From assembly GCF_002215035.1 (NCBI RefSeq), contig NZ_NKFP01000006.1:137083-201082 (forward strand): a stretch of 64,000 nt of DNA, in the 5' to 3' direction. The stretch comes from Leptolyngbya ohadii IS1 (GTDB lineage Bacteria > Cyanobacteriota > Cyanobacteriia > Elainellales > Elainellaceae). Below, piece by piece: positions 1 through 64,000 of the stretch. Below the pieces are notes generated by a model. That model was given only the letters and a program-made list of their open reading frames with translations, was not told where the DNA came from and did no database searches. Numbering within the stretch: position 1 is the stretch's first letter; each line of letters starts with the position of its first letter. The translations under genes and the position numbers were made by a program.

Positions 1-300
1 GCCGCTCATATTCACCCCAAACTCCAGCGATACCTTTTGAACCTCTCCCACTGCCAGATTGCGAAAGGCATTCAGCGTATAGGCAGTATAGGTACGAACC
101 GTAGTCTGAATTGCCTTAAACCGCTCATCGGGCGTGAGAGAAGGACTGCCAAAAATCTGGCGAGACATGCCTTTGCCGCCGCCCCGCGTCACTTCCTCGG
201 ATTCTTCCTGTGCCGACTCATCGGAGACGATGCCTGCCTCGATCGCCTCAATGTAAATCATCGTGCCGTCGCTGAGTTGAATTGGAACGAGTTGCGCCAT
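1..300 (-). CDS. TCD (trypsin-co-occurring domain) family protein, 3' part beyond window
   Basis: This is an open frame of 100 codons on the minus strand that starts at the ATG at 300 and runs off the left edge. It begins MAQLVPIQLSDGTMIYIEA, continues with an acidic stretch and a Gly-rich turn, and ends within a segment like YTAYTLNAFRNLAVGEVQKV and SLEFGVNMSG. This pattern matches the small CU044_2847/TCD family as I remember it, a domain found beside trypsin-like proteases and other parts of conflict or signalling systems. The partner protein, if any, lies outside the window. The function is unknown; the family call is by recall of the pattern only. Confidence 0.7.
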   Translation of the reverse strand, partial: MAQLVPIQLSDGTMIYIEAIEAGIVSDESAQEESEEVTRGGGKGMSRQIFGSPSLTPDERFKAIQTTVRTYTAYTLNAFRNLAVGEVQKVSLEFGVNMSG

Positions 301-365
301 AGAGAATTTTCCTGCCAAGTAGAATACACCTGAAGTTAAGAGGATTAAGAGTCGTGCCGCTCTGA

Positions 366-429
366 ACCGCCCCCCTAATCTTCCAATTATTTCTTTCCGC
401 TCCTCAGGAGCGAGGGGGGAACCGAGCCA
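366..429 (+). repeat. folded intergenic repeat (CCCCCTAA...GGGGGAACCGAGCC type)
   Basis: An outer C-rich arm (cgcccccctaat) pairs with a G-rich arm (gaggggggaaccgag), and an inner hairpin CGCTCCTcAGGAGCG sits between. The same design recurs at 1461-1525, 49718-49777 and 62051-62114, with fragments elsewhere in the window. Confidence 0.7.
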
Positions 430-513
430 ATGCAAATATTCCCTGTGCAATAGGAGAACTATCCATTTCAAGTGTCCTCCCTGCGCTTCGATCGGCACAA
501 GTGGGAGTCTTCT

Positions 514-630
514 GGTGTCCGGGTTCTACCTGGATAAGGGTCGGATGCGGCTCTGCCGCTGATTAGTGCTAGAGGAACAGGGGAGGCAGAGCCTCCACAA
601 AATATTCCAACGCAGAGCATTGGAACGAGG
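514..630 (-). repeat. multi-hairpin dispersed repeat, copy 1
   Basis: This copy contains consecutive short palindromes: GCGGCTCTGCCGC, GGAGGCAGAGCCTCC and CCAACGCAGAGCATTGG. It is the reverse complement of the arrangement at 53835-53943 and 59621-59735. Flanking sequence differs between copies, so this is a dispersed element and not a segmental duplication. Confidence 0.75.
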
Positions 631-694
631 AAAAAATGATTGCTTAATCAGAGATAGATATCTAGCGATCGCCTTCCACAGCAATCCTTGATTC

Positions 695-1354
695 CTACCG
701 TCGCCGCTCCTGAAGCTTGCGATAGACCTGCCGGATATCAACTTTGTGGTGCGCCAGGGCAACCAGCGTGTGATAAAGCAGATCTGCTACCTCTCCGGCG
801 ATCGCTTCCGGGTCGTCGTCCTTAAACGCCATCACCACTTCCGCCGACTCTTCGCCAATTTTCTTGAGGATCTTGTTATCCCCACCTGCCAGCAGCTTGC
901 AAGTATAGGAATCGGGATTGGGGTTGTCCCGCCGATCGCAAATCACCTCAAACACCTGAGACAGGGTATCGGCAGGGGGAGGCTGAATCTGACCGTCAAC
1001 TTGGTGGAAGCAGCTCCGTTCTCCCGTATGACAGGCAATATCACCCTGCTGCTCAACCGTGACTAAAATCGCGTCGCTATCGCAGTCGTAGCGAATCGTC
1101 TTGACCTGCTGCAAATGTCCGGAAGTTGCGCCTTTATGCCAGAGTTCAGATCGCGATCGGCTCCAGAACCAGGTTTCGCCCGTCTCCAGGGTTTTTTGCA
1201 GCGATTCTCGATTCATCCACGCCATCATCAGCACCGTGCCATCCAGGTAGTCCTGCACGATCGCCGGAACAAGTCCCTGGTCGTTGTAGCGAATCTGGTC
1301 AAGGGGAATTGCGAGGGGGGAAGGTGGGATAGAAGACGATTGAGTGGGAGACAT
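695..1354 (-). CDS. hisI: bifunctional phosphoribosyl-AMP cyclohydrolase / phosphoribosyl-ATP pyrophosphatase (HisIE)
   Basis: The 219-residue protein catalyses steps two and three of histidine synthesis in the cytosol. The N-terminal cyclohydrolase part (about residues 18-120) has the YDCDSD and CHTGERSCF metal-binding cysteines and the [14 protein letters not shown] substrate loop. The C-terminal pyrophosphatase part (about 128-219) has [12 protein letters not shown] and [13 protein letters not shown], typical of the MazG-like HisE fold. The fused order and total length are normal for cyanobacteria. The start is the ATG at 1354. No other his gene is nearby, consistent with the scattered his genes usual in this phylum. 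Confidence 0.95.
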
Positions 1355-1460
1355 TGGAAAATCTGGCTGAAGCCGCGTTTAAGATCAATGTCTATTATCG
1401 GGGGAGACGACCGCTTCGCGCAGCCGCCTCTGTCGGATCGCTTTCTGCGAATCTTGCTCC

Positions 1461-1525
1461 GAGCCGCCCCCTAACCCCCATCTATTTCTTTCCGCTCCTG
1501 AGGAGCGAGTGGGGGAACCGAACCA
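1461..1525 (+). repeat. folded intergenic repeat, second copy
   Basis: It has the same layout as 366-429: CCCCCTAACCCCC arm, inner CGCTCCTgAGGAGCG hairpin, then GTGGGGGAACCGAACC arm. It lies just upstream of the PfkB kinase gene. Confidence 0.7.
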
Positions 1526-1559
1526 TAGAATTGAGCAACTTTGTCAAACGATTAACTGC

Positions 1560-2471
1560 ATGGCACGGGGATTATTTGTTGGACTGGTGACGCTGGACTT
1601 AATTTATCTGCTGGAAGATTTGCCCGATCGCAATCAGAAGCAGGTGGCTCTGGATTACGCAGCAGCGGCGGGAGGTCCGGCAACGAATGCGGCGGTGACG
1701 TTTGGCTATTTGGGGAATCAAGCGCAGGGGTTGAGCGTCCTGGGATCGCATCCGATTCGCGAACTCATTCTGGCAGATGTGCAGTCCTGGGGAGTCTCGA
1801 TCGCCGATTTGCAGCCCGATCGGGTTGAACCGCCTCCTACTTCCTCGATTCTGGTGACGCGATCGACCGGAGAACGGGCAGTTATTTCCCTCAATGCCGT
1901 ACAGTCCCAGGCGCAGCCCCCCGCGATTCCGCCGGACATTTTGACCGATGTGGACATTGTGCTGATCGACGGACACCAAATGACCGTAGGGGAAACGATC
2001 GCTCAGCAAGCCAGAGCCAAAGGAATTCCGATCGTGATTGATGGGGGAAGCTGGAAACCGGGATTCGATCGGGTGTTGCCCTACGCCGATGCCGTGATTT
2101 GCTCTGCTAATTTTCGTCCGCCGGGATGTGAAAGCATTTCTGCTGTGCTGGATTACCTGGAAGCGCTAGGAATTCCCCACCTTGCCGTGACGCAGGGAGA
2201 GCAGCCGATCGTCTATCGCAGTGGGGGGAAGTCGGGCGAAATTACAATCCCTCCAGTGAAAACGATCGATACGCTGGGCGCAGGGGATGTGTTTCATGGG
2301 GCGTTCTGCCATTTCAGCTTGCAGTCTCATCTTTTCCCCGCTGGGGACTCCGCTAACTTCGTAAAAGTCTTGACCCAGGCAGCTCAGATTGCCAGTCTTG
2401 CCTGCACTGCGTTTGGGACGCGATCGTGGATGCAGCAGCCCCCTCAATTGCCTAGCGCTGGGGAACTTTAA
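1560..2471 (+). CDS. PfkB/ribokinase-family carbohydrate kinase
   Basis: The ATP-dependent sugar kinase fold is shown by AAAGGPATNAAVTFGYLG near the N-terminus (PfkB signature 1 region) and by DTLGAGDVFHGAF near the C-terminus, the anion-hole and catalytic-Asp signature. I chose the ATG at 1560 (MARGLFVGLVTLDLIYLL), because family members begin directly with this first beta strand; a GTG-type or upstream frame starting at 1509 would add 17 residues encoded by a dispersed repeat. That gives 303 residues, a normal length. The substrate cannot be read from the sequence; ribokinase, fructokinase and adenosine-kinase-like roles are all possible. It is convergent with nothing and is followed by a tRNA gene. 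Confidence 0.9.
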   Translation: MARGLFVGLVTLDLIYLLEDLPDRNQKQVALDYAAAAGGPATNAAVTFGYLGNQAQGLSVLGSHPIRELILADVQSWGVSIADLQPDRVEPPPTSSILVTRSTGERAVISLNAVQSQAQPPAIPPDILTDVDIVLIDGHQMTVGETIAQQARAKGIPIVIDGGSWKPGFDRVLPYADAVICSANFRPPGCESISAVLDYLEALGIPHLAVTQGEQPIVYRSGGKSGEITIPPVKTIDTLGAGDVFHGAFCHFSLQSHLFPAGDSANFVKVLTQAAQIASLACTAFGTRSWMQQPPQLPSAGEL

Positions 2472-2521
2472 AAAAGTATGCAGTCGATTTGTAAGAAGCT
2501 GCTATAGTAAGAGTGGTGCGA

Positions 2522-2594
2522 GGGCATGTAGCTCAGTGGATAGAGCATCAGATTCCGGTTCTGAGGGTCGGGGGTTCGAGTCCCTCCATGCTCG
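2522..2594 (+). tRNA. tRNA-Arg (anticodon CCG)
   Basis: The 73-nt cloverleaf folds with acceptor stem GGGCATG/CATGCTC (one G-T pair), D arm GCTC...GAGC, anticodon stem TCAGA/TCTGA with loop TTCCGGT, and a T arm with TTCGAGT. The anticodon is CCG, reading the arginine codon CGG. The CCA end is not encoded. Confidence 0.95.
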
Positions 2595-2618
2595 TACATT
2601 ATTTTAAGTACTTCATTT

Positions 2619-5576
2619 TTAAAGTCCCATTGGCGCGATCGGTTCAATATCCGGATCACTGCCGCCGACTTGATTCGTGCGAAGCACCCACACAGAGGCT
2701 CCCTGGCGGGTAAACGATCGGGCGATCGCATCGCTGGCAACGCGGGGCAACATGGTGCGCCAGCTTCCCAATCCGGTGAGCAGTTGTCTAATAGGGCTGT
2801 CTTCCATACTGCTTCCCAGCCGTTCCTGATGTTCTTTCCAGTCGGCGCGTGCCATGCCAAAGGGTAGTAAGTCCCGCTTAAGGGAATAGCCGAGTCGTTC
2901 AAGCTGTTTGAGCTGGCTGGCAATTTCCGGGTGGGTTTGCATCCAGTGACGCAGTTCGGAATTGGAGTGCGAGGAAGCCACCATGTTGCGCAGAGCAGCG
3001 TAGAGTGCCTGATTCGAGTCCTGGGCACAGTTGTTGGCGGGTCCGACGTAGGTTGCGCCTGTGCCGTCGCCAATCCGGTAGCGTGCCATCATCAAGTCAA
3101 GCTGTTCGACGACGCGATCGAGCGGGGACAATTGCTTGGCGTTAATTGCATAATATCCGGTAAAGCTGTCCAGCTTAATCAGCAAATCACAGACCGGACG
3201 GATGCCCAAAAATCCCCACTGGCGATCGCCCATGTAGCTCGTCCAGTGATGCCGACAGGAAAGCAAGCCACTGCCGTTGTGGGCGTAAACCTGATAGTAA
3301 ACAAGGTCAAACTGAAGCTCATCGGCTAACGGTTCGCGCACTACTTCTGCCGTACCGTAGGAGAAATGCCCGAAGTAGACTGGACCCTGTGCCGCCGGTT
3401 CTCGCTTTTTGCCGCCAATGCCGCCGTAGTTGTGAACGAGCAATGCTCGCGTTCCTTCTGTCCATTCGGCAATGCCTGCCCGGTGCCCGTGGGTTTTAAG
3501 CAGCGTCGCGGATACGGTTCCCTTCTTTGCCTCCAGATTGCTCCAGGACTCTGTTTTCAGGTAGTTCATCGCCGCCTTTGCGCCCACAATTTCCCGACCG
3601 GGCTGGAGCTGAAACAGGGCACGGGGAGCGATCGCCTGCACCACAAATTGTCCCGATCGATTCACTGCGCCGTAAATGTACCATCCGCTTTCGTTACAGG
3701 GCGATCGTTCTAAATCCTTTGTACTGGAGGCAGAAATATCATTACCGTCGGGAATCACCTGGGGCAGTAAAACCCTGTCTTCCTCTCCATCAAATTGCCG
3801 GGATGAAGAATTAAAGTGTCGCACGCGATAAAGTTGACCGATCGATCTTTTTTCTGCCGACTCAACTTCTAGCGGTTCAATAAACTGCACCAGCGCATAG
3901 TATTGTCCTGCAATCTTTGTGGGACATTCGGCAATATAAATGTTTAAACCAGAATCCTCTGAGATACCTGCTGCGGTTTCTTCTGTTGTTTCTTCTGTCG
4001 TTTCTTTTGTTGTTTCTTTTAGCGTTCCGGCGATCGTTCCTGCAATCGTAACATCACCCGTTAGCATTACCTGCATATCGTCCAGCGGACGCGCACCCGC
4101 CAGCGATTCCAGGGGATCGACCAGTCGCCAGCCGTTCAGCCGTTCGGGGTGAATAATGCCTTGCTTCAGGCTCAGCCGCGCATCGTCGTTAAAGTGAACG
4201 TCCCGCAGCACGGATCGATTTCTTGCCTTCAGTGCCGGATCATTCTTCCAGCGCAGCCTGACCGTTTTGCCAACCCAATCCCGGTAGGCATCAGGCGCAT
4301 GATGCACCTCAAACCAGACGCTTCCCTGCTGGCGTTCCTCCGGCTTTGGCAGAATTAACCGTCCGACCCAGGGGGCGATCGATCGATAGTTTCGTGAAGG
4401 AGGGAAAGGCTGAATGGGATAGTAGCTCGGATGGTTAAACGCGCCGACCTGATAGCGTTCGTAGTTGCCAACCTGGGGCGTAGGCAAAGTTTCCGGGGGA
4501 GGCAGTTCGCCCTTCAAAATGCCCGATACCCAATCGACCGTATTTTGCAGATTGCTGCGTCCGTCCGGCAGAAACGCCTGGGAATCCATTACGCCACCCG
4601 GATTCTGATGCCCGACCGTCTTTCCCAGCGACAGCAGACTGATCTGCCCATGCTTCTTCGTCCGGTTCCAGTAGGACAGCATAAACAGCTTCCAGCGACG
4701 GGGAAACAGAATCGCGCCCAACCGCTGCACAGTATCCCGATCGCCCGCCAGATGGTAGATATGCTCCAGCTTCAAGCTGTTGTTGCGTCCGCAGAAGACA
4801 CCGCCTAGGGAAATCACATCGATCGGTGCGTTCAGTGCTTCCTTCAGCAACGGAGCCGACCCCATCGAGATTTGCCCGCCGCCGCTAAAGCCCACGAGCG
4901 TTACCGGAATGCCGCTGCCCGGCTGATAGCCATAGTTAACCAGACTGTTGTACATGAGCTGCGCCATGCCCCGGTTATAGATAGGACCGTAGCGCAAATC
5001 CGCTGAGACAGAGACCGTCAGCATATTGCGGATGTTGATTAAAAAGCCCAGGACATTTCCCGGTTTTCGCAGACGCATCTGATCCGCCAATCGCCAGAAC
5101 CAGGCAAAGGGACGATCGCTCGTCAGGGATCGATTCAGCACCGAGTAGGGCATAATGCCGCGAATAATTGCAATGTCATCGGGTAGCGCCTTCGCCAGCG
5201 CATCCAAAAATTCCTCTCCCTCCGGCATATAGGTAAAGTCTGCCTGTCCAATGCCGTCCAGATAAATCACATAGCGGGAAATTGTTTCATTCGGGGCGAT
5301 CGGATGTTGCAGCGTCACCGGAGACAGGTTGGTTTCAACCGAATCGCCATACCAGCCAGCCCACCAGCCCAGAGCCTCCAGCGGACTCAGCAGCGAAGCC
5401 GCCACGATCGCCAGCAGTCCCACTATCGCTAGCTTGACCAGCAGCCGAGTAGAAGTATCCAGTGCCAGAAATGCCCGCTCGATGAAGGATGCAACCGACG
5501 GAAAGAAAAATGCCGCGACACCGGCAAGCAGAACCAGTCCAAACAGCAACCAAATCTTTTTCATGATTTTTTTCAT
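2619..5576 (-). CDS. large membrane-anchored alpha/beta-hydrolase-like protein
   Basis: The 985-residue protein starts with a positively charged signal or anchor (MKKIMKKIWLLFGLVLLAG) and a second hydrophobic segment at about residues 40-68. A lipase-like core follows: YVIYLDGIGQADFTYMPEGE, then VTLVGFSGGGQIS near residue 225, with the G-x-S-x-G nucleophile elbow. The middle of the protein is unassigned and contains a short KETTKETTEETTEET repeat. The C-terminal part has YVGPANNCAQDSNQALYAAL. Similar long cyanobacterial proteins are sometimes labelled CAAX protease, but I see no CPBP motif here. The stop of the upstream YIP1 gene is only 11 bp away, so the two are probably co-transcribed. The substrate is unknown. 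Confidence 0.75.
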   Translation of the reverse strand: MKKIMKKIWLLFGLVLLAGVAAFFFPSVASFIERAFLALDTSTRLLVKLAIVGLLAIVAASLLSPLEALGWWAGWYGDSVETNLSPVTLQHPIAPNETISRYVIYLDGIGQADFTYMPEGEEFLDALAKALPDDIAIIRGIMPYSVLNRSLTSDRPFAWFWRLADQMRLRKPGNVLGFLINIRNMLTVSVSADLRYGPIYNRGMAQLMYNSLVNYGYQPGSGIPVTLVGFSGGGQISMGSAPLLKEALNAPIDVISLGGVFCGRNNSLKLEHIYHLAGDRDTVQRLGAILFPRRWKLFMLSYWNRTKKHGQISLLSLGKTVGHQNPGGVMDSQAFLPDGRSNLQNTVDWVSGILKGELPPPETLPTPQVGNYERYQVGAFNHPSYYPIQPFPPSRNYRSIAPWVGRLILPKPEERQQGSVWFEVHHAPDAYRDWVGKTVRLRWKNDPALKARNRSVLRDVHFNDDARLSLKQGIIHPERLNGWRLVDPLESLAGARPLDDMQVMLTGDVTIAGTIAGTLKETTKETTEETTEETAAGISEDSGLNIYIAECPTKIAGQYYALVQFIEPLEVESAEKRSIGQLYRVRHFNSSSRQFDGEEDRVLLPQVIPDGNDISASSTKDLERSPCNESGWYIYGAVNRSGQFVVQAIAPRALFQLQPGREIVGAKAAMNYLKTESWSNLEAKKGTVSATLLKTHGHRAGIAEWTEGTRALLVHNYGGIGGKKREPAAQGPVYFGHFSYGTAEVVREPLADELQFDLVYYQVYAHNGSGLLSCRHHWTSYMGDRQWGFLGIRPVCDLLIKLDSFTGYYAINAKQLSPLDRVVEQLDLMMARYRIGDGTGATYVGPANNCAQDSNQALYAALRNMVASSHSNSELRHWMQTHPEIASQLKQLERLGYSLKRDLLPFGMARADWKEHQERLGSSMEDSPIRQLLTGLGSWRTMLPRVASDAIARSFTRQGASVWVLRTNQVGGSDPDIEPIAPMGL

Positions 5577-5587
5577 AGCTGGACTCG

Positions 5588-6316
5588 CTACTGCCTCGGT
5601 GGCGTTTGAAAACCGCCCTGCATCATTTGCTCAACCTGCTTCAAATCCGTCACCAGATCCACCCCCGCAACCCGATTCGAGAGCCATTGCCCGATCGCGC
5701 TGACCGGACGACCGATCGTGCGCTGCAAGATTTCCAGCACCAGCCAGCCCAGAAAACCACAGACTAAAGCCTGCTCTACGCTCAACCGAAGCGAGATCGC
5801 CAGCCCCGTCAGCAACGCCAAAAAGCTCCAGATCGACAGCAGGACGCTAATCGGCACGCCAAAATAGGGCAGCGCCACCAGAAAGCCAAAGAGCTGCGGC
5901 GCATAGGCATATCCCAAGGTGCGATAGACATGCTCCAGGGAAACAGCGGGCGGAAACAGTACATTTTTCACTGCCCAGGTACTGATCGCCCAAAACAAAT
6001 AGCCGATCGCAAATAGAAAACTCGCAATCACCAAACTCAGGACAAACCGAATCGGCTTCACCCGATTGACGAACAGAATAATGCTCTGCCCGATCGCCTG
6101 CGATAGTCCGGCAAACAGAACAATATAGAACGCGCCACGGGACGACAGCGGCAGGGTTTGAATCTGCTGAAAGGTCTCTGTGTTGAGGGTAATCGATCCC
6201 CACACAAGCTGCCAAAACAGGTCTAAAGCAGTTTCACGCATGATAGACGCAGGAGAAAGAAGAGAGTTGAGCGCAGGCGATCGCGATTCAATTGCAATCT
6301 CGCCGCTCACTGCCAA
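5588..6316 (-). CDS. YIP1-family integral membrane protein
   Basis: About five hydrophobic segments span the protein, for example GAFYIVLFAGLSQAIGQSII, FVLSLVIASFLFAIGYLFWA and FLVALPYFGVPISVLLSIWS. The MRETALDLFWQLVWGSITLN start-like segment and overall plan match bacterial YIP1-domain proteins, whose function is unknown. Two starts are possible: TTG at 6316, preceded closely by AAGGGG, or ATG at 6241, which fits the usual family N-terminus but lacks a Shine-Dalgarno sequence. The gene is followed 11 bp later by the large hydrolase-like gene, suggesting an operon at the membrane. Confidence 0.75.
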   Translation of the reverse strand: MAVSGEIAIESRSPALNSLLSPASIMRETALDLFWQLVWGSITLNTETFQQIQTLPLSSRGAFYIVLFAGLSQAIGQSIILFVNRVKPIRFVLSLVIASFLFAIGYLFWAISTWAVKNVLFPPAVSLEHVYRTLGYAYAPQLFGFLVALPYFGVPISVLLSIWSFLALLTGLAISLRLSVEQALVCGFLGWLVLEILQRTIGRPVSAIGQWLSNRVAGVDLVTDLKQVEQMMQGGFQTPPRQ

Positions 6317-6414
6317 TTTTCCCCTTAGTCTGCCTTACCTTATATAAATCAACCGGGGATCTTCAGGAATCTAAAACCCCTCAGAAAAGACTCAGCGCAA
6401 TTTCCGATCGCCCC

Positions 6415-7080
6415 TCAAGACCTTAACGCCGCCCGCTCGATCGCCCTGGGATAAATTAAATGCTCCTGCTCCTGAATCCGCTGATGCAGGGTTTCGGCGG
6501 TGTCATCCTCCAGGACGGGAATGGCTGCCTGCATAATAATCGCGCCGCTGTCTACCTCCGGGATCACATAGTGCACCGTACAGCCTGTGATCCTCACCCC
6601 TGCGGCTAATGCCTGCTCCACCGCATGAACTCCGGGAAAGCTGGGCAGCAAACTGGGATGAATATTCAAAATCCGATGGGGAAATGCCTCAATCAGAACG
6701 GGGGTTACGATTCGCATCCAGCCTGCCATGATCACCCAGTCCACCTGATACTGACGCAGCCGGGAAACGATCGCCTCATCCAGTGCCTCACGGCTGGGAA
6801 AGTCCTTGTGGTTCAGCAGATGCCTGGGAATCTTCCAGCGATCGGCGCGTTCTGCGGCTTTAATGTCCGGCTTGTTATAAATCAGCACTTCAATTTGCGC
6901 GTGAAGCTGACCGTCAGCAATTGCCTGGGCGATCGACTCCAGATTGCTGCCGTTGCCGGATGCCATAACTCCCAAGCGCAGCGGAGCATCAAACGATCGG
7001 CGGGATAACCCCTGGGATGATTCGATCGGCGGAGAAACCAGGCTTTGAGCAGCAGAAACAGATGCAGCAGAGACAGACAT
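6415..7080 (-). CDS. purN: phosphoribosylglycinamide formyltransferase
   Basis: PurN transfers the formyl group of 10-formyl-THF to GAR in purine synthesis. The sequence shows the glycine-rich phosphate loop ASGNGSNLESIAQAI, the catalytic Asn-His region NIHPSLLPSFPGVHAVEQAL, and the conserved THxxxxxxD-type element TGCTVHYVIPEVDSGAIIMQ. The 221 residues exceed the usual ~200 because of a low-complexity N-terminal tail of about 35 residues (Ser/Ala-rich); a later start is conceivable but no internal ATG precedes the core except Met39. Confidence 0.95.
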   Translation of the reverse strand: MSVSAASVSAAQSLVSPPIESSQGLSRRSFDAPLRLGVMASGNGSNLESIAQAIADGQLHAQIEVLIYNKPDIKAAERADRWKIPRHLLNHKDFPSREALDEAIVSRLRQYQVDWVIMAGWMRIVTPVLIEAFPHRILNIHPSLLPSFPGVHAVEQALAAGVRITGCTVHYVIPEVDSGAIIMQAAIPVLEDDTAETLHQRIQEQEHLIYPRAIERAALRS

Positions 7081-7211
7081 AGCGCAAGAACAAGAAATTC
7101 ACGTCAAATTGGCTTACCTAGCCTATCAAAGATTTTCTTGATGATAAGAATAGAAAAATTCCGAATATTTTAGAAAATCGTATCAGGAGAGACAGTTTAA
7201 CGCTCTCTGGC

Positions 7212-7233
7212 TGCATACAGTACTCTGTATACA
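7212..7233. promoter_or_regulatory. palindrome, candidate operator of the GntR regulator
   Basis: TGCATACAG, spacer TACT, CTGTATACA form an inverted repeat matching at 8 of 9 positions, 109 bp before the start of the FCD/GntR gene at 7343. FCD-subgroup GntR proteins often bind GTATAC-centred palindromes, so autoregulation is a reasonable guess; no experiment is implied. Confidence 0.45.
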
Positions 7234-7342
7234 AACTGCTTCCTCCTCAAGTAAGACTTCTATAGTTTGGAATAGTTTCGAGCTGCAAAAAGCCGCTTCA
7301 TACCGATCGTCACAAGTCTCAACAAGACTTTAGACTTTACCC

Positions 7343-8062
7343 ATGAACCTTTCCGCTCCCCCGATTCAGCGCAGCAAATCCCTGCATCAGCAGACCTACG
7401 AGGCACTGCGATCGAGCATTCTTTCGGGTCGGTTAGCACCGGGCGATCGATTGGTGGAAACCCAATTAGCACAGCAGCTTCAGGTCAGCCGGACTCCGAT
7501 TCGGGAAGCCATGCGGCAGCTTCAGCGGGAAGGGTTGGTGAAGGCAGATGGTAGCGGCGGACTGCGGGTAACAGCAATTTCTGTGCTAGATGCAATGCAG
7601 CTTTACGACTGTCGGCTTGCGCTAGAGGAGTTGTCGGTGGTGGAAGCCTGCAAACATGCAACCCAAAACCAAATCGATCGCCTGGCATACTATGTCACCG
7701 AGGCAGAGGATTTGCTGACGCTGAAAAATACCCAATCCCTCAGTTCCGAGGCGCAAACCGATCAGCTTCTCGATCTGGACTACCACTTTCATCGCCTGAT
7801 AGCAGAAGGGGCAAACAATCCCTGGCTGGTCTTTCTACTCGATCAGGTATTCGACAAAATGGCACTCCTGCGAATGGAAACCACGCGCCACGATCCGGGA
7901 GTTCTGGAAGTGCGGCTGGAACATCGGCAAATCTATCAGGCAATCGCCCAACGCGATCGATCTGCGGCAGCAGAGGCAATTCAGTCTCATTTGACTGCCA
8001 GCAAGGTGAGGGTGATTCAAAGTATCAAGGATTTGCATCCTGAGGCAGAACCACCCCCCTAG
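7343..8062 (+). CDS. GntR-family transcriptional regulator, FadR/FCD subgroup
   Basis: The 239-residue protein has an N-terminal winged helix (about residues 12-75: TYEALRSSILSGRLAPGDRL, VETQLAQQLQVSRTPIREAM) followed by an all-helical FCD ligand domain with the metal-site pattern D...H...H (LDLDYHFHRLIAEGANNPWL and later LEHRQIYQAI, IQSHLTASK). It stands first in a rightward cluster with an M20 amidohydrolase and a four-gene ABC importer, so it most likely controls uptake and breakdown of that substrate, which may also be its ligand. A palindrome lies upstream at 7212-7233. Confidence 0.9.
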   Translation: MNLSAPPIQRSKSLHQQTYEALRSSILSGRLAPGDRLVETQLAQQLQVSRTPIREAMRQLQREGLVKADGSGGLRVTAISVLDAMQLYDCRLALEELSVVEACKHATQNQIDRLAYYVTEAEDLLTLKNTQSLSSEAQTDQLLDLDYHFHRLIAEGANNPWLVFLLDQVFDKMALLRMETTRHDPGVLEVRLEHRQIYQAIAQRDRSAAAEAIQSHLTASKVRVIQSIKDLHPEAEPPP

Positions 8063-8159
8063 CTCCCCAATTCTGGAACTATTCCATGCTTGAGGCAGGA
8101 AAACGGCAGCCAATCAGGTCAAAGGTAGAAGGTTAGAGGTAGGTAGAAGGTCAGAGCTA

Positions 8160-9497
8160 ATGGTAAACGCGACATCTCAGCTACAGGTCAACGGCGATCG
8201 GCTTAACGAAAGTATCGATCGATTGGCAAAAATTGGGCGACAGCCGAATGGAGATATTTGTCGCCTTGCCTTTACCAACGAGGATTTGCAGGCTCGCTAT
8301 CGGGTACAGCAGTGGATGACCGATGCCGGAATGACGGTGCGAATTGATGCGGCGGGGAATTTGATTGGCAGATATGCCGGGATGAATGATGCGGCTCCTG
8401 CGCTGGCGACGGGTTCCCACATTGATACGGTGCCTTCTGGCGGCTGCTACGATGGGACGCTGGGCGTGCTTGCAGGAATCGAAATTGTGCGCGTGCTGCG
8501 GGAAAACCAGATGCGACTGCACCATCCGATCGAGGTAATTGTCTTTACCGACGAGGAAAGCACCATGATCGGCAGTCGGGCAATGGCGGGTAAGGCAGTC
8601 CTTTCGCCGGAGAGCTACCAGACGGCAACGGGCATTTCGATTCAGGAGGCGCTGGAGGCGATCGGCGGCAACTGGGATCAGCTCACCCAGGCAAAGCGAT
8701 CGGATCTGGCAGCATTTGTAGAACTGCATGTGGAGCAGGGGGCGGTGCTGGAGCGATCGCACAAGGAAATTGGCGTGGTGCAGGGGGTAGTCGGGATGCA
8801 CCGCTATAAGGTGATCATTACAGGTCAGCCGAACCATGCCGGAACCACTCCGATGAACATGCGGCAGGATGCCCTGATTGCGGCAGCTCATTTAACTCTG
8901 GCAGTGCAGCGAATTGCCCTGGCGATGCCGTCTCAGCCCGTGGGAACGGTGGGCTATCTCAAGGTAGAACCCAATGCCGTCAACATTGTGCCGGGACGGG
9001 TAGAACTTTCGATCGACTTGCGGGATTTATCGAGCGAAGTGCTGGAGACTATGATGAGCCAGATTCGACAGGAAATGGAAACGATCGCCGCCCAGACGGA
9101 TACGCAGATGGAAATCGAACCGATTCTGGAGGTTGAGCCTGCCCTAGCCAGCGATGCGATCCAGCAAACGATCGCCCAGATTTGTGAGGAGATGAATCTG
9201 AGCTACTGTTCCCTGCCTAGCCGTGCCGGACATGACGCGATGAAGATGGCACGCATTACGAATATGGGGATGATCTTTGTTCCTAGCCAGGAAGGAGTCA
9301 GCCATTCGGGAACGGAGTACACGTCGCCGGAACAGTGTGTTGCGGGGGCAAATGTGCTGCTGCAAGCCCTGCTGCGCCTGGATGATTTTTATCGCTCGCC
9401 TTTGCCAGAAAGGAGTTCGCCCAAAGCGACAAACCGTGAAACTAAAGATTTCTTTGAAACTGTGCCTGCCGTATCCAGAAATACACTTTCGCCCTGA
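8160..9497 (+). CDS. M20-family Zn-dependent amidohydrolase (allantoate / N-carbamoyl-amino-acid hydrolase type)
   Basis: The 445-residue protein shows the metal ligands of this group: ATGSHIDTVPSGGCYDGTLG (His and bridging Asp), FTDEEST (Glu pair) and a late SHSGTEY motif, with a lid domain from about residue 215 to 330 (GVVGMHRYKVIITGQPNHAG). Members hydrolyse allantoate, ureidoglycine or N-carbamoyl amino acids and release ammonia; the exact substrate cannot be read. It is the only catabolic enzyme in the cluster and is followed by a PotABCD-like importer. A near-duplicate of AGGTAGAAGGT occurs twice just before the start (8123-8152), and no strong Shine-Dalgarno sequence is visible. The C-terminal ~30 residues past LLRLDDF are a non-conserved tail. 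Confidence 0.85.
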   Translation: MVNATSQLQVNGDRLNESIDRLAKIGRQPNGDICRLAFTNEDLQARYRVQQWMTDAGMTVRIDAAGNLIGRYAGMNDAAPALATGSHIDTVPSGGCYDGTLGVLAGIEIVRVLRENQMRLHHPIEVIVFTDEESTMIGSRAMAGKAVLSPESYQTATGISIQEALEAIGGNWDQLTQAKRSDLAAFVELHVEQGAVLERSHKEIGVVQGVVGMHRYKVIITGQPNHAGTTPMNMRQDALIAAAHLTLAVQRIALAMPSQPVGTVGYLKVEPNAVNIVPGRVELSIDLRDLSSEVLETMMSQIRQEMETIAAQTDTQMEIEPILEVEPALASDAIQQTIAQICEEMNLSYCSLPSRAGHDAMKMARITNMGMIFVPSQEGVSHSGTEYTSPEQCVAGANVLLQALLRLDDFYRSPLPERSSPKATNRETKDFFETVPAVSRNTLSP

Positions 9498-9586
9498 CAG
9501 AGGTTCTGTACTGAAAGCAGATCGGGATTGCAGGTGAGAATTGCTGATTTGCTGCGGATTTTGCTAATTAACCGGAATAACGCTTT

Positions 9587-10768
9587 ATGTCTCAGTCCTT
9601 TGTGTCCGCGTCCCATCTTCCCGCGATAGCCGTTGACACCGCTCCTCAAACCACCTCCCAAACTGCGGGAATCACCCTGCGATCGGTTACGAAAAAGTAC
9701 GGTTCGTTTACTGCCGTCGAAAACGTCAACCTGGAAATTCCGGCGGGGTCATACTGCTGTTTGCTGGGGCCGAGCGGCTGCGGTAAAACCAGTACGCTGC
9801 GAATGATTGCGGGACACGAAGACCTCACCAGCGGCGAAGTCTGGATTGGAGATCAGCGAGTTGATCATCTGCCGCCTGCCAGGCGCAACACGGCAATGGT
9901 GTTTCAAAACTATGCCCTGTTTCCTCATAAAACCGTCTGGCAAAACGTTGAATTTGGCTTAAAGATGGCAGATGTCCCTGGGGCAGAACGCAAGGCTCGC
10001 GTTGAGGAAATGCTGGCGATCGTCGGACTGGAGAAATTTGCCCAGCGCAAGCCTGCCATGCTCAGCGGAGGTCAGCAGCAGCGGGTGGCATTGGCAAGGG
10101 CATTGGTAACTCGTCCCCAGGTGCTTCTACTGGATGAGCCGCTCAGCGCCCTGGATGAAAATCTGCGGGTGAAAACGCGGGGGGAACTGCGAAAGCTGCA
10201 AAAACAGTTTGGCATGACCTTTATTCAAGTCACCCACGCCCAGGACGAAGCCTTTGCCCTGTCCGATCAAATTGTGGTGATGGATCACGGTCATATTGAC
10301 CAGATCGGCACGCCCGAAGAGATTTTTGCCACGCCTGCATCCCGCTTTGTTGCCCGATTTGTGGGAGACAATAATCTGTTCGTCGGGAAAGTCACTGGCA
10401 TCTCACCCGATCCGCTTTCCAATCATGGCTCTATCGTTCAGCTTGAAGTTGATCGCATTGGCACGTTCCTCTGTCGTGGACAAACCGCCGATGTGGGCAC
10501 CACTGCTGCCTGCTGCGTCAGAAGCGATCGAATGATGGTGGCTCCCTATCCCGCTCCCGATCCCACGGCACCCAATCAGCTTGCAGCAAGGGTTACGGCG
10601 ATCGAGTTTACGGGCTACATTACGCGGGTTTCGCTATTAGTCGAAGCAACGGGAGAAGAGATTACCTATAAAGTGCGGACGCACGATTGGATGGCGCAGG
10701 ATATCACCGAGGGACAAATGGTGACGCTGCAATGGTCAACGGAGGACTGTGTATTTTTGTCGCATTAA
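9587..10768 (+). CDS. ABC importer ATP-binding protein, PotA-like
   Basis: The 393-residue ATPase has Walker A GPSGCGKTST (about residue 65), Q-loop VFQNYALFPHKTV, signature LSGGQQQRVALARAL, Walker B VLLLDEPLSALDE and H-loop VTHAQDEAFAL, followed by a C-terminal TOBE-like regulatory domain. It energises import by the two permeases encoded downstream (12447-14152). The protein belongs to the spermidine/putrescine-type group, but many members carry other substrates; the neighbouring M20 amidohydrolase points to a carbamoyl- or amide-containing solute. Confidence 0.92.
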   Translation: MSQSFVSASHLPAIAVDTAPQTTSQTAGITLRSVTKKYGSFTAVENVNLEIPAGSYCCLLGPSGCGKTSTLRMIAGHEDLTSGEVWIGDQRVDHLPPARRNTAMVFQNYALFPHKTVWQNVEFGLKMADVPGAERKARVEEMLAIVGLEKFAQRKPAMLSGGQQQRVALARALVTRPQVLLLDEPLSALDENLRVKTRGELRKLQKQFGMTFIQVTHAQDEAFALSDQIVVMDHGHIDQIGTPEEIFATPASRFVARFVGDNNLFVGKVTGISPDPLSNHGSIVQLEVDRIGTFLCRGQTADVGTTAACCVRSDRMMVAPYPAPDPTAPNQLAARVTAIEFTGYITRVSLLVEATGEEITYKVRTHDWMAQDITEGQMVTLQWSTEDCVFLSH

Positions 10769-10927
10769 GGTTTTAGATTTTTAGGATTGTTTGCTGCGTT
10801 CAGGCGATCGTCCTGAGGTAACAGACAGGGTTTAGGAGGTATGGGTCGAGGGTTGTTAGATCATCCACAAACTTCACTCGTTTCAGTTCACGCATCGCTT
10901 CACTCATTTTTGGATTTTTCATAAACT

Positions 10928-12241
10928 ATGGCTAATATTTCTCGTCGGCAACTGCTTCGGACTGGTCTGGCTGCAACTGCAATGATTACGGCAACGCGCT
11001 GTGCCCGCAGTGAAGCTCCCGTGGGTACACCCAACAATCCGGCAACGGGCCCGCAGGTGAATACGAATCAGATTAAAGATGTGACGCTGCGGTTTATCGG
11101 CACGGGCGTTTCTCAAATCAACGAAGTGAAGAAGAAAGCCGAAGAAGATCTGGGCTTTAAGCTGAATATGCGTGCCCTTAGCACGGAGCAGAATAACCAG
11201 ATTGCCATTACCCAACCCGGACAGTACGACATTTTTGACGGGGAATACTTCTCTCTGCCGCTGGTGATCCCCTCTGGTAATTTGCAGGCGATCGACATCA
11301 AGCGGATTACGAACTACGACAAGATTGTGCCCTTCTTCACGTCCGGCAAATTTAACGGAATGCCGGTTGAACAATCCCAGGGAACCGCGCCCTACAAAGT
11401 GCAGTATTTGACCGGAGCCGACTCGAAGGAGTTTTCGTCCACCCCTACCGATTACGCGACGATGATTCCCTTCCAGTACAACGCCGATACGCTGGGCTAC
11501 CGCCCGGATCTGGTGGGACGCAAGATCGAAAGCTGGGCAGAGCTGTTCAACCCGGAATTTAAGGGCAAAACTTCGATTCTGGACATTCCCCAGATCGGCA
11601 TTATGGATGCGGCAATGGTGGCGGAAGCGGCTGGGCTGATGAAGTTTGGCGACAAGGGCAACATGACCCGCGAGGAAATCGACCAGATTACCAATATTTT
11701 AATCGAGCGCAAGAAAGACGGACAGTTCCGCGCCTTCTGGAAAACCTTCGATGAGTCGGTGAATCTGATGTCCTCCGGCGAGGTTGTCCTGGAATCGATG
11801 TGGTCGCCTGCGGTTACTGCCGTTAAAGCCAAGGGACTCCAGTGCGTCTATGCTCCTCTGAAGGAAGGCTATCGTGGCTGGGGCGGCGGCATTGGCTTGT
11901 CCAAGAATTTGTCGGGCGTTTCCCTCGATGCGGCATACGACTACATGAACTGGATGCTGGACGGCTGGGTGGGTGCATTCCTTGGTCGCCAGGGCTACTA
12001 CAGCGCAGCGCCCGAAACGGCACAGAAGTTTATGAAGCCGGAGGAGTGGAGTTTCTGGTACGAGGGCAAAGTCGCCTCTACCGACATGGTTGACCCCTTC
12101 GGCAAAACCCTGGAGAAGCAAGGCGCGAAGCGAGACGGCGGTTCCTTCGAGGAGCGGTTCGGCAATATCGTTGTCTGGAACTCCACGATGAAGGAGAACA
12201 CGTATTTGGTGCAGAAGTGGAATGAGTTTATTGCGTCGTAG
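10928..12241 (+). CDS. ABC importer periplasmic solute-binding protein, PotD/PotF-like
   Basis: The 437-residue precursor begins MANISRRQLLRTGLAATAMI, a twin-arginine-like signal, followed by ITATRC, which could be a lipidation site. The mature part reads as a family 1 extracellular solute-binding protein (for example YDIFDGEYFSLPLVIPSGNL, VVLESMWSPAVTAVKAKG, DAAYDYMNWMLDG). It would capture the substrate in the periplasm and hand it to the permeases encoded next. Its longer than usual ligand domain and low resemblance to true PotD leave the ligand open. Confidence 0.85.
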   Translation: MANISRRQLLRTGLAATAMITATRCARSEAPVGTPNNPATGPQVNTNQIKDVTLRFIGTGVSQINEVKKKAEEDLGFKLNMRALSTEQNNQIAITQPGQYDIFDGEYFSLPLVIPSGNLQAIDIKRITNYDKIVPFFTSGKFNGMPVEQSQGTAPYKVQYLTGADSKEFSSTPTDYATMIPFQYNADTLGYRPDLVGRKIESWAELFNPEFKGKTSILDIPQIGIMDAAMVAEAAGLMKFGDKGNMTREEIDQITNILIERKKDGQFRAFWKTFDESVNLMSSGEVVLESMWSPAVTAVKAKGLQCVYAPLKEGYRGWGGGIGLSKNLSGVSLDAAYDYMNWMLDGWVGAFLGRQGYYSAAPETAQKFMKPEEWSFWYEGKVASTDMVDPFGKTLEKQGAKRDGGSFEERFGNIVVWNSTMKENTYLVQKWNEFIAS

Positions 12242-12249
12242 TTGATGGT

Positions 12250-12273
12250 GGATGAGTGGATGAGTGGATGAGT
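12250..12273 (+). repeat. octamer tandem repeat (GGATGAGT)x3
   Basis: Three exact copies of GGATGAGT lie just after the solute-binding protein gene. The same octamer, or its variant GGATGGGT, recurs at six other places in the window. Confidence 0.9.
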
Positions 12274-12409
12274 AGCGGGCTTGGTTAGTTTGGATAGAAG
12301 TGATTTGCTTACGTTCAATCGATCGCCCTAAAACCGATCGCCATCCTTACAACCTCACTCTTTCCACTCTCCCAAAAACCAACACTCACATCTCACCCAT
12401 CCACTCTCC

Positions 12410-12446
12410 ACCCATCTACCCATCCACCCATCCACCCATCCACTCC
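12410..12446 (+). repeat. octamer tandem repeat (ACCCATCC) abutting the permease start
   Basis: Four units of ACCCATC(T/C), the complement of GGATGGGT, end five bases before the ATG at 12447. The array occupies the place where a ribosome-binding site would be expected. Confidence 0.85.
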
Positions 12447-13304
12447 ATGTCCAGGCTCACCAAAACCCTCACCCCCTACCTGCTAGCAGCACCGCAAACG
12501 CTGGTATTCCTGCTGTTTCTTGTCTTTCCGATCGTCCTCATTTTCATCGTGAGTTTCTGGCAGTTCAACGGCTATTCGATGACGCCAGCTTTTACGACAG
12601 ATAACTACATGGCAATTTTTACGTCGAAGGTTTCCTTTTTGACGTATCTGAATACGTTTAAGTATGTGTTGCTGGTGTGGTTTTTCTGTCTGGCGATCGC
12701 GTTTCCAGTAGCATACTTTTTGGCGTTCTGTATTGAGAGTCAGGCGGTTCAGATTGCCTTATTTCTAATTTGTACAATTCCCTTCTGGACATCGAATATT
12801 ATTCGGATGATTTCCTGGATTCCTCTGTTAGGGAAAGAGGGATTAGTCAATCAGTTTTTAATTAACCTGGGCGTCATTAATGCGCCACTGGAATTTCTGC
12901 TGTATTCGGATTTTGCGATCGTCCTGGCAATGGTGCATCTGTTCACCTTTTTTATGATCGCGCCGATTTTTAACAGCATGATGCGGATCGATCGCAACTT
13001 GATTGCGGCTGCGCGGGACATGGGGGCGTCGGGATTTGAGGTGCTGAAGGAAGTGATTTTGCCGCTGACGGCTCCGGGCATTGCGATCGGCTCGATTTTT
13101 GTGGTGACGCTGGTGATGGGTGAATTTGTGACGGTGCAGCTCATGGGCGGCGGACAGTCTGCCTCGGTGGGCAAGCTGATTCAAACGCAAATCGGCAGTT
13201 TGCAGTATCCTCTGGCGGCGGCGAATGCGGTGATTTTGCTGATCGTAACGCTGATTCTGGTGGCGGCAATTCTGCGCGTCGTGGATATTCGTAAGGAACT
13301 TTAG
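12447..13304 (+). CDS. ABC importer permease, PotB-like
   Basis: This inner-membrane permease of 285 residues has six hydrophobic segments (such as TPYLLAAPQTLVFLLFLVFP and LVWFFCLAIAFPVAYFLAF) and the EAA-type coupling motif ARDMGASGFEVLKEVILPLT. I chose the ATG at 12447 (MSRLTKTLTPYLL) since homologues start here. The reading frame stays open 49 codons further upstream through an octamer array, which would encode a Pro/His/Ser-rich tail, and that array leaves no visible Shine-Dalgarno sequence in front of the chosen start. Confidence 0.9.
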   Translation: MSRLTKTLTPYLLAAPQTLVFLLFLVFPIVLIFIVSFWQFNGYSMTPAFTTDNYMAIFTSKVSFLTYLNTFKYVLLVWFFCLAIAFPVAYFLAFCIESQAVQIALFLICTIPFWTSNIIRMISWIPLLGKEGLVNQFLINLGVINAPLEFLLYSDFAIVLAMVHLFTFFMIAPIFNSMMRIDRNLIAAARDMGASGFEVLKEVILPLTAPGIAIGSIFVVTLVMGEFVTVQLMGGGQSASVGKLIQTQIGSLQYPLAAANAVILLIVTLILVAAILRVVDIRKEL

Positions 13305-13342
13305 GAACAGAAATCTTAGAAACAAGATTAGGAACAGGAACT

Positions 13343-14152
13343 ATGAAACGTCAATCGCTTTCGTTCTATCTGCTGGCGGCTTTCTTTGCCCTGTTTGTGC
13401 TGTTCCTCTATGGACCAATGTTTACCATCTTCATCCTGTCACTTCAGGGACCGGAGGGCGGACTGACGTTTCCGATGAAGGGATTTAGCTTCTACTGGCT
13501 GGGGCAGGTGTTTCAGGAACAGCGGGTTGGCAACTTTACCGATGCCTTTGGACGATCGCTCTTGCTGAGCTTTATTGTGCTAACGGTGTCGATCGCGGTA
13601 AGCGTGATGGCGGGTTTGGCGTTTCGGCGTCGCTTTGCCGGATCAACGACGCTGTTTTATCTAACGATTTCCAGTCTGGTGGTGCCGAGTGTGCTGGTGT
13701 CGCTGGGCATCGGGATCGCCTTTCAGGTGTTGGGGCTGCAAACGGACTGGTTTTCGTCGGGTCTGGGAGCGCAGTTGACCTGGACAGTGCCTTTTGCCTT
13801 CCTGATTATGATCGGCGTGTTTAACCGCTTCAATCCCTCCTATGAGGAAGCCGCCAGAGATCTGGGAGCAGGCAATCTCTCGACGTTTCGCGAGGTCGTG
13901 CTGCCGCTGATTGCACCGAGTCTGATTGGGGTGGGCTTGCTGGCGTTTACGCTGTCCTACGATGAATTTACGCGCACGTCGCTGGTTTCGGGGCAGTACA
14001 ACACTCTGCCTCTGGAAATCTTTGGCATGACGACGAACGTAACTTCGCCTGCGCTATACGCTCTGGGAACGCTGACCACTGCCTTTTCCTTTGCGGTGAT
14101 CGCCAGTGCGCTGACGGCTTATCAGTTTTTCTCGCGGAAGCAGCGGGGGTAA
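13343..14152 (+). CDS. ABC importer permease, PotC-like
   Basis: The 269-residue partner of the preceding permease has six membrane segments and the EAA motif EAARDLGAGNLSTFREVVLP. It starts 38 bp after the PotB-like gene and closes the importer cluster. With the ATPase and binding protein it forms a complete importer of the spermidine/putrescine family; specificity is unknown. Confidence 0.92.
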   Translation: MKRQSLSFYLLAAFFALFVLFLYGPMFTIFILSLQGPEGGLTFPMKGFSFYWLGQVFQEQRVGNFTDAFGRSLLLSFIVLTVSIAVSVMAGLAFRRRFAGSTTLFYLTISSLVVPSVLVSLGIGIAFQVLGLQTDWFSSGLGAQLTWTVPFAFLIMIGVFNRFNPSYEEAARDLGAGNLSTFREVVLPLIAPSLIGVGLLAFTLSYDEFTRTSLVSGQYNTLPLEIFGMTTNVTSPALYALGTLTTAFSFAVIASALTAYQFFSRKQRG

Positions 14153-14272
14153 TACCAGATAGCCTCCACCAGTAAGTTCTAGCTTTTGTTCTGAGCCTCT
14201 CTAAGGAATATTAACAGGAACATATTTGAAACATTCTCGAAGCTCTAACTGGAACAATCGCCAAACGATCGA

Positions 14273-16546
14273 TCAGGCGTAGACGGCAACCGGAACTCGT
14301 TTGTAGGCAGGGGTGCCGGACTGGGGATCGATTTTTGCCTTGAAGATGACATTGACTTCCGGGTAGAACATCATAGCTGCGCCTTCGCGAATGCCGCCGA
14401 AGATGATTTCCACGTTTTCCAGTTTTCCGGCGTCGCCCTGCACTGTGACCCGCTGGTGTTCCTGGAAGCCTGCCTTTTCTGCGTCCGATCGATTCATTAA
14501 AATACAGTTTCGGTGGGGCATCCCGCGATATTTGTCGTTCGGTTTGTAGACGACGGTGTTGTGCTGGGAGTAGCTTCTGCCTGTGCCGAGGGTGAGGACG
14601 ATTGCCTGCTTCGCCTCTGTTACACCGAAGTCCTCCAGAGTGGGCAGTGTCAATTCGGGAATTTGCGTCACAAACATTTTTGCTTTGCCCGAAGCAGTAG
14701 GGAACTTGGGTTCGTTGAAAACGCGATCGGCGATCGTGAATTCCTCTTTAGTGTCGTCGATCTGGGCGATCGCTTCGTAGCCGGGAATGGTTTTGGCGAT
14801 GAGTTGGCGGACGTAGCGAGTGTCTTGCAGTTTGCGCCAGTCGATGGGGTCTGTGCCCTGGATGCGGTGGGCGATCTCGGTGAGGAGTTCGATTTCGGAA
14901 GTCAGATCGGCATCCTGTCCGTTCAGGTGGCTCTTGCCTTCGTCGTTCAGGCGGACAAAGTTATTGCCCGATTCGGTGGTGGTTTTGTGCGGATTCTCGA
15001 AGCGGTTAAACACGGGCAGGATCAGGGTATTTTGCCGCGCCAGTCCGTGAAAATGTCCCAGGTTCGGCTTTGTGGCGACATAGAAAATGGTGTCGATGTT
15101 GCCCAGTGCCCGTTTTGCCTGATTGAGGTCAGGATTTGCGGCGTAGAAATTGCCGCCCAGACAGAGTAAAGTATCCACCTGATCTTGATCCGCTGCTTCC
15201 ATGAGTACCCGCGCATCGTAGCCCTGAACGCGACTGAGGGGCTTACCCAATAGTTTCTCTAGCGCCTGCTGAATTTGCTGCTTCAGGCGAACCGTCACGC
15301 CCATCGAGCCAAAGCCCTGCACGTTGGAATGTCCGCGAATCGGCATGGTGCCTGCCCCCGGCTTGCCCGCGTTTCCGGTCATCAGGGCAGTATTGGCGAT
15401 CGTCAACACATTCTCTGTGCCATTCTCATGGTGCGTAATCCCCATTGCCCAGGCAAAGACCACCGCTTTTGAAGTGCCGATCATCTGCGCTGCAAGCTGA
15501 ATTTCATCCTGAGACACGCCGCAGGCTGAGGTAATCGTTTCCCAGTCAGTCGATCGCGCCCGATCGATCACCGCTCCCCAGCCTTCCGTATGCGTTTTCA
15601 GATAATCCCACTGGACAAGATTTTGCTCAATCAGTGCCTTCTGAATCCCGATCAACAGAGCCGTATCGCTGCCGGGGACAGGCTGGAGGTAAAGCGAAGA
15701 AATATCGGTGCCGCCGCTGAGGAGGGATTTAATCGGGAATGCCGGAGACGCAAATTTGACCAGACCAACCTCGATCGCTGGATTAATCACAATCACTTTG
15801 CCGCCGCGATCGCGGATTTCGATCAGCTCGTTCATCAAGCGCGGGTGGTTTGCCGGAGCGTTAGAGCCAATCATCACCACACAGTCACTCTGCTTCAGGC
15901 TTTCCAGACTCACCATCGACGTGCCGGAGCCAAACATCTGCTTTAGCCCTACCGTGGAAGGCGCGTGGCACAGATCCGAGCAGTCCGCCAGATTATTTGA
16001 CCCCATCGCCCGCAGCATGAGCTGCAACAAAAAGGCTGCTTCATTAGACGATCGCCCCGAACTGTAGGACGCGACTCGCTCTGGGGGTTTTCGGAATGCC
16101 GCTGCCGCAATCTCATACACTTCGTCCCAGGAAATGCGCTCGTAGTGCGACTGTCCCGCCCGCAAAATCACCGGAAAGCTTAAGCGACCCAGGCGATCGG
16201 CTTCCTGAGAATTTAGCTGCTGAAGTTCGGTAATGCTGTACTGCTGGAAAAAATGGGGCTGGAGTCCGGGCTGGAGTTCTGCGACGATCGCCTCCACGCT
16301 TTTCATGCACCGCTGAATTCCCTCACCCAGTTCGTTGGTAAAACCGCCCTTTTGTCCCCCTGTTCCCCAGGCACAGGACAGGCAGGCACTCTTATGGGTC
16401 AGGGTTTGCCACAGTTTCACGCCATCCGGTGAGAGGGTTTTCTCTGCCCAGTATTGAATGACGGGAAAACCGCCCCCTGCTTCTGGCACATTGGGATTAT
16501 CCCGATCGGGAACAGAATTTTGGGCTTCCGGCTTGGGTGCGTCCAT
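14273..16546 (-). CDS. FdhF/YdeP-family molybdopterin oxidoreductase
   Basis: The protein (757 residues from the chosen start) resembles E. coli YdeP and the catalytic subunit of formate dehydrogenases. Visible landmarks are CLSCAWGTGGQKGGF near the N-terminus (iron-sulfur or cofactor region), SYSSGRSSNEAAFLLQLMLR, LCHAPSTVGLKQMFGSG, TGNAGKPGAGTMPIRGHSNV and the C-terminal molydopterin-dinucleotide domain with TLGTGRSYSQHNT. I start at the ATG at 16546 because GGAGG lies 8 nt upstream (CCTCC on the plus strand at 16555-16559); an upstream ATG at 16612 has no such site. The substrate is unknown; YdeP is linked to acid resistance in E. coli. It is convergent with the importer cluster. Confidence 0.88.
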   Translation of the reverse strand: MDAPKPEAQNSVPDRDNPNVPEAGGGFPVIQYWAEKTLSPDGVKLWQTLTHKSACLSCAWGTGGQKGGFTNELGEGIQRCMKSVEAIVAELQPGLQPHFFQQYSITELQQLNSQEADRLGRLSFPVILRAGQSHYERISWDEVYEIAAAAFRKPPERVASYSSGRSSNEAAFLLQLMLRAMGSNNLADCSDLCHAPSTVGLKQMFGSGTSMVSLESLKQSDCVVMIGSNAPANHPRLMNELIEIRDRGGKVIVINPAIEVGLVKFASPAFPIKSLLSGGTDISSLYLQPVPGSDTALLIGIQKALIEQNLVQWDYLKTHTEGWGAVIDRARSTDWETITSACGVSQDEIQLAAQMIGTSKAVVFAWAMGITHHENGTENVLTIANTALMTGNAGKPGAGTMPIRGHSNVQGFGSMGVTVRLKQQIQQALEKLLGKPLSRVQGYDARVLMEAADQDQVDTLLCLGGNFYAANPDLNQAKRALGNIDTIFYVATKPNLGHFHGLARQNTLILPVFNRFENPHKTTTESGNNFVRLNDEGKSHLNGQDADLTSEIELLTEIAHRIQGTDPIDWRKLQDTRYVRQLIAKTIPGYEAIAQIDDTKEEFTIADRVFNEPKFPTASGKAKMFVTQIPELTLPTLEDFGVTEAKQAIVLTLGTGRSYSQHNTVVYKPNDKYRGMPHRNCILMNRSDAEKAGFQEHQRVTVQGDAGKLENVEIIFGGIREGAAMMFYPEVNVIFKAKIDPQSGTPAYKRVPVAVYA

Positions 16547-16721
16547 CGGGCAAACCTCCAGATCACTGCGAAAGATCACTGCGAATCGGCAAAAGGATTC
16601 TCCTATCTGCAAAGTAACGGATTCTGAGCTGAGACGACAGCGGTAGGATATTAAAAATCCTGACGGAGGTGATTAGCGAGTAATCTACAATGGGTTCGCC
16701 TATGCCCTTCACCGTAATTCC

Positions 16722-18317
16722 ATGAAACGACTTGCCTTGCTCCTGGGTATCATTGCCCCCCTCCTGACGGCTCTTCCGGGACGGGCAGCCGATCGAATTT
16801 ACTTTAATTACGGACTGGTGGGGTTTTCGATCGAAGTCAAAGATCTGGAAAGCTTCGCGCAAACGGGGGAAGGAATCGATCGCCTGGGCTACTTATCGAT
16901 GGTGCTGGGTCGGTATCCAGAGCAGGTGCAAACGGCATTAAAGGCTCGGTATCAGGTTGATCCGGTGATGGTGGGGCAGTTTAGCTACACCGGGTCAGGC
17001 GAACAGCTCTTACAGGAAGTTGGCGATATTATTCAGACGGCTTCTGGTCGAAATGGGGCTTCCAGCATTCGGGCAGCCATGATTCTGGCGGCATCTCATC
17101 CAGACGGGCTTTCGGTCACGGATTTTCTGCGGCAGTTGCCCACCGATATGCGCGTGGATGTCAGCCGATCGCTGCGGCTCGTGAATTTAATTCGATCGCT
17201 GATTCAGGAAACTGAACAATTTGCCGGAGATCTGGCGCAGCAGTCTACTACTACTGCAAAATCGGACACAGATCCCGACTGGAGTAAGCTACCGGATTTG
17301 CGTCGGGCAGGCAATCTGACGGTACAGCGGCAAACTCTGACCATTCGAGATGAGCAGCGCAATCGATCGCTTGTCACCGATCTATATCTACCCGCCGGAA
17401 ACCAGCCCGTCCCGTTAATTGTGATGTCGAACGGATTGGGAGCCAGACGAGATCTGTTTGAAGAACTGGCGCAGCAGCTTGCCTCCCACGGATTTGCCGT
17501 CGCCATTCCAGAGCATCCGGGCAGCAATCGCGATCGGCTTTTAGCCTTCTATCAAGGACTCTATCGGGAGAATTTTGACGCAGCGGAATACGTCGATCGT
17601 CCTAAAGACATTAGCGTTTTGTTAGATGATTTCGCCCGACGCAATTCAACAGAGCTAGGCGATCGCCTGAATCTTCAGCAGGTCGGTGTGTTTGGCTACT
17701 CCTTTGGCGGCACTACGGCGTTATCCCTGGCGGGCGCAAAGTTCGATCGCGCTCAGCTTCAGGCGGATTGCCGGACACAAAGATCGATCGTGAATATCTC
17801 GCTGCTGTATCAGTGCCGGGCATTGAATTTGCCGCAGTTGGATCAGGATTTGCGAGACAATCGGGTAAAAGCAATCTATCTGTTTGTCCCGTTTGGGCAC
17901 AGCTTATTCGGCAAAAATGGACTGCGAGACGTAAAAGTCCCCATCTTCTGGGAAGCTACTGATCAGGACATCCTCACCCCCCTGCTGGTGGAACAGCTCC
18001 CCGCCTACCGTGCTCTGGTTGCTCCACAAAAGTATCTGGCAGTCTCCCAAGGCTTACCCCACGCTCGCCTCACCTACGATGCACTGGGCGGAATTAGCAA
18101 TCGCAAAACCCCCTGGAGCGAACTCAAACGCATCTCCGAAACCTATCACGGCGCTCTCACCGTCGCATTCTTCAAAACGTATATTGCAGAGAATCAAACC
18201 TATCAACCGTTCCTTCAGCCAAACTATACCGAGGTTTTAAGCGATAGGGCTTATCCAATTCACTGGATTAGTGGGGATGTTGCAGTAGAGGCGGCGGAGT
18301 TGGATTTCTCGAAGTAG
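16722..18317 (+). CDS. secreted alpha/beta hydrolase with N-terminal DUF1400
   Basis: The 531-residue precursor has a signal peptide (MKRLALLLGIIAPLLTALPG, cut near GRAA), then the cyanobacterial DUF1400 region (IYFNYGLVGFSIEVKDLESF), then a dienelactone-hydrolase/lipase-like domain with VFGYSFGGTTAL near residue 327 as the nucleophile elbow, and a late conserved His region (GLPHARLTYD). It probably acts as an esterase or lipase outside the cytoplasm. The divergent molybdoenzyme gene shares its upstream region. No substrate can be named. Confidence 0.85.
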   Translation: MKRLALLLGIIAPLLTALPGRAADRIYFNYGLVGFSIEVKDLESFAQTGEGIDRLGYLSMVLGRYPEQVQTALKARYQVDPVMVGQFSYTGSGEQLLQEVGDIIQTASGRNGASSIRAAMILAASHPDGLSVTDFLRQLPTDMRVDVSRSLRLVNLIRSLIQETEQFAGDLAQQSTTTAKSDTDPDWSKLPDLRRAGNLTVQRQTLTIRDEQRNRSLVTDLYLPAGNQPVPLIVMSNGLGARRDLFEELAQQLASHGFAVAIPEHPGSNRDRLLAFYQGLYRENFDAAEYVDRPKDISVLLDDFARRNSTELGDRLNLQQVGVFGYSFGGTTALSLAGAKFDRAQLQADCRTQRSIVNISLLYQCRALNLPQLDQDLRDNRVKAIYLFVPFGHSLFGKNGLRDVKVPIFWEATDQDILTPLLVEQLPAYRALVAPQKYLAVSQGLPHARLTYDALGGISNRKTPWSELKRISETYHGALTVAFFKTYIAENQTYQPFLQPNYTEVLSDRAYPIHWISGDVAVEAAELDFSK

Positions 18318-18332
18318 GGAAGTAGGGGGAGT

Positions 18333-18362
18333 AGATGAGTGGATGAGTGGATGAGTGGATGA
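18333..18362 (+). repeat. octamer tandem repeat (GATGAGTG)n
   Basis: Nearly four units of GGATGAGT (first one imperfect) follow the DUF1400 hydrolase gene. Confidence 0.85.
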
Positions 18363-18365
18363 ATT

Positions 18366-18405
18366 CAAAGTCCCCCAAACTTGGGGGATTTAGGGGGCGT
18401 TAGGA
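18366..18405 (-). repeat. folded intergenic repeat fragment (AAGTCCCCCA...TGGGGG type)
   Basis: TCCCCCAAACTTGGGGGA is a hairpin followed by TTTAGGGGGCG; the same units in the opposite orientation occur at 49644-49681. Confidence 0.65.
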
Positions 18406-18466
18406 GTTGAGCATCCTAACTAGGGATTTGTGTACACAGTAGGGGGAATGAGGCAGCGAAAAGTTT

Positions 18467-19039
18467 ATGGAAATTCGGGCGGAAAGACCAGAGGATATCC
18501 CAGGAATCAGACAAGTAAATATTGAAGCATTCGATCGCGTGAATGAAGCGAATTTAGTCGATCGATTACGAGAAGCGACATTTACAGTTTCATTTGTGGC
18601 GATCGAGTCTGAACAGGAAACAGAACGAATTGTCGGACACATTTTCTACAGCCCCGTTGAAATTGTAGGAGACGACGGCAATCCCCTCCGCTCCCTGCTC
18701 CCCTGCTCCCCCTCCTCATCGCTCTCATTCACCCCTCCACCCCTCCTGGGACTCGCCCCAATGGCAGTGCTGCCAGAGTATCAGAGACGGGGAATTGGGT
18801 CACAGTTAATTCGGCATAGCCTCGCGGAATGCGATCGCCTGGGATACAAAGCAATCGTGGTATTGGGTCATCCAGAGTATTATCCAAAGTTTGGATTCGT
18901 TCCGGCGAAGGAGAAAGGATTGCGGTGTGAATATCCTGTGCCGGATGAGGTATTCATGGTGCTGGAACTGGAGCAGGGCACACTAGAAGGATGCAGCGGA
19001 CTGATTAGATATCGATCGGAATTTAATGAGGTGGAATAG
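18467..19039 (+). CDS. GNAT-family N-acetyltransferase (YhbS-like)
   Basis: The 190-residue protein has the GNAT acetyl-CoA loop VLPEYQRRGIGSQLIRHSL (about residues 101-119) preceded by GLAPMA and followed by YKAIVVLGHPEYYPKFGF, which matches YhbS-type acetyltransferases. Between GHIFYSPVEIV and GLAPMAVLPEY there is an extra Ser/Pro-rich stretch (about residues 73-94) encoded by a CT-rich low-complexity repeat (18687-18750); the family normally joins these strands by a short loop. The frame stays open through it, so the protein may still fold. The acceptor is unknown. Confidence 0.85.
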   Translation: MEIRAERPEDIPGIRQVNIEAFDRVNEANLVDRLREATFTVSFVAIESEQETERIVGHIFYSPVEIVGDDGNPLRSLLPCSPSSSLSFTPPPLLGLAPMAVLPEYQRRGIGSQLIRHSLAECDRLGYKAIVVLGHPEYYPKFGFVPAKEKGLRCEYPVPDEVFMVLELEQGTLEGCSGLIRYRSEFNEVE

Positions 19040-19515
19040 CGATCGGGCTGGCAATCTTTTGTTGCTTTGGCAATAAATTAGCGGTCAATCCAAACTGCTT
19101 CCAGACGAAAATATCGTTTAAAAAATTCAAATAATTTAACAATTATAAGACTATTACTTCTCCTACTTTGGGTAGAGATGGTCGCCTGTCGAAACGGGTA
19201 GAGTATTCACCTAATTGGATGTGATTGTATCGATCACAAATCCTGGATTGTTTCTAATTGTCCTAAGACGATCGATCGCTCTCAGGGATCACTCAGAAGG
19301 ATGATCTGGCTTACTGGCTTCACTCACCGACTGAGATTTTCTTTTCATGATCCGAGGAGTGGCTAACGTCTTTAGCGATCGTGCTGAAAGCTTCTTATCA
19401 GTTCCAGTAAATTACTTTTCTCAAAAGCTTTTCAGCTCTCTATTTTTGCCACTAAACGTGGTGTTTAACTGTAAATCTTTCCATCGCTTACTAATACCGA
19501 GGTAGGCAAACGTCT
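19040..19515. other. AT-rich upstream region of psaB
   Basis: The 476-bp gap is AT-rich and shows no reading frame. It is the only place for the psaB promoter, since no psaA precedes the gene. I could not place -10 and -35 boxes with confidence. GATCGATCG-type palindromes occur near 19270. Confidence 0.5.
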
Positions 19516-21753
19516 ATGGCAACGAAATTCCCAAAATTTAGCCAGGGGATTGCTCAAGAAGTAACCACAAGGCGACTTTGGTACGGAATTGCGACTGCCC
19601 ATGATTTTGAAAGTCATGATGGAATGACGGAAGAGAATCTTTATCAAAAGATTTTTGCTTCCCACTTTGGTCATCTGGCAATCATTTTCCTCTGGACATC
19701 CAGTCTTCTGTTCCACGTCGCCTGGCAGGGCAACTTTGAACGGTGGATTAAAGATCCGATCCACACTCGTCCGATCGCCCACGCGATTTGGGACCCCCAC
19801 TTTGGTAAGCCCGCAGTGGATGCGTTTACTCAGGGTGGCGTGGATTATCCGGTCAACATTGCCTACTCTGGCGTGTATCACTGGTGGTATACGATCGGGA
19901 TGCGAACCAACGGTGAACTCTACATGGGTTCCCTCTTCCTCATCCTGTTGTCAGCGATCTTTCTATTTGCGGGCTGGCTGCACCTTCAGCCGAAGTTCCG
20001 TCCCTCGCTGTCCTGGTTCAAAAATGCTGAATCTCGCCTGAATCACCACTTGGCTGGTTTGTTTGGCGTCAGCTCTCTCGCCTGGGCAGGTCACATGGTT
20101 CACGTCGCAATTCCAGAGTCGCGCGGCATCCATGTGGGTTGGGATAACTTCCTGACGATGAAGCCGCACCCGGCAGGATTGGCACCGTTCTTTACCGGAA
20201 ATTGGGGAGTCTATGCCCAGAATCCCGACTCTGCGGAGCATGTCTTTACGACTTCGCAAGGTGCTGGAACGGCAATTCTGACCTTCCTGGGTGGCTTCCA
20301 TCCGCAGACCGAATCGCTGTGGCTGACGGACATTGCCCATCACCATCTGGCGATCGCCGTGATTTTCATCATTGCGGGTCATATGTACCGCACCAACTTT
20401 GGAATTGGGCACAGCATCAAAGAAATGCTCAACTCTAAAGCGGGTCTGCTAACTCCCAGAAGTGAAGGTCAGTTCAATCTGCCGCACCACGGGCTGTACG
20501 ACACCTACAACAACTCGCTGCACTTCCAGTTAGGGATTCACCTGGCTGCCCTGGGTGTGGTGACGTCGCTGGTGGCGCAGCATATGTATTCCATGCCGCC
20601 CTACGCCTTTATGGCAAGGGATTTCACCACGCAGGCGGCGCTCTATACCCATCACCAGTACATTGCTGGATTTCTGATGGTTGGCGCGTTTGCCCACGGT
20701 GCGATCTTCTGGGTGCGGGATTACGATCCGGTGCAGAACAAAGGGAACGTCCTCGATCGCGTTCTCAATCACAAAGAAGCGATCATCTCTCACTTGAGCT
20801 GGGTATCGTTGTTCCTGGGCTTCCATACATTAGGTCTGTACGTCCATAACGACGTGATGCAGGCTTTTGGAACGCCCGAAAAACAAATCCTGATTGAGCC
20901 TGTGTTCGCGCAGTTCATTCAGGCATCCCACGGCAAACTGCTTTACGGTATGGATACGCTGCTGTCAAATCCTGGCAGCATTGCTTCCACAGCATGGCCC
21001 AACCACGGCAACGTCTGGCTTCCGGGCTGGCTCGGTGCGATTAACTCCGGGAATAATTCCCTATTCCTCACGATCGGTCCGGGTGACTTCTTGATTCACC
21101 ACGCGATCGCTCTGGGACTGCACGTTACAACTTTGATTGGTGTTAAAGGCGCACTCGACGCACGCGGCACCAAACTGATGCCCGACAAGAAAGACTTTGG
21201 CTTTACCTTCCCTTGCGACGGTCCCGGTCGTGGCGGTACTTGCCAAACCTCTGGATGGGAACAGTCTTTCTATCTGGCAATCTTCTGGATGCTGAATACG
21301 ATCGCCTGGGCAACTTTCTACTTCCACTGGAAGCACCTGGGCATCTGGTCAGGCAACGTCGCTCAGTTTAACGAAAGCTCAACCTACATCATGGGCTGGC
21401 TGCGCGATTACCTCTGGCTCTATTCGGGTCCAATCATCAACGGCTATAACCCCTACGGCATGAACAGCATCGCCGTTTGGGACTGGATGTTCCTCTTCGG
21501 GCATCTGGTGTGGGCAACGGGCTTCATGTTCCTGATTAGCTGGCGCGGTTATTGGCAAGAGCTGATCGAAACGCTGGTCTGGGCACATGAACGCACGCCT
21601 CTCGCGAACCTGATTCGCTGGAAGGATAAGCCCGTCGCACTGTCGATCGTTCAAGGTTGGTTAACGGGTCTAATCCACTTCACGGTGGGCTACATCCTAA
21701 CCTACGCCGCCTTCCTCATAGGCGCAACTGCCGGACGATTCCCAGTCAACTAA
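19516..21753 (+). CDS. psaB: photosystem I P700 apoprotein A2, stand-alone copy
   Basis: The 745-residue protein covers all of PsaB, from [20 protein letters not shown] to [16 protein letters not shown], with eleven membrane segments expected. The FX iron-sulfur ligand motif [12 protein letters not shown] is intact (about residues 565-576), as is the P700 axial His in [20 protein letters not shown] (about 663) and the phylloquinone-side SWRGYW. Canonical cyanobacterial psaB follows psaA in one operon; here an acetyltransferase gene and a 476-bp gap lie upstream, and no psaA is in the window. Several usually invariant spots differ from what I recall (for example [12 protein letters not shown] in place of WTSGNLFHVAWQ), which suggests a divergent second copy. 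The start is the ATG at 19516 preceded by GAGGTAGG. Confidence 0.95.
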
Positions 21754-21977
21754 AAATTCCTGGTTAAGTCAGGGATAAACCGACGATCGAAAACGGAATC
21801 AACTTTGGGAAGGGTGTCTCTACTGAGGGACTTAACTGCCAAGGGAGATACCCAACCCAGAAGGAGCAGTTGATTTAGCTTTCGGGAGTCACAAACAAGT
21901 TACAAAACTAGTTACAAACCGATCGCTGGAGAAGAGCGGTCAAACCTACAACCTTTTTAAGGTGTTGCCATAAGTCC

Positions 21978-22008
21978 AGGGCGGGGAGCAGGTCTTCGCC
22001 CTCTTTAT
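21978..22008 (+). terminator. probable rho-independent terminator after psaB
   Basis: AGGGCG (21978-21983) pairs with CGCCCT (21997-22002), followed by the T-rich CTTTATT. It lies 225 bp after the psaB stop. Confidence 0.5.
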
Positions 22009-22013
22009 TGTGT

Positions 22014-22045
22014 GGATGGGTGGATGAGTCGATGAGTGGATGGGT
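22014..22045 (+). repeat. octamer tandem repeat, four units
   Basis: GGATGGGT, GGATGAGT, CGATGAGT and GGATGGGT follow each other without gaps. Both common variants of the octamer occur side by side here. Confidence 0.9.
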
Positions 22046-22598
22046 AGGCGAGTGAGGAGTTACCAGTCTCTACGGCTGAAGTAAACGGGGAGCCAGTCAG
22101 TTAGAGGATTCCACCTGAACGCTACGCACCATAGACCGTAGGTGTTGCTGTCATAGGTTAGGTAGATAGCTAGATGCTGATCCCCGCGATACTGCTGAAT
22201 TAAAACTCAACTAGCTCGTGACTCTCATCTGCTTCTAATTCAGAAGAAGGACAAAATTGCCTTATATATTAGTGGGCTTTTGGAACTAGCTGCTATAGTT
22301 CAGCCTCCGCCTGAGCGAGAAGCTTCCAGGCACTAGCAGAAGGTTTACCGTTATCGTCGGGGATGCGGAGATCGCATTCAACTGACTCTAAACACGAAGT
22401 CCAGCCAGCGGAGCAGCAGGTCGAGGCGGCAGTGGGGGCGATCGGGTTTTGATGAGGTTCATTAACTGATGGGGCTGTGCCAGCAGGCACTGTCGTAAAG
22501 TAGGTATTTAGGGTGAGAACCACAGAAGTACCAGTTAAGTCTTCTGCTGGGAGACTATATCTAGAGGGTCGCCCCTTTGTAATCGCTGAGCGTTGGCA

Positions 22599-25586
22599 AT
22601 GACGGAACAACAGATCGAACAAGCACTAATTGAAAAACTGGGTGACCTTAAATACAGCTACCGTCCGGACATCCGCGATCGCGCCGCGCTGGAGAAAAAC
22701 TTCCGTGAGAAGTTCGAGGCACTTAATCGAGTCCGTCTGCTCGATTCCGAGTTTGAACGCCTGCTAGAGCAGATTATTACCCCGGATGTTTTTGCTGCTG
22801 CTAGACTTCTGCGTGAGCGCAGCAGCTTCGAGCGTGAAGACGGTACACCGCTGTTCTATACCCTGGTCAATATTAAAGAGTGGTGTAAAAACACCTTTGA
22901 GGTGGTCAACCAGCTTCGCATCAATACGGACAGCAGCCACCACCGATATGATGTGATCCTGCTGATCAATGGTGTGCCAGTGGTGCAAATTGAGCTAAAA
23001 ACGCTCACCATCAGTCCGCGCCGTGCCATGCAGCAGATCGTCGATTACAAAAACGACCCCGGTAACGGCTACACCAGAACTCTGCTGTGCTTTCTGCAAT
23101 TGTTCATCGTTAGCAACCGTAGCGATACCTGGTACTTTGCTAACAACAACAGCCGTCACTTCAGCTTCAACGCCGACGAGCGTTTTCTGCCGCTCTACCA
23201 GTTCGCCGGGGAGAACAACAAAAAAATCACTCATCTGGACAGCTTTGCTGAGGCATTCTTAGCTAAATGTACGCTGGCGCAAATGATTAGCCGCTACATG
23301 GTGCTGGTCGCCAGCGAACAGAAGCTGATGATGATGCGCCCCTATCAGATTTATGCCGTCAAGTCGATTGTGGAGTGCATTCACCAAAACTGCGGCAACG
23401 GCTATATCTGGCATACCACGGGCAGCGGTAAAACGCTCACCTCCTTCAAGGCATCAACGCTGCTCAAGGACAACCCGGACATTGAGAAATGCCTGTTTGT
23501 CGTGGATCGGAAGGATCTCGATCGCCAGACGCGGGAGGAATTCAACAAATTTCAGGAGGGCTGCGTCGAGGAGAACACGAATACTGAAACTCTGGTGCAG
23601 CGGCTACTCTCTAACGATTATGCCAATAAGGTGATTGTGACAACGATCCAAAAGCTAGGCTTAGCACTGGATGATGGTAGCAAAACCGGCAGCAAACGCA
23701 GCAAAAAAACCAGCTATAAGCAGCGGTTGGAACCGCTTCGTCAAAAACGCATCGTCTTTATCTTTGATGAATGCCATCGATCGCAGTTTGGCGAGAACCA
23801 CAGGGCGATCAAGGAATTTTTTCCCAACGCTCAGCTATTTGGCTTTACGGGTACGCCGATTTTTGAGCAGAATGCCACCTACCAGCAGATCGAAGGTCAG
23901 CAAGCCTCCTACAAAACCACGGAAGACATCTTCCAGCAGCAACTGCACGCTTATACCATCACCGACGCGATCGAAGACCGCAACGTCCTGCGGTTCCACA
24001 TTGACTACTACAAGCCTGAAGGCAAGCACATTCCCAAGCCAGGAGAACTGCTGGCAAAGAAACCCATCGTCGAGGCGATTTTGGCGAAGCACGATGCCGC
24101 TACTGCTGGACGCAAGTTTAACGCGGTTCTAGCCACCAGTTCTATCAACGATGCCATCGAATACTATCGTCTATTCAAGGAAATCCAGGACAAGAAACAG
24201 AGCAAAGACAGCACCTTCCAGCCACTAAATGTTGCCTGTGTGTTTTCCCCACCTGCCGAAGGCAACAAGGACGTTCAGCAGATTCAGGAGGACTTACCCC
24301 AAGAAAAGGCTGACAACCAGATTGCCCCGGAGGAAAAGAAGACAGCACTGAAGGCAATTGTTGCCGATTACAACACTCGCTACGGAACCAATCACGATAT
24401 CAACTCCTTTGACCTGTACTATCAGGATGTGCAAAAGCGCATCAAGGATCAGCAATACCCTAATCAGGACTTGCCCCATGCCCAAAAGATTGATCTGGTG
24501 ATTGTAGTAGATATGCTGCTTACTGGCTTCGATTCTAAATTCCTCAATACGCTCTATGTAGACAAAAACCTCAAATACCACGGGCTGATTCAGGCGTTTT
24601 CGCGTACTAATCGGGTACTGAATGACACCAAGCCCTACGGCAGCATTCTCGACTTCCGCGATCAGCAGCAGGCGGTGGACGAGGCAATTACTCTCTTCTC
24701 AGGCGAACACCAGGAAAAGGCGAAAGAAATTTGGCTGGTCGATGCTGCCCCAGAGGTGATTCATAACCTGGAAATAGCAGTTCAAAAGCTGGATGAGTTT
24801 ATGCAATCTCAGGGGGTTGCTTGTGCCCCGGAGGAAGTGCCCAACCTTAAAGGTGATGCGGCGCGTAGCCAGTTTGTCAATTTGTTTAAGGAGGTGCAGC
24901 GGCTCAAGACCCAGCTTGACCAATACACTGACCTCACGCCAGAAGATAACGCAGCCATTGAGCAAGTGATTTCCTCAGAGCAGCTACAAGCCTTCCGGGG
25001 GGTGTATTTAGAAACTGCCCAGCGTTTGAAAGCCCAGCAGGAGAAAAGCGATACTGTCGTCCCAGAGGTGCAGCAGCTTGATTTTGAATTTGTGCTGTTT
25101 GCCTCTGCGGTGATTGATTACGACTACATCATGGCACTGCTAGCTCGTTATACCCAGGCGAAACCGGGCAAACAAACAATGAGCCGCGATCAGTTGATTG
25201 GTCTGATTCAATCTGATGCGAAGTTCATGGACGATCGTGAAGATATTGCCGCCTATATCAGCACTCTGCAAGTGGGCGAAGGGCTGGACGAAAAAACAAT
25301 CCGCCAGGGGTATGAGAATTTCAAGGCGGAAAAGAGTGCCCGTGAACTGGCTGAAGTTGCCAAAAAGCACGGGCTAGAACCTGATGCGCTGCAAGCATTT
25401 GTAGACGGCATTCTGCTGCGGATGATTTTTGATGGCGAACAACTTAGCGATCTGCTGGCTCCGTTAGAGTTGGGCTGGAAGGCTCGCACTCAAAAGGAAC
25501 TGGCACTGATGGAGGATTTGATCCCGCTGCTGCACAAACTCGCTCAAGGACGGGAAATTTCAGGGTTGGGGGCGTATGAGCAATAA
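22599..25586 (+). CDS. hsdR: type I restriction endonuclease, motor subunit R
   Basis: HsdR translocates DNA with ATP and cuts it when bound to HsdM/HsdS. The 995-residue protein has the N-terminal PD-(D/E)xK nuclease site (YDVILLINGVPVVQIELK, about residues 117-134), the helicase Walker A HTTGSGKT (about 271-278), the DECH box FDECHRSQFG (about 388) and motif III FGFTGTPIF. I start at the ATG at 22599; a TTG two codons earlier is also open. It opens an operon hsdR-hsdS-PrrC-like-vapB-vapC-hsdM, and its last codons overlap hsdS by 11 bp. HIP1 sites inside the gene suggest long residence in cyanobacteria. Confidence 0.95.
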   Translation: MTEQQIEQALIEKLGDLKYSYRPDIRDRAALEKNFREKFEALNRVRLLDSEFERLLEQIITPDVFAAARLLRERSSFEREDGTPLFYTLVNIKEWCKNTFEVVNQLRINTDSSHHRYDVILLINGVPVVQIELKTLTISPRRAMQQIVDYKNDPGNGYTRTLLCFLQLFIVSNRSDTWYFANNNSRHFSFNADERFLPLYQFAGENNKKITHLDSFAEAFLAKCTLAQMISRYMVLVASEQKLMMMRPYQIYAVKSIVECIHQNCGNGYIWHTTGSGKTLTSFKASTLLKDNPDIEKCLFVVDRKDLDRQTREEFNKFQEGCVEENTNTETLVQRLLSNDYANKVIVTTIQKLGLALDDGSKTGSKRSKKTSYKQRLEPLRQKRIVFIFDECHRSQFGENHRAIKEFFPNAQLFGFTGTPIFEQNATYQQIEGQQASYKTTEDIFQQQLHAYTITDAIEDRNVLRFHIDYYKPEGKHIPKPGELLAKKPIVEAILAKHDAATAGRKFNAVLATSSINDAIEYYRLFKEIQDKKQSKDSTFQPLNVACVFSPPAEGNKDVQQIQEDLPQEKADNQIAPEEKKTALKAIVADYNTRYGTNHDINSFDLYYQDVQKRIKDQQYPNQDLPHAQKIDLVIVVDMLLTGFDSKFLNTLYVDKNLKYHGLIQAFSRTNRVLNDTKPYGSILDFRDQQQAVDEAITLFSGEHQEKAKEIWLVDAAPEVIHNLEIAVQKLDEFMQSQGVACAPEEVPNLKGDAARSQFVNLFKEVQRLKTQLDQYTDLTPEDNAAIEQVISSEQLQAFRGVYLETAQRLKAQQEKSDTVVPEVQQLDFEFVLFASAVIDYDYIMALLARYTQAKPGKQTMSRDQLIGLIQSDAKFMDDREDIAAYISTLQVGEGLDEKTIRQGYENFKAEKSARELAEVAKKHGLEPDALQAFVDGILLRMIFDGEQLSDLLAPLELGWKARTQKELALMEDLIPLLHKLAQGREISGLGAYEQ

Positions 25587-26928
25587 GGCGGATTTAACAA
25601 ATGTGAATCAAGAAACTGAGCGCAAGTTAAAGCCTAAATTACGCTTTCGTGATTTCCGAGATGCAGAGGAATGGAGTAATGAGAAACTAAAAAGCTTGTA
25701 CTCCTTCAAAGCAACTAACTCCTATTCTAGAGATAAGCTAAATTATGAAAACGGCTTGGTGAAAAATATTCACTATGGCGATATACATACTAAGTTTTCA
25801 GCGTTATTTAATATCGAAAATGAAATTGTGCCTTTCATAAATCCTTCGGAGTCTCTCGAAAAGATCAGCATAGATTCTTACTGTGTCGAGGGAGACATAA
25901 TATTTGCTGACGCATCGGAAGATTTAGATGGTGTCGGGAAAAGCATCGAGATAGTCCATCTTAACAACGAGAAGTTGCTGTCTGGATTACATACACTTTT
26001 AGCACGACAAAGAGATAATAGATTTGTTGTTGGTTTTGGTGGGCATCTATTTAAGTCAAGCTGGATGCGAACTCAAATTAAAAGGGAATCTCAAGGAGCA
26101 AAGGTTCTTGGAATATCAGCTACAAGGTTATCAAATATTGATGTTGTTTTTCCTTCAAATAAGAAAGAACAACAAAAAATTGCTGACTGCCTTTCTTCTA
26201 TAGACGATCGCATTACCGCAGAAAACCAAAAGCTCGACACCCTCAAAGCTCACAAAAAAGGGCTGATGCAGCAGCTTTTTCCCGTCGAAGGCAAAACACT
26301 TCCAAAACTACGCTTCATTGAGTTTCGTAATGCTTCAGAGTGGGAGGTGAAAAGAATCGAAGACTTATCAGTAAGAGGATCTGGACATACGCCAAATAAA
26401 AGTCAACCAAGCTATTACAATGGCGGAATTAAATGGGTTTCTCTTGCTGATTCTAATAAGCTAGATAATGGATATATCTATGAAACTAAAGTTGAAATTT
26501 CAAAAGAAGGACTTAAAAACTCATCCGCAGTTCTTCACCCTGTGGGCACAGTAATCATTAGCCGTGATGCTGGAGTTGGAAAAAGTGCAGTTTTGTATTC
26601 TGAAATGGCAGTAAGTCAGCATTTTATAGCTTGGCGGTGCGACGAGTCTAAGCTTTCAAATTGGTTCCTGTATTACTTTTTACAAGTTTTAAAGCCAAAG
26701 TTTGAAGCAATTGCTACAGGAAGTACTATCAAGACAATAGGACTACCCTACTTTAAAGAAATTTGTATAACTATTCCTTCTGTCCTTGAACAGAAAAAAA
26801 TTGCCGACTGCCTCATTTCAATTGATGAACTGGTCGCCGCCCAAACTCAAAAAATTGAGGCACTGAAGTTGCACAAAAAAGGTCTAATGCAGCAGCTTTT
26901 TCCATCAATTAACGAGGTAAGCGGATGA
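25576..26928 (+). CDS. hsdS: type I restriction-modification specificity subunit S
   Basis: HsdS selects the DNA target for both methylation and cutting. The 450-residue protein has two target-recognition domains, each introduced by similar segments (KLRFRDFRDAEEW and KLRFIEFRNASEW) and each followed by a near-identical helix (KKIADCLSSIDDRITAENQK and KKIADCLISIDELVAAQTQK, both ending AHKKGLMQQLFP or LHKKGLMQQLFP). The repeated helices form the conserved spacer regions and are possible recombination points for domain exchange. The base composition is visibly more AT-rich than hsdR and hsdM. It overlaps hsdR by 11 bp and the next gene by 4 bp, indicating translational coupling. Confidence 0.95.
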   Translation: MSNKADLTNVNQETERKLKPKLRFRDFRDAEEWSNEKLKSLYSFKATNSYSRDKLNYENGLVKNIHYGDIHTKFSALFNIENEIVPFINPSESLEKISIDSYCVEGDIIFADASEDLDGVGKSIEIVHLNNEKLLSGLHTLLARQRDNRFVVGFGGHLFKSSWMRTQIKRESQGAKVLGISATRLSNIDVVFPSNKKEQQKIADCLSSIDDRITAENQKLDTLKAHKKGLMQQLFPVEGKTLPKLRFIEFRNASEWEVKRIEDLSVRGSGHTPNKSQPSYYNGGIKWVSLADSNKLDNGYIYETKVEISKEGLKNSSAVLHPVGTVIISRDAGVGKSAVLYSEMAVSQHFIAWRCDESKLSNWFLYYFLQVLKPKFEAIATGSTIKTIGLPYFKEICITIPSVLEQKKIADCLISIDELVAAQTQKIEALKLHKKGLMQQLFPSINEVSG

Positions 26929-28031
26929 GTGGAAAGTCCAAAATTTGGAATTACCAATCGATGAGAGGGCTAGTACAGCGGCTGCGCAGTGACTTGAAAG
27001 ACAAAGATTTCGTTTTGCTCTATGCCTACAATGGCACAGGTAAAACTCGTCTATCGATGGCTTTTAAGGATGACGGAAAGAAAAAAGACACACGCGACAC
27101 GCTCTATTTCAACGCCTTCACAGAAGACCTATTCACCTGGGATAACGATCTAGATAGTGATAGTGATCGAGTGCTAAAAATCAATTCATCCTCTAGCTTT
27201 TTCTCCGGCATTGAAGAACTGGAGATGGAGAACCGCATTCGTCCTTTTCTACAACGCTATGCCGACTTCTATTTCAGCATCAACTACGAGCAAGGAACGA
27301 TTAGCTTCTCCCGTGAGATTCAAGGCACAACCATAGACAATATCAAAGTATCTCGCGGTGAAGAAAACATTTTTATCTGGTGTTTTTTTCTTGCGATCGT
27401 ACAACTAGCGATCGATGGTGCAGAAGCATATAGCTGGGTCAAATATATCTACATTGATGATCCCATTTCTTCACTAGATGAGAACAATGCGATCGCTGTA
27501 GCAAATCACCTGGCACAACTGCTTAAGAAACAGAATAGCCAGCTAAAGACGGTAATATCCTCGCATCACACGCTGTTTTTCAATGTCTTGTGTAATGAAC
27601 TTAATACAGCAAAGAAGTATTTTTTAAGCTGCAATAAACAATCCGCTGGCTATGTTCTTAAAAATACTAGCGACACGCCTTTCTTTCATCATGTCGCCAT
27701 GTTGACAGAGCTATATCAAGCGAGCAAATCTGGAAAGCTTTATACCTACCACTTTAATATATTGCGTAATCTACTCGAAAAATCTGCCAGCTTTCACGGC
27801 TATCCTAACTTTTCCGCTTGTATCAAACAGGACGATGACGACCCCGATGGAATCCTACACGCACGACTAATCAACATTCTGAGCCACGGCAATTATTCAC
27901 TGTATGAACCCCAGGAAATGCTAGAAGACAACAAAATCTACTTTCAGAAAATTCTCAAAGACTTCCTGAATCGTTACCGCTTCAATCCTGAGATATTTCC
28001 TGAACCGTTTGAGGAGGTAGAAGAATCATAA
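26925..28031 (+). CDS. AAA/ABC-type ATPase, candidate PrrC-like anticodon nuclease
   Basis: The 368-residue protein overlaps hsdS by 4 bp. Its N-terminal two thirds is an ABC-type ATPase: Walker A AYNGTGKTRLS (34-44), signature-like VSRGEEN (142-148), Walker B with D-loop YIYIDDPISSLDE (174-186), H-loop SSHH (212-215). The C-terminal part holds R281-NLL-E285 and later NILSH with H321. In E. coli PrrC, from what is known of that family, the nuclease triad is Arg320-x3-Glu324 and His356, on a protein of 396 residues that also sits inside a type I R-M operon. The match in size, order and spacing suggests a tRNA anticodon nuclease kept silent by the Hsd complex and released when phage disables it. 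That function is inference; a plain AAA_13 ATPase accessory is the alternative. There is no zinc-hook coiled coil, so it is not RloC. Confidence 0.65.
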   Translation: MSGKSKIWNYQSMRGLVQRLRSDLKDKDFVLLYAYNGTGKTRLSMAFKDDGKKKDTRDTLYFNAFTEDLFTWDNDLDSDSDRVLKINSSSSFFSGIEELEMENRIRPFLQRYADFYFSINYEQGTISFSREIQGTTIDNIKVSRGEENIFIWCFFLAIVQLAIDGAEAYSWVKYIYIDDPISSLDENNAIAVANHLAQLLKKQNSQLKTVISSHHTLFFNVLCNELNTAKKYFLSCNKQSAGYVLKNTSDTPFFHHVAMLTELYQASKSGKLYTYHFNILRNLLEKSASFHGYPNFSACIKQDDDDPDGILHARLINILSHGNYSLYEPQEMLEDNKIYFQKILKDFLNRYRFNPEIFPEPFEEVEES

Positions 28032-28115
28032 CCGAATAAGACTAAGCAATACGTTTAAAGCGCAAACAAGGCTAATTCAACTACCTGTAACGTGACTTTC
28101 TAGGAATTAATCACC

Positions 28116-28349
28116 ATGTCCGCATCAATCCCAGAATTACTATCGTCGATCGCAACCTTATCCCATGCCGATAAATTTCGGCTCGTGCAGTTGGTATTAG
28201 CGCAATTAGCACAGGAAGACGGGATTGAAACTGCACAAACACAGCAGTCTGCCCTACCTTTTGATCCACGGCAGTTTTTCGGCGTTACCCACCAACCCAA
28301 ACAAGTCGTTGACGACTACTTAGCCACTACCCGCGAAGGTTGGCTCTAA
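28116..28349 (+). CDS. vapB: VapB-like antitoxin
   Basis: This 77-residue protein (MSASIPELLSSIATLSHADK, ending DDYLATTREGWL) is followed by a PIN toxin gene whose ATG overlaps its stop codon (TAATG). It lacks a clear DNA-binding motif but has the C-terminal acidic/aromatic tail often used to clamp a PIN toxin. Location and coupling support the antitoxin role more than the sequence does. Confidence 0.75.
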   Translation: MSASIPELLSSIATLSHADKFRLVQLVLAQLAQEDGIETAQTQQSALPFDPRQFFGVTHQPKQVVDDYLATTREGWL

Positions 28350-28726
28350 TGGCTTACTTAATTGACACCAATATCGTTATCTACTACTTCAACGGCTTAA
28401 CTGATGACGAAACGATTCACACCATACTCGCCGATAGCTTTAAGATTTCGATTATCACCAAAATCGAGTTTTTGGGCTGGGGACAGTTCGCAGATGACCC
28501 TGAATCGTACATCAAAGCCAGAGAATTTATCAGCCACGCCACAGTATTCGACCTGAAAGAGGCGATCGCTGAACAGGCGATCCTGCTGAGGCAGCAATTT
28601 AAGACCAAAACACCCGATGCCATCATTGCTGCAACAGCTTTAATCAACGGCTTAACGGTTGTCACGAACAACACATCGGATTTCAGCCGTTTAGGTGTCA
28701 AAACTACGGCTGTCAAGATCAAATAA
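28349..28726 (+). CDS. vapC: PIN-domain VapC-like ribonuclease toxin
   Basis: The 125-residue protein carries the four acidic residues of the PIN site: Asp in YLIDTNIVIYY, Glu in ITKIEFLG, Asp in KTPDAIIAATAL and Asp in TNNTSDFSRL. VapC toxins cut tRNA or rRNA when the antitoxin is degraded. The ATG at 28349 overlaps the antitoxin stop. The pair lies inside the type I R-M operon between the PrrC-like gene and hsdM, an arrangement that could stabilise the island or act as a second line of defence. Confidence 0.88.
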   Translation: MAYLIDTNIVIYYFNGLTDDETIHTILADSFKISIITKIEFLGWGQFADDPESYIKAREFISHATVFDLKEAIAEQAILLRQQFKTKTPDAIIAATALINGLTVVTNNTSDFSRLGVKTTAVKIK

Positions 28727-28751
28727 GCCCACCAAAAAACTACCTCCCGTC

Positions 28752-30359
28752 ATGACCGAACAAGATCAGAAACAACTGGGCAATATCCTGTGGGCGATCG
28801 CCGATCAACTGCGCGGAGCCATGAACGCGGACGACTTCCGCGACTATATGCTCTCGTTCCTGTTTCTGCGCTACCTGTCAGACAACTACGAAGCCGCCGC
28901 CCAAAAAGAACTGGGTTCAGATTATCCAGATACCCAACACCAGCCCAACACTACGCCGCTGCAACTCTGGTATGACCGTAACCCTGGCGACATTGCCGAA
29001 TTTGAAAAACAGATGCGCCGCAAGGTTCACTATGTCATCAAACCGCAACACCTCTGGGGCAGCATTGCGGAGATGGCTCGCACCCAGAACGAGGAACTGC
29101 TAAGAACGCTCCATGATGGCTTCAAATACATTGAAAACGAGTCCTTTGAAAGCACCTTTCAGGGCTTGTTCTCGGAGATCAATCTAGATTCTGAAAAGCT
29201 CGGCAAAAAATACAGCGATCGCAATGCCAAACTCTGCACTATCATCACCAAAATTGCTGAAGGACTGGCGCAGTTTTCCACTGATAGCGACACCCTCGGC
29301 GATGCCTACGAATACCTGATCGGACAATTTGCCTCTGGCTCTGGCAAAAAAGCAGGCGAGTTCTACACGCCGCAGCAGATTTCCAGCATTTTGTCCGGCA
29401 TTGTCACTCTGGACAGCCAGGAGCCAAGCACCGGTAAGAGAAAACACCTCGACAGCGTATTAGACTTTGCCTGCGGCTCTGGTTCACTGCTGCTTAATGT
29501 ACGCCGCCAGCTCGATTCGCATGGCATCAGCAAAATCTACGGACAGGAAAAGAACATCACCACCTATAACCTGGCTCGCATGAATATGCTGCTGCATGGT
29601 GTGAAAGATTCCGAGTTCGAGATTTTCCACGGCGATACCCTGCTCAACGAGTGGGATATGCTGCGCGAAGCCAATCCTGCCAAAAAGCCCTATTTTGATG
29701 CTGTAGTAGCCAATCCGCCCTTTAGCTACCGCTGGGAACCCACAGAGGTGATAGGCGAAGATGTGCGCTTTAAAAACTACGGACTGGCTCCTAAGTCCGC
29801 CGCCGACTTTGCCTTTCTGCTGCACGGGTTCCATTACCTGAAGCCAGAAGGCGTAATGGCGATCATTCTGCCCCACGGAGTCCTATTTCGGGGCGGCGCA
29901 GAGGAACGAATTCGCCGCAAACTGTTGGAAGACGGCAACATCGATACCGTAATCGGCTTGCCTGCCAACTTGTTCTACTCCACCGGCATCCCAGTATGTA
30001 TTCTGGTGCTGAAGAAGTGCAAGAAGCCTGATGATGTACTGTTCATCAATGCCAGCGAGCACTTCGAGAAAGGCAAGCGGCAAAATCGCCTGCTGCCGAA
30101 GCACATTGACAAGATCATCGACACCTACCAGTTCCGCAGAAAAGAGGAACGTTATTCTCGCTGTGTCCCAATGGAAGAAATTGAGACAAACGACTACAAC
30201 CTCAATATCTCCCGCTACATCAGCACCGCCGTACTTGAGGAAGAAGTCGATCTCAGTGCTGTGAATCGAGAACTGCTGGCTCTAGACAAAAAAATTGTGG
30301 CAGCGACAAAGAAGCACAATGAGTTTCTCAAGGAGCTTGGCTTACCGCCCTTACCCTAA
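28752..30359 (+). CDS. hsdM: type I restriction-modification methyltransferase subunit M
   Basis: HsdM methylates adenine at the site chosen by HsdS. The 535-residue protein has the N-terminal helical domain (LGNILWAIADQLRGAMNADD), FYTPQQISSILSG, the SAM-binding motif VLDFACGSGSLLL and the catalytic VANPPFSYRW (N-P-P-F). I start at the ATG at 28752 (MTEQDQKQLG), since this is the usual HsdM N-terminus; a GTG at 28695 would overlap vapC. It closes the operon. Confidence 0.95.
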   Translation: MTEQDQKQLGNILWAIADQLRGAMNADDFRDYMLSFLFLRYLSDNYEAAAQKELGSDYPDTQHQPNTTPLQLWYDRNPGDIAEFEKQMRRKVHYVIKPQHLWGSIAEMARTQNEELLRTLHDGFKYIENESFESTFQGLFSEINLDSEKLGKKYSDRNAKLCTIITKIAEGLAQFSTDSDTLGDAYEYLIGQFASGSGKKAGEFYTPQQISSILSGIVTLDSQEPSTGKRKHLDSVLDFACGSGSLLLNVRRQLDSHGISKIYGQEKNITTYNLARMNMLLHGVKDSEFEIFHGDTLLNEWDMLREANPAKKPYFDAVVANPPFSYRWEPTEVIGEDVRFKNYGLAPKSAADFAFLLHGFHYLKPEGVMAIILPHGVLFRGGAEERIRRKLLEDGNIDTVIGLPANLFYSTGIPVCILVLKKCKKPDDVLFINASEHFEKGKRQNRLLPKHIDKIIDTYQFRRKEERYSRCVPMEEIETNDYNLNISRYISTAVLEEEVDLSAVNRELLALDKKIVAATKKHNEFLKELGLPPLP

Positions 30360-30705
30360 TGCCTCTTATATGGTGTGGAGTTTGCAGCCATCACTAAGTT
30401 AATGCGTCTACTACAAGACTTTATCTCGAATCTTCTGAATGTAGTGGTCTGGAATTCTTACCTGTCTGTCGTCCTAATATTCTTTGTTTGAGCCATGCTC
30501 CTGCAATCAGTTTAATTTTTGTCCGCCGCTTCCTGCTCACCCCTATTCATCTATACCCATCATTCAAAACCAGAATATTCTCCATCCTTCCTAACATTCC
30601 CCTTTATACTCTCCCCTGCTCCCCTGCTTACCCATCCATCCACGCCCACACCCCCATCGTCCGCTAAAGTAGTTTGAGGAAACGCTGCGGCTCGGAGTAG
30701 AAAGG
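30360..30705. other. gap after hsdM with CT-rich low-complexity repeat
   Basis: The 346-bp gap holds the CT-rich octamer-like stretch at 30612-30655 and the likely promoter of the next gene. AGAAAGG directly precedes the ATG at 30706 and can serve as its ribosome-binding site. No gene is seen. Confidence 0.5.
30612..30655 (+). repeat. CT-rich low-complexity repeat with ACCCATCC units
   Basis: CTCCCCTGCTCCCCTGCTT is followed by ACCCATCCATCCACGCCCAC, joining the two low-complexity types (CTCCCCTG and ACCCATCC) seen across the window. Confidence 0.75.
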
Positions 30706-31998
30706 ATGAAAAGAAAAACCTGGAAAACCGTCGGAATTTTCGCGCTGCTGGGATTTATGCTGAGCTGGGTCGTGAGTAGCTGTAGCCCCAGCCCCTCGAA
30801 GTCATCGCAAGCGGGATCGGGGACGGCAGAAGTCGAGTTTTGGACAATGCAGCTTCAGCCGCAGTTCACCGACTATTTCAATCAGTTAATTGCCCAGTTT
30901 GAGCAAGCCAATCCAGGGACAAAGGTGCGCTGGGTAGATGTGCCCTGGGCGGATATGCAGAGCAAGATTTTGACCGCAGTTTCGGCAAATACGGCTCCGG
31001 ATGTCGTTAATTTGAACCCGGACTTTGCCGCACAGTTGGCGGGACGCAATGCCTGGTTAGAACTGGACGATCGCCTCAGCGCCACCGATAAGGAGCAATA
31101 CTTGCCCAAGATCTGGCAGGCAAACACCCTGAATGACAAGAGCTTTGGCATTCCCTGGTATCTGTCCACCAGCATCGCCATCTACAACAAGCAGATTATG
31201 GAACAGGCGGGGATCAGCAAGCCTCCTGCCACCTATGCGGAACTGGCGCAAGCCGCAAGGCAGATTAAGGATAAGACGGGCAAGTACGCCTTCTTTGCCA
31301 CCTTTGTTCCAGAGGATTCGGGGGAAGTGCTTCAGTCCTTTGTGCAGATGGGCGCACAGCTCGTAGACGACCAGGGCAAGGCGGCATTTAATACCCCGGA
31401 AGGCAAAGCAGTGTTTCAGTACTGGACGGATTTGTATAAGCAAGACCTGCTGCCCAAAGAGGCACTGACCCAGGGACACCGACGCGGGATTGAACTCTAT
31501 CAGTCCGGGCAAACGGCTCTGCTTTCAACGGGTCCGCAGTTCCTCAAGACGATCGGCACCAACGCGCCTGCCATCGCTGAAGTTTCCGCTGCTGCGCCCC
31601 AAATTACGGGCACGACGGGCAAGAAAAGCGTCGCGGTGATGAATCTGGTCATTCCCCGCAAAACCGACCAGCCAGACGCAGCCCTCAAGTTTGCCCTGTT
31701 CGTCACAAATGACCAGAATCAGCTTGCCTTTGCCAAAGCGGCGAATGTGCTGCCCTCCACGGTGGCATCGCTAAAGGACGGCTACTTTACCGAAGTTCCT
31801 GGCTCGGCTCCGGCGATCGACCAGGCACGGGCAATCAGCGCCAAGCAGATGCAGGATGCGGAAGTTCTGATCCCCAACCAGAAGGACATCAAAGAACTGC
31901 AAAAGATTGTGTACGACAACTTGCAGGCAGCAATGCTGGGTGAGAAGTCGGTGGATCAGGCAGTGGCAGATGCAGCCGCAGAATGGGATCAGCGATAG
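30706..31998 (+). CDS. sugar-type ABC transporter substrate-binding lipoprotein
   Basis: The 430-residue precursor has a lipoprotein signal (KTVGIFALLGFMLSWVVSSC, with Cys26 as the lipid site) and a family 1 solute-binding fold: EVEFWTMQLQPQFTDYFNQL, FEQANPGTKVRWVDVPWADM, TAPDVVNLNPDFAAQLAGRN. Proteins of this group bind oligosaccharides, trehalose or glucosylglycerol-like compatible solutes. No permease or ATPase gene is adjacent, so its partners are encoded elsewhere. A terminator-like hairpin follows. Confidence 0.9.
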   Translation: MKRKTWKTVGIFALLGFMLSWVVSSCSPSPSKSSQAGSGTAEVEFWTMQLQPQFTDYFNQLIAQFEQANPGTKVRWVDVPWADMQSKILTAVSANTAPDVVNLNPDFAAQLAGRNAWLELDDRLSATDKEQYLPKIWQANTLNDKSFGIPWYLSTSIAIYNKQIMEQAGISKPPATYAELAQAARQIKDKTGKYAFFATFVPEDSGEVLQSFVQMGAQLVDDQGKAAFNTPEGKAVFQYWTDLYKQDLLPKEALTQGHRRGIELYQSGQTALLSTGPQFLKTIGTNAPAIAEVSAAAPQITGTTGKKSVAVMNLVIPRKTDQPDAALKFALFVTNDQNQLAFAKAANVLPSTVASLKDGYFTEVPGSAPAIDQARAISAKQMQDAEVLIPNQKDIKELQKIVYDNLQAAMLGEKSVDQAVADAAAEWDQR

Positions 31999-32044
31999 GA
32001 GACTGAACATCTACGGGTAGATTTATCAAAAAATCTTGATAATG

Positions 32045-32076
32045 AGGGGGGCATCAGTTGATACTCCCCTTTTTTG
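32045..32076 (+). terminator. rho-independent terminator after the sugar-binding protein gene
   Basis: AGGGG (32045-32049) pairs with CCCCT (32066-32070), with an inner ATCA/TTGAT pairing and a following run of six T. Confidence 0.65.
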
Positions 32077-32818
32077 CTAAAGATTGCTGTACTTTCTGTA
32101 CAAAGTTACCGTTACAGCCACGAATCCAGGGGCAAGTCGCTACAGTAGAGAAAGAGACCGGAGTTGAATCTGGCGCAAACTGGATTCAGCCGCAGCCATT
32201 CTACCTCTGCATCGGAATGGGGGAATTTGCCAGGAAGATTAATCTAAATTAATAAGTCCCAATCCCTACCCTTTCTGAAAAAGACATGTTATAAGAATGG
32301 GGAAGTTGAGCAATGCACTCAAACGCCGAGGTTTCTATCAAAAATACATTCGTTCTAAGCCCAATTTCTCAATCGCTGCAACTGCTGTTTATTCATAGTT
32401 GTTTGAGTCTCTCAAGCAGACTAAAACATCAGAGCAAACCGAGATTTTTCAATAGAACTGATGCTGCTAATTCTCAAAAAAGCTGAGAATCAGCAATTAC
32501 TGATTAAACTTCGATCGCTTTGTGCTGCTAATTAAGACGAACCTGAATCGAGCAATTAATACGCTCAAAATCTATTGGTTCTTCTTGTGCTAGATCTGGA
32601 TAGCATCCGGCTTAAGTCGCTTTCGTTGCTCTCTGATTTTCCAGTCTTCTCGTCGATTCAATTGCTGATGGCTGCAAGGGCTTGAACATGGCTTCAGGTT
32701 TCGTGCTAGCTTGACTGCTTTTCGATTTTTGCTTTCAAGAAAGCGATCGAAAGGATAATCTTTTTGCGTCGTTCAGATTCGTTTTGCTCGATCGTTCTTA
32801 GATTCAATTCGTTCGTGG

Positions 32819-32860
32819 TTTGTGGTTCAAAGTTTGTGATTCAAAGTTTGTGACTCAAGA
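32819..32860 (+). repeat. three tandem 14-bp repeats
   Basis: TTTGTGGTTCAAAG, TTTGTGATTCAAAG and TTTGTGACTCAAGA lie head to tail, the last reaching into the ribosome-binding site of the gene at 32869. Confidence 0.8.
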
Positions 32861-32868
32861 GGTGGATT

Positions 32869-33081
32869 ATGCAATATTTATTAGTTGACCTGCATCAGCG
32901 CATTGTAGGGACGTTAAGCAGCGATCGTAACTTCTCAGTAGGCGATACGTTTGAAAACCAAAATGCTCAGACTTACACGGTAATCGGTTTGAATTGGTTT
33001 AAGCAGCGTCCGCAAACGCCGTCTCTCACCGTGATTCCTGGTATGCTCGCAAATCGTAGGATGGCAACGGTTGAGGAATAG
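32869..33081 (+). CDS. small conserved-looking hypothetical protein
   Basis: The 70-residue protein (MQYLLVDLHQRIVGTLSSDR, then a segment like FSVGDTFENQNAQTYTVIGL and NWFKQRPQTPSLTVIP) has a beta-rich, SH3-like rhythm without signal or membrane segment. AAGAGGTGG lies 5 nt before the ATG, a good ribosome-binding site. I recall similar short proteins in cyanobacteria but know no function. Confidence 0.65.
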   Translation: MQYLLVDLHQRIVGTLSSDRNFSVGDTFENQNAQTYTVIGLNWFKQRPQTPSLTVIPGMLANRRMATVEE

Positions 33082-33426
33082 TTCTAAGGAATCATTCTGA
33101 AGAATAATCTTCCCTAGTTTGTGTCGTTTTGACTGCGATAATTGAGCGATGATTTTTATATTTATCAGCTTCGAGGGCGGACGAAAGTTCGCTCTTTTGT
33201 TTTGGCTGGAAGAATTCCAATACAGAACATTCAATACAGCATATTCAATACAGAACAAGAGAGGCGAACCTTTGAAGCCAAACCTGCTATTAAGCAAGCC
33301 ACCTCAGAGATCCGCCTCTAAATCTAACATCACACTTAAACAGCAGTGCGAGCGTAATGCCCGCGTTGGGTTATTGTGTGAGTCACAGGCAATCGATTCG
33401 ATCGCCCATCAGTCGCTTCGCCAGAA
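33082..33426. other. gap between small ORF and psaJ, with a 14-mer tandem repeat
   Basis: About three imperfect units of ATTCAATACAG[C/A]A[T/C] occupy 33213-33256. I see no gene or clear psaJ terminator in the remaining sequence. Confidence 0.45.
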
Positions 33427-33555
33427 CTACGGCATCGGATGGAACAGCAGGTCGGGGAAGAAACGATTGAATTCAATCAAAATGCCTGCCGTGATGAACA
33501 TCCAAACCGTCAGCATGACGGGAGCGAGGGAGAGGTACTTCAGGAAGTTTTGCAT
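33427..33555 (-). CDS. psaJ: photosystem I reaction centre subunit IX
   Basis: The 42-residue single-span thylakoid protein reads [20 protein letters not shown], followed by [20 protein letters not shown] and MP. This is the normal PsaJ length and pattern, with the conserved NRFFPDLLF end. PsaJ contacts PsaF and helps bind pigments at the edge of PSI. GGAG lies 8 nt before the ATG. It follows psaF by 37 bp, the usual psaFJ operon. Confidence 0.95.
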
Positions 33556-33592
33556 AGGATAGCTCCAGAGGAACGGAAGAGAGAGTTAGAAA

Positions 33593-34078
33593 CTAGCGGG
33601 GTCCAACGGGGATCTTGTTGTCGTCTTCAACCAGTTCACCCGTGGTCAGTTCCTTGAGAGCAGCCAGGGGCCAAGCGAAACCGGACAGAGCGCACTTGAG
33701 GGCAAGCGGCACATCGATCATGATTTCTTTCATTTCGGGGTTCTTGTCCTTCCGTACCGTGATCAGGTAGGAGCGACCCACCCAGCCGATCCAGCCTGCG
33801 ATGTACAGGAACAGGACGCCCGGAATCAAAAATTCTCCGGCGTGGCTGAGGCGACCATCGACGATCAGGTGAGGTAGACCTTCGGGACCGCAGAGAACCT
33901 GGGAGTTTGCATAGGCTTCAAAACGAGCCTTTGCCTGAGGGGTTTTAGCCTGGGCTGCTCGTGCCTGGAAAGCCTGAGATTCGCTGCAAGGAGTGAGTCC
34001 GGCAATATCCGCCGAAGCAGGGGGAACGAACCCAACCCACAGGAATAAGACGACAACGAGAGCAAACAATCTTCGCAT
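33593..34078 (-). CDS. psaF: photosystem I subunit III
   Basis: The 161-residue precursor has a signal peptide ([20 protein letters not shown], cut after ASA) and the mature lumenal domain [20 protein letters not shown] with two cysteines, then a membrane span ([20 protein letters not shown]) and the C-terminal stretch ending in [11 protein letters not shown]. PsaF supports plastocyanin or cytochrome c6 docking and core stability. The gene is first in a psaFJ operon read leftwards; a well-separated 700-bp region lies upstream. Confidence 0.97.
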
Positions 34079-34804
34079 GGAGTTGTTTCCCTTTATTACA
34101 AAAAACTAAGAAATTTGTACAAATTGTTAAGGAGTTTGTACAAAGAAGATTCGGTTTCAGTGCAATGATACTCTCCTGGGGAAACCGCGTAAAGTTAAGC
34201 TTTTAAAAGAACTTTACGTACTTTCGACAGGGAGCAGGCGATCGATTTAAAAAAGGGCTGCTGTTTCGAGCAGTCGCGCTTATCATAAGGCTTTTGCCAA
34301 TTTCTCGTCACTGTTTAATTAGCAATTTTTAATCTTGTATTTCTCTGTCTCTTCTGGGGAAATGTGAATTTTTGCAAATAGAACTTTTCAGTAGATTTTT
34401 GTCAATAGATTTTATAGCGATCGGACAGGGGAAAGAATTCGTTAACTCAATATCTCCTGAACTCAGGATTTCCTGAATGAGGATGAGTCCTTCCTTGTTC
34501 TCCCCGGTGCCATGCTCTATGCTGGAACGCTTTTCGGAGGGGAGTATCCCCTTTTGCCGCCCTTACCCTAAATCCCCAATTTCTCGATCTCGCCTGGACA
34601 GCAAGCTTTTTATTTCCTCCTCATCCTCCGGAGGTAAAGATTCCCCTGGCAGCCGTAATCCTCCCGTCAATGTATTCACCCCTCGCTATTCGGGAAACTT
34701 GAACAGGAGTCGCTAATCTTACTGCGATCGCCGCCTTGAACTTGCTATGCTCATCAAGTGATCGGGGATTGTCACGATTTTTATCTTTAGTCTGGGTGAA
34801 AAGT
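34079..34804. other. divergent region between psaF and codA-like gene
   Basis: The first half is AT-rich and must hold the psaF promoter. At 34488-34545 there is a degenerate copy of the multi-hairpin repeat. A minus-strand frame of about 36 codons (TTG near 34670, preceded by GAGGGG, ending near 34569; EDEEEIKSLLSRRDREIGDL) might be a small gene, but support is weak and I do not call it. Confidence 0.4.
34488..34545 (+). repeat. degenerate copy of the multi-hairpin repeat
   Basis: CTTGTTCTCCCCGGTGCCAT is followed by GCTCTATGCTGGAACGCTTT and TCGGAGGGGAG, aligning with the first part of the copy at 53835, with several changes. A GGGGAGTATCCCCTTTT hairpin sits at its end. Confidence 0.45.
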
Positions 34805-36073
34805 ATGTCTCTACCTGCCTGTGAACTGCTGCTGCGCCGAGGGAAGATTCTGCGCCAGAATGCGCCTGCCGAAGTTGCAGATATCGCGATTTCAGGCGGA
34901 CAAATTGTGGCAATCGCCCCTCAGCTTGAATACGCCGCACAGCTTGAGATCGACTTGCAGGAGCAGATGGTGAGTCCGCCGTTTGTGGAGTCCCATATTC
35001 ACCTGGATTCGGCGTTAACGGTGGGAGAACCCCGCTGGAATCAGACGGGAACGCTGTTTGAAGGCATTGAAATCTGGCGGGAACGCAAGCAGGATTTGAC
35101 AATCGAAGATGTGAAGCGTCGGGCGATCGAAACTTTGAAGCAGCAGGCAATGCAGGGCGTTTTGTTTGTCCGCTCCCATGCCGACGTGAGTGAGCAGAAT
35201 CTAATTGCGCTGAAGGGTCTGCTGGAAGTGCGGGATCAGGTTAAGGACTGGATTACGCTTCAGGTGGTGGCATTTCCCCAGGACGGCATCTATGGCAGTC
35301 CCAAAAACGAATCCCTGATGGAAGAAGCCATGAAGCTGGGCGCAGATGTGGTCGGCGGGATTCCCCACTACGAGCTGACGCGGGATGATGGGGTGCGATC
35401 GGTTCATCGAATTTTTGAGCTGGCACAGCAGTACGATCGGCTGATTGATGTCCACTGCGACGAAATTGACGATGAGCAATCCCGTTTCCTGGAGGTGATC
35501 GTGGCAAATGCGATTCGATCGGGCATGGGATCGCGCGTCACCGCCAGCCACACAACGGCATTTCATTCCTACAACAATGCCTATGCCTTTAAGCTCATGG
35601 GCTTTATTCAGCGCACCTCGATTAACTTCATCGCCAATCCGCTGATTAACATCACAATTCAGGGACGGGCAGACACTTATCCCAAACGGCGGGGCATCAC
35701 GCGGGTCAAGGAACTCTGGCAGCAGGGGCAAAACGTCAGCTTCGGGCACGACTGCATCTGCGATCCCTGGTATTCTCTGGGGACGGGCAACATGCTCGAC
35801 GTGGCAAACATGGGGCTGCACATTTGCCAGATGACCGGAACCGAGGAGATGAACGCCTGCTACGACATGGTGACGTGGAACGGCGCGAGAACCCTGCACG
35901 TTGAAGACCAGTACGGCATTGAGGTCGGCAAACCCGCGAATCTCATCGTCCTGGATGCCGAAAGCCGCTATGATGCAATCCGTCGTCGTGCCGCAGTCCG
36001 CTATGTGATCTCACGCGGAAAGCTGCTCAGCGTCACCGAACCCGCTCGATCGCAGTGGAAAGCCGAGGTCTAG
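34805..36073 (+). CDS. codA: cytosine deaminase-like amidohydrolase
   Basis: The 422-residue TIM-barrel enzyme has the metal site HxH in ESHIHLDSA (residues 64 and 66), the later histidine in LIDVHCDEIDD, the SHTTAF motif and the catalytic Asp in SFGHDCICDPWYSLG, all as in CodA. It would deaminate cytosine (or a related pyrimidine or creatinine-like compound) to release ammonia. I start at the ATG at 34805, where homologues start; the frame is open 23 codons further upstream. No transporter is adjacent. It may join the amidohydrolase cluster at 7-14 kb in nitrogen salvage, which is only a guess. Confidence 0.88.
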   Translation: MSLPACELLLRRGKILRQNAPAEVADIAISGGQIVAIAPQLEYAAQLEIDLQEQMVSPPFVESHIHLDSALTVGEPRWNQTGTLFEGIEIWRERKQDLTIEDVKRRAIETLKQQAMQGVLFVRSHADVSEQNLIALKGLLEVRDQVKDWITLQVVAFPQDGIYGSPKNESLMEEAMKLGADVVGGIPHYELTRDDGVRSVHRIFELAQQYDRLIDVHCDEIDDEQSRFLEVIVANAIRSGMGSRVTASHTTAFHSYNNAYAFKLMGFIQRTSINFIANPLINITIQGRADTYPKRRGITRVKELWQQGQNVSFGHDCICDPWYSLGTGNMLDVANMGLHICQMTGTEEMNACYDMVTWNGARTLHVEDQYGIEVGKPANLIVLDAESRYDAIRRRAAVRYVISRGKLLSVTEPARSQWKAEV

Positions 36074-36107
36074 GCGCACTTCTTTATTCTTTAGAAGGAA
36101 AACTTCT

Positions 36108-37358
36108 TTAATCGGTAGCTTCCCGATCGCCCAATCCCGCTATCCCTTCCACCGTCAAAAAAGGAAAAGTCAGGGTAAAGGTCGAGCCAGTTCCGGGCTG
36201 CGATTCCAGGTCAATTTCGCCCTGAAGCAGTTTGACCAATCGCGAAACCACCGCCAGACCCAAGCCCGTACTTTCACTGTCGCGAATTCGGGGGAAATTG
36301 CTCTGCACGTAGGGTTCAAAGATGCGCTGCTGTTCCTCTGCGGGAATTCCCAGTCCCGTATCCTGAACGACCAGACTCCAGCGATCGCTTCGTGCAGCCT
36401 CCTTCGGATCGCCTCCTTCCCTGCGACAGGTGACGCTAATTTTTCCCTGTTCCGAGTAGCGAATGGCATTGCTGAGCAGGTTTGTCACAATTTGCTGAAG
36501 CCGCAGAGAGTCGGTTAAAACGCCGTCGAGAGCGGGATCGCAGTCTAGCTTCATCTGGAGATTTTTGGCTGCAACGAGGGGCTGCACCATATCGGCGATC
36601 GACTGAACCAGCTCACCAATATTCGTCGGCGTTAGCTGAAGCTGCATCTGTCCCGCATCGTAGCGCGAGATCTCGAGCGAATCGTTAATCAAACGAAGCA
36701 ACTGCCGCCCTGCCTGCAACACACGATCGATACTTTCCAGGTTAGGCACGGAATCCTTGGTGCTACCGTCTCGCCGATGCTGCCGCAGAAACAGATCCGA
36801 GTAGCCAATTATCGAAGTCAGCGGGGTTCGCAGTTCGTGTGCCAGTTCAGACAAATTCGTCTTGCTGGCGCGCACGAGTCGCGTGAGTTCCTGGTTGGTG
36901 AGCTTAAGCTGACTCTGAAGCTGCTCTAATTCGTGCAGCCGACTTTCCGTATAGCTTTCAAAGCAGCGGGCGATCGCCTCGTCAACCACCGTATCAATCA
37001 GCCGGACTGCCCGCAAAAGCTCAGCCGGAGAAGCCTGGAGCAGTTCCGTTTCGATGACTTCAAAGATAATCGATCGCAGTAGCCGATATTCCCGCGCAAT
37101 TTCCCCCGGATCAAATCCCTGATCTGCCCGCACAACGCCATGTTCCAGCGTGGTTTCAATCAGGGTTTGCACATCGCTCTGCTCTTCCTGAGAAAGGATC
37201 GTTGCCAGCGCATCTAAAACTTTGGGCAAACTGTTTTGAATTGCCTTGTAGGTCAGCTCACGGGTGGTTTCAATCTGCTCGTCCTGGCGCACCGCTTCAA
37301 CCCACTGCTGAACAATGGTATCCGCCTGCTGGTGCATCAGTTTGCCAAAGTCGATCAT
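36108..37358 (-). CDS. sensor histidine kinase with N-terminal RsbRD-like domain
   Basis: The soluble 416-residue protein has a helical N-terminal domain of RsbRD type (about residues 5-140, e.g. DFGKLMHQQADTIVQQWVEA), a short coiled coil (LHELEQLQSQLKLTNQELTR), the phospho-acceptor box SELAHELRTPLTSIIGYSDL (His about 173), and a HATPase domain with NLLSNAIRYSEQG (N box), VVQDTGLGIPAEEQQRIFEP (G1/F boxes) and GLGLAVV (G2). No membrane segment is present, so the signal is cytoplasmic. No response regulator gene is adjacent, making it an orphan kinase. Confidence 0.9.
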   Translation of the reverse strand: MIDFGKLMHQQADTIVQQWVEAVRQDEQIETTRELTYKAIQNSLPKVLDALATILSQEEQSDVQTLIETTLEHGVVRADQGFDPGEIAREYRLLRSIIFEVIETELLQASPAELLRAVRLIDTVVDEAIARCFESYTESRLHELEQLQSQLKLTNQELTRLVRASKTNLSELAHELRTPLTSIIGYSDLFLRQHRRDGSTKDSVPNLESIDRVLQAGRQLLRLINDSLEISRYDAGQMQLQLTPTNIGELVQSIADMVQPLVAAKNLQMKLDCDPALDGVLTDSLRLQQIVTNLLSNAIRYSEQGKISVTCRREGGDPKEAARSDRWSLVVQDTGLGIPAEEQQRIFEPYVQSNFPRIRDSESTGLGLAVVSRLVKLLQGEIDLESQPGTGSTFTLTFPFLTVEGIAGLGDREATD

Positions 37359-37747
37359 GCTGGGTCAATCATGCCAGAATGGGCGCGGTAAGGGGTTACA
37401 AAGCTCAAAGTTTAGCCAGTAAAACAGCCTTGAGCCTTTAAGCTTCTAGCAGATTACCAGCATTAAAAATTGCTTCACATCTCGATCGAGACAGAGATTA
37501 AGAGAGAAATCGATCGCTTCTAGCCCTCATCCTGTCATGCAGTTCTGGTCGATAACAGGTCGATAACAGATTGTTGTGCAGGGTTTTGCAAGGGTGGTTG
37601 AGACCCTGAAAGATCGACCCTAACCCCTCTTAGGAAAGGGGGAACCGAGCCAATGCAGGAAGATCATTAAAGAGGAAATTAAAGAGGAAAATTAGAATAC
37701 GAAAATAAACCCTCTCAAAATCAACGCTTTAATCAGGACAAATTCCT
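37359..37747. other. gap with repeat fragment, no gene
   Basis: The 389-bp gap holds a shortened form of the folded repeat at 37617-37656 (ACCCTAACCCCTC...GGGGGAACCGAGCC) and the short duplication AAAGAGGAAA at about 37669-37690. It separates two divergent genes and so holds both promoters. Confidence 0.5.
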
Positions 37748-38248
37748 ATGGCAAGAAAATCAAAAGGTTTTGGTGAACTTCTGAACCAGAAACGGCAAGC
37801 GAAGGGTGAGCAGGAATCAATGGAGCAATTAGCCCAGCGGGTACAGCAAAACTTCCAGGGCAAAATTGGGGAAGTGAAACCGACCCAGGCGGGTGAAGTC
37901 AGGATGTCCGACGTTCTGGAGGAATTTGTCGCGCCCTATCTTGATACTGCCCACAATTACGATCAGCGACTGATCCTGTTCACGATCGCCTCCTTTGCCT
38001 GGAATATTGCCCTGATGCCGGAGGATCAGCAGCAGTCGGAAATCGAGAAAATCCTGGGTGAGCTGGTTCGCGATAAAAATCAGCAGGCAACGCAGGACAC
38101 AAAGGCAATGCTGGAGGAGCTGGTAGAAAGAAAACGCACCTCCTTTGCCCACGTCCGCCGAACCATCATCGATTTTGAACTGCGCGAAAGTCGTGGCGAT
38201 ATTCACCTTTCGGTTGTGTCGTCCCCAGCGCCCGCAAACAGCAAGTAA
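37748..38248 (+). CDS. conserved-type hypothetical protein
   Basis: I do not recognise a named family in this 166-residue soluble protein. It has a charged N-terminus rich in Lys/Gln (MARKSKGFGELLNQKRQAKG) and a more conserved-looking core with VLEEFVAPYLDTAHNYDQRL and LILFTIASFAWNIALMPEDQ, then a helical segment and a beta-rich end. No signal or membrane span is seen. It stands alone between a histidine kinase and aroF, which faces it. Confidence 0.7.
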   Translation: MARKSKGFGELLNQKRQAKGEQESMEQLAQRVQQNFQGKIGEVKPTQAGEVRMSDVLEEFVAPYLDTAHNYDQRLILFTIASFAWNIALMPEDQQQSEIEKILGELVRDKNQQATQDTKAMLEELVERKRTSFAHVRRTIIDFELRESRGDIHLSVVSSPAPANSK

Positions 38249-38320
38249 TCGCGGATTTGAATTAACTCAGCAAGCTTATTCAGCGAGTCTATTCAGCAAG
38301 TTCATTCAGCGGATTCATAC

Positions 38321-39202
38321 TTAGCTTGCGGTCGGCAGCAGGTCATAAGAAAACCGGGGCAGATTCCCGGTTACAGCAGAAGGAATAGTCCGACCCACGG
38401 CTTGAGCGATCGGCTCCAGACTCCGCGCCAGAGAAACCATTTCCTCCAGAGAAAGTGCCTGACGCGCATCAGAAACAGACTTTTCCGGGACGGGATGACA
38501 CTCCACAATCACGCCATCTGCACCGCAGGCGATCGCCGCTCTTGCCAGGTCGGGAACCAGTTCGCTCTTTCCGGCGGCATGGCTGGGGTCAACCATTACG
38601 GGCAGGTGGGTAATTTGCTTGAGGGCAACGACCGCACCCAGATCCAGCACGTTGCGTGTGTAGGTGTCGAAGCTGCGAATGCCCCGCTCGCACAGAATTA
38701 CATTCGGATTGCCGTGGCTCATCACGTATTCCGCCGCCATCACGAATTCCTCGATCGTCGCTGCCAGACCGCGCTTGAGTAAAATCGGCTTATTTGCCTG
38801 TCCCAGTGCCTTCAGCAGGTCGAAGTTCTGCATATTGCGGCTACCCACCTGAAGCACATCGGCATATTCGGCGATTTCTTCGATTTGCGAGATTGCCATG
38901 ACTTCCGTGATTACGGGCAGACCGTAGCGATCGCGCACCGATGCCAGAATTTTTAGTCCTTCTACGCCAAGTCCCTGGAAGTCGTAGGGAGAAGTCCGGG
39001 GCTTGTACACGCCGCCGCGCAATGCCTGGATTTGACCTGTGGCAAGCCGACTGGCAACCGCTTCCATCTGGGCAAGGTCTTCGACAGCGCAGGGTCCGCC
39101 CACAATCAGCAGGTCAGAGCCGCCGACGCTAACGGTTTCGCTGATACGGACGATCGATTTGGACTGGGCGGGAGTTTTGAGAGTGAGTTTTGCTTTTTGC
39201 AT
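38321..39202 (-). CDS. aroF: 3-deoxy-7-phosphoheptulonate synthase (DAHP synthase, AroA-I-beta type)
   Basis: The enzyme joins PEP and erythrose-4-phosphate in the first step of aromatic amino acid synthesis. The 293-residue protein has LLIVGGPCAVEDLAQMEAVA with the PEP/metal Cys, GVYKPRTSPYDFQGLG, KRGLAATIEEFVMAAEYVM, CERGIRSFDTYTRNVLDLGA and MVDPSHAAGKSELVPDLARA. This is the Bacillus-like short class, and I see no extra regulatory domain, so feedback on the enzyme itself is not evident. Instead the 5' leader (39203-39469) carries an aromatic-rich reading frame and alternative hairpins, pointing to control by transcription attenuation. Confidence 0.95.
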   Translation of the reverse strand: MQKAKLTLKTPAQSKSIVRISETVSVGGSDLLIVGGPCAVEDLAQMEAVASRLATGQIQALRGGVYKPRTSPYDFQGLGVEGLKILASVRDRYGLPVITEVMAISQIEEIAEYADVLQVGSRNMQNFDLLKALGQANKPILLKRGLAATIEEFVMAAEYVMSHGNPNVILCERGIRSFDTYTRNVLDLGAVVALKQITHLPVMVDPSHAAGKSELVPDLARAAIACGADGVIVECHPVPEKSVSDARQALSLEEMVSLARSLEPIAQAVGRTIPSAVTGNLPRFSYDLLPTAS

Positions 39203-39212
39203 GGTCTTGGTT

Positions 39213-39240
39213 TAGGGGGAATTAGGGAGTAGGGAGTAGG
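39213..39240 (-). repeat. CT-rich low-complexity repeat in the aroF leader
   Basis: On the aroF strand it reads TCCTACTCCCTACTCCCTAA, close to the CTCCCTGC-type repeats elsewhere. It lies between the attenuator terminator and the aroF start codon. Confidence 0.7.
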
Positions 39241-39268
39241 AAGCGGGGAATGGGGCAAAGCGGAACAT

Positions 39269-39300
39269 TAAAAAACCCGGAGCCTTTGAGCTGTCCGGGT
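39269..39300 (-). terminator. attenuator terminator of the aroF leader
   Basis: On the minus strand ACCCGGA pairs with TCCGGGT (plus 39294-39300 with 39275-39281), followed by a run of six T. The 5' arm can instead pair with GTCCGGGT of the leader frame (plus 39328-39335), a perfect 8-bp match, which would be the antiterminator. The two structures exclude each other. Confidence 0.8.
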
Positions 39301-39325
39301 GGGGTTCGACTTTTGCAGGACGACT

Positions 39326-39469
39326 TTACCCGGACGTGAGCCTGGTCCAAAAGTAAAATCCAAAAAACCAAACGGTGTAGGGCATGGTCATCACTGCGAA
39401 AAGGTTTGAGTTCGTGAGTTGAAGACTAAATAAAACAAAAACCGCAGACTTTCTAGTTCTGCGGCTCAT
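39326..39469 (-). CDS. aroF leader peptide, aromatic-rich
   Basis: A reading frame ends with TAA at 39326-39328 after ...PYTVWFFGFYFWTRLTSG; eight of eleven residues in the run W-F-F-G-F-Y-F-W plus a preceding Tyr are aromatic. The nearest starts are ATG at 39391 or 39385 (about 20 residues, weak ribosome site). The frame also extends to an ATG at 39469 (47 residues) with AAGGA 8 nt upstream, a better site. Aromatic codons are followed directly by the antiterminator arm that overlaps the stop codon. This is the layout of trp/phe-type leader peptides: stalled ribosomes at scarce Trp, Phe or Tyr would favour the antiterminator. The function is inferred from the layout alone. Confidence 0.75.
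   Translation of the reverse strand: MSRRTRKSAVFVLFSLQLTNSNLFAVMTMPYTVWFFGFYFWTRLTSG
39430..39464 (-). terminator. second terminator-like hairpin within the aroF leader
   Basis: CCGCAGA (39442-39448) pairs with TCTGCGG (39458-39464); on the minus strand it is followed by TTTTTGTTTTATTT. It lies 140 bp before the attenuator terminator and inside the longer form of the leader frame, so it may be a first control point or the end of a short RNA. Confidence 0.65.
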
Positions 39470-39810
39470 CGAGAGATTCCTTGCTAGACGGAACTACCCC
39501 CGGTGAGCCGTGGTAAAGCTAAACCAATAAAAGTAAAATCGATTCGCTGTACCCAGAGCCATAGGATAAACAGATCCCTTCTGCAATTTAAACTGCAAAC
39601 TTGTGTTAAGAATACTTTTCCTACCGACAACCGTAACAAAGTTGTCAAAACTTCGTCAAGTCATTTGTCGGAAAATATCGCTAAAATCTGACGGGTTGGT
39701 TTCCCTTTGGTTAGAACTTGTCCGATCGCTTTATGATGGGCGATGCAGAATCTCACAATTCCCAACCCGATCGCTGAATCAACCCCGATTCTGAACAAAT
39801 CTGAACAAAC

Positions 39811-40920
39811 ATGATTGAAGCAGACCATCTGAGTAAGATTTACGGCACGACTTCCGCGATTCAGGACGTTACGTTCTCCGTCGAGAAGGGCGAAATTCTG
39901 GGCTTCCTGGGACCGAACGGAGCCGGAAAAACCACCACCATGCGGATCTTGACGGGCTATTTGCCTGCTACCAGCGGCACAGCACGGATCGCCGGATTCG
40001 ATGTACATGAAAACTCGATGGCCGTGCGTCAGCGGATCGGCTACCTGCCGGAAAATCCGCCCCTCTATACCGATATGTCTGTAGAGGGCTATCTGCATTT
40101 TGTCGGTCGGCTCAAGGGAGTTCCAGCGGGCGATCGTCCGACGCGGGTCAAGCTGGCAATGAAGCGGTGCGGTCTGCTGGACAAGAAACAGGTTTTGATT
40201 CGCAAGCTGTCCAAAGGCTATCGACAGCGGGTAGGGATTGCCCAGGCGATCGTCCATGATCCGCCAGCGATTATTCTGGACGAACCTACGGTGGGGCTTG
40301 ATCCCCGCCAGATTATCGAAGTGCGGAATCTGATTAAGAGCCTCGCGGGAGAGCATACGATTATTCTCTCGACCCACATCCTGCCGGAAGTCAGTATGAC
40401 CTGTAGCCGGGTAGCGATTATTAACCGGGGTCGAGTTGTGGCAATGAATACGCCCGATCAGCTCATGGCGCAGTTGGCAGGCGGCGCGGGCTACGAACTG
40501 GAGGTCGAAGGCGATTCCGTTCTGGTACAGCGTCAGCTAGAGCAGTTGCCCTTTGTGAAGGCGATCGATCTCCTCTCCGATGAAGCATTACCCCACGCCC
40601 ATCACCGCTATCGAATCACCCTCGATCCGGAACAGCAAACCGGACAGAGTGCAGGTCGAGAAATTGCAGGTCGAGAAATTGCGGCGGCGATCGTCTCCTC
40701 TGGCTGGGGACTGCACGAAATGCGGCGAGTCCAGGTCAGCCTGGAAGAAGTCTTCCTGGAACTGACGACAGAAGAAACGATCGCAGACGAAACATCGACT
40801 GAAATATCCGAGGAATCCAAAGTCCCAGAGGAGTCTTCTCAAGATGGGGCGAGCGACCAGACGATCGAATCTGTCTCCGCCGAGTCTTCAGAATCCGTAT
40901 CTTCAGAGTCCCGGTCATAA
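39811..40920 (+). CDS. ABC transporter ATP-binding protein (GldA/NatA-like)
   Basis: The 369-residue ATPase has Walker A LGPNGAGKTTT (about residue 35), Q-loop GYLPENPPLY, signature LSKGYRQRVGIAQAI, Walker B IILDEPTVGLDPRQ and H-loop LSTHILPE. A C-terminal tail of about 60 residues is acidic and Ser/Glu-rich (TEETIADETSTEISEESKVP), a feature not needed for ATP binding. It starts a four-gene set with a permease, a GldG-like protein and a DUF4340 protein. Confidence 0.92.
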   Translation: MIEADHLSKIYGTTSAIQDVTFSVEKGEILGFLGPNGAGKTTTMRILTGYLPATSGTARIAGFDVHENSMAVRQRIGYLPENPPLYTDMSVEGYLHFVGRLKGVPAGDRPTRVKLAMKRCGLLDKKQVLIRKLSKGYRQRVGIAQAIVHDPPAIILDEPTVGLDPRQIIEVRNLIKSLAGEHTIILSTHILPEVSMTCSRVAIINRGRVVAMNTPDQLMAQLAGGAGYELEVEGDSVLVQRQLEQLPFVKAIDLLSDEALPHAHHRYRITLDPEQQTGQSAGREIAGREIAAAIVSSGWGLHEMRRVQVSLEEVFLELTTEETIADETSTEISEESKVPEESSQDGASDQTIESVSAESSESVSSESRS

Positions 40921-40956
40921 TCCCGATCATTCAAGAGCAGCGAAGGAGCAGCGGCA

Positions 40957-41757
40957 ATGGGAATTGTGTTGAGCAACATCATCGCGATCTATCGGCGGGA
41001 GCTGCAAAGCTATTTTGCGTCGCCGTTTGCCTACATCATTGCGGGCGTGTTCTGGCTGCTGAGCGGCTTTTTCTTTGTGTCGATTCTGTTCAGCCCCGAA
41101 GGACTGATCGCCCAAGTCGCTGTTCGAGATCAGGTGGGCATTACCGAGCCGCCGATCGACGTAGCGTACCAGTTTCTCACCGTATTTCTCGGCGTGTTGG
41201 GATCGCTGGCACTCTTCATACTGCCTATGCTCTCGATGGGACTCTACAGCGAAGAACGCAAACGCGGCACGATCGAGCTTTTAGCTACTTCCCCGGTGAC
41301 AAATTGGGCAGTTGCCCTCGGCAAACTCTTAGGAGTCGTCACCTTCTTTACTACGCTAGTCCTGCCGCTGATGATCTACCAGGCGATCGCCCTCAGTGCC
41401 GCCAATCCCTCTGCTCCACCCACCGTCATGCTTCTGGGACACTTTGCTCTGATCCTGATGGGAGCCGGCATCCTCTCTTTAGGAATGTTTATTTCTTCCC
41501 TGACCGATAGCACGATCGTTGCCGCCATCCTTACCTTTGGACTGATCCTGCTCCTGTGGGTGGTCGATCTGATTGCCGGAGCGATCGGCGGTCCTGTTGG
41601 TGCAGCCCTCGGACACCTATCCCTGGTGAAAAATTACACCAACCTCACGCAAGGCATCGTGGACACTAGCAGCCTCATCGTTTTCCTCACCTATATTGTT
41701 CTGGGACTCTTTTTGACTGCCCAATCGATCGAAGCCTTCCGCTTCCAGCGCAACTAA
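40957..41757 (+). CDS. ABC transporter permease (GldF/ABC-2 type)
   Basis: The 266-residue membrane protein has six hydrophobic segments and the ABC-2 features SYFASPFAYIIAGVFWLLSG and MGLYSEERKRGTIELLATSP, the latter typical of NosY/GldF permeases. It starts 36 bp after its ATPase and is followed by the GldG-like gene. It most likely exports a lipid, polysaccharide or peptide; the Gld name comes from Bacteroidetes gliding and does not prove a motility role here. Confidence 0.92.
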   Translation: MGIVLSNIIAIYRRELQSYFASPFAYIIAGVFWLLSGFFFVSILFSPEGLIAQVAVRDQVGITEPPIDVAYQFLTVFLGVLGSLALFILPMLSMGLYSEERKRGTIELLATSPVTNWAVALGKLLGVVTFFTTLVLPLMIYQAIALSAANPSAPPTVMLLGHFALILMGAGILSLGMFISSLTDSTIVAAILTFGLILLLWVVDLIAGAIGGPVGAALGHLSLVKNYTNLTQGIVDTSSLIVFLTYIVLGLFLTAQSIEAFRFQRN

Positions 41758-41800
41758 CCCCCGCTCCCCTGCTCCCTGCCTCCCTGCTCCCTACCTTCCT
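41758..41800 (+). repeat. CT-rich low-complexity repeat
   Basis: CCCCTGCTCCCTGCCTCCCT and adjoining units fill the short gap between the permease and the GldG-like gene, so no Shine-Dalgarno sequence is visible for the next start at 41809. Confidence 0.7.
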
Positions 41801-41808
41801 TTCCAACC

Positions 41809-43473
41809 ATGAAACTGACCAAACAATTCAACTGGACCCATCTCAAGTGGCTGTTCTGGCTCAGTCCCATGCTAGTAATCACTGGCGCGATCGCTGGCAT
41901 GGTGGCAGGAAGCTGGGTAGGGATTCCCTCCGGGCTGATCGTTGCCGGACTGGTGATCTTTGGGCTGTGGCTGGCATTCCTTATCTATACTCAGCCGAAT
42001 TTCTGGAGCCGACGATCGACCCAGTCGGGCACGAATGCGATTCTGGCGACCCTGGCGGTGCTGGCGATCCTGGGAATGGTGAATTTTCTAGCGGTGCGGT
42101 TTAACCATCGGATAGACCTGACGGAAAACCAGATTTTTACTCTGTCGCCCCAGTCGCAAGAAATTACTCAGAATCTACAGCAGCCTGTTAAAGTCACGAT
42201 TTTCTCCGCCACACCCAACCCGATCGATCAGCAACTACTAGACAACTATCGGCGGCTGAACTCGAACTTTAGCTATCAGTACCTCGATCCGCAAAAGGAA
42301 CCGGGACTGGCGCGGGAATATCAGGTACAGACGATCGGGGATGTGTTTGTAGAGTCGGGAACGAACAGGCGATCGATCCAAACCCTGACCCCAGAGGAAA
42401 AGCTGTCTGAGCGACGGTTAACCAATGGGATTGCCCAGATTACGAACAGTCAGCCGCAAAAGGTCTATTTCTTGCAGGGACACGGCGAACGCAGTCTCGA
42501 AGGCGGGCAGGGCGGCTTTGCCCAGGCATCCCAGCGACTCACGGAAGAAGGCTTTCAGGGCGCACCGCTGAATTTGGCAGAAAATCCCGAAGTCCCGGCA
42601 GATACGACTGTGCTGGTGATCGCGAGTCCCCAGCGTGCCCTGCTGGAGTCGGAGGTCAGTGCCCTCAGGAACTACCTGAAGCGCAAGGGCGGCTTAATGC
42701 TGCTGATTGATCCCCAAACCGACCCCAAACTGAATCCGCTGCTGGAGGAGTGGGGGCTGCAAATGAGCGATCGCATCGTGATTGACCCCGCAGGAGAGGC
42801 TTCCGGTTTGGGTCCCGGCGTAACGATTATTAACCAGTACGGCGATCATCCGATTACGCGCGGCTTTGGCAACGGCATTTCCTTCTATCCGCTGGCGCGT
42901 CCGGTGCAGCAGCGACAAATTGAGGGCATTCAGGCAGCCAGCCTGCTAATTACCAGCGATCGCACGACTGCCCAGCAGGTCGCAGAAAACGGTGAACTCA
43001 AGTTCGATGCCGCCACCGATCCGAAGGGTCCCTTTGCGATCGGCTATGCTTTGAGCCGAGCCGTCCAACCGGAACCCGCACCCAGCCCTTCCCCCAGTCC
43101 CAGCCCTTCTCCCAGCCCAGAAGCGAGTCCGGCACCCAGCCCTACCGCTGAAGCAAGTCCCAGTCCCAGCCCTTCTCCCAGTCCGGAAGCCACTGAGAAT
43201 CAGGGAGAGTCGCGGCTCGTCGTGATTGGCAACTCCGGCTTTGCCACCGACGGCATTTTTGGACAGCAGCTCAACAGCGATGTATTTCTGAATTCGATGG
43301 GCTGGCTGAGCCAGCGGGACGATCAGGTGTTGGCAATTCGTCCGAAGGAAGTCAATAATCGACGGATTGTGATGTCTCCTCAGCAACAATTGTCCGCCGC
43401 CGGATTGTCTCTGGCTTTGCTGCCTGCGATCGCCTTTACGACTGCGGGATTTGTGTGGTGGAAGCGGAGATAG
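41809..43473 (+). CDS. GldG-family ABC-type uncharacterised transport auxiliary protein
   Basis: The 554-residue protein has N-terminal membrane spans (LKWLFWLSPMLVITGAIAGM, NAILATLAVLAILGMVNFLA), a periplasmic domain (RFNHRIDLTENQIFTLSPQS, KVYFLQGHGERSLEGGQGGF) of the GldG/DUF4350-like type, and a C-terminal span (LSLALLPAIAFTTAGFVWWK). Before that span lies a Pro-Ser repeat linker (PSPSPSPSPSPEASPAPSP and similar, about residues 425-462) inserted in the soluble domain. It works with the adjacent ATPase and permease; its substrate is unknown. Confidence 0.88.
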   Translation: MKLTKQFNWTHLKWLFWLSPMLVITGAIAGMVAGSWVGIPSGLIVAGLVIFGLWLAFLIYTQPNFWSRRSTQSGTNAILATLAVLAILGMVNFLAVRFNHRIDLTENQIFTLSPQSQEITQNLQQPVKVTIFSATPNPIDQQLLDNYRRLNSNFSYQYLDPQKEPGLAREYQVQTIGDVFVESGTNRRSIQTLTPEEKLSERRLTNGIAQITNSQPQKVYFLQGHGERSLEGGQGGFAQASQRLTEEGFQGAPLNLAENPEVPADTTVLVIASPQRALLESEVSALRNYLKRKGGLMLLIDPQTDPKLNPLLEEWGLQMSDRIVIDPAGEASGLGPGVTIINQYGDHPITRGFGNGISFYPLARPVQQRQIEGIQAASLLITSDRTTAQQVAENGELKFDAATDPKGPFAIGYALSRAVQPEPAPSPSPSPSPSPSPEASPAPSPTAEASPSPSPSPSPEATENQGESRLVVIGNSGFATDGIFGQQLNSDVFLNSMGWLSQRDDQVLAIRPKEVNNRRIVMSPQQQLSAAGLSLALLPAIAFTTAGFVWWKRR

Positions 43474-43496
43474 GGAAGCAGGAGTATAGAGAAGCA

Positions 43497-44237
43497 ATGA
43501 AAATTAAACCTTCTACCCTTTTTCTGCTGCTCACTGCCCTGCTGCTGGGCGGCGTGACCTTCCTAGTCGTGCAGAAACAGCCCCAGCCGCAATCTCCAAA
43601 CCAGCAGGCGGGACAAAGTGAACCCGTTGATCTGTTTGCCTTTACCGAGCAGCAGGTGAAAACCCTGTCGTTTAGTACCCCGTTGCGATCGCTGAAGTTT
43701 GAACGCGATGCCGCAGGCAAATGGCAAATGATCGATCCGGAAAAAGCCCCCGCTAGCGATGCCTCCATCGCCTTTCTGCTGGATCTCATGGCTTCTGGAA
43801 CAAGCGATCGAAACTTTGCCGCTCCGGCAGCACAGCGAGAACAGTATGGCTTTCATCAACCCCTGGCAACGATCGAGGTGACGCTAGACAACGGAGAGGC
43901 ACATCGTCTGATTGTGGGTGAGTACGACTTTAACCGCAGTTTCCTCTACGCCCTTGTCGATCCCGCCAGCGATGCCAACGCTGAACTCAAAGTCAGTCTG
44001 GTTTCTCCCAGCTTCGAGAATGCAGTGAATCGCCCGCTAGCCGAATGGAAGCAGAGCGAATCCCAGAAGGAAGCCGCGCCCGCCGAGCCTCCGGCAGCAT
44101 CACCAACCCCATCGCCTTCTCCCAGCCCAGAAGCATCGCCTTCACCGAGTCCAGAAGCATCGCCAAATCCTTCACCCAGTCCAGCGGCTTCCCCTAGTCC
44201 GGGCGCGTCTGCCAGTCCCACCGCTCCGAGTCCGTAA
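43497..44237 (+). CDS. DUF4340 domain protein with Pro-Ser tail
   Basis: The 246-residue protein has an N-terminal membrane anchor (STLFLLLTALLLGGVTFLVV), a DUF4340-type beta-rich domain (VDLFAFTEQQVKTLSFSTPL, EVTLDNGEAHRLIVGEYDFN) and a C-terminal tail of repeated SPSPEAS units (about residues 200-246). I start at the ATG at 43497, which fits the anchor; the frame is open upstream. DUF4340 proteins commonly follow GldG-like genes, as here, with 23 bp between them. The tail resembles the linker in the preceding protein and may be a wall or glycan spacer. Confidence 0.85.
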   Translation: MKIKPSTLFLLLTALLLGGVTFLVVQKQPQPQSPNQQAGQSEPVDLFAFTEQQVKTLSFSTPLRSLKFERDAAGKWQMIDPEKAPASDASIAFLLDLMASGTSDRNFAAPAAQREQYGFHQPLATIEVTLDNGEAHRLIVGEYDFNRSFLYALVDPASDANAELKVSLVSPSFENAVNRPLAEWKQSESQKEAAPAEPPAASPTPSPSPSPEASPSPSPEASPNPSPSPAASPSPGASASPTAPSP

Positions 44238-44509
44238 GAGCTTTATTATTTGCCGCCCGTTGATCGCCTCCGTAATTTTTCTGCACTCCGATTTAAAGCC
44301 GGGGTAAAACTTTGCATTTTGACCTGCGGAAAATTCGGATCGATCGCTGTAGTTCCCCCTTAGATTCCCGTGAGATCAGTCAGTACTCTCTTCGTCGTTC
44401 GCTCTTGATGGGAGCCTTGACGAGGAGCGGCTGAATTTTGTCATGCAAATCTATTGGCAAATGTATTAGCAAATCTTCCTGAAAATCGATCGCTGAATTG
44501 ATCAACGCT

Positions 44510-45256
44510 ATGAAATCGACAAAACTTTCTCGCTGGATTGCTGTGTTTGGCTTGAGCCTGACCACAACGCTGAATCTGCTGCCTGCTGCTTCTGCCTCCA
44601 CATACCAGACCAGCAGCGGCAAAACAACGATCGTCTTGGATGAAGCCTCAACGCCGACCACGCAGCCCCGACGCGGCTTCTACTTTACCGAGAGCGCAGG
44701 ACGGCAGTGGATGGGCAATATCAACATCGCCAGCATGAGTGCAGGAACCGGACAAACGGTTTACAGCGGCACTTTTACCGATCGAACTATGGGATCGGGC
44801 ACTGCTATGAACTGTACGGGCAACATTCGCATTTCGCGCCAGTCTCCCGGAGCAGCAAGCCGAGTCGGGGCACAGGCAACCTGGCAAGTCACAGGCGGAT
44901 CGGGCTGTCCTTCCGTGGGGCAAACCTTTACGCTGAGTCTCCAGGAACCTCTACCCCGCGCCGATCGCAGCGGCAACTTTACCGCCCAGAATTCCAATAC
45001 CTGGATGAGCGAAACCAGTGGGAATGTGACTTGGCTCGCGTGGCGCGTCGTTTCCCCAGACGGTCAACTCAACTGTCGCGAAACCCCCAACGGCACTGTT
45101 AAACAGGTTTACCGCAGCAACACCCAAATCCTCGCCGAAACCAGAGGCGGCAGTGCCTTCACCCTCGCCAACGGCAACCCCTGGCTGCTCACCCGCGATC
45201 GCTGCTACGTCCGCGCCAACACCCAATTTATTCAACCCATCTCCGTCCCCTTCTAA
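44510..45256 (+). CDS. secreted hypothetical protein
   Basis: The 248-residue precursor has a signal peptide (MKSTKLSRWIAVFGLSLTTT, cut near ASAS) followed by a beta-rich domain with a GFYFTESAGRQWMGNINIAS stretch and two cysteines, and a C-terminal SH3-like part (LNCRETPNGTVKQVYRSNTQ, RCYVRANTQFIQPI). The tail resembles bacterial SH3 modules that bind cell-wall material. I know no name for the family. The ATG at 44510 is preferred over a TTG at 44498. Confidence 0.75.
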   Translation: MKSTKLSRWIAVFGLSLTTTLNLLPAASASTYQTSSGKTTIVLDEASTPTTQPRRGFYFTESAGRQWMGNINIASMSAGTGQTVYSGTFTDRTMGSGTAMNCTGNIRISRQSPGAASRVGAQATWQVTGGSGCPSVGQTFTLSLQEPLPRADRSGNFTAQNSNTWMSETSGNVTWLAWRVVSPDGQLNCRETPNGTVKQVYRSNTQILAETRGGSAFTLANGNPWLLTRDRCYVRANTQFIQPISVPF

Positions 45257-45280
45257 TTCTCTTTAGTCTCTCCCTCGCGC

Positions 45281-45316
45281 CCCCGCCCCCTGCTCCCCTG
45301 CTTCCCACTCCCCTAC
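45281..45316 (+). repeat. CT-rich low-complexity repeat
   Basis: GCGCCCCCGCCCCCTGCTCC continues into CCTGCTTCCCACTCCCCTAC, close to the CTCCCCTG repeats elsewhere. It fills the gap before the convergent DUF6391 remnant. Confidence 0.65.
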
Positions 45317-45835
45317 CGCTCAATCCACTTTACCCGCACAAAATGCGCCGGAAACCCCTGCCGCTCCCCAAGATACTGCACATCCTCGATCGCCAGATTA
45401 AATGGAATCGAAGTGGTGACATACTTCTGTGCCCAGCCACCTAGCTCCGGGGCGATCTGTAAGGCGGTCATCGTAGCTGCACCCAGTCCCAGCAGTTGAC
45501 CGATCGGTTCACGGGGCAGAACCAGGGAAGTGCCGATCGTCAGTCCGGCGGTCAGCAGAATGCCCACAGAGAAATTCGTGCCGCACCGCGGATGAACAGC
45601 CAGATTCCATTCGCCGCTCACAATCCGCTGGAGGGCAGTTCGGGTAGCACGACGCAGTGGCGTCCTCGAAGGCATGAACCTGCCGCACCATCAGCAATTC
45701 CTTAAGCCCCGGCAAAAAGTTAAGCTGCCGCAGCAGATCGGAATCCTGACTCCGTTGGGGGGCAAACTCAAAGGGAAATTGACTGTCCGATCGCGAATTC
45801 GATCGCTGGTCAAAAGGGGGTGCAGAAGCAGCCAT
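45313..45835 (-). pseudogene. DUF6391 protein, internally deleted and frameshifted
   Basis: Two overlapping frames make up one protein family. The 5' part (from the ATG at 45835) reads SDLLRQLNFLPGLKELLMVR, QVHAFEDAT, then breaks off. The 3' part, in another frame, reads LRRATRTALQRIVSGEWNLA, VHPRCGTNFSVGILLTAGL and ends HFVRVKWIER. In intact homologues as I recall them, about 40 residues lie between HA-x2-ATV and the LxRAVRTAL segment; here they are missing and the frame shifts at about 45655-45668. Either an internal deletion has inactivated the gene, or the 120-codon 3' frame is made alone. Confidence 0.65.
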
Positions 45836-46850
45836 TGCCAAACTCCTGAATCTCTAAGTTGAATTTCTAAGTGTCAGGTTAACAAGGGGAAGGTCAACAG
45901 GTGGAAGGTTAGCCTAGTGGACACAATGAGGATGGGCACAATGAGGATAGGCACAGTGAGGATAGGCACAGTAAGGACTGAATGCCTGAGTGTTTCTACT
46001 CTAGCGGAATTCATCGATCCTCAAAGCGGAGAACAGTATCGTCCGTCACAAATATTCAATTACCCCTGTTCAATTGCCCGATCGCCCGATCAACTGCCCC
46101 CGATCAATCGCCGCCTGATCCATTACTCCCGATCAACTGCCCCCGACCAATTGCCCTAAGCTCCGGCAGTCCTGACAAATCGGCTGTGAACCAGGACTTG
46201 CGCTCCTGCATCTCGTCAAAATTCTATTCAGCACTACTCAGCACAGCTATCGCTCAACAACCATAGGGTGGCTTGGTTAAGAGCCGATAAATTCTTTAGC
46301 AGTTCACTTTCTTGCCTCATTTCAGATACGTTCATCTGTCAAAAAACAGTTTGTGACGAACAATTCTTTAAAGGTTTTTGAAGTCAGATTAGCAACTGAA
46401 GAGTTGTTAAATTCGTCACAAAAGCGACTCGAAATGAGGTGACAGGTAAAGCATAGACTCTATGATATATAAAGGCTTTGCCCAGCATGATTAGATAGTA
46501 AGCTGCCTATTATAGGGAAGATCATTGCTTAAGTTAATTCATTTCATTTCGTATTAATCTATCCTTGCTCTCGAATTAGGATTTAGCGAAGGACAGCTAA
46601 AGCATTTCTTAAGCTGCATATAAAAATACATCGACTAGAATAAATTCAGTTTCGACATGACTGTATTACGTTTATTTATTAGTGGTGGATGAAGCATTTC
46701 TTAAATGTTTCATTGAAGATTTATGTGTCTAATTGTGACAAAAGCTGTCGAACTATTGCTAGGAGTTGCCGAGATTTAACCGCAAATCTGATGCAAATCT
46801 AGCGCACCACTCTACGTTCTTCGTTTGGTCAAATCAAGACCCCTTGGTAT
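45836..46850. other. 1-kb upstream region of the cox operon, no gene
   Basis: It starts with four tandem 15-mers (45919-45978) and a stretch of CGATCAACTGCCC-like repeats (46076-46156). The second half (46260-46850) is AT-rich with several TTGTGAC/GTCACAAA-like words (near 46351 and 46416) and must contain the ctaC promoter. I see no supported gene. Confidence 0.5.
45919..45978 (+). repeat. four tandem 15-bp repeats
   Basis: Units GGACACAATGAGGAT, GGGCACAATGAGGAT, AGGCACAGTGAGGAT and AGGCACAGTAAGGAC follow without gaps. Since 15 is a multiple of three, the plus strand encodes a periodic MGTxRI-like peptide, but nothing else supports translation. Confidence 0.9.
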
Positions 46851-47867
46851 ATGAAACAAATTCCAGCTTCACTCCTAACTCTGGTTGCTGGTGTCCTAAT
46901 TACGTTAGTCAGTCTGTGGGTCGGTCAGCATCACGGTTTAATGCCAGAGCAGGCCTCAGCGCAGGCTCCGCTAGTCGATCGTTTTTTTAGCGTAATGGTG
47001 ACGATCGCCACCGCTCTATTCATCGTGGTAGAAGGCGCAATCCTGCTGTTTGTGATTAAATTCCGCAAGCGCAGAGGCGACGAAACCGACGGACTACCGA
47101 TCGAAGGCAACATTCCTCTGGAGATTTTCTGGACTGCGATCCCCGCCATTATTGTGATTGGATTGAGCGTCTACAGTGTGCAAGTCTTTGAGGAAATGGG
47201 CGGCTTTGGTCCGGGCGCACCTGTTGCAATGGCTCACATGCATGGAATGTCTGCCGGAATGTCCCATCACGGAACGCTGGTGGCTCAGGCGGCTGAAACT
47301 CCCGTTGCCGGAGATGTGGCTCCCTCAATCGGAGATCCAGCTGTACCCGATGCCAAATATGGCGTGGGACGCGCCAATGAATTCGGCGGAAGTCCCCCTG
47401 CGGATGTAACGGTGAACGTGACCGGGATGCAGTTTGCCTGGCTGTTCAACTATCCGGAAGAAAACATTACTGCTGGAGAACTGCACGTTCCGATCGGCAA
47501 AGATGTGCAAATTAACATCACCGCCCAGGATGTGATTCATGCCTTCTGGGTGCCGCAGTTTCGGATCAAGCAGGACGCGATGCCCGGACTTCCCTCTGAG
47601 CTACGCTTCACCGCCACGAAGGTGGGAACCTATCCGATCGTCTGTGCCGAACTCTGCGGCAGCTATCACGGCGGAATGCGCTCCCAGGTAATCGTTCACA
47701 CCCAGGAAGATTACGATCGCTGGCTGACGGAAAACCGCATTGCCCAGCAAGCAAATCCCCAGCAGACGATCGCGGTCAATCCTGCTAATCTCTCTGACTC
47801 TGAGTTTCTGGCTCCCTACGGTCACGAAATGGGCATAACGGCGGAAACGCTGGCACAGTTGCACTAA
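46851..47867 (+). CDS. ctaC: cytochrome c oxidase subunit II
   Basis: The 338-residue subunit has a signal-like first segment, two membrane spans (SVMVTIATALFIVVEGAILL, IFWTAIPAIIVIGLSVYSVQ) and a cupredoxin domain with the CuA ligands in CAELCGSYHGGM (C-x3-C-x3-H-x2-M, about residues 265-276). An earlier ligand His is in VIHAFWVPQFRIKQDAMPG. A His/Met-rich insert (MAHMHGMSAGMSHH, about 125-140) precedes the domain. It accepts electrons from cytochrome c6 or plastocyanin. It leads a ctaC-ctaD-ctaE operon. Confidence 0.95.
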   Translation: MKQIPASLLTLVAGVLITLVSLWVGQHHGLMPEQASAQAPLVDRFFSVMVTIATALFIVVEGAILLFVIKFRKRRGDETDGLPIEGNIPLEIFWTAIPAIIVIGLSVYSVQVFEEMGGFGPGAPVAMAHMHGMSAGMSHHGTLVAQAAETPVAGDVAPSIGDPAVPDAKYGVGRANEFGGSPPADVTVNVTGMQFAWLFNYPEENITAGELHVPIGKDVQINITAQDVIHAFWVPQFRIKQDAMPGLPSELRFTATKVGTYPIVCAELCGSYHGGMRSQVIVHTQEDYDRWLTENRIAQQANPQQTIAVNPANLSDSEFLAPYGHEMGITAETLAQLH

Positions 47868-47924
47868 TTTTTGCACTAAATCTCTCAATTTTTGCCCGAC
47901 TTTCTTCCTTTCTCACTCAAGGCT

Positions 47925-49613
47925 ATGACCCAAACTCACCGTCCCGTTGAGGGCAATTCTGCTGAGGGCAACATTGTCATTGCTCATCACGTTCACCAGA
48001 AAGCGTGGAAGTGGTACGACTACTTCACCTTCAACGTGGATCACAAAGTCATCGGCATCCAATATCTGGTGCTGGCATTTGTGTTCTACTTAGTTGGCGG
48101 CGCGATGGCAGTGGCGATTCGCTCCGAACTGGCAACCCCGAATACTGATTTACTTGATCCCGCTTTATATAACGCCTTTATGACCAACCACGGGACGATC
48201 ATGATCTTCCTGTGGATCGTACCTGCGGCAATCGGCGGTTTTGGCAATTTCCTGATCCCGCTGATGATTGGCGCGAGAGATCTGGCATTTCCGAAGCTAA
48301 ACGCCCTCGCTTTCTGGCTCAACCCGCCTGCCGGACTGCTGCTGATTGCCAGCTTTTATTTTGGCGGCGCTCAATCAGGCTGGACTGCCTATCCGCCCCT
48401 CAGTTTGATTACCGCAACGACGGCGCAATCCATGTGGGTGCTGGCGATCGTCCTGGTCGGGACTTCCTCGATTCTGGGATCGCTCAACTTTATTGTGACG
48501 ATCGTGAATATGCGGGTTCCCAGCCAGCGGTGGGATCAGCTTCCCCTGTTCTGCTGGGCAATTCTGGCGACTTCGGTGCTGGCACTCCTGTCTACCCCGG
48601 TTCTGGCGGCAGGTCTGGTGTTGCTCCTGTTTGATCTCAACTTTGGCACGTCTTTCTTCAAGCCGGATGCGGGCGGTAATGTTGTTATTTATCAACACCT
48701 GTTCTGGTTTTATTCCCACCCGGCAGTGTATTTAATGATCCTGCCCATCTTCGGCATCATGTCCGAAGTCATCCCCGTTCATGCTCGCAAACCGATCTTT
48801 GGCTATAAAGCGATCGCCTATTCCAGTTTGGCAATCTGTATCGTTGGTTTGTTTGTGTGGGCGCACCATATGTTCACCAGCGGGACTCCGCCCTGGATGC
48901 GAATGTTCTTCACGATTTCAACGCTGATGGTGGCTGTGCCAACGGGGGTGAAGATCTTTAGCTGGGTGGCAACCCTGTGGGGCGGCAAGATTCGGCTGAC
49001 GAGTGCCATGCTGTTTGCGATCGGTCTGCTGATGATGTTCGTATTTGGCGGCATCAGCGGTGTGACTCTGGGCACGGCTCCGGTGGATCTCCATGTGCAT
49101 GACACCTACTATGTCGTCGGACATTTCCACTACGTGCTGTTTGGTGGTTCCGTCTTTGGCATCTACGCCGGAATCTATCACTGGTATCCCAAGATCACCG
49201 GACGGATGCTGAACGAAAAGCTGGGTGTGCTGCACTTTGTGTTGACCTTTATCGGCACCAATCTTACCTTCGCGCCCATGCACATTCTCGGACTTCAGGG
49301 AATGCCGCGTCGGGTAGCAATGTACGATCCCCAGTTTGCCTATCTGAACGAGCTTTGCACGATCGGCGCATACGTTCTCGCCGTTTCTGTGATTCCGTTT
49401 TACATCAACGCGATTTGGAGCTGGACGAAGGGCAAACCCGCTGGAGATAATCCCTGGAATGCGCTGACGCTGGAGTGGACAACCGCTTCGCCGCCTGCGA
49501 TCGAAAACTGGGAAGTGCTGCCTGTGGTCACGCATGGACCCTACGATTACGGGATGCACGCTGACGATCACGCAGAGGATCATCCCATTGCAGCGGAGCC
49601 TGTTGCGGAGTAG
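47925..49613 (+). CDS. ctaD: cytochrome c oxidase subunit I
   Basis: The 562-residue catalytic subunit of the aa3-type oxidase has about twelve spans. Landmarks are NHGTIMIFLWIVPAAIGGFG (haem a His), LFWFYSHPAVYLMILPIFG with the CuB His and the cross-linked Tyr, VWAHHMFTSG (CuB His pair) and HDTYYVVGHFHYVLFGG (haem a and a3 His). I start at the ATG at 47925 (MTQTHRPVEG); an upstream TTG at 47892 is less likely. It sits between ctaC and ctaE. Confidence 0.96.
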   Translation: MTQTHRPVEGNSAEGNIVIAHHVHQKAWKWYDYFTFNVDHKVIGIQYLVLAFVFYLVGGAMAVAIRSELATPNTDLLDPALYNAFMTNHGTIMIFLWIVPAAIGGFGNFLIPLMIGARDLAFPKLNALAFWLNPPAGLLLIASFYFGGAQSGWTAYPPLSLITATTAQSMWVLAIVLVGTSSILGSLNFIVTIVNMRVPSQRWDQLPLFCWAILATSVLALLSTPVLAAGLVLLLFDLNFGTSFFKPDAGGNVVIYQHLFWFYSHPAVYLMILPIFGIMSEVIPVHARKPIFGYKAIAYSSLAICIVGLFVWAHHMFTSGTPPWMRMFFTISTLMVAVPTGVKIFSWVATLWGGKIRLTSAMLFAIGLLMMFVFGGISGVTLGTAPVDLHVHDTYYVVGHFHYVLFGGSVFGIYAGIYHWYPKITGRMLNEKLGVLHFVLTFIGTNLTFAPMHILGLQGMPRRVAMYDPQFAYLNELCTIGAYVLAVSVIPFYINAIWSWTKGKPAGDNPWNALTLEWTTASPPAIENWEVLPVVTHGPYDYGMHADDHAEDHPIAAEPVAE

Positions 49614-49643
49614 GTAAGATCCTGCATTGTCCCTTAAATCCTG

Positions 49644-49681
49644 CATCGCCCCCTAAATCCCCCATAAATGGGGGACTTCCG
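49644..49681 (+). repeat. folded intergenic repeat (CCCCCTAAATCCCCC...GGGGGACTTCC)
   Basis: CCCCCTAAATCCCCCATAAA is followed by TGGGGGACTTCC, a common cyanobacterial intergenic hairpin; another form is at 62051-62114. Confidence 0.7.
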
Positions 49682-49717
49682 ATTCCATCCGTAAAGAGTA
49701 CTATCTGAGAAAGATGG

Positions 49718-49777
49718 CTTGGTTCCCCCACTCGCTCTACAAGAGCGGCAATCAATAATTAGGGGGTTAGGGGGGCA
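49718..49777 (-). repeat. folded intergenic repeat, reverse orientation
   Basis: The sequence GGTTCCCCCACTCGCTCTAC, AAGAGCG and TTAGGGGGTTAGGGGGGCAA is the reverse complement of the layout at 1461-1525. It lies between ctaD and ctaE. Confidence 0.7.
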
Positions 49778-49848
49778 AATCACAGGCAACTTTCTTCACT
49801 CGATCGAATTTTTCCCTTCCTTTGTTCTCTTCCCCCTTCACAAGATCT

Positions 49849-50493
49849 ATGCAAGGTTCAACGATCGATCCCTCCGGAGTCCCATTTGAATCTTCGGTTT
49901 CAGCGATCGCCTCAGAAACAAGCGTTTCGCACCACGAAGGACATCATCCCGACCTGCGCGTTTGGGGACTGCTGACGTTCCTCGTCTCGGAATCGCTGAT
50001 GTTTGGTGCCTTTTTTGCCACCTATTTAATTCTGCGCGGCGGCGCGGCACAGTGGCCCCCCGAAGGTACCGAGGTCGAACTGCTCGTACCCACGATTAAC
50101 ACCATCATTCTGGTATCCAGCAGTTTCGTCATTCACTTTGGCGACAGTGCTATCAAGAAGAACGACGTTGCCGGACTGCGCCGCTGGTACATTGCCACCA
50201 CTATTATGGGAGCCGTCTTCCTTGCCGGACAGGTCTACGAGTACATGACCCTCGGCTACGGACTCACCACGAATATTTTCGCCAACTGCTTCTATCTCAT
50301 GACCGGATTCCACGGTCTGCACGTCTTTATCGGCTTACTGCTGATTCTAGGTGTGCTGTGGCGATCGCGCCGGGAAGGACACTATTCCGACCAAAAGCAC
50401 ACGGGCGTTGAGATGGCAGAAATCTACTGGCACTTTGTAGACATCATCTGGATCGTTTTGTTCTCGCTGATCTACATCCTGACGCTTTTTTAA
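49849..50493 (+). CDS. ctaE: cytochrome c oxidase subunit III
   Basis: The 214-residue membrane subunit has five or more spans and typical features: LTFLVSESLMFGAFFATYLI (conserved Glu in the first spans), HGLHVFIGLLLILGVLW and VEMAEIYWHFVDIIWIVLFS. I start at the ATG at 49849. Two dispersed repeats separate it from ctaD by 235 bp, longer than usual for this operon, but the three genes share strand and order. A terminator follows at 50676. Confidence 0.94.
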   Translation: MQGSTIDPSGVPFESSVSAIASETSVSHHEGHHPDLRVWGLLTFLVSESLMFGAFFATYLILRGGAAQWPPEGTEVELLVPTINTIILVSSSFVIHFGDSAIKKNDVAGLRRWYIATTIMGAVFLAGQVYEYMTLGYGLTTNIFANCFYLMTGFHGLHVFIGLLLILGVLWRSRREGHYSDQKHTGVEMAEIYWHFVDIIWIVLFSLIYILTLF

Positions 50494-50526
50494 GTGGCTG
50501 GGCGCAATTAAACAACGGATGGATTT

Positions 50527-50583
50527 GGGGGTGTGGGGGCTGTGCCCCCCCCCACACTGGGGCGAAGCCCCAGACCCCCTTTA
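50527..50583. repeat. GC-rich double hairpin
   Basis: GGGGGTGTGGGGG can pair with CCCCCCCCCACAC, and TGGGGCGAAGCCCCA forms a second perfect hairpin, followed by GACCCCC which can pair with the first arm. No T-run follows, so it is better seen as an interspersed repeat than a terminator. Confidence 0.6.
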
Positions 50584-50675
50584 TCTCCTAAATAATTACA
50601 ACCACCTACTCAAGTCTAGAATTTCGATCTTCATCACAGATTCATTTCCATCGCAATTCATCTCCATCACAATAA

Positions 50676-50727
50676 AGGGTACGGCGATCTTCTAAAGCAG
50701 AAATCTCGATAGCGTGCCCTTTTTTTA
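50676..50727 (+). terminator. terminator of the cox operon
   Basis: AGGGTACG (50676-50683) pairs with CGTGCCCT (50713-50720, one G-T pair), followed by seven T. Confidence 0.6.
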
Positions 50728-50753
50728 TGGCGGTGAGTTTCTAAATTTCGACA

Positions 50754-50775
50754 CAAAAAAGGGGCATAAGCCCCT
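50754..50775 (-). terminator. terminator of the WGxxGxxG gene
   Basis: On the minus strand AGGGGC (50770-50775 on plus as GCCCCT) pairs with GCCCCT and is followed by TTTTTT. The hairpin ends 67 bp after the stop codon of the gene. Confidence 0.8.
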
Positions 50776-50842
50776 CTTCGTGGATGGAAGCGTCTATTGG
50801 TTTCTGTAACCAAAGCAGGTTGGGAAGCAATAATCTATCCGA

Positions 50843-51157
50843 TTATTCGCGGTAGCCCGTGCGGGTGGTTACATCAGGCTCGCGGTAGTGAACTGCCTGG
50901 TCATCGCGCTTCTTACCAGCCAGACCAGCCAGACCAATCAGACCGAGCAGACCCAGCCAGCCCCAATCAAAACCATCGTTGGATTCTACGTCAGCAGCGG
51001 GGGTCGTATCAGCAGTCGTATTAGGAACGGCGGTTGTGTCGGTCGTGGTCGTCGTATCGGTGGTTCCAGTGGTCGTCGTCGCAGAAGCGATCGTTGCAGG
51101 CAGAACGCTGAGGCTCAGAGCCAGGGCGCTAGCACCAATCATTTTGGAAAGTTTCAT
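50843..51157 (-). CDS. WGxxGxxG family secreted/membrane protein
   Basis: The 104-residue protein has a signal peptide (MKLSKMIGASALALSLSVLP, cut near ASA), a Thr-rich spacer (TTTTGTTDTTTTTDTTAV) and the C-terminal WGxxGxxG-type hydrophobic segment FDWGWLGLLGLIGLAGLAG followed by KKRDDQ. That C-terminal segment plus basic residues looks like a membrane anchor or sorting signal. Its function is unknown. The Thr-rich spacer echoes the fasciclin protein at 54 kb. Confidence 0.82.
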   Translation of the reverse strand: MKLSKMIGASALALSLSVLPATIASATTTTGTTDTTTTTDTTAVPNTTADTTPAADVESNDGFDWGWLGLLGLIGLAGLAGKKRDDQAVHYREPDVTTRTGYRE

Positions 51158-51574
51158 AGATAGTCTCCTCTTGCAAATTTTGAGTTGTTTTCTCGAAGGA
51201 TTTCACCTTGGGGTCGTCTTAAAAGACGGTTTCACTTTGACGAGTTACGTTGGCAAGCCGTTACACCCTTAAACAGTACCGAGACAAACCACTTCTCCAA
51301 ATCAACCCTCGGCTAGAACCTCGCTGCTGAACTTTCTCTTACCGGAGGGATAGCTAAACCGGGGATCAGTCAATATTTAGAATTAGAAAACTCCCATAGA
51401 AAAATGAGAGCCGTGCCCCCGTTTTACTCAGATTTGCTGAGACTCGCTCATAGCGCGGAATCGATCGCCTTTGTGGAGAATGGGGTTTTCGGAGGTTTCC
51501 CCGTTTGTTTATCCTGGTATTTGGATTAAATGACTTGATCTAACCCGATTCACTCTGATTGATCTGCGACTCCT
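51158..51574. other. divergent promoter region, no gene
   Basis: The 417-bp gap separates the leftward WGxxGxxG gene from the rightward yebC gene, so it must hold both promoters. GAGGAG (minus strand, near 51165) is the ribosome site of the leftward gene. I see no other structure. Confidence 0.5.
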
Positions 51575-52378
51575 ATGGCTGGACATAGTAAATGGGCAAA
51601 CATTAAACGCCAAAAAGCGCGAGTTGATGCTGTAAAAGGCAAAACCTTTGCCAAAGTTTCGCGAGCCATTATTATTGCGGCTCGGACTGGAGGCGGCGAT
51701 CCAGAGGGAAATTTCCAGCTTCGCACGGCGATCGAGAAAGCCAAAGCCGCAGGCATCCCCAACGACAATATCGATCGTGCCATCGCCAAAGGAACCGGAA
51801 AGCTGGGGGGCGATGCTGATACGATTGAGGCAATTCGCTATGAGGGCTATGGTCCTGGCGGAGTAGCCATCCTGATCGAAGCCTTGACCGATAACCGCAA
51901 CCGTACCGCAGCTGACCTGAGAGCCGCCTTTAGCAAGCGGGGAGGCAACCTGGGGGAAACGGGCTGTGTGGGCTGGATGTTCGAGCAAAAGGGCGTGGTA
52001 ACGCTCAAACCCACTCCTGTCCTGCAAGGCAGAAGAGAAATCTACAAACTGCTGGAAGACGAACTGCTGGAAGCCTCTCTGGAAGGCGAAGCGGAATCCT
52101 ACGAACTCATTGAGCTAGAAGACGATATTCCCGGTGCGGAAGTCTTCACTGACCCCGCCAATCTCGAAAATCTGGCACAGGTACTCAAGGACAAGGGCTA
52201 TGTCGTCATCCAGTCCGAACTGCGCTGGTTTCCCAACAACAGCGTCGAGATCACCGACCCGGATCAGGCGGTACAAATGCTACGCCTCATGGATGCCCTG
52301 GAAGACCTGGACGACGTGCAGAGCGTCACTGCCAACTTTGACATGGCGGATGATCTGATGGCAGTCAGCATGGTCTAG
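51575..52378 (+). CDS. yebC: YebC/PmpR-family protein
   Basis: The 267-residue protein starts with the family hallmark [20 protein letters not shown] and continues [20 protein letters not shown] and MPNDNI-like [16 protein letters not shown], then [20 protein letters not shown]. YebC proteins bind DNA as regulators or, as recent work on the family reports, help ribosomes through proline-rich stretches. The second role may be of interest here because Pro-rich repeats occur in several proteins of this window. Length and start are normal. Confidence 0.95.
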
Positions 52379-52520
52379 CTCTGCATTTCCTTACCTTGCA
52401 TCCCTCAAGCGATCGCGGCAGAATAAAAATATAACTACTCATCGCTCGGATTAATTACTAAAGCTAATCGATCCAGGCTCCGCCCGCTCAATATTCCTAT
52501 CCCTGCCGCACTCGTCGTCC

Positions 52521-53812
52521 ATGATCTCGGTCTCCCCTGCTCCCTGCTCCCCCACTCCCCTGCCTCCCCACCCCCTGCCCAATACGACCTCACAATCGTC
52601 GGTGGCGGCATCATCGGTCTTACCCTGGCTTGTGCGCTTAAAGACACAGGTTTAAAAATTGCCCTGATCGAAGCAAAGCCGCGTGAAGCGGGACTTCAGT
52701 TTCGCCGTGCCTATGCGATTACCCTAATGTCAGGCAAAATCCTGGCAGGGCTGGGCGTTTGGGACGAAATTCTGCCGCAGATCACCACCTTTCAGCAAAT
52801 CCGCCTCGCTGATGAAAACCATCCTGCGATCGTCCGGCTTCAGCCAGAGGATCTGGGCAGTGAGGAACTGGGCTATGTAGGCGAACATTATGTGATTGTG
52901 CGGGCGCTTTTGAATCGGCTGGAGGGGGCGGAGTCGATTACCTGGATTTGTCCGGCGGACGTGCAGGAAGCAGAGTATGAGGCAGATCGGGTGACACTGA
53001 CCCTCTCGATCGCAGGCGAAACGCACACCGTTCAAACTCGCCTTCTGGTCGCAGCAGACGGATCGCGATCGCCCCTCAGGGAAGCCGCAGGCATTCAAAC
53101 CAAAGGCTGGCAATACTGGCAGTCCTGCATTACGGCAGTGATTCGTCCGGAGAAGCCCCACGGCAACATTGCGCGGGAGCATTTCTGGTCAAGCGGTCCC
53201 TTTGCGACGCTGCCCCTGCCGGGTAATCGCTGTCAAATTGTCTTGACGGCTCCCCATGCCGAAGCGAAAAAATGGCTGGAGGTCGAAGAATCGGAATTTC
53301 TGGCGGAACTGGAGCGCCGCTACAGCGGGCAACTGGGCAAGATTGAACTCCTGGGCGATCGGCTTTTGTTCCCCGTAAAACTGATGCAGAGCGATCGCTA
53401 TACCCTTTCGCGGCTGGCGTTAGTGGGCGATGCGGCACACTGCTGTCACCCCGTCGGCGGGCAGGGCATGAATCTGGGGATTCGGGATGCGGCGGCACTG
53501 GCGCAGGTGATCAAAACCGCCTATCAGAAAGGCGAGGATGTGGGCAGCCTCAAGGTTCTGCGGCGATACGAACGCTGGCGCAAGCTGGAAAATTTAACTA
53601 TCCTGGGATTTACAGACTTCCTCGATCGCTTCTTCTCAAACACGGTTCCGCCGATCGTCTTTGTGCGGAGATTGGGCTTACAAGCTATGAACGTCGTTCG
53701 TCCGATGCGGTTTCTGGCACTCAAGCTAATGACAGGCATGAGCGGCAGAGTTCCGATGGTGGCATCCGATCAACATTCTCCTGCTAAAACACAGTCTCAT
53801 CCAGTTTCATAA
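52521..53812 (+). CDS. UbiH/VisC-family FAD-dependent hydroxylase, 5' frame uncertain
   Basis: The protein is a flavin monooxygenase of the UbiH type: QYDLTIVGGGIIGLTLACAL (FAD GxGxxG, from 52580), then ETHTVQTRLLVAADGSRSPL (DG motif), and ALVGDAAHCCHPVGGQGMNL (GD motif). The frame holding these motifs has no ATG, GTG or TTG between a stop at 52424 and the FAD motif. The first in-frame ATG, at 52727, would remove the FAD-binding strand. The only plausible ATG, at 52521, is in another frame and is separated from the FAD motif by a CT-rich repeat array (52529-52577); loss of 8 bp or gain of 1 or 16 bp would join them. It probably acts in quinone or related hydroxylation. Confidence 0.75.
52529..52577 (+). 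repeat. CT-rich repeat array at the start of the UbiH-like gene
   Basis: Units like CTCCCCTG, CTCCCTG, CTCCCCCA, CTCCCCTG and CCTCCCCA follow each other between the candidate ATG at 52521 and the FAD-binding codons at 52580. Confidence 0.8.
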
Positions 53813-53834
53813 ATTTCTACTCTTTTGTTATTCC

Positions 53835-53943
53835 CTTGTTCCAATGCTCTGCGTTGGAATGCTGTTTGGAGGCTCTGCTTCTCCCATATTATTAGCGGCA
53901 GAGCCGCATCCGAGCCGTGTCCAGGCTGAGCCTCAATATCAGG
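53835..53943 (+). repeat. multi-hairpin dispersed repeat, copy 2
   Basis: CCAATGCTCTGCGTTGG, then GGAGGCTCTGC, GCGGCAGAGCCGC and CCAGGCTGAGCC follow each other, the same order as in the copy at 59621 and in reverse at 514. Confidence 0.8.
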
Positions 53944-54073
53944 TTGAACTCTCGTTGAATTGACTCACTTATAGATATATATCTATCGTTTTCATTTGTT
54001 TCTTCGATGCTGTGCTTTAAGTATTCTTCACAAATCGGATAAGATTGGTTGAAGCACGATTAAGGAGTGAACG

Positions 54074-54919
54074 ATGACTATGAAAATCGGTACTAAGGCA
54101 CTGGCAATCGTGTTTGCTATCAGTGCAGGAAGTTTTGTCCCTGTTGCGGCAATGGCTCAATCTACCCCTTCTGAGTCTTCCACGCCCGCGACGACCACGA
54201 CAGCTTCCGAGACGATCGTAGGTGTTGCTGCTGCGAATCCTGACTTCAGTACGCTGGTTCAGGCAGTTCAGGCAGCCGGACTGGTACAGACTCTCTCTGG
54301 ACCTGGACCGTTCACCGTCTTTGCGCCAACGAACGAAGCTTTTGCTGCGCTTCCCGCTGGAGTTCTTCAGGCATTGCTGGAGCCAGAAAACCGGGATCTG
54401 CTGACGCAAATCCTCACCTACCACGTTGTTTCCGGTGAACTGCCTTCCAGCCAAATTCGGACTGGCTCGGTTGACAGCCTCAACGGTCCACTTAATATTC
54501 AGGCTTCATCTACTGGCGTCACGGTCAATAACGCAACGGTGACAACTCCCGACGTGGAGGCAAGCAATGGAGTAATCCACGTGATTGACGAAGTTCTCGT
54601 CCCCCAAACCACTGCTGCTGAACTGACCCGCCGCCTCCAGGCTGCCCAAACCCCTGATGATGCTACAGGTACGGCAGGCACAACGGGTACTACGGGTACC
54701 ACGGGCACAACGAGTACCACGGGCACAACGGGTACAACAGGCAGTGCCAGCACAAGCCGCACCGAAGTGACTGGAAGTGGTTCTGCAACTCAGACCACTC
54801 GCACCCAGACCACAACGACCCAAACAACTCGTACCCAGACCACTCAGCCCGCTCAAACGACTCAGCCTGCTCAAACATCTGAGCCTGCTCAAACGACCCC
54901 TGTGCGGGCACTCTGGTAA
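54074..54919 (+). CDS. secreted fasciclin (FAS1) domain protein with Thr-rich tail
   Basis: The 281-residue precursor has a signal peptide (MTMKIGTKALAIVFAISAGS, cut after AMA), one FAS1 domain (about residues 45-180: VGVAAANPDFSTLVQAVQAA, GPFTVFAPTNEAFAALPAGV, LTYHVVSGELPSSQI, NGVIHVIDEVLVPQT) and a low-complexity tail of TGTTGTT and TQTTRTQ/PAQT repeats. FAS1 domains mediate adhesion. AAGGAG at 54062-54067 with 6 nt spacing fixes the ATG at 54074 and not the second ATG. A terminator follows at 55048. Confidence 0.93.
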   Translation: MTMKIGTKALAIVFAISAGSFVPVAAMAQSTPSESSTPATTTTASETIVGVAAANPDFSTLVQAVQAAGLVQTLSGPGPFTVFAPTNEAFAALPAGVLQALLEPENRDLLTQILTYHVVSGELPSSQIRTGSVDSLNGPLNIQASSTGVTVNNATVTTPDVEASNGVIHVIDEVLVPQTTAAELTRRLQAAQTPDDATGTAGTTGTTGTTGTTSTTGTTGTTGSASTSRTEVTGSGSATQTTRTQTTTTQTTRTQTTQPAQTTQPAQTSEPAQTTPVRALW

Positions 54920-55047
54920 GTTTTGGGTTTCAGCGAGTAGTGCAAAAAGGGACATCGCGGCTGCAACGGCTAGAGGTTTCAGTTCAGCCTGCGATCGTCC
55001 TCAGCCAAGTTAGGTAAACCCAAAACTAACTTAAATTCGTCATTCAG

Positions 55048-55092
55048 GAGTCACACTATTCTTCTTTTGAAGATGCCTGTGGCTCTTTTTTT
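55048..55092 (+). terminator. terminator after the fasciclin gene
   Basis: GAGTCACA (55048-55055) pairs with TGTGGCTC (55078-55085, one T-G pair), followed by seven T. The loop contains a smaller TTCTTC/GAAGA hairpin. Confidence 0.7.
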
Positions 55093-55139
55093 AGCTGTCC
55101 TCCGAGCCGATCGAGATCGAGTGAAAGGGGCTCAACTCT

Positions 55140-55964
55140 CTATTCCTGGGCGAAATCAAAACCGGGCTGAAGCTGGATAAAAGCCGCGATCGCTAGCCGA
55201 TCGTCCTGAATCTGAAAGTTGAGAATTCGCGCCAGAATACCGGAGTCCTGGAAGTTATCCAGATCAAGCTGCTGACTGAGACCGCCCAACAGCAAACCCA
55301 CCAGCTCAGCCGGAACCGCCTCATCATTGATCCGAATTTGGGGGGTGATCAGGTTCAGCTGTTTGCCTGCCAAAATTTCGACACCCGTTTCTCCAGCGAT
55401 TTCAATGCGATCGCCCTGCGGATTGTTGGTTCCCGGCTGTTCCACCAGGCTGACTTGAAACTGAATTCGACCGCTTCGCGCAGCCGCCCCAGGCGGATCG
55501 CCCGGAAGGAACTGCACCTGCGGATCAACAAAGTCATATTGCTGAAGCTGTTGCGTTGTGCCGCCCAAAAAGTTGAGGCTGAGGTCGCGCAGGGCACTAG
55601 TAACAGGAGCCGATCGCAATGCCCGATTCAAATCCTCCTTCGTTAACACGAGCCGCACCCCCGCCTGGATAGGCTGCTTCAGGTCGTTTAAATCCTGAAT
55701 GTTGACCGCGATCGGATCGGTTTCAATTTCGAGCGTGTCAATTCGGACTCCGGCGATCGGAAACACGCCCCGTCCTGCAATTCGCACCCGATCGGCTCTG
55801 CCTTGGAGTAGGCGATAGTTGGGCGTACTGTCGATCCGCACAGCAAGATCTTCAACGTGATCCACCTGCTGCCGGATTGCATTTGCCGCCAGACGATCGG
55901 CAATCAAACTCACTGGAGACAATACCCCCAACACCGCAGCTAGCAGAACGGTCAGAAATTCCAT
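55140..55964 (-). CDS. DUF2993 domain protein
   Basis: The 274-residue protein has an N-terminal signal or anchor (MEFLTVLLAAVLGVLSPVSL) and a beta-rich, LmeA-like domain: NAIRQQVDHVEDLAVRIDST, ADRVRIAGRGVFPIAGVRID, VRLVLTKEDLNRALRSAPVT. DUF2993 is common in cyanobacteria and actinobacteria; some members act on envelope lipids. It is convergent with the fasciclin gene. The function here is unknown. Confidence 0.85.
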   Translation of the reverse strand: MEFLTVLLAAVLGVLSPVSLIADRLAANAIRQQVDHVEDLAVRIDSTPNYRLLQGRADRVRIAGRGVFPIAGVRIDTLEIETDPIAVNIQDLNDLKQPIQAGVRLVLTKEDLNRALRSAPVTSALRDLSLNFLGGTTQQLQQYDFVDPQVQFLPGDPPGAAARSGRIQFQVSLVEQPGTNNPQGDRIEIAGETGVEILAGKQLNLITPQIRINDEAVPAELVGLLLGGLSQQLDLDNFQDSGILARILNFQIQDDRLAIAAFIQLQPGFDFAQE

Positions 55965-56078
55965 ATGTCCCCGTCAACAACGCCTACAATATGCCTACAA
56001 AACGCAATGCCTACAATATGGCATACCAATGGAATACAGGAATACAAAAGAGATGTCATACAAAATGCCATACAAAAG

Positions 56079-57065
56079 TTAGGCATGGGGATTCTGTCTG
56101 CCAAACCACGTTACTCCCATCGCCGCAGAGATGACCATGACGATCGCAATCAGAGTTTTGAAGCTAAGCTGTTCGCCCAGAATGAGGAAGCCGACGATCG
56201 CCGCAATGGCAGGCTCTACGCTGATGAGTATCCCAAAAATGCGGGGCGGAACTTGCTTCAGCATGGCAAACTCTAACGAGTAGGGCAGCACTGTATTGAG
56301 GAAGGCAACCAGTACCCCCAGCAGCAGCACCGAAGGATTCAGCAAAGCCATCCCACCCGACGCAATGCCCCCAGGCAGCAACAGCAAACTAGCGATACCC
56401 ATGCCCAGCGCCAAGCCAGAGCCACCCGGAAAAACCTGCCCTACCAAACCTGCGAGTATGATGTAACTGCCCCAGGAAAACGCTGCCAATAGGGCTAACC
56501 CCATGCCAACCAGATCGAGATTGACAGAGGTGGGCGAGAGTGGATTCAATAGCGCCACGCCCCCAACCGCCAGAAAAATCCACAGCAAATCGATCCGGCG
56601 ATGAGACCCCAGAAACGCCACACCCAGCGGACCCAGAAACTCTACCGTAGTTGCAATGCCGAGGGGAATGCGCTCGATCGCCGCATAAAAAGCGTAGCTG
56701 CCAACTGCGATTGTGAGTCCGTAAACCCCAACTAAAACATAGCTTTCCAGGGAATAAAGCTTCCAGCACGGACGATAAAACAACAGCAGCAGCACGGTTC
56801 CAATCAGTTTGCAAAGAAATACAGTGCCCGCAGACCCCAGACTGCTGTAGAGCGATTTCATTAGCGCCAGCCCTAGCTGGACTGAAAAACAGGAAAGCAG
56901 GACATAGCTGCTGGGTGGAATCCATTGAGTGAAAGTACGGAAGCGCCGGACACCTTGATGTGCTGCTTTGAATAGTGGAACAGGCGTAATTAAACTCGGA
57001 GAATAGACTGCACGACCGATGGAAGCCTCGATCAGGGGGCAGAAAGACGGCTTGGTAGATAGCAA
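56079..57065 (-). CDS. EamA-family (DMT) inner-membrane transporter
   Basis: The 328-residue protein has ten expected spans in two EamA repeats (IGTVLLLLFYRPCWKLYSLE, AFYAAIERIPLGIATTVEFL, LLGVLVAFLNTVLPYSLEFA, PRIFGILISVEPAIAAIVGF). It resembles RhtA-type exporters of amino acids such as threonine or homoserine. The first ~45 residues look non-conserved, so translation may begin later, for example near SYVLLSCFSVQLGLALMKSL. No partner gene is nearby. Confidence 0.85.
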   Translation of the reverse strand: MLSTKPSFCPLIEASIGRAVYSPSLITPVPLFKAAHQGVRRFRTFTQWIPPSSYVLLSCFSVQLGLALMKSLYSSLGSAGTVFLCKLIGTVLLLLFYRPCWKLYSLESYVLVGVYGLTIAVGSYAFYAAIERIPLGIATTVEFLGPLGVAFLGSHRRIDLLWIFLAVGGVALLNPLSPTSVNLDLVGMGLALLAAFSWGSYIILAGLVGQVFPGGSGLALGMGIASLLLLPGGIASGGMALLNPSVLLLGVLVAFLNTVLPYSLEFAMLKQVPPRIFGILISVEPAIAAIVGFLILGEQLSFKTLIAIVMVISAAMGVTWFGRQNPHA

Positions 57066-57273
57066 TTGACGACCCTTTTTAAGTTGTAGTAGGGGCTACT
57101 CCGGTCGGAGAAACCCTCGATCACATATTGATTCATAGAAGGAAAAAACAATTTCATCAAATCCTTCAGGCAATCTTCATCAAATTCGGGCAAAATCGGG
57201 GGGCAAAGCGTGAAGATCGTTCTGAAACGCTGTTGGAATGGCAACAAGTATGTTATTTGTCTCCCATCTCCAG

Positions 57274-59535
57274 CTATGCTTGAAGCCGCTCCATCAGCAG
57301 CGTGTACCGCTCCCGATCCCTGACCTGCCGCACCGCATAGCCGATCGCCTTCTGGGGTCCCACAAAAATCGCCAGCCTCTTGGCGCGAGTTAGTCCGGTG
57401 TAGATCAGATTGCGCGACAGCAGAAGATAATGCTGCATATACACAGGCAGGATCACCACCGGATATTCGCTGCCCTGGGATTTGTGAATGCTGATGGCAA
57501 AGGCGAGGGCAATTTCGTTTAAGTCCGCGTAGTCGTAGTTCACCAATCTGTAGCCAAACAAAACGGTGACCTCCTGCTGGTCGGTGTCGATCGCCTGAAC
57601 GATGCCCAGATCGCCGTTAAAGACTTCCCGGTTGTAGTCGTTGACCTGCTGAATGATGCGATCGCCGACTCGTAGTGTAGTTCCGCCCCGCGTCAGTTCT
57701 GCTTTGCCGTACCCAGAAGGGTTGATGAGCTGCTGCAAAATCTGGTTGAGATTGCGGGTGCCCACTTCTCCGCGCGTCATGGGACTGAGGATCTGCACAT
57801 CCCGATCCTCAAAGCCAAGCTGAGGAATCAAATTGGTGATCAGATCGCGGATTGCCTGTACCCCGTCCGGCGGTTCGGGCGCAGTCAGCCACAGACAGTC
57901 CGATCGCGGCTGATTCGAGACTCGTTCGATCTGCGGCATCTGTCCCTGATTAATCCGGTGGGCATTCATCACAATTTGGCTGGTTTGCGCCTGCCGGAAG
58001 ACCTGCGTGAGCCGCACGACGGGAATTTCGCCGGAATGCATTAAATCCGACAGCACATTGCCTGCTCCCACGCTCGGTAACTGATCAATATCACCCACTA
58101 ACAACACCTGCGCTTCTGGATCGATCGCCTTCATCAGGGAATTCGCCAGGAAGATATCCAGCATCGAAGCCTCATCCACTACGACTGCCTGTGCCGGAAT
58201 CGGATTATCGCGATCGCGCTTGAAGCCCATATTCGAGGGGTCAAACTCCAGCAGGCGGTGAATCGTTTTTGCCTCCTGTCCGGTCATTTCGCTGAGTCGT
58301 TGGGCAGCGCGTCCGGTGGGGGAAGCCAGCGCAATTGATTTTCCCATTGCCTTCCAGAGGGCGACGATCGTGCGCGTACAGAAAGTCTTTCCGGTTCCGG
58401 GTCCGCCCGTGAGAATCAGAACACGATGCTGTGCCGCCATTTCGACCGCCTGCCGCTGCTGATCCGACAACTGAAGTCCGGTCTTTTCTGTGAAGCGATC
58501 GATCCACCGCTGCACACGGGGCAAATCCACTTCGATCGGATTGATCAACAGTCGCCGCACCCGTTCCGCCAAGCCAAACTCCGCACCGTAGAAAGTCGGC
58601 AAATAGCAAACATAGCCCTGATCCAGCGTGTCCTGAATGACTAGCTCTCCGTCCTTTGCCAACTCACCAATCAGCGGCGCAATTTCCTCCGGTGTGGGCT
58701 GATGATCCGCGATCGCCAAGCGTTTCACCGTTCGTTCCACCAGTTCATCCTGGGGTAGAAAACAGTGTCCTTCGTCCGCCGCCTCGCTTAAAACGTGGAG
58801 AATGCCGCTGCGATAGCGATAGGTGGAACCGGGAGGAATGCCCAGATTGCGGGCGATCGTATCTGCCGTAACGAAGCCAATGCCGTAGATATCGCTGGCA
58901 AGCTGGTAGGGATTTTCCTGAACCACCCCAATGGAGCGATCGCCGTACTGCTTGAAAATCTTCACTGCATAGGTAGTCGAAACCCCGTGTCCCTGGAGGA
59001 ACAGCATCACCTCTTTGATGGACTTCTGCTCCACCCAGGCTGCCTGAATCAGTTTGACCCGCTTGAGGGCAATCCCCGGTACTTCAACGAGGCGATCGAT
59101 CTGATTCTCAATAATATCCAGCGTCTCTAAGCCAAAGTGGGCGACGATGCGCTTCGCTGTCACCGGACCCACACCCTTAATTAAACCGCTGCCCAAATAC
59201 TTTTCGATGCCCGTCAGCGTCGCGGGTTTAGTCTCCCGATACTGCGTCACCTGAAACTGCTGCCCAAACTTGGGATGATCGCGCCAAATGCCCTGAAGCT
59301 GAAGCGTCTGCCCTGGCTGAATATTGGCAAAACTGCCGACGACCGTAATCAGCTCACTCGTGCGGGGCACCTTCATCCGCGCCACCGTATAGCCCGATTC
59401 CTCCGAGTAAAACGTCAGCCGCTCCACCACCCCCTGCAACGATTCGATCGGCGCACCCCGATAGGAACCCGCTTCGTCCTGCACCTTTGCGGCAGAAGAA
59501 TTCCCGTTTGCATGATGGCTCTGAGCGTCAGTCAC
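57274..59535 (-). CDS. recD2: ATP-dependent RecD2-like 5'-3' DNA helicase
   Basis: The 753-residue protein has an OB-like N-terminal part (EESGYTVARMKVPRTSELIT), a helix-hairpin-helix (GLIKGVGPVTAKRIVAHFGL), Walker A LTGGPGTGKTFCTRT (about residue 375), Walker B VVDEASMLDIFLANSL, and the C-terminal helicase motifs QVFRQAQTSQIVMNAHRINQ and AISIHKSQGSEYPVVILPVY. The N-terminal extension separates RecD2 from RecBCD-bound RecD. It acts in DNA repair or replication maintenance. The length is normal for the family. Confidence 0.94.
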   Translation of the reverse strand: MTDAQSHHANGNSSAAKVQDEAGSYRGAPIESLQGVVERLTFYSEESGYTVARMKVPRTSELITVVGSFANIQPGQTLQLQGIWRDHPKFGQQFQVTQYRETKPATLTGIEKYLGSGLIKGVGPVTAKRIVAHFGLETLDIIENQIDRLVEVPGIALKRVKLIQAAWVEQKSIKEVMLFLQGHGVSTTYAVKIFKQYGDRSIGVVQENPYQLASDIYGIGFVTADTIARNLGIPPGSTYRYRSGILHVLSEAADEGHCFLPQDELVERTVKRLAIADHQPTPEEIAPLIGELAKDGELVIQDTLDQGYVCYLPTFYGAEFGLAERVRRLLINPIEVDLPRVQRWIDRFTEKTGLQLSDQQRQAVEMAAQHRVLILTGGPGTGKTFCTRTIVALWKAMGKSIALASPTGRAAQRLSEMTGQEAKTIHRLLEFDPSNMGFKRDRDNPIPAQAVVVDEASMLDIFLANSLMKAIDPEAQVLLVGDIDQLPSVGAGNVLSDLMHSGEIPVVRLTQVFRQAQTSQIVMNAHRINQGQMPQIERVSNQPRSDCLWLTAPEPPDGVQAIRDLITNLIPQLGFEDRDVQILSPMTRGEVGTRNLNQILQQLINPSGYGKAELTRGGTTLRVGDRIIQQVNDYNREVFNGDLGIVQAIDTDQQEVTVLFGYRLVNYDYADLNEIALAFAISIHKSQGSEYPVVILPVYMQHYLLLSRNLIYTGLTRAKRLAIFVGPQKAIGYAVRQVRDRERYTLLMERLQA

Positions 59536-60291
59536 AGCGTCCTATTGATATAAAGACTCCCCTTCTCTATCCTGCCACTGATTTTTGCAGGCGATCGGAC
59601 TTTGGGGGAATTAGGCGAGTTTCCTCGTTCCAATGCTCTGCGCTGGGAACTTTCTTAGGAGTCTCTGCCTCCATTCCAGATTAGCTAGCGGCACCGCATC
59701 CGAACCATATCCAGGCTGAGCCTGGACACCGGAGTTAGTGCTTCTCAGAGGATTTGTCCTCAGCTCATTCATCTCTATCCTTCGGAACATTTTCGATCGT
59801 AAGAGGGTCAAAGCAGGCGGATGAGGAAAATGCGGTTTATCTAATCTGTAGATTTCATTGTCCAATGCATTTTTTGTCGCACAATACAACCGACGATTCA
59901 GTCCGAAAAATCAGAGAAACAAATTAGATTTTTCTGCGTCTCCGAATCTTCCGCGAAAGTGTTTTGCGATTCGTTTGACTTTCTCCAAGTTCTTCTATCG
60001 TCTGAATTTCAGTCGAAATCAAGGAACTTCTCTTTTAATTTTCGTCTTTGGTTTTGTGAGTTGATCTTGTAAGTTGATTTTGTGAATTGAAGTTGATAGA
60101 CCAAGCGATCGTTTTTCGTGTTCTACTCAACTCAAAAATCAAAATTAGTTTTCCAAATCCGGAACGTTTTTTCAGTCTAGGTCGTCATTTTTGATATCAC
60201 CGCCGATATTACGAATGCCTCTGCTGCCGTAATCGCCGACATTCTTTTTATCATCTTCACCCTGTCACTTACTTGTCTTCGAGGATTCCCT
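59536..60291. other. 756-bp gap with multi-hairpin repeat, no gene
   Basis: It contains the multi-hairpin repeat at 59621-59735; the rest (59760-60291) is AT-rich, with repeated TTTTGTGAGTTGATCTTGTAAGTTGAT-like 14-mers in two stretches near 60052-60090. It must hold promoters of both recD2 and the SLH gene. Confidence 0.5.
59621..59735 (+). repeat. multi-hairpin dispersed repeat, copy 3
   Basis: CCAATGCTCTGCGCTGG, GGAGTCTCTGCCTCC, GCGGCACCGC and CCAGGCTGAGCCTGG follow in the same order as in copy 2; the last palindrome is perfect here. Confidence 0.8.
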
Positions 60292-61548
60292 ATGAAGTCT
60301 ACTTTTCGTCGCCTTGCTGCTGCCGCTGCCGTAACCGCTACTGCCGTTGCAACTGCATTTACCACAATTCCCTCAGCTGCCGTTCAGTTTGGACAGAAGG
60401 AAGTCGATCAAACTAAATTTGTTGCGATCGCGGCTCCTGTAGGTAGCGGTGCTAGCCATCAGCTTCTCGTCCTAGAGCAGGTTTCCAGTGCCCGTCCCTG
60501 CTGGAGTGAATCCGGTGCGGCTCCAGTGTTAGTCGATCCCCTGCTAACACGCTTCGACTTTACCGGAATCTGCGGACGCAGCACCGACAGCAACGGCTAC
60601 TCGCTTCGAGTGAACGGGGAAGACGTAGGAATGCAGTACAGCCTGCGCGTGGTGAAGCAGAATAACGATATGTATCTGGTGGGCGCAACCCGCGATCGAT
60701 CGAAGCCCATGCTGTTCGTCGGCAAAACCAACGGCATGACTAATCAGTTTGCCAAGATTGAGCTAAATCAAGGCTGGCGTTTCACCAAGCGGATGTACAA
60801 CGAGAGCGTTCTGGGTCATGTTTATCTCACCTACGAGGGCGCGAACGTTCCGACAATTGGGGCAACCAGCGGTGGTTCTACTCCTCCTGTCGTCACCCCG
60901 CCAACGAATCCGGGCACTGTAACTCCGCCAACCTCGCGATTCCGCGATACGGTGGGCGATATCTATCTGGCAGAAATCGATCGGGCAGTGCAGGTGGGCT
61001 TCATCTCCGGCTTTGAGGACAACACCTTCCGTCCGCAGGAGTCCCTGACTCGCGAGCAGTTGGTTTCGATGGTACTGGGCGCGATCGACAGTATGCCCAA
61101 CGTGAACCTGAACATTCCCACCCAGGTTAGCGGCAGTCCCTACTCTGATGTGGAAACCTCCCGCTGGAGCGCCGCCCGGATCCAGTTCGCTAAGCAGAAC
61201 AACCTGATTACGGGCTACGAAGATGGCTCCTTCCGTCCGGCTCAGCCTGTCACCCGTGCAGAGTTGATGGCAGTCCTGCGTCGTGCCGGAGAATACGCAA
61301 AATCCCTCCAGGGTCAGCAGCCCCAGCTTCAGGGCAACCGTCCTGCCACGACCTTCTCGGATACCAACGGTCACTGGGCAAATGGTCTGATTAGCCAGAT
61401 GTCTACGGTGTGCAGCGTCGCCTCCCCCGTGAACGAGAGTGGAACCGCCTTCTCGCCAGACAGTGCCGCCCAGCGCAACTATGCCGCCGCCGCAACCCTG
61501 AGAATGCTGAACTGCGTCAGCCCCCAGCCGACTACTGCTCAGCGGTAA
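60292..61548 (+). CDS. DUF3747 and S-layer homology domain surface protein
   Basis: The 418-residue precursor has a signal peptide (MKSTFRRLAAAAAVTATAVA, cut near PSAA), an N-terminal DUF3747 domain (KEVDQTKFVAIAAPVGSGAS, LLTRFDFTGICGRSTDSNGY, NQGWRFTKRMYNESVLGHVY), a short Pro/Thr linker (TPPVVTPPTNPGTVTPPTS) and three SLH-type repeats from about residue 220 (YLAEIDRAVQVGFISGFEDN, RIQFAKQNNLITGYEDGSFR). It probably binds the peptidoglycan-linked polymer and sits in the outer envelope. A terminator follows at 61640. Confidence 0.93.
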   Translation: MKSTFRRLAAAAAVTATAVATAFTTIPSAAVQFGQKEVDQTKFVAIAAPVGSGASHQLLVLEQVSSARPCWSESGAAPVLVDPLLTRFDFTGICGRSTDSNGYSLRVNGEDVGMQYSLRVVKQNNDMYLVGATRDRSKPMLFVGKTNGMTNQFAKIELNQGWRFTKRMYNESVLGHVYLTYEGANVPTIGATSGGSTPPVVTPPTNPGTVTPPTSRFRDTVGDIYLAEIDRAVQVGFISGFEDNTFRPQESLTREQLVSMVLGAIDSMPNVNLNIPTQVSGSPYSDVETSRWSAARIQFAKQNNLITGYEDGSFRPAQPVTRAELMAVLRRAGEYAKSLQGQQPQLQGNRPATTFSDTNGHWANGLISQMSTVCSVASPVNESGTAFSPDSAAQRNYAAAATLRMLNCVSPQPTTAQR

Positions 61549-61639
61549 CAAAACGGGAGAAACCCAGATTTCTCTAGTGCATAGAAGACCAATGTGTTTT
61601 GAGGTCAATAGTGGTTTGAGGTGAATATTTGATGCGATC

Positions 61640-61672
61640 GTAGGTGGGTCTTTCCAGGCTCACCTGCTTTTT
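61640..61672 (+). terminator. terminator after the SLH gene
   Basis: GTAGGTGGGTC pairs with GGCTCACCTGC (wobble and one mismatch), followed by TTTTT. Confidence 0.65.
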
Positions 61673-61923
61673 GTTGGGGAATCGCCAATCCTCTCCAATT
61701 CTCAGGACGAGTTCTCAAGGCAAATCATCAAGGCAAATCCTCAGATAAGTTTTGCTTTTTATGAGGACGATCGCCGCTTATGTAAAGAAATGCACAAAAG
61801 AAAATCAAGGGATATTACAAGTCATGGACTTTCAAATGGCTACTGGCTAGTATAAATACAGAGATTAATAAGCCGTCGGCGTGAAACTTCAGTATAAATA
61901 CGCTGGCATTTTATAAACAGGAG

Positions 61924-61955
61924 TCCAGGCTGTAATGGTCTGGATTTCTTTTTTG
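61924..61955 (+). terminator. second terminator-like hairpin
   Basis: TCCAG (61924-61928) pairs with CTGGA (61940-61944), followed by TTTCTTTTTT. With only five pairs this is weaker than the previous one. Confidence 0.45.
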
Positions 61956-62050
61956 TTCTCTTTTTTATAACAAAAGACCTCACCCAAAATTCCTCTTCCG
62001 TAGGTGAGCTACGTTGTAAAGACAAATTTCCAGTTGAGTCGCGCCACTCC

Positions 62051-62114
62051 TAACGCCCCCTAAATTCCCCACTTGTTTTTTGCCGCGCTTGAAGCGCGAG
62101 TTGGGGGACTTCCA
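62051..62114 (+). repeat. folded intergenic repeat (CCCCCTAAATTCCCC...GGGGGACTTCC)
   Basis: The arms ACGCCCCCTAAATTCCCCAC and GAGTTGGGGGACTTCC enclose an inner CGCGCTTgaAGCGCG hairpin, the same design as at 366 and 1461 with a different inner stem. Confidence 0.7.
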
Positions 62115-62375
62115 CTCCCTATAGGTTAGGCGATCACCTCCGGAAGCTGTGCAAAGCGATCGAGTCGTTCTATAGGCAGAATACATTCCTGTTCCACAAG
62201 AGAAACTGGAAGATTCAAAGTCTCCCAGAATTGGGGATTGAGGGGGCAGCAAGACCTTGAACGCCGACAGACTAAGCTGTATGTACACATCTGTATGTGT
62301 ACAAGTAGCCCAATTGGGGAGAAGGATCTGGGGGATGAGGTCTGCTGCACATAGATCGATCGCCCTAACCTCCGA

Positions 62376-64000
62376 CTACTCTTGATACGCTTCCATAGGC
62401 AGACAGGAACACACCAAATTTCGATCGCCATAGGCATTGTCGATTCTTGCCACGGCTGCCCAGAATTTATTGGTCTTTGTCCAGGCGGTCGGGTAGGCGG
62501 CGCGTTCGCGGGAGTAAGGGCGTTCCCAGGTATCCGTGAGTAGGGCGGCAGCGGTGTGGGGTGCGTTCTTAAGCAAATTGTTTTCGCGATCGACTTCTCC
62601 GGCTTCAATTTCACGGATTTCTTCCCGGATAGCGATCATGGCATCGCAGAAGCGATCGAGTTCTTGCAGGGATTCGCTTTCGGTCGGTTCTACCATGACT
62701 GTACCTGCCACGGGCCACGAGACAGTTGGGGGGTGGAAGCCGTAGTCAATCAGCCGCTTGGCGATGTCGTCTACTTCGATGCCTGCCGTCTTTTTGAACT
62801 GCCGCAGATCCAGAATGCACTCGTGCGCCACTAAGCCATTCTTGCCCTTATAAAGGACAGGATAGTGACCCTCCAGGCGCTTGGCGATGTAGTTGGCGTT
62901 GAGGATTGCCACTTCGGTTGCGCGAGTCAGCCCAGAGCCGCCCATCATGGCGATGTACATCCAGGAGATTGGCAGAATGCTGCCGCTGCCCCAGGGAGCC
63001 GCCGAAACTGCGCCGATGTGGGATTGCTCAGAATTGCCGAACATCTCGACGATCGCATGACCCGGCAGAAAGGGAACTAAGTGAGACTGTACGCCGATCG
63101 GACCCATGCCCGGACCCCCGCCGCCGTGGGGAATACAGAAAGTCTTGTGCAGGTTCAGATGACACACATCCGCGCCAAAGTCTGCGGGACGACATAATCC
63201 CACCTGGGCGTTCATATTCGCTCCGTCCATGTAGACCTGTCCGCCGTTGGCGTGGACGATTTCGCAGATCTCACGGATGCCTTCCTCAAATACGCCGTGG
63301 GTCGAGGGGTAAGTGACCATCAACGCCGACAGATTATCCCGGTGCTGCTCTGCTTTTTTGCGTAAATCTTCGATGTCAATATTGCCTTCACTGTCGCAGG
63401 CGATCGGCACCACTTTCATCCCTGCCATGACTGCACTCGCCGGATTGGTTCCGTGGGCAGATTCGGGAATCAGACAGACCTTACGATGTCCCTCACCCCG
63501 CGACTCGTGGTATTGACGAATTACGAGCAGTCCGGTGTACTCACCCTGCGAACCCGCATTTGGCTGGAGGGAAATGCCTGCGAACCCAGTAATTTCTGAG
63601 AGCCACTGTTCTAACTGTCGGAACATCACCTGATAGCCCTGCGCCTGATCGATCGGCACAAAGGGGTGGATTTGCCCAAACTCTGTCCAGGTAATCGGAA
63701 TCATCTCCGAGGTAGCATTCAGCTTCATCGTGCAGGAGCCAAGCGGAATCATTGCCGTCGTCAGCGACAGATCCTTCGACTGGAGGCGATAGAGATACCG
63801 CAGCATCTCGGTTTCCGATCGATAGGCGGAGAAGACGGGATGGGTGAGGTAGGGGGTGGTGCGGGTGAGGGTGGAGTGGATGGGTGGATGGGTGGATGGG
63901 TGAGTGGGTGGATGGGAAGAGGGTGAGGAGGTCAGTGAGGTCTTGAGGAGTGGTGGTTTCGTCTAGGGTGATGCCGATCGCGTCTTTATCGATGGGGCGG
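62376..64000 (-). CDS. gcvP: glycine dehydrogenase (P protein), C-terminal part, reading frame broken at an octamer repeat
   Basis: GcvP decarboxylates glycine in the glycine cleavage system with PLP. The downstream frame (62376-63806 and further up) shows [60 protein letters not shown] with the PLP Lys, and the normal end. Upstream, in another frame, [20 protein letters not shown] (63999-63940) is the expected preceding segment. The two frames differ by one base and are separated by an octamer array at 63878-63917; the downstream frame meets TAG at 63965-63963 if followed upwards. One extra 8-bp unit (or two fewer) would restore one frame. The N-terminal half is beyond the window. Confidence 0.9.
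63878..63917 (+). repeat. octamer tandem repeat inside gcvP
   Basis: Three exact GGATGGGT units are followed by GAGTGGGT and GGATGGGA. On the gene strand they encode a Pro/His/Ser/Thr-rich linker between the two halves of GcvP. Confidence 0.9.

Follow-up and report, generated by a model that had tools for sequence, protein, structure and literature searches.

Two probable serial leader-peptide attenuator modules in front of the DAHP synthase gene aroF of Leptolyngbya ohadii and their conservation in relatives

Ribosome-mediated transcription attenuators of amino acid operons, such as those of trp, pheA and his in E. coli, are well described, and in the E. coli trp type four strands take part, with the 1:2 pause hairpin, the 2:3 antiterminator and the 3:4 terminator. 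Mutually exclusive terminator/antiterminator pairs are typical of RNA-only leaders too, and tandem T-boxes and tandem riboswitches place serial sensors of the RNA-only kind on one mRNA. In the open-licence PubMed Central literature, the only other tandem transcription attenuator that we found is that of Salmonella mgtCBR, for which the relevant passages of PMC3641672 describe tandem attenuators for different signals, called there a singular example, with leaders that answer ATP and proline-charged tRNA and control a Mg2+/virulence operon. In front of aroF itself, the short frame uORFC-13-1 is described in the pertinent part of PMC8632094 from 24 sequences, of Acholeplasma and environmental DNA only, with at least one Phe codon. 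The ermB gene is given in the corresponding part of PMC8274638 as controlled by two leader peptides, by a translational mechanism. For cyanobacteria, a statement of a 2016 paper is that reliable data on the attenuation mechanism are absent (PMC4833913, in the passage concerned), and our searches of the open-licence PubMed Central literature gave no description of leader-peptide attenuation in cyanobacteria.

Here we analyse the aroF locus in a window of 64 kb, by which we mean the whole stretch of DNA of 64,000 nucleotides. Judged by sequence and folding, the DAHP synthase encoded here, which has no N-terminal regulatory part, is very probably under serial ribosome-mediated transcription attenuation by two modules, the distal module A and the proximal module B (Table 1). 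The initial annotation had proposed one attenuator, in the interval 39269-39469; the frame and the pairing arms named there are confirmed, and the interval misses a second module of like build that lies upstream of it, with its leader at 39562-39494. By sequence both modules have a leader frame, each with its own attenuator, as is also the case in 133/152 of the upstream regions compared below. It is noted that a simple consensus scan listed neither a promoter nor a terminator in 39180-39900. These misses likely come from the consensus limits of the scan (loop 3-8, at least 4/6 in the -10 hexamer), and therefore the hairpins were folded directly and the promoter pattern was counted across species.

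Table 1. Features of the aroF locus in the order of transcription, in window positions
Feature	Position	Strand	Sequence and composition	Evidence
Promoter-like sequence	39630..39659	-	TTGACG (39659-39654) and extended -10 TGTTACGGT (39638-39630)	cross-species pattern
Leader peptide A	39494..39562	-	MALGTANRFYFYWFSFTTAHRG, 22 codons and TAG	aromatic block kept in relatives
Module A strand 1	39504..39510	-	CGGCTCA, within final codons of leader A	covaries with strand 2
Module A strand 2	39462..39468	-	TGAGCCG, antiterminator 3' arm and terminator A 5' arm	pairing and covariation
Terminator A	39432..39467	-	GAGCCGCAGA...TCTGCGGTTT (39467-39439) and T-rich run	fold -15.0 kcal/mol; covariation
Leader peptide B	39326..39391	-	MTMPYTVWFFGFYFWTRLTSG, 21 codons and TAA	aromatic block kept in relatives
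Module B strand 1	39328..39335	-	GTCCGGGT, one base into the stop	covaries with strand 2
Module B strand 2	39293..39300	-	ACCCGGAC, antiterminator 3' arm and terminator B 5' arm	pairing and covariation
Terminator B	39270..39300	-	ACCCGGA...TCCGGGT (39300-39275) and six T	fold -13.2 kcal/mol; covariation
aroF, DAHP synthase type I-beta, 293 aa	38321..39202	-		TIGR01361 354.5 bits

For module B, the frame and the arms that had been read from the letters are as stated. The frame, read back from the minus strand, is ATG ACC ATG CCC TAC ACC GTT TGG TTT TTT GGA TTT TAC TTT TGG ACC AGG CTC ACG TCC GGG TAA (an alternative ATG lies at 39385), with the aromatic residues in the order Y W F F F Y F W. The T of its TAA is the final base of strand 1, and the complementarity of strand 1 to strand 2 is perfect. 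The ACCCGGA of strand 2 can instead pair with TCCGGGT (39281-39275), after which the six T follow, and the antiterminator and the terminator are mutually exclusive, strand 2 being common to both. A further segment, GTCNTGC (window 39324-39315), situated between the stop of leader B and terminator B, is in the consensus of module B and outside both counted helices.

The arrangement is like that of the E. coli trp, pheA and his attenuators in that a leader rich in the regulated residues and exclusive antiterminator and terminator helices precede a biosynthetic gene. It is unlike them in that aroF has two complete serial modules, each with all three types of aromatic codon, and in that a DAHP synthase gene of cyanobacteria and Melainabacteria is what follows; the conserved pairing found at aroF takes three strands per module. 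With mgtCBR, as the passages of PMC3641672 present it, the locus shares a leader mRNA with a pair of short frames, each part of an attenuator of its own (the common transcript at aroF being predicted), whereas both aroF leaders carry F, W and Y, as judged by codon content only, and precede a biosynthetic gene. The uORFC-13-1 motif has in common with the locus a short frame that contains Phe codon(s) and lies next to a terminator before aroF; unlike the aroF tandem, uORFC-13-1 is one frame, with no tandem and no Tyr/Trp block reported in the part of PMC8632094 that treats it. Tandem T-boxes and tandem riboswitches share the serial design and are without a translated leader, and aroF gives no Rfam match (see below). 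Thus, going by the sequence features and the predicted working, the aroF tandem resembles the classical attenuator, and the doubling with the same residue types appears to be new.

Relatives of AroF were collected from named genomes (the best 80 listed), from 36 genomes of the same family and from 388 genomes of the same class, and the DNA upstream of the genes was read. In the class sample some AroF relative was present in 323/388 genomes, many of these being just weaker ones. This gave a set of 155 distinct regions, one of which (L033) belongs to Candidatus Obscuribacterales, Candidatus Melainabacteria. The module detector required a frame in which at least 5 of 10 codons are aromatic, a terminator that lies 5-45 nt past the stop and pairing of strand 1 with strand 2 at -11 kcal/mol or lower, and it was run on 152 of the 155 regions, L011, L140 and L207 being too short. 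Of these aroF upstream regions, 133 have two modules, 17 have a single one and 2 (L027 and L188) lack any, so that at least one module is present in 150/152; the rows are related by descent, and these counts are not counts of independent events. The controls gave none, with 0/152 reverse complements and 0/304 dinucleotide shuffles, and when a slightly wider detector was run over the whole window on both strands, modules A and B were its sole reports. By classification of the terminators in the 155 distinct regions, A is present in 133, B in 138, both in 121 and neither in 5, with the order A then B in 121/121 of the regions that have both classified; 13 modules, where mostly the hairpin finder overextended the stem, are unclassed and are absent from the counts of 133 and 138. 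Two modules are present in at least 14 of the seventeen family labels sampled, one of which pools f1 and the named genomes.

Could only one module be an active sensor, the other being superfluous or serving chiefly, as a terminator, to keep basal expression low? The 17/152 regions with one module speak for this, as do family f11 (3/3 tested rows) and the single row of f41, which have A only. These belong to the 19 regions with fewer than two modules, some of which show a second leader whose terminator is below the threshold (e.g. L085, L096 and L161). We consider it unlikely, because 133/152 regions have two modules, because neither module has lost its codons or its two alternative helices, and because covariation is seen in each of the four helices, as described below.

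The reading of two working attenuators is consistent with the codons of the leaders. In leader A (n=133), counting back from the stop, an aromatic residue is present at positions -12 to -8 in 88-98% of the sequences and at position -7 in 71%. That relatives keep the aromatic-rich frame of leader B, on which the initial annotation had staked its claim, is confirmed by our comparison, where leader B and its terminator are found in 138/155 distinct regions with positions -10 to -7 aromatic in 88-98%, positions -14 to -12 being aromatic in 81-88% (n=138). The aromatic residues interchange within the class (e.g. 86 F and 40 Y at position -11 of leader A), which is the expectation under selection for any aromatic codon. 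F, W and Y are all present in 130/133 leaders A and 133/138 leaders B. The N-terminal parts of the leader peptides are poorly conserved, and conservation in the alignments falls on the codon block and on the three strands that pair. Between the last aromatic codon and strand 1 there are mostly 5 or 8 nt in A (125/130) and 12 nt in B (89/133); module A would read mainly the earlier Tyr/Phe codons, and module B the last Trp as well.

That the switch is a T-box, a riboswitch or another RNA-only sensor, with the aromatic frames incidental, is scarcely credible. Such a sensor would share the mutually exclusive terminator/antiterminator layout with the locus, but no match to Rfam 15 was found at the locus at the gathering thresholds, nor up to E 1 in 39200-39650 (one tRNA, away from the locus, is the Rfam hit in the window), and the conserved positions are those just named. 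Note also that aromatic frames occur in 0/152 of the reverse complements and, without a module, in 31/304 of the shuffles. Action in trans is a further role that the peptides, or the short RNAs that end at the terminators, may have, for which there is a precedent in peTrpL of Sinorhizobium meliloti, a trans-acting Trp leader peptide according to the part of PMC7298713 that treats it. To such a role we give a very slight probability, since no test result points there and the peptide N-termini are poorly conserved.

We now turn to the covariation of the four helices, which was analysed in alignment A1, of 34 non-redundant rows from 129 A modules, and alignment A2, of 55 of 59 rows picked from 137 B modules, with stems longer than 36 nt excluded. 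The cells are paired in 92.8% for the A antiterminator, 97.6% for the A terminator, 92.7% for the B antiterminator and 95.6% for the B terminator; with the partner shifted by 1-3 columns, the pairing is at most 52.4, 57.2, 65.0 and 63.6%, respectively. Double-sided changes number 38, 14, 27 and 24 in the same order versus shuffled means of 14.2, 3.8, 9.4 and 7.7, and for each of the four helices 0/500 shuffles equalled the observed count of double-sided cells. When the measure is how many pairs have changes on both sides, 9/500 shuffles are as high for the A terminator, and the values are not above the shuffles for the A antiterminator (86/500 as high), the B antiterminator (108/500) and the B terminator (76/500). 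The covariation of the B stems, named earlier as a check, is thus found in the changed cells and not in the number of changed pairs. Moreover, one base of strand 2 of module A covaries with both of its partners: of the 10 rows that have G at this base, 9 have C as its partner in the terminator, and all 10 have C or U as its partner in strand 1.

Based on these features, we propose the following pathway. The aroF mRNA would begin upstream of the two serial attenuators, each of which has a short leader frame in which Phe, Tyr and Trp codons are clustered. Strand 1 lies just past this block, in the final codons or at the stop, and can form the antiterminator with strand 2, which is also the 5' arm of the intrinsic terminator. 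When the aromatic tRNAs are charged, the ribosome would reach the stop and cover strand 1, and the terminator would form. When one aromatic tRNA is short, the ribosome would stall in the block with strand 1 left free, the antiterminator would form first and the polymerase would continue. As the polymerase would have two switches to pass, read-through would multiply and the response would be steeper. In this way a transcriptional feedback would be placed on a DAHP synthase without N-terminal regulatory part. The classical ribosome-stalling layout at aroF that had been suggested for the proximal attenuator is supported by the conserved codons and the covarying exclusive stems, with the stalling itself, the termination and the response to tRNA charging predicted to follow.

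The stalling step was modelled by masking the RNA to 10 nt past the A-site codon, 10 nt beyond the A-site codon being the footprint of the ribosome, and by folding the remainder to the end of the terminator. For module A of the window a stall at codons -14 to -9 (F Y F Y W F) gives a terminator probability of 0.40-0.44, which rises to 0.89 for a stall at -8 and to 0.99-1.0 further on; for module B stalls at -14 to -7 (W F F G F Y F W) give 0.03-0.32 and later ones 0.92. In the window the aromatic block nearly coincides with the permissive stall positions, the final Phe (-7) of leader A not being permissive in the folding model. Over 130 of the 133 A loci the mean terminator probability is 0.60-0.73 at -16 to -9, 0.93 at -8 and 0.97-0.99 after, and over 137 of the 138 B loci it is 0.64-0.78 up to -8, 0.84 at -7 and 0.95-1.00 after, with medians at the B loci of 0.94-0.99 even when strand 1 is free; the ribosome-free means are 0.53 (A) and 0.82 (B). 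The direction over all loci is as in the window, and weaker. Equilibrium folding thus backs the switch only moderately in the model, and taken alone it shows no antitermination in most species. The antiterminator, which is transcribed first, would have a kinetic advantage.

With regard to the start of transcription, the pattern TTGACN, 15-18 nt and TGNTANNNT, at most 150 nt upstream of the start of leader A, is found at 53/130 loci, against an expectation of 0.05 by mononucleotide shuffling, and TTGAC is concentrated 101-140 nt ahead of the stop of leader A. The promoter-like pattern between leader A and aroF is found at 0/130 loci. From the promoter-like sequence of the window, a transcription start near 39623 would be expected. 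A start downstream of 39326, which the initial annotation named as fatal to its attenuator, would not be expected, the pattern, at the loci that show it, being upstream of both leaders, and both modules would be on one common transcript. Shine-Dalgarno-like 4-mers ahead of the leaders are scarce (A 4/131, B 19/130), which could mean weak initiation or another mode of start.

This scarcity, together with the preference of equilibrium folding for the terminators, could speak for an action of the leaders on translation or mRNA stability, by ribosome coupling or mRNA protection, the hairpins being mRNA ends of little regulatory value. Such a role is very unlikely, because a hairpin with a T-run follows each leader and the pairing of strand 1 with the terminator arm is kept by compensatory changes. 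Moreover, the distance from terminator B to aroF is about 70 nt and more (39270 to 39202), and because of this distance the aroF start is free of sequestration by the arms of the modules.

The score of AroF against the TIGR01361 profile is 354.5 bits versus a cut-off of 267.75. AroF is without the N-terminal regulatory part: 1rzm (338 residues) is aligned from residue 87 only, the alignment to the 262-residue 1zco begins at residue 9 and that of PRK08673 at position 68. The N-terminal part of the 1rzm-like DAHP synthase is, we presume, the seat of feedback inhibition, and DAHP synthases of the 1zco type we take to have no feedback inhibition, so that attenuation may be a substitute for allostery of the short AroF. 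The genome has a second DAHP synthase with PF00793 (L263, G000:C6:1073914-1074801, open frame 358 aa), and the module detector found no leader module near this gene or near the trpE-type gene L265 of the same genome. For a longer type of DAHP synthase, about 54% identical, six upstream regions were seen, five without a module and one (L208, G055:C15:366280-367360, family f21) with one, which consists of a single aromatic leader, MKNSQFWYSFTFRSATGVRHRSG, and a terminator.

The spread of the modules was followed with two covariance models, R1 for module A and R2 for module B. In the own genome each has a single match (1351 and 1745 candidates, 150 each scored). In the large scans R1 has matches in 26/244 genomes of the phylum and R2 in 66/194 genomes of the class, one each, numbers that, with strict filters and 15 or 20 candidates scored per genome, are lower bounds and leave room for weak copies elsewhere. 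An aroF listed on the same strand lies downstream of 65/66 R2 and 24/26 R1 matches. At the R1 match in G492 an aroF of 74% identity was found downstream afterwards; at that in G143 (L226, G143:C48:72200-75600) module A abuts a decayed aroF fragment, with terminator A and module B lost; and the R2 match in G153 is 22 nt from the contig end.

Among 31 loci from genomes of the class of L033, two modules are found in 5 (L231, L235, L237, L238 and L244), one in 13 and none in 13, the last being mostly distant relatives. At a lower threshold a second leader and terminator are also seen in L228, L240 and L241, and a second leader, with no terminator found, in L234 and L239. One of these Melainabacteria genomes, G531, has at least two close aroF copies (L228 and L231), both 64% identical to that of the window and each with module A. 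In a midpoint-rooted AroF tree of 78 sequences, thinned from 148 extracted, the 30 cyanobacterial rows form one group (100/99) with the Melainabacteria rows outside. The simplest reading would be that the tandem is older than the split of Cyanobacteria and Melainabacteria; an early transfer of the whole locus may be the explanation instead, since the rows of Melainabacteria surround the cyanobacterial group as a paraphyletic set.

Outside these groups, eight loci of Acidobacteria (L036, L037, L039, L043, L049, L062, L070 and L074) show one aromatic leader, a terminator and strand-1 pairing before an aroF of 51-54% identity, with leaders built on different sequences (e.g. MFPTHAGSYSFRFWRFTPSG); in L066, L072, L073 and L075 a leader is visible and the detector is not passed. 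These may be a separate family of single attenuators. In Photobacterium (L040, L055, L059 and L061) a WWW leader (e.g. MLQQIQNQQCVFFNNWWWHSYLRAV) and a terminator precede an I-beta aroF, and this leader presumably resembles the Trp leader.

Finally, we tentatively put forward a fuller reading that is quite possible and that we hold with less than even confidence: the locus would be a serial, two-step cooperative gate at the entry enzyme of aromatic biosynthesis that predates the divergence of Cyanobacteria and Melainabacteria, that is tuned by spacing, with A answering mainly to shortage of Tyr or Phe and B to shortage of Trp, Phe or Tyr, and that replaces the missing allostery. As both modules carry the same residue types, the gain from the second switch can be tested in terms of range, steepness and codon tuning. 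If attenuation holds, cyanobacteria would control the entry of the shikimate pathway by it and would probably have done so from before the Melainabacteria split; it would imply close coupling of transcription and translation on the aroF transcript, and it would offer a conserved control point for the engineering of aromatic production in cyanobacteria.
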